Below, piece after piece: positions 1 to 27,222 of a stretch of DNA of 27,222 bases. Every line of letters begins with the position of its first letter. Within the stretch, counting starts at the first letter, position 1. Under the pieces are notes generated by a model. That model saw only the letters and a list, made by a program, of their open reading frames with translations, was not told the origin of the DNA and ran no database searches. The stretch spans positions 1 through 27,222 of the IMG/VR virus record IMGVR_UViG_3300020158_000013; one strand, 5' to 3'. Both the position numbers and the translations under genes were made by a program. Origin of the DNA: a virus.

Positions 1-144
1 CACTGGCACTGGCACTGGCACTGGCACTGGCACTGGCACTGGCACTGGCACTGGCGACGGTAGTGGTAGCGGTGGTACAGGTGGCGGTGGTACAGGTGGT
101 GGTGGTACAGGTGGCACTGGCACTGGTGGTGGTGGTAAAACGGC
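1..144 (+). repeat. Coding hexanucleotide tandem repeat and Gly-rich low-complexity tract
   Basis: Nine perfect tandem copies of CACTGG occupy bases 1-54 and run off the window edge. They are followed by degenerate GGTGGTACAGGTGG-type units to about base 144. In frame they encode alternating Thr-Gly and then Gly-rich sequence. The unit is six bases, so copy-number change would keep the frame. Confidence 0.95.
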
Positions 145-1036
145 AGTTACAGGATTAACAGCAGGAACAGTTTTATCTCTGTTACAACAAGGCTTAAATC
201 CTACTGCGCCAACGTACACCACAGCGCCAGCATCAATACCTGACAATACCATAACAGATTTAAAATCAGGTTTAACTAAAGGGTCTGCGTTTAAATTTGC
301 CAATCAACCAAATTTTAGCTCACCACAAACAGCACTTGCTATGTTAAGTGCGCCTAATGAACAGGAAATTGAAATGGCCGCAACCGGAGGTTCTATAGGA
401 ACTACTGATTCAACAACTACTGATTTAACTTTAAAACCTGGTTTGGTTGTTGGGAAACAGTTTAGTTTTGCTAAAAAGCCAGCTTTTGACTCGGCAAATA
501 CACCAACACCACAACAATCCCCGATTGATTACACAGCGCAAATTGCAGCTGCCGCAACTGGTGGATTAATTGGTCATTATGCTGAAGGTGCTGAAGTAGC
601 GCAATCTCCAAGTCCATTTCTTAAACCAGAATTTATACGTGGCCGTCCGTTCCGCCCAATTGGGCATTTTGGTCCGGCGCAATTAGCTGGATACCAGCCT
701 AAACAATTTGCTGATGGTGGTACAATACCAGAGGGGCATAATCCACAATTTTTTAGTGAAGGTGGATTAAACTCTTTAGACAATACGTTTGTAAAAGGCG
801 AAGGCGATGGGACAAGCGATTCTGTTCCTGCTATGTTAGCCAATGGAGAATTTGTAATACCAGCGGATGTTGTATCTAAGTTGGGTAACGGAAGCAATGA
901 TGCTGGTGCAGGTGTACTGGATCAGTTTTTAACATCAATTAGGCAACATGCACAAAACCATGATCCTAAGAAATTACCGCCAGACAGCAAAGGCCCGCTG
1001 GCTTATTTATTGGACGCAAAAAGGAAAGTAGGCTAA
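2..1036 (+). CDS. Virion structural protein, Gly/Thr repeat N-terminus, 5' partial
   Basis: The frame is open to the left window edge, so the gene starts upstream; the first internal ATG at 341 is not a convincing start because the same frame continues unbroken to base 2. The visible part opens with a Thr-Gly/Gly-rich low-complexity stretch, then Pro/Ala-rich sequence. The C-terminal 90 residues carry a GDGTSDSVPAMLANGEFVIP motif followed by a helical tail. This GTSDSxPAML-GEFV signature is known from tailed-phage structural and tail-associated proteins. It lies one base upstream of the next co-directional gene in a run of four virion-type genes. Short motifs such as YAEGAEV and FADGG recur in the neighbouring virion genes. 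A virion component is likely; the exact role (tail tip, fibre or internal protein) cannot be told from sequence alone. Confidence 0.7.
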   Translation, partial: TGTGTGTGTGTGTGTGTGDGSGSGGTGGGGTGGGGTGGTGTGGGGKTAVTGLTAGTVLSLLQQGLNPTAPTYTTAPASIPDNTITDLKSGLTKGSAFKFANQPNFSSPQTALAMLSAPNEQEIEMAATGGSIGTTDSTTTDLTLKPGLVVGKQFSFAKKPAFDSANTPTPQQSPIDYTAQIAAAATGGLIGHYAEGAEVAQSPSPFLKPEFIRGRPFRPIGHFGPAQLAGYQPKQFADGGTIPEGHNPQFFSEGGLNSLDNTFVKGEGDGTSDSVPAMLANGEFVIPADVVSKLGNGSNDAGAGVLDQFLTSIRQHAQNHDPKKLPPDSKGPLAYLLDAKRKVG

Positions 1037-1037
1037 T

Positions 1038-2201
1038 ATGGCTGGATTAACTAACACATTATCGGATACACAACAAACTACAACAACGTTGCCAGCTTGG
1101 TATGATCAAGCACAGCAAAATGTTATTAATCAAGGTCAACAAGCTCTTACAGGTGCACCTCAATTAGGACAAACTGTTGCGCAAGGTGCAATTAATCAAT
1201 TGCAGCCTGGGGCACAAAATCCGTTTACTCAAGCTCAAGGCACACTACAGCAAATTTCTAGCGGCGCTGCAAATCCGTGGATTACCGATGCGTCCGGTAA
1301 TGTCACACCAAACACAAATACAGCCATGGGCGGTTTGTTTAAAGCTCAAGACCAACAACTCAATCAACTGCTACCCACTACGATAGCCCCGACACAAGCG
1401 CAAGGAATTGGCTCCGGTGGCTTTGGTGGTCTTCGTGCTCAAACTGCCGTTGATACTGCTAAAACTAACGCAATGTCTACCTTGCAAGCTCAGCAAATGA
1501 ACGCTGCATTACAGAATCAGCAATACGGTTCACAAGCTGCGGCTAATTTAGGCAACGTAGCAAATCAAGGTATCAACGCGCAAATGAACGTTGGCCAAGC
1601 TCAACAAAATGCGCCATTCCAAAACGTTGGAAACTACGCAAGTTTACTCGGAACTCTTCAAGCACCGACAACAGTAAACAGTCAAAAACAAATGTCTCCT
1701 TTAACACAAGCTGCCACATTAGCAAACACATTGCAAGGCCTTGGGACAACTGGAGGTTTAGGTTCATTGCTATTTGGTACTCCAGCTACAGCAGCTGTAG
1801 GCACACCAGGTCAACCAGGATATATTCCAGCTAAAGCGGCAACAGGCCTGGGTGGAATACAAAACTTAGGATCCCAACTTTTAGGTAGTTTAACAGGCAG
1901 TGGAAGTGGTGCTACGCTATCTGGTGATCCTACCGTTGGCGGTGGCACAACTCCAGGTACTTATCCTTTAAGTGGCGGTGGTTCAATGACTGTTAACGCT
2001 GACGGCTCTAAGGTAATTACTGGCGCAGATGGTACCGTATCGAATTTTGATGCTCAAGGTAAACCATCAACGGAACCATTAGTTCCAATTCCTGAAACAG
2101 GTTTACCACCTACTACAGATACAGTAAATCCAGATAATCCGTCGCCTATTACCACTGGTGGTTTAGATTCCACTGGCGGTGGTTATGATACAGTCTATTA
2201 A
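1038..2201 (+). CDS. Putative virion protein, Gln/Ala/Asn-rich
   Basis: This 387-residue protein starts with ATG one base after the upstream stop, with an AGGAAAG-type ribosome site inside the end of the previous gene. The first 250 residues are rich in Gln, Ala, Asn and Thr and have a helical, repetitive look (for example QAQQNAPFQNVGNY). The last 130 residues are Gly/Ser/Thr/Pro-rich, with a GSGSGATLSGDP-type linker and a C-terminal GGLDSTGGGYD segment. No enzymatic motif is visible. Composition and position between two virion-type genes fit an internal or tail-associated structural protein, such as a DNA-ejection/pilot protein, but this is inferred from context. Confidence 0.55.
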   Translation: MAGLTNTLSDTQQTTTTLPAWYDQAQQNVINQGQQALTGAPQLGQTVAQGAINQLQPGAQNPFTQAQGTLQQISSGAANPWITDASGNVTPNTNTAMGGLFKAQDQQLNQLLPTTIAPTQAQGIGSGGFGGLRAQTAVDTAKTNAMSTLQAQQMNAALQNQQYGSQAAANLGNVANQGINAQMNVGQAQQNAPFQNVGNYASLLGTLQAPTTVNSQKQMSPLTQAATLANTLQGLGTTGGLGSLLFGTPATAAVGTPGQPGYIPAKAATGLGGIQNLGSQLLGSLTGSGSGATLSGDPTVGGGTTPGTYPLSGGGSMTVNADGSKVITGADGTVSNFDAQGKPSTEPLVPIPETGLPPTTDTVNPDNPSPITTGGLDSTGGGYDTVY

Positions 2202-2210
2202 GGAAATAAT

Positions 2211-4154
2211 ATGGCAGGTTTAGACAACATTAAAAAATACGAAGGTGGCGGCGAAGTTCAAGGTAATCTCAGTATACCAGCTGTTACAAAAAAGACTTCT
2301 TTAAATCCAACAGAAGCTTCTGATATTCTTGGTAATATGCAAAAGTATATTGATGAGCGTGAAGGTTTTTTGCCTAGCATAGCAAGAGGTCTTAGCCGCG
2401 GTATGGCTACAGCTTATGGACCTGGGGCTCTAGCTGCGCATGATCGTGAACAGCAGCTTCAAGATAAACAGATGATGGACTACCGCCAGACTATGGCTCA
2501 ACTCCGTTCTTCTCAAGAAAGACAAAGACTTGGCGCTCAAGCATTAGGATTAGGCGGCGCTCAGCCTGTTGCAGGCGCTCAGCCTGTTGCAGGCGCTCAG
2601 CCTGTTGCAGGCGCTCAGCCTGTTGTAGGCGCTCAGCCTGTTGCAGGCGCTCAGCCTACAGGCCAATTACCGTATCAGCAAATGATAGCATCACTACCGC
2701 TTGCGAATCAACCGCTTGCTAAAATGGCGTTAGCTGAAGGAGATTTTGACGCGTTTGGTAGTATTGTAAGAGAAAATACAAAAGCTCGTCCAGATTTGCA
2801 AAAGAATTACGAGTACGCAAACACGCTTCCTACAGATCAAAAAGACATTTATCTACGATCAAGTATGGACAAGGGTTACGCGCCACAATCTTATGTTGGC
2901 GCAGACGGAAAAACGTATAGCTTTACGCCAAAAGGCGCGATGCCGCCAGAAGCAGGAGGTGCTCCAGAGCCAAGAATTTCTGGCGATATTAGATCAACTG
3001 ATATTGGATACGTTGAATCACGTAATCGCCCTGGAGCAGTTGGTCCTTATGTTCCAGGTCAAGGTACTGCTAAGAGTTCTATGCAGGTTATGGACAAAAC
3101 ATCTACTGATCCAGGATTTGGAGTTCGTCCAGCGCAGTTAACAGGCGATGCTGCAAAAGACGAAGCAGAGCGTACTAGAGTAGGGCAAGAATATTTTGAA
3201 GCGCTTAAGAAAAATTATAACAACCCTTCATTGGCAGCTGCTGCTTATGTTTGGGGCCCTGGTAAAGTAGATGCATGGGTTAAAGACGGCGCTAAGTTAG
3301 AAAAACTACCCGCTGACGTTAAAGAATATGTGGCAAATGCTAATTTAGCCGGTACAGTTCCGCGCAACGTTGCTCCTGAACCTGTTGCTCGTATGTCTCA
3401 AGAAGACATTAAAGTGCAAAGCGCTGGCGAAACACGCCGCCGTGAAAAAATGGCTGAAGGTGACGTTGACACAACTAAAGCAATTATTGATGTTGGGCGT
3501 AACGCAGGAGAAAAGAGTATTCGCTTAGCTGATGCTGCGCGCATTGTTAACGATCCAGCGATGCAAAACGTGTTTGGCGTGCTAGAAAAAGGCGGACCTG
3601 GAAATGCGTTAAACAAACTGATGGCTGGCGGTATTCAAGTCGGTACGTTGGGCTCAATTAAGTTTAGCGAGTACGAAGCTGCGCTGCGTAATGCTGGCGC
3701 AACTGATAAGCAAATTGCTGATTTGCACCGCGTTGAAACAGTCTTAAAACAACAAGAAATGGAATATGCTAAAACATATTTAAAAGGGCAAGGTTCTGTA
3801 TCTGACAACGAGCGTAGAATTGTTCAGCAAGCCATTGGTAGTATCCATCAACCTGCAGCCCAATTGCGTACTATGCTTCGCATTATGCAAGAACGCTCTG
3901 AGTTTGATAACAAGATGTTCCAAGAATTCAATGCTTACCGCAAACAAACTAAAGATCCATACGCAAGTTTTGAGAAGTTTACAGTAGATTCTCCTGCTGC
4001 AGATCGTTTAATACGAGAGCATAATACATCACTTGGTAAAGTATTAAACGTAGACGCATCTACTTTTAACGACCCGTTTAATCAAGATATTGCTAGTCGC
4101 GCAAGTATGAAAACAACCGGCGGCGGCACTGTTTATAGAAAGGTACCACAATAA
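2211..4154 (+). CDS. Internal virion protein with lytic transglycosylase (SLT-like) domain
   Basis: A 647-residue protein with a good AAGGAAATAAT ribosome site before ATG 2211. Residues 1-110 are a helical N-terminus that begins with a KYEGGGEV motif. Residues 116-151 are a GAQPVA hexapeptide repeat. Residues about 260-375 look like a soluble-lytic-transglycosylase fold: a putative catalytic Glu in the GYVESRN segment, a downstream SSMQVM (GxxQ-like) segment, and an AAYVWGPGKVDAW motif equivalent to the AAYNAGPG signature of family 1 transglycosylases. The remaining 270 residues are predicted helical and charged. Embedding such a domain in a large virion protein is typical of internal/ejection proteins (T7 gp16 is the classic case) that open peptidoglycan during DNA entry. 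Its stop overlaps the next ATG (TAATG). Confidence 0.75.
   Translation: MAGLDNIKKYEGGGEVQGNLSIPAVTKKTSLNPTEASDILGNMQKYIDEREGFLPSIARGLSRGMATAYGPGALAAHDREQQLQDKQMMDYRQTMAQLRSSQERQRLGAQALGLGGAQPVAGAQPVAGAQPVAGAQPVVGAQPVAGAQPTGQLPYQQMIASLPLANQPLAKMALAEGDFDAFGSIVRENTKARPDLQKNYEYANTLPTDQKDIYLRSSMDKGYAPQSYVGADGKTYSFTPKGAMPPEAGGAPEPRISGDIRSTDIGYVESRNRPGAVGPYVPGQGTAKSSMQVMDKTSTDPGFGVRPAQLTGDAAKDEAERTRVGQEYFEALKKNYNNPSLAAAAYVWGPGKVDAWVKDGAKLEKLPADVKEYVANANLAGTVPRNVAPEPVARMSQEDIKVQSAGETRRREKMAEGDVDTTKAIIDVGRNAGEKSIRLADAARIVNDPAMQNVFGVLEKGGPGNALNKLMAGGIQVGTLGSIKFSEYEAALRNAGATDKQIADLHRVETVLKQQEMEYAKTYLKGQGSVSDNERRIVQQAIGSIHQPAAQLRTMLRIMQERSEFDNKMFQEFNAYRKQTKDPYASFEKFTVDSPAADRLIREHNTSLGKVLNVDASTFNDPFNQDIASRASMKTTGGGTVYRKVPQ
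2556..2663 (+). repeat. 18-bp coding tandem repeat (GAQPVA units)
   Basis: Six tandem units based on GGCGCTCAGCCTGTTGCA encode GAQPVA. The fourth reads GAQPVV and the sixth is degenerate (GAQPTG). The repeats form a Pro/Ala linker between the N-terminal helical region and the transglycosylase part of the host gene. Because the unit length is a multiple of three, gain or loss of copies would only change linker length. Confidence 0.95.
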
Positions 4155-6964
4155 TGGCATTTATTGAAGTCGAAGGCCTTTCTGAACCTATTGATATGGG
4201 ACCTGATTTTGACTCACTTCCAGAGGACAAACAGCACGAGCTGATTGATCAAAAAGTAGCAGCGCTACGCGGTAAACAAAAAGTAGCAACTTCTGAAGCA
4301 GGCTCAATGCAAGAAAAATTTGGAGCAGGTGTTCTTGGAGCAGTAGGCGGTATACCAGCGGGGTACGCTGTAGGTGCTGCAGGAAATTTAATTCCTAACG
4401 TTCCAGAACCGCGCAGTGCTGCAGCTGCGCAATTTAAAACCCCAGTTGAAGTGGCAGAGCGCGCTATTGCTGCGCGCCAAGTTGCGCAGGCGCCGTCAGG
4501 AATGCCTGAAGCAGTTAAAAATTGGGTTGAAACGCAACAAGGCGGAACAAAGCCTGACGCGCCAAACTATAAGAAAGCTAATGCATTTGCTGAAGAAGCA
4601 TTGCGGCATGAAACTGCTAATCCTACTCGCGCAGTACTAGAAGAAAGTAGGTTGTCTGTTCCTAAAGATATTGCAGCGCAAATTAACGCAGAAAAAGCAG
4701 CAGCTGCAGAAGCGCTAGCTTTAAAGAACCAGCAGGAAGTCAACGCCGTTGCTAAGCTCCGCGCTGAGCGCCTTGCTGAATTAAAGAACACAGTTTTGCC
4801 TGGTGAAAAAGCGTTAGCAAGCGCCGGAAAATTAGGTAGCAATTTAATAAGCGCAACTAAATCAACAATTCCGCGACTTGCAGGACACGCTTTAAGTGGC
4901 GCTGGAGTAGGACTATCAGCAGCTGATGTAGCTGATCGCATCAAACGCGGCGAGTACGGTAGAGCAGCTATCTCTGCAATTGGAGGCGCTGGTGACGTTG
5001 CTACAATGACGCGACATCCTGTTGCAATGGGCGTTGGCGTTCCAGTGGGGGTTGGCGCTCCGCTAGTAAATATGGGACTTGATGCTTTATTAGGTCGTGG
5101 TGAACTACCTGTTGAAAAAGCAGAAGGTGGTGAAATAAAAAAGCCAAGCGCCGGAATAGCCGGCGTGTATCAACAAGTAGGTCCAGTAAAAGGTCCTAAC
5201 CTAATGTCAATGGCGCAAGATTATATTGCTGCGCTTCCCGAAAAAACGGCTCAAAATGCCATCCGTACAAACGAAATGGTTCAAAACGCAAATCCGTATT
5301 CGTTTGACCCGCGCAAACCCGCATTTGATCCAAACCCTAGTTATGATCCGCAAGCTGCCAAAGAGTTTAACGAGCACATTGCCGGAAACTTTGCTGGTGC
5401 AATTAAGAACGTGGGCGGGAATTGGTTTACGCACGGTCTTGAAAGAGTTGTAGATGAAGTGCGCCCTTTAATTCCATCCATTGGAAAAACTAATTTTGAT
5501 TCTGCACTTGATATTGCAAATCCTGCAAAAATTCAAGCACATGTTAATGAAATGAAAGCAGTTGGGTACGCTCCTGAGCAAATACAAGCGTTCCATAATA
5601 ACGTAGCTCTTAGCAACTGGGTTGATAATAAATTAACCAAATACATTAAAAATGATATGGGTACTCCTAAAGACCCTATTCGCGATTTAGCTGATCAAGG
5701 TATAAGTCATATTAACGCTCTTGAAGACGTTCCTATTAATAAATTTCAAGCAGCAGCTATGGTTAAAAATGAACGGCCCGCAGAAGGATTTCCAAATTTT
5801 GGATACGCAACAACTCCTGCCGGAAAAAACTGGGAGATGCTTACAGATATAACAATTACTCCAGAACAACTATCTAAATTTGCAAACGCAACTGGACCTG
5901 TTAAAGAGCGAAATCCATGGATCGACCAAGTATTAGCAAAAGATCCTAACGCAAAAGTTAACCAACTTCTTAATAGGCACGATTTTAGAGAATTAAAGTT
6001 TGACCATCTTACAGACGAACTTAGAAACGCGGTTGATCCAAATTCTGGTTTACCTGCTCACCTACGTCTTAAACCAGAAGCACTTGATCGCGTTACAGTG
6101 CCGCAGGCCGTGGAGCGCGTTGCCAAGATTAACGCATGGCGCCAAGAGCAAATGGCAAAGGCAGCGCAGCAAAATTTGGGGGACTTCCCGGTTGTGCATC
6201 AAGGTGCCGGTGGATTTAACATCCACGAGCTGAAGCTGCCGGATGAAAGTAGAGCATTACCTCCTGGGTATAGTGTAAAAGAAATTACTGGCACTATACG
6301 GGACCCAGTTAAACAAGAAGATGTAAAGCAAATAAGGCACAATGTTTATGATGATAAAGGTTTTGTTGCAGGTTTAGAATCCCATACCCCAGAAGGCGCT
6401 GTAAAAGAATTTAACAAAATGTACGGCATGGGTAAGTTAGACAAAGCACTTAAAAACGAAGGCGAGCAGATGGGTCACTGCGTTGGCGGTTACTGTGATG
6501 AGGTTGCTTCAGGCAAATCAAGAATATTCAGCCTGCGCGATCCAAAAGGTGCAGCGCACGCTACTATCGAAGCAATTCCTTTAAATGCAATATCCGGCGG
6601 AGCAAAGATGGACGCTAACTTATTTGACATTCAACAAATTAAAGGAAAGCAAAACGGTCCTGTTTCAGATAAGTATAGGCAAGATATTAAAGACTTTTTA
6701 AATAGTCAAGCCAATAACGTTAAGCACGTTGCTGATTTAGATAATGTTGGATTAATTGACGCTAAGAATCCTAAATCATTAGTACCTACTTTAAAAGAAC
6801 TATACGGCACTGAAGGACCAAATTTATTTAATGCTGCAGTTGCTGCAAATCCAAGCGCTGCGCGATTCATGAGTAAAGACGAACTAAAACAATTTGTTGA
6901 TGCAGCAAAAGACACAACAATGATGCAAGATGCGCGCTTTAAAGTTGCAGCTAAAAGGAAGTAA
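4154..6964 (+). CDS. Large polyvalent-type virion protein with C-terminal PcfJ-like domain
   Basis: A 936-residue protein whose ATG overlaps the previous stop codon (TAATG), indicating translational coupling. The first 330 residues are Ala-rich, with a glycine-rich hydrophobic patch near residue 60 and another hydrophobic stretch near 280-310, and include a KAEGGEI motif. The middle is a long helical region with no recognised fold. Residues about 750-880 resemble the PcfJ family: GHCVGGYC at 774-781, then SGKSRIFSLRD and a later QQIKGKQNGP segment. These match the HCVGxY...FSLRD...QIxGxxN pattern of PcfJ proteins, first known from conjugative plasmid pCF10. Such domains occur in large polyvalent proteins of phages and conjugative elements thought to be delivered with the DNA. 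The function of the domain is unproven. Confidence 0.65.
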   Translation: MAFIEVEGLSEPIDMGPDFDSLPEDKQHELIDQKVAALRGKQKVATSEAGSMQEKFGAGVLGAVGGIPAGYAVGAAGNLIPNVPEPRSAAAAQFKTPVEVAERAIAARQVAQAPSGMPEAVKNWVETQQGGTKPDAPNYKKANAFAEEALRHETANPTRAVLEESRLSVPKDIAAQINAEKAAAAEALALKNQQEVNAVAKLRAERLAELKNTVLPGEKALASAGKLGSNLISATKSTIPRLAGHALSGAGVGLSAADVADRIKRGEYGRAAISAIGGAGDVATMTRHPVAMGVGVPVGVGAPLVNMGLDALLGRGELPVEKAEGGEIKKPSAGIAGVYQQVGPVKGPNLMSMAQDYIAALPEKTAQNAIRTNEMVQNANPYSFDPRKPAFDPNPSYDPQAAKEFNEHIAGNFAGAIKNVGGNWFTHGLERVVDEVRPLIPSIGKTNFDSALDIANPAKIQAHVNEMKAVGYAPEQIQAFHNNVALSNWVDNKLTKYIKNDMGTPKDPIRDLADQGISHINALEDVPINKFQAAAMVKNERPAEGFPNFGYATTPAGKNWEMLTDITITPEQLSKFANATGPVKERNPWIDQVLAKDPNAKVNQLLNRHDFRELKFDHLTDELRNAVDPNSGLPAHLRLKPEALDRVTVPQAVERVAKINAWRQEQMAKAAQQNLGDFPVVHQGAGGFNIHELKLPDESRALPPGYSVKEITGTIRDPVKQEDVKQIRHNVYDDKGFVAGLESHTPEGAVKEFNKMYGMGKLDKALKNEGEQMGHCVGGYCDEVASGKSRIFSLRDPKGAAHATIEAIPLNAISGGAKMDANLFDIQQIKGKQNGPVSDKYRQDIKDFLNSQANNVKHVADLDNVGLIDAKNPKSLVPTLKELYGTEGPNLFNAAVAANPSAARFMSKDELKQFVDAAKDTTMMQDARFKVAAKRK

Positions 6965-6973
6965 TCACTTCCT
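6951..6973 (-). terminator. Hairpin terminator at convergent gene junction
   Basis: A perfect 7-bp stem AGGAAGT/ACTTCCT with a 4-base loop covers the stop codons of both converging genes (TAA on +, TGA on -). Read on the minus strand the stem is followed by TTTT, consistent with an intrinsic terminator for the polymerase transcript. On the plus strand no T-run follows. Confidence 0.55.
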
Positions 6974-8884
6974 GTAGCGATTTCCTACCCAGCCTTCTGC
7001 TGCAAGAGGAAAGTCGGGAGCCCATGTTGGTGGAGTAGTCATAATACTGACAACCTTCTCCAATGCGGACTCCGCGCTTTGTTCTTCCACAAGGAGTAAT
7101 ACCTCGTCATGGATCGAGTTTATCACCTCATAGCCAGCGGATTCAAGACTGAGCATAGCAAAAGCCAAGAAGTCCCTTGCAGTTCCTTGGACAGCACTTT
7201 GGAAGATACTGCTGCCAATCAGAGCATTACGACTCCACTGACGGGTGAAAGTATTCTGAGAGTGCACAGTAACGCCAAGCTTTTCACTACCCCATGGTGT
7301 GGTGAGCAACTCGAGCTCTGGCCTCTGCCAGCAGATGAGTCTGCCTGATGGAAGTTGCATCCACAGCGCACCCTTTGCCATCTTCAGCTTTATCTTCTTC
7401 CCAGCAGCATACCCAACACCGGGATTTTGTACTGCGTCAATTACAGCAAGCTCGCAATCTGTCCACAGATTTTTTACCTTTGCATACGACGCTCGGTAAT
7501 TATCTACTGCGTTCTTAGCCTGCCCCTCACTTATCTTTACTCCCATTCCCTCAGCGTACTTGACAAGTCCTTTAGACCCTTGTCCGAACATTGCTCCAAG
7601 AACTGCGGATTTGGAAACCTGCCGCTGATCCTTCGTAACCTCATCGTAAGGCACATGATATAAACTTTCCGACGCAAATACTTTATACTCATCTAATCCC
7701 TTTCTAAATAGTTCTACTTTGTCATTTTGGCCGGCCAACCAGACACCCACTCTGTTTTCGATCGAGCTAAAATCGACGTCCACGAAGGTGCGGCTATCAG
7801 GAGCTTTAATCGCACTTCTAACGAGGGAGGAGAGTTCTTGCATTGTTCCAACTCCGTCGCTAAACACGCGAGGAATCGCGTGTGCAATTTGTCCATCTTC
7901 AAGAGTGGGGCGCGCAATATTCTGCAAATTAAGTCCGCCGCGCGAAGCCCAACGGCCAGTAGACGCGCCGTGGTAGACCAATGTATTTCGTATTCTGCCA
8001 TCTCGTTGTATCTCCATCATCTTAGCGTACTTAGCCACGCTAGTCTGGCTTCCTTCTTGCCTCAATTCTAAGGCGCGCATAATTGCCCCCGGTTCAGCCG
8101 ACTGCAACGCCTTATCTACCGTTTCAGCAGTCAGATCTTGCAGCCCTGCTCCATTAGCGTTGAGCCAATTTAGCAGCTTTGTTCGTTCTGATGGTTTACA
8201 GCCAGTAAGTGCTACGCACTCGTTATCTAGGGCATCTTGGGCGCGGCAGACAGCTAGCACCGCGTTATGCAGTTCACTAGGATCAACCGGGACGCCACGA
8301 ATGTTCACTCTTTGAGTCATTGCCCATACGTCTTGCTCGACGTCACTAAGGTGCCTTAAAGTGCTTCCTATTGCAAGCTCAGTTCTAACGTCCTGTTTAC
8401 AGTACTCAAATAGCTCTTTTAGGAGCTCCGGATCGTCATTAAACGCACCTTTGTATGGTTTACATAGCTTTTGGATAAGGTACCTACCGCGGGTATCTTT
8501 TTGCTGATTGGCGTCAATAAATAACGCAGCTTCTCCAAGGCTCTGAGGGATGTTGTTGGCTGCTGCTATCGCCATGGTGTCAATGCACTGCTCTAGCTTT
8601 AACCGAGGCCAACCGTATTTTGGTACGCAGACGCAGTTCCAGATAGTGTACTCAAACATGGCGTTCCAGGCTTGGATCTTGCCGCCATTGCGAACATGTT
8701 CTAAAAGGGTATTAAGTGGTTGAAGTGCTTTCCAAGAAAGCGGTGTGGCAACAATTACATTGTCAGGTTGGGTACCGTACGCAATACACAGCACTTCTGT
8801 ACTGGGATCATTGGCGTAGATGTCAAGGCCGTGCTCAACAAGGTCGATGACACTACGGGTTTCAAAGTCAATGCTATAAATCAT
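6965..8884 (-). CDS. DNA polymerase I family (family A) replicative polymerase
   Basis: A 639-residue protein. The start at 8884 is chosen because an AGGAG site lies 6 bases upstream (TTAGGAGCATATATG) and the protein then begins with the exonuclease motif (SIDFETR). The reading frame extends further upstream only as unrelated residues overlapping the previous gene. The N-terminus is a DEDD-type 3'-5' proofreading exonuclease. The C-terminal polymerase carries motif A (DVDFSSIENR, about residue 370), motif B (QVSKSAVLGAMFGQGSKG, about 425) and motif C (SIHDEVLLLV, about 590), with the two catalytic Asp residues intact. There is no 5'-3' exonuclease domain, as in other phage-type PolA enzymes. 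It is the last gene of the minus-strand arm and follows a PD-(D/E)XK nuclease. Confidence 0.95.
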   Translation of the reverse strand: MIYSIDFETRSVIDLVEHGLDIYANDPSTEVLCIAYGTQPDNVIVATPLSWKALQPLNTLLEHVRNGGKIQAWNAMFEYTIWNCVCVPKYGWPRLKLEQCIDTMAIAAANNIPQSLGEAALFIDANQQKDTRGRYLIQKLCKPYKGAFNDDPELLKELFEYCKQDVRTELAIGSTLRHLSDVEQDVWAMTQRVNIRGVPVDPSELHNAVLAVCRAQDALDNECVALTGCKPSERTKLLNWLNANGAGLQDLTAETVDKALQSAEPGAIMRALELRQEGSQTSVAKYAKMMEIQRDGRIRNTLVYHGASTGRWASRGGLNLQNIARPTLEDGQIAHAIPRVFSDGVGTMQELSSLVRSAIKAPDSRTFVDVDFSSIENRVGVWLAGQNDKVELFRKGLDEYKVFASESLYHVPYDEVTKDQRQVSKSAVLGAMFGQGSKGLVKYAEGMGVKISEGQAKNAVDNYRASYAKVKNLWTDCELAVIDAVQNPGVGYAAGKKIKLKMAKGALWMQLPSGRLICWQRPELELLTTPWGSEKLGVTVHSQNTFTRQWSRNALIGSSIFQSAVQGTARDFLAFAMLSLESAGYEVINSIHDEVLLLVEEQSAESALEKVVSIMTTPPTWAPDFPLAAEGWVGNRYRK

Positions 8885-8910
8885 ATATGCTCCTAAGGCA
8901 GCCTGACGTA

Positions 8911-9390
8911 TCAGGGGTACGGTAATAAATCTCCAAATTGCATTGTGTAACAATTTGCTTTAACAACGTTTGCACTGCCAGGGTAATTATCGCCCTTCTT
9001 TAAATACGTTGCATTCTTAATGTACTGATGTTTTGGGTACACTCCAATATACCATCCTTTTTTATAAGATGCGTCAACAGCAATAAAACAATAATAATCG
9101 CAAACCTGCTTTGTATTGTACCCTGAAACGTAACACGTAAAATTAGGTTTAGGGTCGTACTTTAATTTCTGTGTCTTCACTTCAATTGACCTGCCATCTT
9201 GCAGCAGCAAGTCGTGCTCAAAACTATTCTTCTCAATACCATTTAAAGCAAGGCGCGCCACTTCTTCACCTAGAAAACCTACTAGATTGCCCGCTCCGCC
9301 GGTAATGCTATTTGGACGTACTCCAAGGGCAGCAGCTTTAAGTGACGCGTTTTTAAACATACTATCTGTAATATCAAATTCTTTAAACAT
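8911..9390 (-). CDS. PD-(D/E)XK-type endonuclease-like protein
   Basis: A 159-residue protein. The start at 9390 is supported by AAAGGAG seven bases upstream; an upstream in-frame extension would run through a terminator hairpin. It shows the arrangement G-LGEE near residue 40, Asp60 in a HDLLL strand, then Glu70-Val-Lys72 in SIEVKTQK. This matches the core of PD-(D/E)XK nucleases. Two further Cys residues (in FTCYV and VCDYYC) follow. It sits between ribonucleotide reductase and DNA polymerase, so a role in processing or recombining DNA is plausible. Substrate is unknown and sequence similarity to a named family was not recognised. Confidence 0.6.
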   Translation of the reverse strand: MFKEFDITDSMFKNASLKAAALGVRPNSITGGAGNLVGFLGEEVARLALNGIEKNSFEHDLLLQDGRSIEVKTQKLKYDPKPNFTCYVSGYNTKQVCDYYCFIAVDASYKKGWYIGVYPKHQYIKNATYLKKGDNYPGSANVVKANCYTMQFGDLLPYP

Positions 9391-9402
9391 ACAAACTCCT
9401 TT

Positions 9403-9432
9403 AAAAAGGGCGTGGGCTTTTACACCCACGCC
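9403..9432 (-). terminator. Intrinsic terminator after ribonucleotide reductase gene
   Basis: A perfect 8-bp stem GGCGTGGG/CCCACGCC with an 8-base loop is followed on the minus strand by C and TTTTT. The T-run runs directly into the AAAGGAG ribosome site of the nuclease gene, so the terminator and the next gene's translation signal abut. Confidence 0.85.
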
Positions 9433-9457
9433 AAGTACCAACCACAAGGAAACTACA

Positions 9458-11332
9458 TTATATTTCGCATACTCCAGCGGAACAAGCTAACTGCTGCGCA
9501 CCTTCGACGTTGTCGGTGTTTTCTTTGAAGTCGTCCCAGTTGATCGTTGGGACTTTTGCTTTGAGCTCGTTGTACTCTTCTTCGCTGCACTCTTCGTAGG
9601 GCGCTTGGCGGTAGGTTCCTCCGTCGTAAGGGAGGTAAATAACCCCTGAGATTTCATCGAAGTGATCCCAGGTCCACGCACCGACTGAAGGCCAGTCTTT
9701 TTCTTCAACTGATATAGTAACGGAGGGTTTGTGTTCACACCAGTGTCGCTGGTACGTGAGCCAGAGTTCCAGATGTGATATAGGAGTAACATCTGCTCTG
9801 AGGATTCCGGCGGGTGCTTTTTGAGGAAAGCTAAACACCACAGTCTGATCTGGTTTATAAACGCACGGTTCATTTGGAATTCCTTGTTCAATTAAGAATT
9901 GCGTGAGAGGATCTTTCGCATCTCCTCTAACTCTTCTGACGTAGAATTTAGCGTGACGAGGGTGGATTCCAGAAGCGCTATCGACGAGCTGGCTGACGGT
10001 ACCGCTTGGTTTGACGCAAGTAATTGCAGCACTCTCAGGTATTCCAAGGAGTCCCGCAAATTCTTTATTGGCTGTTCTAGCCGTCTCTCTAAGTTCGGTA
10101 AGTAAGGCATTTAACTCTTCTCCTTGCGAGGTGAGTAATGGGTTGTCGTAAATTCCCGTAAGGGATACTCCAAGTAAGCGCTCTTCTTCGGTATTGCGTT
10201 GCCACACTTTTCGCAGGTAAGGGAACTTTGTGAAGGTACTTTGGATTGTACCAAGGATGGAAGCAAGCCGCACTTTTCGCAGTAAGGTTTCTTTGTTGTC
10301 GTCATGGCGTACTACACATTCACTAAGATTGCAAAATTGGTATGGTCTGAGAATGATCTCTGAGCACGGATTTGTTCCGAATTCAAAATTTGGATCTCGA
10401 TGCCCATATTTTTCAACCGTCTTCTTAGCAGCTTCCCTATTAAAAATGCCTCTTTCACCGGAATGGGAGTTGTAAAGTGACACCCACTCTTCCATGAACT
10501 TTCCGACAGTAGGTGTTGTTGAATACACCGCACTGTTGTTCGCAAGAGCGCGGTGTGGCGCTGTTTCCCACCAGGGTCCAGCTTTTGCATGTCGAATCCT
10601 TTCATCATCGAGATCAGATAGCGAGATCATTGCAGAGCGACGAACGCCGCCCACTACAACTACCTCACCAATTTTGCACATTAAGTCATGGCACTCTAGC
10701 GAGTTTAAGCGACGACCTTTTGCGTTCTTAAAAGTGTTTACTACAAATTTAAACAAGTCTACTAGTGGTTCCGGCCCGGAAGCTCTTCCGCCAAATGTTT
10801 TGAGTCGTGTTCCGGCAGGACGGACTGACTCAACATTCCACTTAGGGATCTCGCCTGCCCAGAGGTTCGCGAGGAGTAAGCGTAATGACTTTGCCCAACC
10901 TTCTTTGCTATCGTGCACGGCAATCGTGTGCTCGGACTCAAATAGCTTTTCCGGCACTTCGGGCAAATTGGAGATGTACTTAGTCTCCACCGAAAATCCA
11001 ACGCCTGTACCACAGAGCAAGATAAACATTGCCTCGTCGAATGATTTAGGATCGTCGACAGGTAAATAAGAACAATTATAGACACAAGTATTATCACGAT
11101 CGGCACTCTTTCCAGCCGTCATCATGGCGCGCATGGAAGGCATTAATTCAAGATTATAAATGGCGCTACGAATTTCTGTTTTTAATTCTTTGTTTTCACT
11201 GATTGCTGGGGTACGGGCAAAAATGTAATCGACATAACGATCTACTGTCTCGCCCCAATTTTCTCTACGCTGTTTGTCATCCACAAATCTTGCGTAACGG
11301 CTGGCGGCGATATATTCTTGGTATTGTTCCAT
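9458..11332 (-). CDS. nrdJ: Adenosylcobalamin-dependent (class II) ribonucleotide reductase, monomeric type
   Basis: A 624-residue protein of the monomeric B12-dependent ribonucleoside-triphosphate reductase type, making deoxynucleotides for phage replication. Key residues are all visible: a first redox Cys in NTCVYNCSY, the NPCSEI loop holding the thiyl-radical Cys and the catalytic Glu, and a second redox Cys exactly 11 residues later (PYQFCNLSE). This matches the C408/E410/C419 spacing of the Lactobacillus leichmannii enzyme. A C-terminal CSAGVC pair (CxxxxC) matches that enzyme's C731/C736 reducing pair. GEVVVVGGVRRSAMISL is also typical. It is shorter than the 739-residue bacterial enzyme, as is usual in phages. 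Class II activity does not need a separate NrdB subunit, and none is seen. Terminators flank it on both sides. Confidence 0.92.
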   Translation of the reverse strand: MEQYQEYIAASRYARFVDDKQRRENWGETVDRYVDYIFARTPAISENKELKTEIRSAIYNLELMPSMRAMMTAGKSADRDNTCVYNCSYLPVDDPKSFDEAMFILLCGTGVGFSVETKYISNLPEVPEKLFESEHTIAVHDSKEGWAKSLRLLLANLWAGEIPKWNVESVRPAGTRLKTFGGRASGPEPLVDLFKFVVNTFKNAKGRRLNSLECHDLMCKIGEVVVVGGVRRSAMISLSDLDDERIRHAKAGPWWETAPHRALANNSAVYSTTPTVGKFMEEWVSLYNSHSGERGIFNREAAKKTVEKYGHRDPNFEFGTNPCSEIILRPYQFCNLSECVVRHDDNKETLLRKVRLASILGTIQSTFTKFPYLRKVWQRNTEEERLLGVSLTGIYDNPLLTSQGEELNALLTELRETARTANKEFAGLLGIPESAAITCVKPSGTVSQLVDSASGIHPRHAKFYVRRVRGDAKDPLTQFLIEQGIPNEPCVYKPDQTVVFSFPQKAPAGILRADVTPISHLELWLTYQRHWCEHKPSVTISVEEKDWPSVGAWTWDHFDEISGVIYLPYDGGTYRQAPYEECSEEEYNELKAKVPTINWDDFKENTDNVEGAQQLACSAGVCEI

Positions 11333-11359
11333 AGTTCTTTTTAATTATATGTTGGAGGG

Positions 11360-11393
11360 AAAAATGCCCCAGCGCAGTTTCTACGCTGGGGCA
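11360..11393 (-). terminator. Intrinsic terminator after DUF2815 gene
   Basis: A perfect 10-bp stem TGCCCCAGCG/CGCTGGGGCA with a 9-base loop is followed on the minus strand by TTTTT. A TATAAT hexamer (11343-11348) lies 12 bases beyond, just upstream of the reductase start. That hexamer is so near the ATG (about 10 bases) that a transcript from it would be practically leaderless, so it is not listed as a promoter. Confidence 0.9.
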
Positions 11394-11430
11394 AGTTACT
11401 ATAAGTTAATTCTAGTTTAACTTGACACTA

Positions 11431-11949
11431 TTACACCGCAAAGTCTGAAGCTGCAGTAGTACCACCGCCAAGTTTTTCGCCATCTTCAAGCTTCTGAAGA
11501 TTATTAAGACCGCAAGCAATGCCTTTGCTGCCATTTGAATTGTAAGCGTAGAACGTTAACGAAGCACGTCCAAAACAACCGCTATAAAACTCTGATGGAT
11601 CAATAATAGCATTCATGTCAGCATCAACAAGACCTGGTTTTTGAGCGCTATTTGCGTTGATAAAGTACGAGCCGGCGTAAGCTTCATCGTCCTTCTCTTC
11701 ATCGCCATCGCGCAATCCGCCTTTTAAACCTTTAGGCACTGCACCGCCAAAGAACGCTGATGCGTTTGTTTTAACATCATCAAACGCCTTCTTTAACTTA
11801 GTGACAGTTTCGGTATCGCTTTTAGGGATAATGATTGAAACGCTATACTTTGGTGTGCCGCCTTCAATAGACGCACTTGGTTGAAAAACGTGCGCGTAAC
11901 TGAAACGCACTTTACCTGTTACTACTTTACTTTTTGGTGCTGAAGCCAT
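11431..11949 (-). CDS. DUF2815 family ssDNA-binding protein
   Basis: A 172-residue protein. ATG 11949 is chosen for its AAAAGGA site and because the product then begins MASAPKSKVVTGKVRFSYAH, as in the family. It has the beta-rich DUF2815 pattern: VRFSYAHVFQP, a KYSVSIIIPKSD strand pair, an YAGSYFINANS segment and a final SLTFYAYNSNGSKGIACGLNNLQKL-like region (seen as separate strands). It ends in an acidic-free Gly/Thr/Ala tail. DUF2815 proteins occur next to DUF2800 nucleases and phage PolA genes and are considered functional counterparts of T7 gp2.5-type single-strand binding proteins. A promoter-like TATAAT lies 64 bases upstream and a strong terminator follows, so it may be a separately expressed, abundant protein. 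Confidence 0.85.
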   Translation of the reverse strand: MASAPKSKVVTGKVRFSYAHVFQPSASIEGGTPKYSVSIIIPKSDTETVTKLKKAFDDVKTNASAFFGGAVPKGLKGGLRDGDEEKDDEAYAGSYFINANSAQKPGLVDADMNAIIDPSEFYSGCFGRASLTFYAYNSNGSKGIACGLNNLQKLEDGEKLGGGTTAASDFAV

Positions 11950-12012
11950 GATAATTCCTTTTAACGTAAGAACAGAACTTAAATCGGGGCCTGTTCGTCT
12001 ACCCGTACTGCT

Positions 12013-12020
12013 ATTATACA
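12013..12020 (-). promoter_or_regulatory. Promoter-like TGTATAAT element upstream of DUF2815 gene
   Basis: TGTATAAT on the minus strand, lying just after the TAG stop of the 85-residue gene and about 64 bases before the DUF2815 start. No TTGACA-like -35 is seen 16-18 bases upstream. One of five exact copies of this octamer at gene boundaries or ends in the minus arm. Confidence 0.5.
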
Positions 12021-12278
12021 CTAAGCATCATATAAGATACCGTGTTTTTCTAAAGCTTTTCTCATTGCTAAAGCTTTAAGAAAATCAACCAAAATTTCTG
12101 GCTCGTGCAGCGCTTCTGGATCCTCTGCTACATATTCTACAACTTCGTTAATAGAGCAACGAATTTGTGTTACTGATTCATTTGCGCCGCTTCCAGGTAG
12201 GCCATCAAAATCTCTAATAAACTTATCAATTAGCACATCTGGGATTTCAAATTCTGAACCTAAGCATTCTACTAGCAT
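12021..12278 (-). CDS. Hypothetical acidic small protein
   Basis: An 85-residue acidic protein with no recognised family. It starts MLVECLGSEFEIPDVLIDKF and is predicted helical through most of its length. An AAAGG site precedes ATG 12278. It lies between the small membrane-protein gene and the DUF2815 gene, and its stop codon abuts the promoter-like element. Co-location suggests expression with the DUF2800 gene upstream; no function can be assigned. Confidence 0.7.
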   Translation of the reverse strand: MLVECLGSEFEIPDVLIDKFIRDFDGLPGSGANESVTQIRCSINEVVEYVAEDPEALHEPEILVDFLKALAMRKALEKHGILYDA

Positions 12279-12295
12279 TGGCGCCTTTCTTATTA

Positions 12296-12439
12296 TTATT
12301 TTGCAACCATAACCAACCCCACGTTTCCTAACGCATAACCAAGAAACATAATACCAGTTCCTACGCCGCCTTTATAGAACTGGTCGCACGCTACTACAAA
12401 ATAGACTACGCCCATTGCAGCAATAAGCCAGGTACTCAC
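12296..12439 (-). CDS. Small two-helix membrane protein (47 aa)
   Basis: Starts with GTG at 12439, overlapping the TGA stop of the DUF2800 gene as GTGA, and has a very strong AAGGAGG site seven bases upstream. The 47-residue product has two hydrophobic segments, about residues 3-18 (STWLIAAMGVVYFVVAC) and 26-46 (VGTGIMFLGYALGNVGLVMVA), separated by a short polar DQFYKGG turn, with a C-terminal Lys. This indicates a two-helix inner-membrane hairpin with both ends on the same side. Similar tiny membrane proteins are common in aquatic phages. Function is unknown; a holin-like role is formally possible but the replication-gene context gives no support for it. Confidence 0.8.
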   Translation of the reverse strand: MSTWLIAAMGVVYFVVACDQFYKGGVGTGIMFLGYALGNVGLVMVAK

Positions 12440-13566
12440 GAGAAGTCCTCCTTAGCGCTGCCGTCGCGTACTAGCTTAGGTTGACCTTCTGGACGCACAA
12501 TCAAATCACCTAGATCGCTAGCAATCTGACCTTTCGCGCCAAGCTTTTCTAACTGAGAGATTGTCTTTAGCTCTGGCTTAGTATAGATATCATCGTTAGT
12601 AAAACCGCGCTCTAAAAGACGGTGCGCTGCAAGCATTTTATCAACAATGGTGCGGTGCGTTACGCTCTTAGTTAACTTGTAACCAAAAGGAATAACGTTG
12701 TCATTTACTGCGCGTTCTACAGCGTAAGCTTGGACATCATTAGCCCAAGACTTTAAAGCGTCTACACGCTGCAATACCATATCAAGCTCTGCATCGTCCA
12801 ATAACGGAGCAGGGCGGAACTCTAATTTTGCTATTTCGTTGTTGAAGTCCGAGCGCGCCCTACACTGCGCTTTGGCGCGGCAGAACTGGCAGTGGTCGCC
12901 CGGGAGGAACTCGCCGGTGCCTGACCACGCTTTCTTGGCTTTGGTTTTGACAAAGTAGTTTGCCCAGTCGAGGAGTTTACTGACTGAGGTACCGTCGGTA
13001 CTGATACTGTCAAGTCTAGGTTGGTGGATCGTGTAACTGACCTCTTTAAGGTCTGGGAACTCTTCTTTGAACTTGGAGTACGCTCCAAGTGCGTAAAGTC
13101 GTAGTTGCGTATTGTCTTGCGCCATGACTGGAATGCCTCTTCCGAACTTAAGGTCGATGACGCGAATGGCGTGCTTAGAAAGAATAACCACATCGGCTGT
13201 ACCAAAGCCGTCAGGAACCCAATCAGAGAAATCCACACGCTGCTCAAATAGCGGCTTATCGCCTTCGCCAATTTGGCTACGAACGTATAGTACATAATTA
13301 TCGACGTTAGCCTCGAAATCGTCATTGTAATAGGGTGTTGCTGTGATTTCTTTGTATTCTTTTTCATATTCTTCTGCTTCAATTTGATTGTAGTACTGCC
13401 GTAGTTTAATTTCTGCCAAGGAATGGGCGGTAGTACCTTCTTGACTAAAGTCAAATTGGTTTGGTCCTCGTTTTTGCTCTGGAAGTGTTGCTTCAAGTCT
13501 TGCAGATGGTGTGCAAGTCAGCCAGCGTTTGGATGATGAAGCTGATAATAGCGCGTGTGCCGTCAT
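12436..13566 (-). CDS. DUF2800 family Fe-S PD-(D/E)XK nuclease (RecB/Cas4-like)
   Basis: A 376-residue protein. ATG 13566 is preferred because the family begins near MTAHALLSASSSKRWLTC; the open frame upstream contains the promoter and is not conserved-looking. Nuclease-core motifs are a GTADVVIL strand (about residue 120), a DLKFGRG strand carrying the catalytic Asp-x-Lys (about 137), and a QLRLYALGA helix. A first Cys at residue 18 and a C-terminal HCQFCRAKAQC cluster (about 222-232) together give the C...CxxCx5C iron-staple pattern of AddB/Cas4-type nucleases. In phages this gene pairs with DUF2815 and PolA, and probably acts as a 5' or 3' exonuclease in recombination or replication. It overlaps the following membrane-protein gene by four bases. 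Confidence 0.88.
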   Translation of the reverse strand: MTAHALLSASSSKRWLTCTPSARLEATLPEQKRGPNQFDFSQEGTTAHSLAEIKLRQYYNQIEAEEYEKEYKEITATPYYNDDFEANVDNYVLYVRSQIGEGDKPLFEQRVDFSDWVPDGFGTADVVILSKHAIRVIDLKFGRGIPVMAQDNTQLRLYALGAYSKFKEEFPDLKEVSYTIHQPRLDSISTDGTSVSKLLDWANYFVKTKAKKAWSGTGEFLPGDHCQFCRAKAQCRARSDFNNEIAKLEFRPAPLLDDAELDMVLQRVDALKSWANDVQAYAVERAVNDNVIPFGYKLTKSVTHRTIVDKMLAAHRLLERGFTNDDIYTKPELKTISQLEKLGAKGQIASDLGDLIVRPEGQPKLVRDGSAKEDFS

Positions 13567-13600
13567 GGTACGTTTTTCCCGTTTAATTTGTCTAAGTCTA

Positions 13601-13608
13601 ATTATACA
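13601..13608 (-). promoter_or_regulatory. Promoter-like TGTATAAT element upstream of DUF2800 gene
   Basis: TTGTATAATTAG on the minus strand, immediately after the T-run of the terminase small-subunit terminator and about 34 bases before the DUF2800 ATG. The region where a -35 box would lie falls inside the terminator stem and has no TTGACA. Its position between a terminator and a gene start makes a promoter role likely. Confidence 0.65.
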
Positions 13609-13610
13609 AG

Positions 13611-13634
13611 AAAAAGGGGCGAACATGTCGCCCC
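13611..13634 (-). terminator. Intrinsic terminator after terminase small subunit gene
   Basis: A perfect 7-bp stem GGGGCGA/TCGCCCC with a 5-base loop, followed on the minus strand by TTTTT. It lies about 25 bases beyond the terminase small-subunit stop and directly in front of the promoter-like TGTATAAT. Confidence 0.9.
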
Positions 13635-13658
13635 TCGCACCACTATGTGAAATATATT

Positions 13659-14060
13659 TTAGTCTTGCGCTTCTTTTAGCTGCTTAAGAAGATCATTGAC
13701 TGAAGCCTGGAAGTCGATCGTAACTTCTTGTTTTACATCAGCTTTTACATCGTAGCGCTCGCGGTAGTCGTCTGGATACTGCCCTTTTAAGGCCAGTTCA
13801 GCGATACGGCTATTAAACGCTTTGTTTTCTACGTTTGCTAGGATCATGTTCTCCCAATACGCTTGCCCATGGGTTGTGGCAAGGGACATGATTTCGTCAA
13901 AGTTTGGATCTTCTTTTTTAAGACGCGCTGCCGTCGCTTTGCTGATACCTATAGCGGCGTACATGTTCTTTTGTGAACTACCTAATTTACCAAGTTCTAG
14001 CACAACTTTTGCGTGCTCATCGGTAAATTTAAAATCTCTTGGTCTTGGTTTAGCTGCCAT
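13659..14060 (-). CDS. Terminase small subunit-like DNA-packaging protein
   Basis: A 133-residue protein. ATG 14060 has an AGGT site; an upstream GTG in the same frame lies inside a structured element and is less likely. The N-terminal half holds a helix-turn-helix-like segment (SSQKNMYAAIGISKATAARLKKEDP), shown here as adjacent motifs. The middle reads ENKAFNSRIAELALKGQYPDDY, followed by a coiled C-terminal segment (VNDLLKQLKEAQD). The LKGQYPDDYRE pattern with a preceding HTH is typical of phage terminase small subunits, which recognise the packaging site and load the large subunit. No large terminase is present in this window. The gene is insulated by a structured leader upstream and a strong terminator downstream. 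Confidence 0.7.
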   Translation of the reverse strand: MAAKPRPRDFKFTDEHAKVVLELGKLGSSQKNMYAAIGISKATAARLKKEDPNFDEIMSLATTHGQAYWENMILANVENKAFNSRIAELALKGQYPDDYRERYDVKADVKQEVTIDFQASVNDLLKQLKEAQD

Positions 14061-14088
14061 ATTTATACCTATATGTAAAGTTATTGAC

Positions 14089-14176
14089 ACTAGGCAGGAA
14101 ATCCCAATCTTGGAATTGGTTACCTACGGGTCTGGTGATATTAAGTGCCGATGCCTCCGGTCACACCTTGCCTAGT
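14089..14176 (-). ncRNA. Candidate structured RNA leader before terminase small subunit gene
   Basis: Minus-strand sequence closes with an 8-bp perfect stem ACTAGGCA/TGCCTAGT separated by 72 bases, extended by GG/CC across one bulged A. Inside are a GTG-TGA-CCG...CGG-CAC hairpin with the loop GAGGCAT, a small ACC/GGT hairpin, and a CCAAT/ATTGG hairpin. The result is a multibranched fold of about 90 bases ending 29 bases before the terminase ATG. It is not a tRNA: no T-arm lies next to the closing stem. It could be a regulatory leader, a processed small RNA or a DNA packaging site. No known riboswitch class was recognised. Confidence 0.45.
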
Positions 14177-14185
14177 TTCAAAAAC

Positions 14186-14431
14186 TTAAAATCCTGTAAT
14201 TTTCTTTGCTGCTTTGGTTAGTTCTTTTTCTGTGCTTTCGCTAACAAACTGATTGATCTGAATTGCTGCTTCCAGGATTTCTGACATTGTAGGGAATTTT
14301 GGCGCTGTTTCAGCAAGTTGTTTAGCTGTTTTGTCCATTAGATCCCAAGCAGTCATGCTGGCTTTATAGTTGTTCTCTAATAGCTCTTTGGCTTGGGTAA
14401 ATGTGGCAAAGCGAAGTTCAAATGGATTCAT
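14186..14431 (-). CDS. Hypothetical helical small protein (81 aa)
   Basis: An 81-residue protein beginning MNPFELRFATFTQAKELLENN, largely helical, with a Pro-rich break (APKFPTM) at about residue 44 and a basic C-terminus. An AAAGGT site precedes ATG 14431. Proteins with this MNPFELRF start and helix-Pro-helix layout are seen in aquatic phages, where they have no assigned function; a phasin-like helical bundle is only a superficial resemblance. It lies between two structured non-coding stretches and directly upstream of the terminase small-subunit leader, so it may be co-expressed with packaging genes. Confidence 0.7.
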   Translation of the reverse strand: MNPFELRFATFTQAKELLENNYKASMTAWDLMDKTAKQLAETAPKFPTMSEILEAAIQINQFVSESTEKELTKAAKKITGF

Positions 14432-14463
14432 GATAATACCTTTCTGTGTGTTGTGTGTGAAAT

Positions 14464-14549
14464 GCCGGCTTTCTATGAAGGCGAACCGGCGGCCTTTAGC
14501 TTTATTTACAGCTAATAGGGGATAGGAGCGCTTCCCAGCGTGTCCTATC
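14464..14549 (-). other. Three tandem hairpins in intergenic region
   Basis: In a 150-base gap, three stem-loops occur in tandem: GATAGGA/TCCTATC with an inner CGCT/AGCG (14521-14549), AGCTAA/TTAGCT (14496-14515), and GCCGG/CCGGC (14464-14490). None is followed by a clear T-run on the minus strand. The spacing suggests a structured 5' leader of the 81-residue gene or a processing site. No tRNA fold fits. Confidence 0.4.
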
Positions 14550-14581
14550 TCTAATAATCCGGTTTTTAATTAAAACTTGCC

Positions 14582-14827
14582 CTATTCTTCACCTGGAATA
14601 ATGATCTTTTTGACAGGCGCTTCTTTTCTTTTTTCCTCAGCTTCCATCTGCCTGCGGAACATCGGCATCATATCGTTAACCATCCGTTTAGTCAACGCTT
14701 CTGTTAAAGCGCGGTCTTTCATCTCTTGCAATTCTGAAGCTTTGTGCGTCTTTTCGTCTACTGCTTTTTGGATATCATTACTAAAGCCACGGTGCTTTAG
14801 AAATTGTCTCATAAAGTTATCACTCAT
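14582..14827 (-). CDS. Hypothetical charged helical protein (81 aa)
   Basis: An 81-residue protein starting MSDNFMRQFLKHRGF and ending in VKKIIIPGEE. It is strongly charged, Lys/Glu/Met-rich and predicted almost wholly helical. It overlaps the end of the preceding gene by 8 bases, suggesting coupled translation in the small-gene operon 16193-14582. No family was recognised and no catalytic motif is visible. Confidence 0.7.
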   Translation of the reverse strand: MSDNFMRQFLKHRGFSNDIQKAVDEKTHKASELQEMKDRALTEALTKRMVNDMMPMFRRQMEAEEKRKEAPVKKIIIPGEE

Positions 14828-15020
14828 TTTTAGCTTTCAATGCTTCCATGGCAGCTTTAAATTGTGGCTCACCTTGCATCTGAATATATCCAATTAAGTT
14901 GGCGGATATCAAATAGGGCGTATTGCCCAAGATGTGTAGGATTTGGTTTATTTGTGCTACGGTAAAAGACAAATTAATAATTGCATCATCTAACGGGTCT
15001 TTTTTAATTTCTTCGGTCAT
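14820..15020 (-). CDS. Hypothetical small protein (66 aa)
   Basis: A 66-residue protein starting MTEEIKKDPLDDAIINL, with helical sequence in the middle (FTVAQINQILHILGNTPYL) and a Lys/Glu tail. It overlaps both neighbours by a few bases (4 upstream, 8 downstream), the normal arrangement of this operon. The pattern of an alternating hydrophobic helix followed by NLIGYIQ is seen in small phage proteins without known function. Confidence 0.7.
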   Translation of the reverse strand: MTEEIKKDPLDDAIINLSFTVAQINQILHILGNTPYLISANLIGYIQMQGEPQFKAAMEALKAKNE

Positions 15021-15301
15021 TTCTTTTTACCTTTCTTTTTAATTGGAAACATTACTTCTCTTGCTGCTAATTTAACGGGGTCTGTGCAATACTGGTTTAA
15101 TTCCATCTTGCGGCAATAGGTGTCCATCAAGGCTTCCATACGCATGTCATGCAATGATTTAATGCCAAGCAACGCATTAGCTACTTCATCGTCTGACATT
15201 GGAACTGGGTGATCGCCATGATGCTTGTACAACAAATCAATATCATCGCTTGTTTGCCACGCCAACATAACGGCTGACTCTAAATCAACTTTTGAATTCA
15301 T
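15017..15301 (-). CDS. Hypothetical small basic-tailed protein (94 aa)
   Basis: A 94-residue protein. ATG 15301 (MNSKVDLESAVMLAW) is preferred over an upstream in-frame ATG that would overlap 71 bases of the preceding gene. It contains an acidic central part (HGDHPVPMSDDEVANALLG), two Cys residues near the end (TYCRKMELNQYC) and a very basic C-terminus (KKKGKKK) that could bind nucleic acid. No family was recognised. Confidence 0.65.
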   Translation of the reverse strand: MNSKVDLESAVMLAWQTSDDIDLLYKHHGDHPVPMSDDEVANALLGIKSLHDMRMEALMDTYCRKMELNQYCTDPVKLAAREVMFPIKKKGKKK

Positions 15302-15512
15302 TTTTCTTTGCTTTCTTAACGGCTGCTTTAAAGTCTTTACAAAAATGCGAACCAACCAATTCTATTGCTGGTATCAAATCTTTCCAATGTTCTATATCTC
15401 GCGGATGCCAACTATTTTTTGATTTTTGCATATTTTTTAGCATGTTGTAGCTTTCTGCTAAAGCACCAACAACTATGTCGTCAATGTTGTCATCATCTAT
15501 TTTAATTTTCAT
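15285..15512 (-). CDS. Hypothetical small protein (75 aa)
   Basis: A 75-residue protein with an acidic N-terminus (MKIKIDDDNIDDIVVGAL) and a basic Lys-rich C-terminus (KAAVKKAKKNEFKS). A WHPRDIEHWKDLIPAI segment in the centre is the most distinctive part. It overlaps its neighbours by 4 and 17 bases. No function can be assigned; the charge split could suit an adaptor or nucleic-acid-associated peptide. Confidence 0.7.
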   Translation of the reverse strand: MKIKIDDDNIDDIVVGALAESYNMLKNMQKSKNSWHPRDIEHWKDLIPAIELVGSHFCKDFKAAVKKAKKNEFKS

Positions 15513-15700
15513 GTTCTTAACTTATTATTTTCAAACGGCATGCACTGCGCTGCAGCCAATGTTACTTCAGGTTTAAAAGGTAGCGCTAAAAATTCTTTTT
15601 TAATCTGTTCGCAATGCGCTTCTGTTACTGTTTGGTGCGATGAAATAAAATCGCACTTGTTTGCCATGCACATAACAGCTACAAAAATAAAAGCGTTCAT
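15509..15700 (-). CDS. Small Cys-containing protein with hydrophobic N-terminus (63 aa)
   Basis: A 63-residue protein starting MNAFIFVAVMCMANKCDFISS. The first 13 residues are hydrophobic without a positively charged start, so this could be a weak signal or anchor. Four Cys residues (11, 16, 30, 53) and a compact polar remainder suggest an exported, disulfide-stabilised peptide, although a clear signal-peptidase site is not obvious. It overlaps both neighbours by one to four bases. Function unknown. Confidence 0.65.
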   Translation of the reverse strand: MNAFIFVAVMCMANKCDFISSHQTVTEAHCEQIKKEFLALPFKPEVTLAAAQCMPFENNKLRT

Positions 15701-15897
15701 TAGTCGTTTTCCTCTCGAAACTTTGGACTGCGCATGTATCTTAATTCTTTTTCCATGACGTGCATCTCTTCCACGCTATCGCACACCCAAATTCCAAGTA
15801 AATGATCGTATCGTGATGTGTCAATATCTTCTACGCCTGTAATGGTTTCCATTACATAGTTACCTTTATACCGGTGCTCAACTATAAAGTTACTCAT
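15700..15897 (-). CDS. Hypothetical small acidic protein (65 aa)
   Basis: A 65-residue protein beginning MSNFIVEHRYKGNYVME, with a beta-rich first half and a helical acidic C-terminus (CDSVEEMHVMEKELRYM). Its ATG overlaps the stop of the sigma-4-like gene by 4 bases, so the two are probably translated together. No family was recognised. Confidence 0.7.
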   Translation of the reverse strand: MSNFIVEHRYKGNYVMETITGVEDIDTSRYDHLLGIWVCDSVEEMHVMEKELRYMRSPKFREEND

Positions 15898-16193
15898 ATC
15901 TTTAACTCCTCTTTTATTTGTTCAATTGCCTTAGCAAGATGATACCTAAAAAACTTTTCAGATACATGGATTTCTTTGTTGTTTTGACCTGCCAAAAACG
16001 CTTCAACAACAATGCGCTGTTTTTCTGAAAGTTTTCTGTTAATAATTTTCCTAATATCAGTTATATCGTCGTTTGTCCATGGTAGCCAGCCATCGTTTGA
16101 TACGGTTGATGTCTGAGTCTGTATGTCATCTAATTCCAAGGGATCTACTTCCTCATCTGAAAGCCGCGGGTTTGAACATCTAATTTTGTGCAT
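15894..16193 (-). CDS. Stand-alone sigma region 4-like helix-turn-helix protein
   Basis: A 99-residue protein. Residues 1-45 are acidic and probably disordered; residues about 46-99 (RKLSEKQRIVVEAFLAGQ, then KEIHVSEKFFRYHLAKAIEQI) align with the LTxxQRxVxxLxxxGxxxKEIA...VSExTVRxHLxxAxxxL pattern of sigma-70 region 4 and LuxR-type HTHs. Relative to that pattern about five residues are missing between KEI and VSEK, so the first HTH helix is shortened. The gene begins seven bases after a TATAAT hexamer, so mRNA from that element would be leaderless; coupling from the helicase stop nine bases upstream is the alternative. No other sigma domain is present. Because the phage sigma factor at 24327-24896 lacks region 4, this protein could supply it, as in the two-part SigO/RsoA system of Bacillus. 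That pairing is inference. Confidence 0.55.
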   Translation of the reverse strand: MHKIRCSNPRLSDEEVDPLELDDIQTQTSTVSNDGWLPWTNDDITDIRKIINRKLSEKQRIVVEAFLAGQNNKEIHVSEKFFRYHLAKAIEQIKEELKI

Positions 16194-16200
16194 ATATTTA

Positions 16201-16208
16201 ATTATACA
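16201..16208 (-). promoter_or_regulatory. Promoter-like TGTATAAT element before sigma-4-like gene
   Basis: ATCTGTATAATTA on the minus strand, overlapping the end of the helicase gene and 7 bases from the ATG of the sigma-4-like gene. No -35 hexamer is recognised. The flank ATCTGTATAAT is shared exactly with the copy at 26491. Confidence 0.45.
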
Positions 16209-17539
16209 GATTTTAAAGAATCTAGTAGCGCTTCCTGAATGTTTATTTTGCCTTCTAATACTTTGACTACGTGCTCGTCAATGCTATTAGATACTGTTAA
16301 ATGGTGTATAACAACAGGTTTTTCCTGCCCTTGGCGGTAAATACGTGCGTTGGCCTGGATATAGTTCTCTGAGCTCCATGGCAAATCGAACCAGACCGTT
16401 TGTGCTGTGTCACCAGCGTTGCACTGTAGATTAATCCCGATTCCGCCGCTCTGGGGATGGGCAAGGAGCATACGAATCTCGCCACGATTCCACGCTGCAA
16501 TGTTGTTGTCGTCCAAGACCACAGCTTGCGGGAACAAAAGACGTAGCCTATTGAGGCTATGCTTGAAGTGGTAGAAGACAAGCGTTGGTGAGGAAGATTC
16601 CTCCATGATCGACTCAAGGTATTCCAACTTAGCGCGGTGTATTTCTTGCGTTTCTCCATCCGCTCCATAAATTGCGCCCGAGGTGAACTGAAGGAGTTTG
16701 CCCGCCAATGTTGCTGCAGTTGGAGCTGTGATGCGCTCTTTACCGATGTCAGCGACCATGTCTTTTCTAAGTGTGTCATACTTGACCTTTACGTTTTTGT
16801 CCAGTTCAATTTTGTGATATAGCGCTGTAAGCGGCGGCAGCTGCAAGTAATCCTCAGCTTTAAGACTAAAACAAATATCTGAAATTTTGTTTTGTATTGT
16901 AGCATCCGCGCCGTGTTTTAATTTCCATGAATATACCACTCTAGTATGGTAATTAATTTGATCTGGTTGTAAGTATTTATCTCTAAACTTTGTCAGTGTT
17001 GTTTCCAGGCGTTGACCAAGATCCAATATACCTACTTGACTCCACAGATCTGTTAGTCCCTGCGGCGTTGGAGTTCCTGTCAGAATCAGTCTTCGTTTAA
17101 AGTTTTTTAGTTGTTTCTTTAATGCTTTAAAGCGCTTGGTCGATGAATCTTTAAAGCGGCTGCTTTCGTCAATCACTAAGTTCTGAAATTTGTTTTCAAA
17201 ATTGTCTAGCAGCCACACAACGTTTTCAAGGTTTATTAGATAGATATCTGCGTCCGAATTCAAGCCTGACAATCTCTGCATCGGATTGCCCATGATCTTC
17301 GATACGCGTAGGTGCTTGAGATGGTTCCACTTCTGTACTTCCGCTGACCAGACTGTTTCCGCTACCCTTTTTGGAGCAATGATCAGCGTCTTCCCCTCGA
17401 ACTGCTCCGCTATGATCGTCAGTGTCGTCGCTGTCTTCCCAAGTCCAGGGGGTAGAAACAGACCCAAGTTCGGCACCGACTGCGCCTTGGATATAAGATC
17501 CTTCTGGTACTGATGTAGTTGAGCTCTTGCAAACGCCAT
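16202..17539 (-). CDS. SNF2-type DNA helicase/translocase
   Basis: A 445-residue superfamily 2 helicase. Visible motifs in order: QKDLISKA Q-like start, Walker A PPGLGKTATT (about residue 30-37), motif Ia TLIIAPKR, motif II in degenerate form DESS (about 124), motif III LTGTPTP (about 153), and in the second RecA lobe SGGIGINLQ and the motif VI QANARIYRQGQ (about 400). This is the SNF2/RapA arrangement found in phage replication modules beside VRR-NUC, DUF2800 and DUF2815 genes. It probably remodels protein-DNA complexes or supports recombination in concert with the VRR-NUC nuclease. Its start lies inside the C-terminal extension of the VRR-NUC frame (314-base overlap). Confidence 0.93.
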   Translation of the reverse strand: MAFARAQLHQYQKDLISKAQSVPNLGLFLPPGLGKTATTLTIIAEQFEGKTLIIAPKRVAETVWSAEVQKWNHLKHLRVSKIMGNPMQRLSGLNSDADIYLINLENVVWLLDNFENKFQNLVIDESSRFKDSSTKRFKALKKQLKNFKRRLILTGTPTPQGLTDLWSQVGILDLGQRLETTLTKFRDKYLQPDQINYHTRVVYSWKLKHGADATIQNKISDICFSLKAEDYLQLPPLTALYHKIELDKNVKVKYDTLRKDMVADIGKERITAPTAATLAGKLLQFTSGAIYGADGETQEIHRAKLEYLESIMEESSSPTLVFYHFKHSLNRLRLLFPQAVVLDDNNIAAWNRGEIRMLLAHPQSGGIGINLQCNAGDTAQTVWFDLPWSSENYIQANARIYRQGQEKPVVIHHLTVSNSIDEHVVKVLEGKINIQEALLDSLKSV

Positions 17540-17822
17540 TTATAAAGTCCTCAACATCGTCTTTGCTATGCAGCACATGAACTGGAAAGCCTTGTTCCCC
17601 GAGTTCATCAAAGACTATTACCTGGCGAGGACTTAGTCGTCCCGTCGCTGTCTTTAGTTCCACAAAGTATACCGAGTTGTTCAAGAATACGATCCTGTCC
17701 GGCACTCCCGAGACCGTGCTGATCCACTTGTAGCTCAGACCCCCTTGCTTCTTTAATAATTTTACTAAGTGCTGCTCTATCTCTTTCTCTAGCACATTCA
17801 CGTTTATCTTCCTCCGTAGCAT
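17226..17822 (-). CDS. VRR-NUC domain nuclease with long overlapping tail
   Basis: The recognisable VRR-NUC domain covers residues about 11-97: EKEIEQHLVKLL, GVPDRIVF (Asp42), VYFVELK with catalytic Glu55-x-Lys57, and Gln67 in SPRQ. This is the compact phage-type VRR-NUC, a Holliday-junction-type nuclease that is usually 90-100 residues long. Here the reading frame continues about 100 more residues across the start of the SNF2 gene in another frame. That tail is Ser/Gly/Asp-rich and looks like unselected coding. A GTG at 17801 with a GGAGG site nine bases upstream is a plausible alternative start to ATG 17822. Its 5' end in turn overlaps the metallopeptidase gene by 215 bases. Confidence 0.85.
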   Translation of the reverse strand: MLRRKINVNVLEKEIEQHLVKLLKKQGGLSYKWISTVSGVPDRIVFLNNSVYFVELKTATGRLSPRQVIVFDELGEQGFPVHVLHSKDDVEDFINGVCKSSTTSVPEGSYIQGAVGAELGSVSTPWTWEDSDDTDDHSGAVRGEDADHCSKKGSGNSLVSGSTEVEPSQAPTRIEDHGQSDAEIVRLEFGRRYLSNKP

Positions 17823-18207
17823 AGATGCTAAACACCTGTTTAAAAATGTGCTCGCCTAAGTAGGAGCGCGACTCATCTCCAATCTTGGTATCCTCTTCAC
17901 CAATGTATTCAAACACATGCGTAACTGTGTGACTAACTTCATGGTAGATCACGCCCATGCGCTCCAGTGACGTTTCCTTGGCCATCTCTTCGTAATTAAA
18001 CACAATGGCCAGCATGGCGTTTGTTGTGCCTTCTTGCTCAATGAAGTGCGACTCTGCCAACCCAACATCTAGCGCATTGTGGCGCGTTGTAATCTTTGAA
18101 TCGCGGACTGCTTGCTGAAATGCAGCATCAGAAAAGCACACCTTGATCTTAATACCAAAGTGACCAGTGTCAGCTATGTAATACGGCAGCTTTTTAGTGC
18201 TTTTCAT
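17608..18207 (-). CDS. Zinc metallopeptidase-like protein (HExxH)
   Basis: A 199-residue frame. Residues 1-130 carry a compact peptidase-like domain with HEVSH (His89, Glu90, His93) in the helix VIYHEVSHTVTHVFEY, and a downstream DESRSYLGEH helix that could give the third zinc ligand (Glu or His near 119-120). The domain resembles small phage HExxH proteins of unknown substrate. The remaining 70 residues overlap the VRR-NUC gene in another frame and have an unremarkable, low-complexity sequence, as for the VRR-NUC gene itself. Catalytic activity is likely from the motif; the biological target is unknown. Confidence 0.7.
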   Translation of the reverse strand: MKSTKKLPYYIADTGHFGIKIKVCFSDAAFQQAVRDSKITTRHNALDVGLAESHFIEQEGTTNAMLAIVFNYEEMAKETSLERMGVIYHEVSHTVTHVFEYIGEEDTKIGDESRSYLGEHIFKQVFSIYATEEDKRECARERDRAALSKIIKEARGSELQVDQHGLGSAGQDRILEQLGILCGTKDSDGTTKSSPGNSL

Positions 18208-18361
18208 TATTGTCTTTCGGTTTTAAATCATCTTCCCAATTCGTTACAATATCAATGATACCCGCCATCAATCTGTCAACGTCTTCTTTTGTTAATGTAC
18301 CGTCGGCAATTAACTCATCTGCCCAGTCGTCATCAAAAGAAACAGTTTTTTTAGTAGCCAT
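18194..18361 (-). CDS. Hypothetical acidic small protein (55 aa)
   Basis: A 55-residue protein. ATG 18361 (MATKKTVSFDDDWADEL) is favoured by its GAGGGG site and by avoiding a 38-base overlap with the upstream gene. It is acidic and helical (DVDRLMAGIIDIVTNWEDDL). Its end overlaps the metallopeptidase start by 14 bases. No family was recognised. Confidence 0.65.
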   Translation of the reverse strand: MATKKTVSFDDDWADELIADGTLTKEDVDRLMAGIIDIVTNWEDDLKPKDNNEKH

Positions 18362-18368
18362 TATTCTG

Positions 18369-18620
18369 TTACCCCTCTTCGTTTGCTTTAGCCGCCAGCT
18401 TAACACTTTTTAAATAGTCGGACTCATACGGCTCGTTGCCAATTCCATGAGCGCGCTCAATGGCCCGGGCAAACGCAACATAAAGCTCGTCCTTTGTTTC
18501 TCCCGTTTTCCATCCATTTAATATGTTTGCAGCAATATCATTTACAATTTTTTCAATCTGTTCTGTTGTTAATGGAATATTTCCTGCATGCAATCTATCT
18601 TCTGTGGTAAATGTGGTCAT
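18369..18620 (-). CDS. Hypothetical helical small protein (83 aa)
   Basis: An 83-residue helical protein starting MTTFTTEDRLHAGNIPLTTE, with an INDIAANILNGW-like helix and a RAHGIGNEPYESDYL segment. It overlaps the preceding gene by four bases (ATGA-type). No family or catalytic motif was recognised; part of the small-gene operon between primase and helicase. Confidence 0.65.
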   Translation of the reverse strand: MTTFTTEDRLHAGNIPLTTEQIEKIVNDIAANILNGWKTGETKDELYVAFARAIERAHGIGNEPYESDYLKSVKLAAKANEEG

Positions 18621-18799
18621 TTGCTTTTCCTTTGTTCAACGTGCCATTTGCACAGGTCTTTGTAATACTGAACATCTTCTGCGTACTTTTTATACATTGT
18701 GTTATAAATTTGTTGTTGCTCTTCTAAGTCTTTATCTTTTGGGCGCATTATAAGGCCGACTATAAAGCCAATCATAAACGCTAGTCCAATCTCGGTCAT
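18617..18799 (-). CDS. Small membrane protein with coiled-coil tail (60 aa)
   Basis: A 60-residue protein. ATG 18799 is preferred because a TGGAG site lies upstream and the frame further upstream belongs to another gene. Residues 2-18 (TEIGLAFMIGFIVGLIM) form one transmembrane segment, followed by a Lys/Glu/Gln-rich helix with coiled-coil character to the end. Its ATG overlaps the TGA of the upstream 34-residue membrane protein (ATGA). The two tandem tiny membrane proteins may act as a pair. A spanin or holin-like role is possible from topology alone but unsupported by context. Confidence 0.7.
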   Translation of the reverse strand: MTEIGLAFMIGFIVGLIMRPKDKDLEEQQQIYNTMYKKYAEDVQYYKDLCKWHVEQRKSK

Positions 18800-18900
18800 G
18801 GCATGTAACTCCAAATGACTTCTAACGCAACTAAGAAAAGGCCACCAACAAGGCAGGTTGCCAAAACGATGCAGCAAATTTTTAACATTGCTTCTAACAT
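18796..18900 (-). CDS. Tiny single-helix membrane protein (34 aa)
   Basis: A 34-residue product, MLEAMLKICC then VLATCLVGGLFLVALEVIW, with a single strong transmembrane segment over residues 7-30 and three Cys residues (9, 10, 16). It starts at ATG 18900 with GGAGG six bases upstream and its stop overlaps the next gene's ATG (ATGA), so it is well supported despite its length. Function unknown. Confidence 0.7.
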   Translation of the reverse strand: MLEAMLKICCIVLATCLVGGLFLVALEVIWSYMP

Positions 18901-18901
18901 A

Positions 18902-19063
18902 TTAGTCCTCCGGTGTGATATACACTTCAACGGGTTTACCTGCCAGCGCAAACTGCGCGTACTGCCACGCTGTATCGCGGACCTCAGCGGGGGTTGCGCC
19001 TCTTGCTACTAAGCCCATTGTGGCTGCAGCTGCGAATGTGAAAAGTTGTTCTTGTTCAGTCAT
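18902..19063 (-). CDS. Hypothetical small protein (53 aa)
   Basis: A 53-residue protein starting MTEQEQLFTFAAAATMGLVA and ending VEVYITPED. The ATG at 19063 overlaps the primase stop (TAATG) and an AGAGGAG site lies upstream, giving strong translational support. It is Ala-rich and helical with a short beta-like end. No family was recognised. Confidence 0.7.
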   Translation of the reverse strand: MTEQEQLFTFAAAATMGLVARGATPAEVRDTAWQYAQFALAGKPVEVYITPED

Positions 19064-21378
19064 TAAAATATCTCCTCTGTATCAAAACTGCTAATTGAAT
19101 CAATGTACTTTTGCGCAACGTCGTTTAGTTTAATACCAACATAAACGTGACGGCGCACCTTGTTTGAACGATCGACTGAGGTTCTTACACCACGATCTTG
19201 CGTTGCTGATATAAAGCGACGTTTGAACGCCATCTCCGTACCAGGGTGAATATTCTTCTGCGTTGCCCATCGCTTGTAGCAGTTAAACACTTCATTCTTT
19301 TCTGTTGCAGCATCCTTATTAAACTCAAGTACGTCGTCCATGAATTCTATCAGAGGATTGTTAAGTTCAGAGATAAAGTCTAACGTCTCTTGACCTGTTG
19401 CTGGTTGTACAAAACGCTCACCTGGACGCGCTAATCGACGAGCGTGACCTTCCATTGCCCAATTAAAGATACCAGGCAGCTCTTCGCTTAGCTTATCTGA
19501 GAGCATGATATCCTCACGTCCAAAGAAGCTATTTGTCATCTGAAGGACTAGCATCCTGCCTGTTAAAGCGTTTGAATTCTCTTGCAGCTGCAGCGCTTCA
19601 TTCGAGTACACTATGATCCTAGTAGGCAGAAAACCGTGCCAAGACTCCCTATTCTTCCTATTTACCGTGATTGGATCATTGCCAACTATACGCAATAATT
19701 GAGATACTATCCCTGCGCTATCACGCCCAATAAGGCGCGCATCTGTAAAAGAAGCCAATACTTTGCCTAACCAGGGCTGCAGTCCAAAGGAATCAACAAG
19801 CTCTTCCATCTGAGGCGACACGATGTTATGCTGTCCCAATAGCGATACAAGGATCTTATTGATGGTACCTTTACCGGAACGGCGAGGTCCAATTAGATTT
19901 AAGAACTTCTGCTGCCGCGTATCGCCGGATAGAATATAGCCAAAATACTCTTGCAGCAGCGCAATACTATCCGGATCGTCTTGCCATAGATCATTTAAAA
20001 ACTTTAACCACGTAGGGCATTGCGCCTTTGGATCATAGTTGAACTGCAACGCATTTTCTGTAAAGAAGCCCAATGTATGAGGCAGCAACACAGCCTCTTC
20101 GAAATGGAACAGACCGTTCTGTAAACTGATCAACTTCTCTGCTGGCGGTCGGTTCACGTCGTAGCCTTCCAACCATATCGGCGGTCTGGCTGATATGTTC
20201 TGCTGCAAGTGCACAATCGCCTTTAACGCATCAACAACCATGTTCACCGCTGGTGCGTTTGCATTGAAAGGTACGACGTTACCCTTGCGGTCCTGCTTCT
20301 TGCATTTGTCTAAGAACTTATACAACTGTGAGCGCACTGTTGCTTCCTCAATGATTCTGTAGTGCGTCTTCTCATATACAAAGAAGTCGTCAGTGTAGCG
20401 TACTAGTCTTGTACCTTCTTCGTTGTCGTAAAACGATTCTAAGAACCGCTGCGCGCTTTGCAATGGATTCTTATCGTCAAGAACAACCTCGCCTTTAGCA
20501 AGCGCTACCTTTAAATTGCGCTGCGATATCTTAAACAGCAGCGTGCGCAGCGTAACGCCTTGACCTTTAAACGTAGGCCACTTTTCATCTGTAGCGCCTG
20601 AAACGTAGTTCTCAACTGAACCGTCACCAAAACTCCAACGCTCCCATGCTTCTAACGCTTCATACGATCCGCTAAACTGATGATTCAAACACATCCCAAT
20701 TTCGCGCCAATCGTCGTACCCGCAATCAGGATCGAACTTTGAAAGGATCTCAGCTTCAACCCTTGCAATGTCATAGCCTTCTAATGGCGGATTGAAGTTT
20801 GCTAATGGATCGCCTGATTGGTTGATCGTCCGCGCCGGTACAAACTTTGTGAGGTCTTGGAGCTCATCAGGCAGATCACCTTCTCCGATGATATGACCTG
20901 TTACTGTAAAGAACCTTGACTTGGGATAGATCTCCAATCCGATTGAATGGTCGACGTGAGCGTGCGCTAGATCAGCACGAGTAAATATCTTGATGCCTGT
21001 ACCAGACGGCGAGACTTCTACGTAGCCTTTAACGTTGTCAAGTACCTTATGCGCAAACTGTGTAAGCGCGCCGCAGTTCGGCTCTCTGGCATCGTCTAAG
21101 TCAATGCCGATAATATTGTCTTCGCCTGTGAATACAATGCCGATACCATCAAAGCCGCCTTTTTTATACGTCTCTTCAGCTGTGAAGTAATCAATCCACG
21201 TTACTGCGTCTGTTGACGATGCTGCTGAATGGTTCGGCTGCAGCGGCAGCTTAGACCACCGCTGCGTATCGCCTTTGCCAATTGCAACGTACTTCCACAT
21301 TACAAACCGCGGAATCTTTTTAATTGACAATGGTATCGCCTCAAATACAACAGGCAATGCTATTGGTTTATTTTCCAT
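19063..21378 (-). CDS. Primase-polymerase/SF3 helicase fusion (P4-type primase)
   Basis: A 771-residue protein from ATG 21378 (MENKPIALP). Upstream in-frame codons overlap the preceding gene and lack conserved-looking sequence. Order of domains: an archaeo-eukaryotic type primase-polymerase at the N-terminus with GIGIVF and IGIDLDD (catalytic Asp, about residue 90), a PriCT-2-like region (YDDWREIGMCLNH, with a GYDDW signature) and a C-terminal superfamily 3 helicase with Walker A GPRRSGKGT (about 495), a Walker B-like LASFTDARL and a motif C-like RIIVYSNEAL. It should prime and unwind DNA at the phage origin and works with the family A polymerase. Its start overlaps the DUF6378-like gene by 11 bases, so the two are probably coupled. 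Confidence 0.92.
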   Translation of the reverse strand: MENKPIALPVVFEAIPLSIKKIPRFVMWKYVAIGKGDTQRWSKLPLQPNHSAASSTDAVTWIDYFTAEETYKKGGFDGIGIVFTGEDNIIGIDLDDAREPNCGALTQFAHKVLDNVKGYVEVSPSGTGIKIFTRADLAHAHVDHSIGLEIYPKSRFFTVTGHIIGEGDLPDELQDLTKFVPARTINQSGDPLANFNPPLEGYDIARVEAEILSKFDPDCGYDDWREIGMCLNHQFSGSYEALEAWERWSFGDGSVENYVSGATDEKWPTFKGQGVTLRTLLFKISQRNLKVALAKGEVVLDDKNPLQSAQRFLESFYDNEEGTRLVRYTDDFFVYEKTHYRIIEEATVRSQLYKFLDKCKKQDRKGNVVPFNANAPAVNMVVDALKAIVHLQQNISARPPIWLEGYDVNRPPAEKLISLQNGLFHFEEAVLLPHTLGFFTENALQFNYDPKAQCPTWLKFLNDLWQDDPDSIALLQEYFGYILSGDTRQQKFLNLIGPRRSGKGTINKILVSLLGQHNIVSPQMEELVDSFGLQPWLGKVLASFTDARLIGRDSAGIVSQLLRIVGNDPITVNRKNRESWHGFLPTRIIVYSNEALQLQENSNALTGRMLVLQMTNSFFGREDIMLSDKLSEELPGIFNWAMEGHARRLARPGERFVQPATGQETLDFISELNNPLIEFMDDVLEFNKDAATEKNEVFNCYKRWATQKNIHPGTEMAFKRRFISATQDRGVRTSVDRSNKVRRHVYVGIKLNDVAQKYIDSISSFDTEEIF

Positions 21379-21649
21379 TCTTGCGGATCCCATCAACGAC
21401 GAGTTGCGCATAGCCTGCAATGTCGACCCACGAGTCGTCATAGTCAGGATCACCGTTGAGAATCCGTGCAATCTTATGGAAGATCATATCGAGCGCCTCT
21501 TTGTGCTCGTTTGCTAAAAGATTACTTGTATAGTTTGGACTGCAACGCATTACTTCTTTCAAGCTCTGAGTTGTCAATGCGTTCTGCTCAAACGTGCCAT
21601 AGCGATTGCCGCGCTGCTCAAGGATCTGGGCTACATTGTTATTTGACAT
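21368..21649 (-). CDS. DUF6378-like small protein
   Basis: A 93-residue protein from ATG 21649, with an AAAGG site upstream; the longer frame opens at a TTG two codons earlier. It has the features LEQRGNRYGTF, then SPNYTSNLL, a HKEALDMIFHKIARILNGDP helix and an end SWVDIAGYAQLVVDGI. This RGxRYG...EAL.MI.HKIARIxNGDP...DIAGYA pattern is that of the phage DUF6378 family, found near nucleotide-metabolism genes. Its helical make-up is reminiscent of MazG-like proteins but the catalytic acidic quartet is not evident. It overlaps both dCMP deaminase and primase genes. Confidence 0.7.
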   Translation of the reverse strand: MSNNNVAQILEQRGNRYGTFEQNALTTQSLKEVMRCSPNYTSNLLANEHKEALDMIFHKIARILNGDPDYDDSWVDIAGYAQLVVDGIRKNGK

Positions 21650-22052
21650 GTTCAACCTTTATTTGTGATTGTTTTAGGAAAGAGATTCCTGATGGATCTC
21701 TATATTGTTCTTTATAGTATACCGCTTTTATTCCTGATTGCAAAATCAATTTCGCGCATTCAAAGCACGGTGACAGCGTAACAACTAAATCGCAACCGTC
21801 TGTTGCTGTTCCTGTTCGCGCTGCAAACATCAGCGCGTTCGATTCAGCGTGCAGCACTTCAGGCCGCGTTGCTAGTCCATCCTCACAGACGTTATCCCAA
21901 CCAGCTGGCATGCCATTGTAACCAACGCTGATAACGCGATTCTCTTTGACAATCACAGCGCCAACGTGATTACGCTTTGCATGAGACAGTTCAGCGTACG
22001 CTTCTGCTGCCTTCATGTGAGCCGCAATTAGGCGAGTATTGTCGGCAGGCAT
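21639..22052 (-). CDS. Deoxycytidylate (dCMP) deaminase
   Basis: A 137-residue zinc-dependent deaminase that converts dCMP to dUMP. Visible are AKRNHVGAVIVKENRVIS, a GYNGMPAGWDN loop, His68-Ala-Glu70 and the Pro-Cys96-x-x-Cys99 pair, the standard zinc-binding set of cytidine/dCMP deaminases. GYNGxPxGxDN is the substrate-binding signature of the dCMP subclass. The ATG at 22052 has an AAGGG site. It overlaps MazG-like and DUF6378-like genes on either side. Together with the ThyA-family enzyme it belongs to a pyrimidine-nucleotide cluster. Confidence 0.9.
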   Translation of the reverse strand: MPADNTRLIAAHMKAAEAYAELSHAKRNHVGAVIVKENRVISVGYNGMPAGWDNVCEDGLATRPEVLHAESNALMFAARTGTATDGCDLVVTLSPCFECAKLILQSGIKAVYYKEQYRDPSGISFLKQSQIKVEHVK

Positions 22053-22411
22053 CCGTGATTCCCTTTATGAGATGGTGCTACCCAACCCTCTGGCTTGAGT
22101 ACATCAAAGCCGCCTGACTGCTCTCGACCTGGTTTGATACCTCTCACCTTCTTCATGTTGGCGTCGTGCACCGCTGCCCAAGCTTGTGGTATGTTTATTT
22201 CAGCAAGGTCTAACGTACCGACCGCAATGTAAATCAGGTCTATCAGTGCGTCTACAATCTCTTCGCTGTTCTTTGTTGACACCGCTTCCTTCAGCTCAGC
22301 GAGCTCTTCTTCTAACAGGTCAATCCGGAACGACAAGTTCGACGGCGTCAGAGGCGTATCATGAAAACCATACTTTGAATGAAACGCATCAAGGTCAATT
22401 GCGAAATTCAT
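22028..22411 (-). CDS. MazG-like nucleotide pyrophosphohydrolase
   Basis: A 127-residue all-alpha protein. Residues 33-38 (LEEELAEL) and 50-58 (EEIVDALID) give the EExxE...ExxD acidic signature of the MazG/dUTPase-like NTP pyrophosphohydrolase fold. The C-terminal third (KVRGIKPGREQSGGFDVLKPEGW) matches phage members that end KPxGW. An AGGAG site precedes ATG 22411, which lies inside the end of the ThyA-family gene. Probable role: hydrolysis of a deoxynucleoside triphosphate to limit an unwanted nucleotide (for instance dCTP or ppGpp in other phages). The substrate cannot be read from sequence. Confidence 0.85.
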   Translation of the reverse strand: MNFAIDLDAFHSKYGFHDTPLTPSNLSFRIDLLEEELAELKEAVSTKNSEEIVDALIDLIYIAVGTLDLAEINIPQAWAAVHDANMKKVRGIKPGREQSGGFDVLKPEGWVAPSHKGNHGCLPTILA

Positions 22412-23159
22412 AAGCGTACTCCTCTAATCTTGAGATGAATTGATGCGGCGTTCCTACAAACGACGCGAGGTCTTTAGCTCTGTCCGCTGCAGCCGGTGTG
22501 TGGTTTGTGCATGCTATCCACATCGGGATATCTTTGAAGTGGTGTTCATAGATGTGCAGCGAGCCAACCTGGACGTGCAGCTTACCGAGTTGCACTGAAA
22601 CGCCCTGATTGATGAGTAGCACGCGGATCATGTTTGCTACTTGGCTGAATGTAAAGATGTCGTATGAGAATCCCCATACAGCATCTTGGCTGCGCATGTT
22701 CACTACCGCATCGAGTTTACCATTGCGGATAAAGAACTGCATCGACAGAGTGCAAGGGATGTCTTTGCTTTCTGCTGGTCGTTCGCGCCAAATACCCATC
22801 ACTGCTTGCCTAGATTCTGGGTCCTTGATTAGCGTATTGACAATGTAGGTGTATTGCTCTGCCACTTTAGGACCGTACGCGCCATTGAGGAACACACCAT
22901 CATCGCTGAAATCAGCGTAGCGTTTCATGTGGTAGGCAATACCTGAGAGCCAATTGCTGCCAGATACGATCCATGCTGCCTCGCCAAACATAAACCCGTA
23001 AGCCATCTTGCGTGACTGCTTGGTGATGACAGGTGATTGCATGTCGATTGTATACGACGCGTTGATGATCTCTCGTATGGTCTTACCGCGAGGCGAGTGG
23101 ATCTCACCGTCTTGCATGATCGTCCTCAATAGATAAGACCATACCTTATTGCTGTCCAT
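22395..23159 (-). CDS. Thymidylate synthase family, probable dCMP hydroxymethylase-like
   Basis: A 254-residue ThyA-fold enzyme; ATG 23159 is preferred to an upstream start that runs into the previous gene. It shows SRQAVMGIWRERP, the active-site Cys136 in DIPCTLSMQF, VVNMRSQDAVWGFSYDIF and VGSLHIYEHHF. In thymidylate synthases the latter loop ends in Asn (LGLPFN); here it is Asp167 (WGFSYD). T4 dCMP hydroxymethylase has the same GFxxD arrangement and an almost identical VVNMRS(N/Q)D and VGSLH(V/I)Y. The Asn-to-Asp change is the known switch of substrate from dUMP to dCMP. The gene therefore may make 5-hydroxymethyl-dCMP rather than dTMP; biochemical confirmation is lacking. Confidence 0.8.
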   Translation of the reverse strand: MDSNKVWSYLLRTIMQDGEIHSPRGKTIREIINASYTIDMQSPVITKQSRKMAYGFMFGEAAWIVSGSNWLSGIAYHMKRYADFSDDGVFLNGAYGPKVAEQYTYIVNTLIKDPESRQAVMGIWRERPAESKDIPCTLSMQFFIRNGKLDAVVNMRSQDAVWGFSYDIFTFSQVANMIRVLLINQGVSVQLGKLHVQVGSLHIYEHHFKDIPMWIACTNHTPAAADRAKDLASFVGTPHQFISRLEEYAYEFRN

Positions 23160-23331
23160 GCTTGGCCGCCTTCTTTGCAAGATTGGCAGCGTACGCTTCT
23201 GGTTTAAGCCATAGCTCGATAAAGAACCCGTCTTTGCGTAAGCGTTTGGTGTAACCATAGAACCGCTTACCGTCTTCTCTTACGAAACCGCTCTTGTAAA
23301 AAGTGTTTGTTGCTTCGTTTAATCGTTTCAT
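23146..23331 (-). CDS. Hypothetical basic small protein (61 aa)
   Basis: A 61-residue basic protein starting MKRLNEATNTFYKSGFVRED. The segment GKRFYGYTKRLRKDGFFIELW is the distinctive part and recurs in small phage proteins of unknown function. An AGAGGA site lies upstream and a promoter-like TATAAT ends about 20 bases before the ATG, so it is probably the first gene of the nucleotide-metabolism operon. It overlaps the ThyA-family gene by 14 bases. Confidence 0.7.
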   Translation of the reverse strand: MKRLNEATNTFYKSGFVREDGKRFYGYTKRLRKDGFFIELWLKPEAYAANLAKKAAKHGQQ

Positions 23332-23351
23332 GTCATTTCCTCTCGTGACTA

Positions 23352-23359
23352 ATTATACA
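23352..23359 (-). promoter_or_regulatory. Promoter-like TGTATAAT element for nucleotide-metabolism operon
   Basis: TTGTATAATTAGTC on the minus strand, about 20 bases upstream of the 61-residue gene. It shares TTGTATAATTAG with the copy at 13601. No TTGACA -35 is found; instead a perfect 13-bp inverted repeat lies about 30 bases upstream. Confidence 0.65.
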
Positions 23360-23386
23360 ATACTGCTATATAACAAAAAGTAATAA

Positions 23387-23399
23387 AGAAACGGTTTCT
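23387..23399. promoter_or_regulatory. Perfect 13-bp inverted repeat (operator candidate)
   Basis: AGAAACGGTTTCT, a perfect inverted repeat of AGAAAC around one central G. It sits upstream of the TGTATAAT element that precedes the nucleotide-metabolism operon, in the place expected for a dimeric activator or repressor. No candidate regulator could be tied to it. Confidence 0.4.
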
Positions 23400-23417
23400 A
23401 TATTACTAAAAGTTACT

Positions 23418-23705
23418 TTGGGTACCACTTCTTTCACTTGGGTACCACTTGGGTACTACTTCTTCTATATGAAGTGGTACCCAACTTTTCTTAATGAAAT
23501 CAAGGCGTTAACCCTGTTGGGTACCACTTGTACCACTTCTTTCTTATATTAGTTTTAATATAGAAAAAAAAGATAATTCTATAGGATCCCACTAACTTTG
23601 ACTTTTTGCAAAGAAGTGGTACCCAACCATACAAAACGGACATCAGAGTCAATCCCCATCAGGGTACTACTTCTTTTTGGGAAGTGGTACCCAAGTGGTA
23701 CTCTT
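23418..23705. repeat. Array of about ten AAGTGGTACCC elements in both orientations
   Basis: Copies of TTGGGTACCACTT/AAGTGGTACCCAA or close variants occur at 23418, 23438, 23449, 23472, 23517, 23528, 23614, 23662, 23682 and 23693. Several pair as hairpins: GGGTACTACTTC with GAAGTGGTACCC across 8 bases (23451-23482) and again across 7 bases (23662-23692). In both, the left arm has the same T variant. The 370-bp stretch 23332-23703 contains no convincing gene. Such clustered two-way short repeats resemble iterons, an origin of replication or a regulator-binding array. They are not CRISPR repeats because spacing is irregular and orientation alternates. Confidence 0.85.
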
Positions 23706-23847
23706 AGTAGCACGTTATATAACCACCCTGCATAATACAAACCTTCTGACCGCCATCAGGTTGGTTAATGATCACCGTATCGTTTGCTAGTGCTGAAACA
23801 ATATGGGCTAAGAAAAACAACCATACAAATACTAGAAAATACTTCAT
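23704..23847 (-). CDS. Small exported protein (47 aa)
   Basis: A 47-residue protein from ATG 23847 with a strong AAGGAG site; it overlaps the upstream stop as ATGA. Residues 1-20 (MKYFLVFVWLFFLAHIVSAL) are a signal-peptide-like segment with a Lys at position 2 and an Ala-x-Ala-like cleavage region near residues 19-21. The mature part is short, DTVIINQPDGGQKVC...ITCY, with two Cys residues that could form a disulfide. Similar peptides are common in small-gene regions of aquatic phages. Function unknown. Confidence 0.75.
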   Translation of the reverse strand: MKYFLVFVWLFFLAHIVSALANDTVIINQPDGGQKVCIMQGGYITCY

Positions 23848-24035
23848 GCCTGGTACTCCTTTTGTTTTAAAATCCGATAAAACCATTCTCTGAACGCTTC
23901 GCGATTCTCGCTAGTCTGTTCATCGTTTGGATCCCATACTGCTTGAACTACAAACTGCCCTTCTGAATCACGCGCCTCAATGCGGACTAAATCGCCGTTA
24001 TCGTCATATACATCTGTTAATATAAACTTGGTCAT
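23844..24035 (-). CDS. Hypothetical acidic small protein (63 aa)
   Basis: A 63-residue protein; ATG 24035 (MTKFILTDVYDDNGDLVRIE) is preferred over an in-frame start five codons upstream because GGGAGATAAAGAA fits as its ribosome site. It has a beta-rich first half and a helix EAFREWFYRILKQ at the end. It overlaps the next gene by four bases. No family was recognised. Confidence 0.65.
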   Translation of the reverse strand: MTKFILTDVYDDNGDLVRIEARDSEGQFVVQAVWDPNDEQTSENREAFREWFYRILKQKEYQA

Positions 24036-24325
24036 TTCTTTATCTCCCAATTATCTGGTTTACCGTAATCACCCGCTATGGCGCTCATTACGTAACGCTC
24101 TGGTGCTATTTCTAGCCACGCTGCAAATGCTGCCTTATATTCAAGCCATAATTCATTTGGTTCGTACATGGGATGATTTAGACCCGCAACATCAACGCAT
24201 CGCAGCACATCGCTCAATGGAACATGCGGCAGCTTAGCGTTGGTCTTTGTCTTTACTATCTTTACTGTATCTCTGCAGCGGATGAAATGATCGTAAGCTC
24301 GCTTTTGTTTTTCTGTTAATTCCAT
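24032..24325 (-). CDS. Hypothetical helical protein (97 aa)
   Basis: A 97-residue protein from ATG 24325, which has GGAG nearby; the open frame extends eight codons into the sigma gene and that part is disregarded. It is helical (ELTEKQKRAYDHFIRCRDTV) with a WLEYKAAFAAWLE segment in the centre. The gene follows the sigma factor directly and overlaps the next gene by four bases. It is not a sigma region 4: there is no HTH. No family was recognised. Confidence 0.65.
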   Translation of the reverse strand: MELTEKQKRAYDHFIRCRDTVKIVKTKTNAKLPHVPLSDVLRCVDVAGLNHPMYEPNELWLEYKAAFAAWLEIAPERYVMSAIAGDYGKPDNWEIKK

Positions 24326-24326
24326 A

Positions 24327-24896
24327 CTATTCTCCGTCTTCAATTGCATCTAAGTGATCTGTATTCATTGCTTCTAAGGACGATGGTTGTAACTGAATAA
24401 AACTAAGCAACTGACGAATCCGTTTTTGAGTTAACCGAGCAGTTATTGCTACTTCTTCAATCGTTGGTTGACGATTTAATTGTTTGATTAATCGCGTTTC
24501 AGTGTACTTCATCCTTCTAATCTCTTCAATTACGTTTGATGGTAGTCGAATGGTATTGCTATGGTTCTCTGTGTATCTTACAACGGCTCGCTCAATAAAT
24601 GATCTTGCAAAGCCAACAAACTTAATGCCACTCTGAGGCTTCCACTTTCTTGCAGCAAGCAGCATTGCCTCATAGCCGCATGCAATGAAGTCCTCGTAAG
24701 CGATGTTGCTGTACTGCCATTGAGGCATTTTCTTTAAGACATAAGGAATAAATCTCAGGTTATGCTCTACAAGTTCATCTATAGCAAATTCATCTCCGTT
24801 CTGTATTCGTTTTGCAAGTTCAACCTCTTCTTGCTCTGTTAATGGTTCTATATCGTACAACTTCCTTAAAAAACTTGAAAGAGCATTCTGTTCCAT
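24327..24896 (-). CDS. Sigma-70 family factor lacking region 4
   Basis: A 189-residue protein from ATG 24896 (AAGGA site six bases upstream; the upstream in-frame part overlaps the previous gene). Region 1.2 is at residues 6-34 (TEQEEVELAKRIQNGDE), region 2 at 36-110 (NLRFIPYVLKK, EDFIACGYEAML, KFVGFARSFIERAV), and region 3 at 113-172 (IRLPSNVIEEI, NRQPTIEEVA, QLQPSSLEA). It stops shortly after region 3.2, with no region 4. In region 2.3 the Trp-Trp pair that helps melt the -10 is Ser-Phe, and the Gln that contacts position -12 is Arg. In region 3.0 the Arg and Glu that contact extended -10 promoters (R451 and E458 of E. coli) are retained; His455 is Asn. It should direct host RNA polymerase to -10-dependent phage promoters. 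Confidence 0.85.
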   Translation of the reverse strand: MEQNALSSFLRKLYDIEPLTEQEEVELAKRIQNGDEFAIDELVEHNLRFIPYVLKKMPQWQYSNIAYEDFIACGYEAMLLAARKWKPQSGIKFVGFARSFIERAVVRYTENHSNTIRLPSNVIEEIRRMKYTETRLIKQLNRQPTIEEVAITARLTQKRIRQLLSFIQLQPSSLEAMNTDHLDAIEDGE

Positions 24897-24903
24897 TGGT
24901 TCC

Positions 24904-25152
24904 TTAATAGAATTCAAGACTACTAATTGCTTTGTCTTCTGCTCTACGAGCGCAATATTCTTCAACTGCTGTAGCAAATGCTCTACCAACATCTTCGAGC
25001 AATCCGCTTTTCATTGCTGCTGCGAGTGCATCAAGATGTTCTCCCATCAGAGCATCATTCAAGATTGCCTCTTCAATGGCATCTTTATTGCGGTAATTGT
25101 AGTCGTTATCTAATTCGTAATTGATACGATCTTCTAATGATTCTCTTGGCAT
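24904..25152 (-). CDS. Hypothetical acidic helical protein (82 aa)
   Basis: An 82-residue acidic protein starting MPRESLEDRINYELDNDYN, helical throughout, with Ala-rich segments (EHLDALAAAMKSGLLEDVGRA, split over two helices). An AGGAG site precedes ATG 25152 and it ends seven bases before the sigma start, so the two are likely expressed together. No domain was recognised; an association with sigma (for instance as an anti-sigma or sigma-stabilising protein) is only suggested by adjacency. Confidence 0.65.
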   Translation of the reverse strand: MPRESLEDRINYELDNDYNYRNKDAIEEAILNDALMGEHLDALAAAMKSGLLEDVGRAFATAVEEYCARRAEDKAISSLEFY

Positions 25153-25334
25153 TATGCGTACTCCTGTAAGTTGTTGGAAATCAATGAATCGATACGCTCA
25201 GTTGCTGTGCGATATCCGTAGTTAAACTGAACGCGTAATTCAAAATCATCGTACGGATTATCGAATTGCTCTGTCATCATGCCTGAATGATAACCCTCAG
25301 CGTAAGCTATTTTTTTCTGGTGTTCGTTAATCAT
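25152..25334 (-). CDS. Hypothetical small protein (60 aa)
   Basis: A 60-residue protein with a GAAAGGA site; its stop overlaps the next ATG (TAATG). It starts MINEHQKKIAYAEGYHSGMM and includes NYGYRTATERIDSLI. It is the first gene after the promoter-like element at 25364 and thus heads the transcript that carries the sigma factor. No family was recognised. Confidence 0.65.
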   Translation of the reverse strand: MINEHQKKIAYAEGYHSGMMTEQFDNPYDDFELRVQFNYGYRTATERIDSLISNNLQEYA

Positions 25335-25363
25335 TTTGATTCCTTTCTTTGGTTGTTGGATCT

Positions 25364-25371
25364 ATTATACC
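25364..25371 (-). promoter_or_regulatory. Promoter-like extended -10 for sigma operon
   Basis: TGGTATAATAG on the minus strand, overlapping the stop codon of the DUF1643 gene and 30 bases upstream of the 60-residue gene. TG lies one base ahead of TATAAT, exactly the extended -10 form. No TTGACA -35 is visible. If used by the sigma factor whose transcript it heads, it would be autoregulatory. Confidence 0.55.
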
Positions 25372-25802
25372 AAACACTTTACAGATTTGGTTTCACTATG
25401 TGGCAAATATAGAACATGGTGCGGATTGTGCTCTTTTGTCAGTTTAAAGCAATGTAGGATCGGTACTAGGTGTTTTACTAGCCTATCTCTGTGCAGATAG
25501 GTACCGTAATTTCCCCACATAGCAATGACCAAATCAGACTTCAAAGCATGCTCCAAAATGAATTCGTTGTTCTGGCTGCCGATTGGATCATCTAACTTTA
25601 GCAAGTTTTTGGGATCGGTTGCTCTTGCTGCGAACAGATTGGTCATGTAAAAACCTTGAAATCCCATACTTTTTGCAATTGATGTGCAACGACGGATCGT
25701 TGGATCGTCTTCTGTATCCGTCGCCGTTGATGGATTTAGTCCGATGAAGTTAAGCATGCCACTTCCATCTTCCCAGTTTCTCTCAAGTTTGTATCGGTAC
25801 AT
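25365..25802 (-). CDS. DUF1643 family protein
   Basis: A 145-residue protein with AAAGGA before ATG 25802. It carries the whole DUF1643 pattern: YRYKLERNW at the start, FIGLNPSTATDTEDDPTIRRC, then GFQGFYMTNLFAARATDPKNLL, DPIGSQNNEFI and an AMWGNYGT segment. DUF1643 occurs as small stand-alone proteins in bacteria and phages; the biochemical function is not established. Its last codons overlap the promoter-like element for the sigma operon. Confidence 0.88.
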   Translation of the reverse strand: MYRYKLERNWEDGSGMLNFIGLNPSTATDTEDDPTIRRCTSIAKSMGFQGFYMTNLFAARATDPKNLLKLDDPIGSQNNEFILEHALKSDLVIAMWGNYGTYLHRDRLVKHLVPILHCFKLTKEHNPHHVLYLPHSETKSVKCLV

Positions 25803-25811
25803 ATCGATCCT

Positions 25812-25991
25812 TTAGCAATTGTTGGTGAATGAGATCTGCCTCAGATAATTAGACATTCTTTTGCGAACAACTGCAACTTTTTCCAATTCATCTGTTCTGC
25901 GGAAATCCTCCTTGACATTACGCCACTTCTCTTCTTCCCAAAATAAAGCACGTAAAATCGTTACAACTTCGTTTGGTTCTAAATCAATCAT
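25812..25991 (-). CDS. Hypothetical basic/acidic helical protein (59 aa)
   Basis: A 59-residue protein found by direct translation, starting MIDLEPNEVVTILRALFWEE. It is helical, with Trp/Glu-rich and Arg/Lys-rich segments. An AAGGAG site and an ATGA overlap with the upstream gene give strong support. No family was recognised. Confidence 0.65.
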   Translation of the reverse strand: MIDLEPNEVVTILRALFWEEEKWRNVKEDFRRTDELEKVAVVRKRMSNYLRQISFTNNC

Positions 25992-26197
25992 GTTGTTTCT
26001 CCTTGTATTTGTACATGTCTTCTTTCTGTTTTTGGTCCGGTATAAAATACATCAATATAAACTGCTCGCGTTGGATTTCTATGCGTGTCAGTTATTACAA
26101 CTCCCTTCTCTACGAATAAGCGAAACTGAGTACAAGCGAGACGTTGCTCTTCGCACTTGTACTTTAAAGGACAATCTACGCAAGGTGCTGTTTTCAT
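25988..26197 (-). CDS. Small Cys-cluster protein (69 aa)
   Basis: A 69-residue protein whose N-terminus has four Cys residues (6, 9, 15, 22) in the layout CVDCPLKYKC then LAC. This CxxCx5Cx6C arrangement could bind zinc or an iron-sulfur cluster. The rest is beta-rich and polar (TRAVYIDVFYTGPKTERRHVQ). It overlaps the next gene by four bases. Zinc binding is likely; whether it contacts nucleic acid is unknown. Confidence 0.65.
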   Translation of the reverse strand: MKTAPCVDCPLKYKCEEQRLACTQFRLFVEKGVVITDTHRNPTRAVYIDVFYTGPKTERRHVQIQGETT

Positions 26198-26201
26198 ATA
26201 T

Positions 26202-26279
26202 TCACCAATAAATGTGGAAAGTGCTCATTGCAATATTTAATGCCATCCAACCAAAGATCACTATAAAAAATATCTTCAT
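26202..26279 (-). CDS. Micro membrane protein (25 aa)
   Basis: A 25-residue product, MKIFFIVIFGWMALNIAMST then FHIYW, that is one hydrophobic helix with a Lys at position 2. Its ATG overlaps the TGA of the upstream gene (ATGA), so it is likely translated by coupling; its own ribosome site is weak. Well below usual gene-calling length. Function unknown. Confidence 0.5.
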   Translation of the reverse strand: MKIFFIVIFGWMALNIAMSTFHIYW

Positions 26280-26461
26280 GCTTTTTCAAGCAACGATTTT
26301 GCAAAACGTTGGATTGCTTCTGTTTCGATCTCAACGTATTCATCAAGATCTTCCATAGAATTAATCAGTTCGTTATTTTCTCTCAGAATGTCAAAAACTC
26401 TGTCATTCCAAATATCATCTAATTCATTGGCAATTTGTTGGATCTTTTCTTCTTTAGTCAT
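26276..26461 (-). CDS. Hypothetical acidic helical protein (61 aa)
   Basis: A 61-residue acidic protein starting MTKEEKIQQIANELDDIW, helical, ending ETEAIQRFAKSLLEKA. AGAGGA precedes ATG 26461. It lies just after the promoter-like element at 26491, which could start a transcript here. No family was recognised. Confidence 0.65.
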   Translation of the reverse strand: MTKEEKIQQIANELDDIWNDRVFDILRENNELINSMEDLDEYVEIETEAIQRFAKSLLEKA

Positions 26462-26463
26462 GA

Positions 26464-26730
26464 TTAGTTTTCCTCTTTTTCGTGAATTTGATTATACAGA
26501 TGTGTTGCAATTTCGTACCAATTTACATCAGCTAAAAAAGCAAAAGCGTACATTTTTGCGTGTCCTTTTGATTCCATTGCAATATCTTCCTCAACTCCTT
26601 CTTTAATATACTCCATCAGCGTTTCAAAGCTGAAATCTTCAAATCCTTTTGGTTCAAATCCATCAAAATATTCAAGATTTATTCTCCATGTTGGATAATT
26701 TGTCCATCCGTTGTAAGTGGAATCAGTCAT
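26464..26730 (-). CDS. GWTNYxTWRxNLE-motif small phage protein (88 aa)
   Basis: An 88-residue acidic protein starting MTDSTYNGWTNYPTWRINLE. The YNGWTNYxTWRxNLE N-terminus is a recurrent signature of small phage proteins of unknown function. The rest is helical and aromatic-rich (FADVNWYEIATHLY). AAAAGGA precedes ATG 26730. No activity can be inferred. Confidence 0.75.
   Translation of the reverse strand: MTDSTYNGWTNYPTWRINLEYFDGFEPKGFEDFSFETLMEYIKEGVEEDIAMESKGHAKMYAFAFLADVNWYEIATHLYNQIHEKEEN
26491..26498 (-). promoter_or_regulatory. Promoter-like TGTATAAT element inside end of upstream gene
   Basis: ATCTGTATAATCA on the minus strand within the last codons of the 88-residue gene, about 30 bases upstream of the 61-residue gene start. 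It shares ATCTGTATAAT with the copy at 16201. No TTGACA -35 is visible. Because it lies in coding sequence, chance occurrence is more likely than for the intergenic copies. Confidence 0.35.
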
Positions 26731-26732
26731 TT

Positions 26733-26900
26733 TTAGTTTCCTTTTAGTTGTGTTAATGTATCAATGTATTTTATTGCTTTTTCTACTGAACTGCATTCAA
26801 AAAATTGATATAACGTTTTATGATGAACAGAAATTAGTTTGGTTCTTGATGTTTTTTGGAACACAAAAATTTCGTATTCTTTATAGTCTATCGTTTGCAT
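26733..26900 (-). CDS. Hypothetical small protein (55 aa)
   Basis: A 55-residue protein found by direct translation, starting MQTIDYKEYEIFVFQKTSRT. It has a short beta-rich first half, then a helix (SSVEKAIKYIDTLTQL). AAAAGGAAATAAT before ATG 26900 is a good ribosome site. It ends two bases before the next gene's start codon. No family was recognised. Confidence 0.6.
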   Translation of the reverse strand: MQTIDYKEYEIFVFQKTSRTKLISVHHKTLYQFFECSSVEKAIKYIDTLTQLKGN

Positions 26901-26972
26901 ATTATTTCCTTTTGGTTGATCTCATCAGTAAGTGCATAACACTTAGACGGAATTTCTTCCGTTTCGATCTGT

Positions 26973-27125
26973 TTATCTGTTTGGATCTTTTGTGATAAAC
27001 GCTTCACAACAACGAACTAAGATTTCTCTTGCGTTTTGGTATTCTATTTTGCCCATGTCATATTGCTCATAAATATCGTTGACTGAAGCAAACAAATCAT
27101 CAATTGTATATTCTTCTTTTGTCAT
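26973..27125 (-). CDS. Hypothetical acidic small protein (50 aa)
   Basis: A 50-residue protein found by direct translation, starting MTKEEYTIDDLFASVNDIYE. It is helical and acidic with a Cys-Cys pair near the end (LVRCCEAF). AAAGGAAATAAAA precedes ATG 27125. It is followed by 72 bases without a strong ORF before the next start. No family was recognised. Confidence 0.6.
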   Translation of the reverse strand: MTKEEYTIDDLFASVNDIYEQYDMGKIEYQNAREILVRCCEAFITKDPNR

Positions 27126-27127
27126 TT

Positions 27128-27222
27128 TTATTTCCTTTCGTCAAAATCAAATTGTGAAGAAACAAATTCCTCTTCTTTATAAATCTGTTGAGCAACAACA
27201 AAAGCATCTTGCTTTGTGGTGT
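27128..27222 (-). CDS. Hypothetical protein, 5' end beyond window
   Basis: The last 31 codons and stop of a minus-strand gene that begins beyond the right edge. Visible residues are TTKQDAFVVAQQIY then EEEFVSSQFDFDERK, acidic and helical. It ends two bases before the next start. No family can be judged from this fragment. Confidence 0.55.
   Translation of the reverse strand, partial: TTKQDAFVVAQQIYKEEEFVSSQFDFDERK

Follow-up and report, generated by a model that had tools for sequence, protein, structure and literature searches.

A sigma factor is normally a single chain, by which both promoter boxes are read. The locus described here encodes a phage sigma-70 factor that ends before region 4, and raises the question of how the promoters of such a phage are recognized. 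A preliminary description of the locus had proposed that this sigma uses -10-driven promoters, or borrows a region 4 from another protein. We analyzed the whole stretch of 27,222 nucleotides (hereafter, the window), a 27-kb fragment identical to the IMG/VR record IMGVR_UViG_3300020158_000013, together with related sequences. The contig starts within a (TG)n/Gly-Thr-rich repeat of a virion-protein-like ORF (window 1-100), which may be the reason why the assembly ends there.

A sigma-70 factor that stops after region 3

The truncated gene and its neighbor are as follows.

24896-24327, (-) strand: sigma core subunit, 189 aa, with sigma-70 regions 1.2, 2, 3.0-3.1 and the start of 3.2, and without region 4
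24032..24334, (-) strand: gene following sigma, conserved, function not assigned, not region 4

When the 189-aa protein was compared with Pfam, Sigma70_r1_2 passed the cut-off (1.1e-6), region 3 fell 0.1 bit short of it (1.8e-5; 25.2 vs 25.3 bits), region 2 lay 3.6 bits below it (4.4e-4) and region 4 gave no match. The protein matched PHROG 351, 'RNA polymerase sigma factor' (4.6e-26), and aligned with the SigA/RpoD chains of the PDB across regions 1.2-3.2 (best 7.8e-22); its predicted model matched SigA/RpoD chains as well. Regions 1.2, 2 and 3 are present in order, as in members of the sigma-70 family and of PHROG 351. The ORF and its stop, together with the Pfam, PHROG and PDB results, confirmed the earlier statement that the chain stops just past region 3.2, and the HMM search agreed that region 4 is absent from it.

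A residue map against E. coli RpoD showed that R441, R451 and E458 are kept, and that W433 is replaced by S, W434 by F, Q437 by R, T440 by V and H455 by N. The retention of R451 and E458 and the change of the Trp pair to Ser-Phe had thus been read correctly. In E. coli, Q437H and T440I suppress a C at -12 (PMC2613000); the C at -12 in the promoters described below and the changed residues 437 and 440 agree with these suppressors only in a general way. Residue 440 was considered as the determinant of the -12 base and rejected, since it varies (R, V, E, Q, N, K, L, T) with no clear correspondence.

A scan of IMG/VR with the 189-aa protein and its alignment yielded 55 loci. About 40 homologues, with 37-84% identity, share the end point of the 189-aa protein. 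Homologues carrying region 4 in the same frame had been named as the finding that would point to a local truncation, and none was present among these close homologues. All of them stop within a few residues of one point, after '(R)EPxSLD...EExxE', with a short acidic tail (EESEE, DAIEDGE) in which no hydrophobic clamp motif was found by eye. Because this end point is common to the close homologues, a local truncation, frameshift or sequencing error is excluded as the origin of the short sigma. The only longer homologues, L120 onward, were full-length sigmas of distant relationship, with 26-38% identity in the part that matched. Regions 2 and 3 were matched in 30 of 30 members of the family alignment; one of the 30 also matched Sigma70_r4 (2.1e-4), and its length is too short for a full extra domain.

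The gene that follows sigma (24334-24032) had no family match in Pfam or PHROG. Region 4 was therefore ruled out there, and the earlier claim that this gene is not a displaced region 4 holds for it. A region-4-like protein encoded elsewhere in the window (16193-15894) had been missed.

A 99-aa protein resembling region 4

The region-4-like gene, r4, lies directly downstream of a helicase gene.

15894..16193, (-) strand: r4, 99 aa, 8 kb downstream of sigma, recognized by Foldseek, profile comparison, conservation and co-occurrence
16202..17539, (-) strand: helicase gene of the SNF2 type, immediately preceding r4

The r4 ORF was first picked out by 'LSEKQRIVVEAFLAGQNNKEIHVSEKFFRYHLAKAIEQIKEEL'. 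Its product has a conserved acidic N-terminus, PRLSDEExDPxE, followed by helices like those of regions 4.1 and 4.2. An IMG/VR scan with a three-member r4 alignment detected 405 related stretches. Among 44 r4 members, PRLSDEExDPxE and K80, R83, Y84 and H85, which align with the recognition helix, were invariant or nearly so. One related genome (L073:1043-1357) carries a second, diverged r4-like ORF (105 aa, E 4e-12) beside the standard r4. A tblastn search of 50,697 isolate-phage records with r4 gave no match. Further, neither r4 nor a convincing sigma was present in the searched stretches of a spring podovirus, Variovorax V45iii and KPP23, which were picked by DNA polymerase similarity. A later r4 scan gave one match in a betaproteobacterial metagenome bin, the sole hint of a host for this phage family. 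Judging from where related isolates and bins were obtained, the family gives the impression of being a freshwater one.

Sequence similarity of r4 to sigma was weak. Pfam Sigma70_r4_2 was matched weakly by 7 of the 44 members (best E 0.006), the GerE match stood at 0.12 and a PDB sequence search gave no significant match. The predicted model of r4 had a mean pLDDT of 75, exceeding 90 across much of the C-terminal domain. Among the best 50 PDB matches obtained by Foldseek with this model, sigma factors and region 4 domains made up the majority, ahead of everything else (5fgm, TMt 0.68; 8jzt, 0.75; 2o8x, 0.71; 3vfz, 0.72). Their probabilities reached 0.99, yet no E-value was below 0.13, because the domain is short. 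The minority consisted mainly of LuxR-type HTH domains (VpsT, RcsB, FixJ), which have the same fold.

Region 4 sequences from ten phage sigmas and six E. coli sigmas served for a profile comparison with r4. The score was 26.2, whereas 150 column-permuted controls reached no more than 18.9 and the reversed profile scored 13.0, and the alignment was in register over 4.1-4.2; hhalign gave a P of 4e-4 with a probability of only 35%. The alignment contains a four-residue gap, so that the HTH of r4 is four residues shorter than that of sigma-70 and DNA reading by r4 is therefore not assured. Although the sequence similarity is weak and the LuxR-type HTH shares the fold, the 99-aa protein is very probably a sigma region 4. 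The earlier suggestion that region 4 is borrowed from another protein thus gained a very probable donor, encoded by the phage itself in the same window.

In a first sample, every one of the 12 records that were 40 kb or longer and had either gene carried both sigma and r4, on the same strand. In relatives r4 sits 6-11 kb downstream of sigma, and it follows the SNF2-type helicase gene in all five that were compared. Where a record had only one of the two genes, its partner would fall past the end of the contig or near it. In a second sample, selected by the promoter described below, two records carried both genes (G051, 46 kb; G058, 43 kb), one had r4 only, at its end (G055, 50 kb), and one had neither (G068, 46 kb). 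Further, r4 was absent from seven of seven searched phage records with one-piece sigmas. Core genes that are linked in a single phage family would co-occur anyway; this pattern is therefore a matter of consistency rather than proof, and the shared inheritance of sigma and r4 is not independent support for their interaction.

Two classes of promoters

Reading the regions upstream of orthologous genes in relatives revealed a common TTTGCATTAGTA; a word-enrichment scan caught part of this motif in one genome only (G010). The family promoter consists of AGGGCG, a 17-bp spacer and CATTAG, which we take as the -10 hexamer. In 1.72 Mb of family sequence, GGGC started exactly 22 nt before the core GCAT[TA]AGT[AG] in 59 of 151 sites and at any other distance in at most 3 of 151, these sites coming from related genomes and not being phylogenetically independent events. 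Columns left free by the search pattern were also conserved: among 49 non-redundant sites, T occurred at -14 in 49, at -16 in 45 and at +1 in 48, A occurred at +2 in 48, and G occurred at each of +3 and +4 in 41. Two-box sites scored up to 48 bits, and the best score in five shuffles was 3-13 depending on the genome. The fourteen loci with one-piece sigmas contained four core sites, none with GGGC.

The correctly spaced pattern was matched by at least 120 IMG/VR stretches, and a control with the spacing shifted by +4 nt by one. Among the matches listed, 117 of 117 newly found promoter loci matched proteins of this phage family, whereas the shifted control did not. Of the larger records from both spacing scans, shifted control included, 12 of 31 encode sigma and/or r4, and the sigma frames in records from these scans were again 191-198 aa long.

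Host-type promoters do not account for these sites: TATAAT and TTGACA were not generally enriched in relatives, CATTAG is a poor sigma-70 -10 element, and GGGCG/CATTAG is unlike TTGACA/TATAAT. When CATTAG and TATAAT are each taken as -10, the conserved TTG (-15TTG-13) lies one base nearer the hexamer than the classical -15TGn-13. The proposed use of extended -10 promoters accordingly stands in part: the protein retains R451 and E458, but it has Asn in place of H455, and the TTG is displaced.

The following sites and target gene were located in the window.

14543..14583, (-) strand: late-type promoter AGGGCaag...GGATTATTAGAGATAGGA, with -35 GGGC and -10, upstream of orf14431/terS
13659..14060, (-) strand: terminase small subunit gene (terS), target of the late-type promoter
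16201..16208, (-) strand: TGTATAAT, -10-only promoter of r4, within the 3' end of the helicase gene, with the r4 ATG 7 nt past the hexamer
13601..13610, (-) strand: TTGTATAAT, -10-only promoter of an exonuclease-like gene, immediately following a terminator-like GGGGCG...CGCCCC-TTTTT
23352..23360, (-) strand: TTGTATAAT, -10 element upstream of orf23331
12013..12020, (-) strand: TGTATAAT, candidate -10-only promoter upstream of the SSB gene

The window contains five TGTATAAT sites, vs 0.6 expected. The site at 14583-14543 is its one two-box site (13.4 bits, vs 4.3 for the best in five shuffles) and has orthologues in relatives. The sites before r4, the exonuclease gene and orf23331 have no recognisable -35 box and form a -10-only class. 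Among the sites found across the family, GGGC accompanied the core before orf14431 (18/18), terS (6/6) and portal (6/6), and was rare or absent before exonuclease (4/29), r4 (0/15) and SSB (0/8) genes; the core is present in 2.2% of random 250-bp stretches. Portal, terminase and tail-like genes are preceded by two-box promoters in relatives. The late promoters include a rigidly spaced -35 box, so that these phages do not rely on the -10 element alone. The expectation of -10-driven promoters thus fits r4, SSB and most exonuclease genes, and a purely -10-driven sigma was rejected for the late class.

Where r4 has its own core, an in-frame ATG follows the hexamer by 7-12 nt in 20 of 21 genes, and r4 messages, including that of the window (16208-16191), appear to be leaderless or nearly so. 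Thirty-four of the 55 r4 orthologues have no recognisable core of their own.

Several exonuclease promoters have a terminator-like hairpin upstream, with its T-run abutting the -10 element. In five loci (L037:1807, L072:4352, L075:12830, L099:19608 and L102:19894) the left arm of the hairpin, AGGGC or GGGGC, lies at or adjoins the -35 position, so that one sequence may serve as both terminator and promoter. Among other genes of the family, a late gene (L148:14443-14883) matched a GroES-like co-chaperonin (PHROG 3188). In two relatives, the terminase large subunit gene is preceded by a separate gene (L149:1367-2395 and G001:C1:22828-23838), the product of which matches terminase large subunit PHROGs and begins intein (Hint)-like.

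A proposed sigma factor divided between two genes

The domain content, the conserved truncation, the partner gene with its fold match, the co-occurrence, the motif with its rigid spacing and the two gene classes were all obtained by computation. With a probability of roughly 0.78, we infer that these phages possess a split sigma encoded by two genes, the parts of which would read the -10 and -35 boxes, respectively. The 189-aa subunit (regions 1.2-3) would bind the host core RNA polymerase, read the -10 element TTG[C/T]AT[T/A]A[G/T/A]T[A/G] and direct the polymerase to TTGCATTAGTA/TGTATAAT promoters. The 99-aa r4 would sit on the beta flap as a separate region 4 and read the -35 element GGGCG, 17 bp upstream of the -10 hexamer. 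After removal of region 4.2, a strong extended -10 promoter is still transcribed and a -35-dependent one is not, and spacer length is sensed by simultaneous contact of regions 2 and 4 (PMC2613000). A sigma without region 4 is therefore expected to act at -10-only promoters and to depend on r4 at those with two boxes.

Accordingly, the -10-only promoters (r4, SSB and most exonuclease genes) may fire with the core subunit alone, and the two-box promoters (orf14431, terS, portal and other structural genes) may need both subunits. If so, the arrival of r4 would turn on the late genes, in the order middle to late, and in many members the -10-only promoter of r4 itself would be fired by the sigma without region 4. 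Such a two-step assembly, in which -10-only firing comes first and r4 then opens the late promoters, is a tentative proposal for the timing of development, to which we give slightly less than even odds. Since most r4 orthologues lack a promoter of their own, this cascade is not universal.

One of the closest precedents is phage T4, whose gp55/gp33 pair has been called a split sigma and in which gp33 fills the sigma4 site without sequence recognition and without sequence similarity to sigma (PMC2988020). By analogy, r4 might be a flap-binding co-activator that reads no DNA, with GGGCG read by another phage protein in the manner of MotA. The four-residue deletion in the HTH of r4 would suit such a role. 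We nevertheless regard it as unlikely: GGGC lies at the exact sigma4 distance, with almost no variation in the 17-bp spacer, r4 aligns with region 4 as gp33 does not, and the residues aligned with the recognition helix are conserved in the 44 sequences. The two systems are alike in having a late sigma without region 4, with the sigma4 position assigned to a second, small protein, and late genes read by the host core polymerase. They differ in that gp55 resembles sigma domain 2 only, whereas regions 1.2-3 are recognisable here, and in that the partner here looks like a true region 4. Further, T4 late promoters have no -35 box (PMC7892883) and need the sliding clamp, whereas the late class here has GGGCG at fixed spacing. 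By the features tested, the phage system works like a split sigma, yet is not of the T4 type.

It is considerably less probable that the sigma functions in the absence of a dedicated region 4, the late promoters being served by host sigma-70 or another activator and r4 being an unrelated LuxR-like regulator. The weak sequence similarity of r4 to sigma, the model matches to VpsT, RcsB and FixJ and the GerE match are what such a regulator would give. Sigma domains nevertheless dominate the structural matches, the profile score exceeds all permuted controls, r4 tracks the truncated sigma and is missing from phages with one-piece sigmas, and the promoter boxes are unlike TTGACA/TATAAT. Least probable of all, and very improbable in our view, is that the 189-aa protein is an anti-host decoy or anti-sigma-like regulator instead of a working sigma. 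Its regions 2 and 3 are strongly diverged, with the Trp pair lost and Pfam region 2 below the cut-off, but contact residues, R441, R451 and E458 among them, have been retained throughout the family, and some protein must read the -10 element that is specific to the family and occurs in two promoter classes.

A sigma split over two genes has a further parallel in SigO-RsoA, the two-subunit sigma of Bacillus subtilis (PMC8103513, PMC10141391). The region-4 part is on SigO and sigma2 on RsoA according to PMC8103513, and PMC10141391 gives the domains reversed. There, too, sigma activity is distributed over two proteins, each with part of the promoter-reading or core-binding surface, and regions 2 and 4 are on different chains. 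The bacterial genes form one operon, whereas the phage genes lie 6-11 kb apart; the phage sigma is cut after region 3, and the phages have two promoter classes. The two systems are likened by description.

One-piece phage sigmas (e.g. L120, L125) share sigma-70 regions 1.2-3 with the truncated protein. They differ in carrying region 4 in frame, in the absence of r4 from the seven searched records, and in the absence of the GGGCG-N17-CATTAG promoter from the 14 scanned loci. In SPO1, late transcription is carried out by a phage sigma together with an accessory phage protein, the gp33/gp34 pairing, and the present system would be similar in that respect. The late sigma is gp34 (PMC9429907).

A search of the open-access literature found no report of such a split-sigma arrangement, most subscription journals lying outside that coverage. 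If the proposal is true, these phages would display a novel type of temporal switch, in which the recognition of a promoter box resides in a subunit that can be separated and regulated. In this large family of uncultured phages, the second part of the sigma appears to be an authentic region 4, and its own -35 box lies at the canonical spacing. What region 4 contributes to the initiating polymerase could be tested directly, by supplying a natural subunit or leaving it out, and the promoter would provide a specific signature for finding and annotating these phages.
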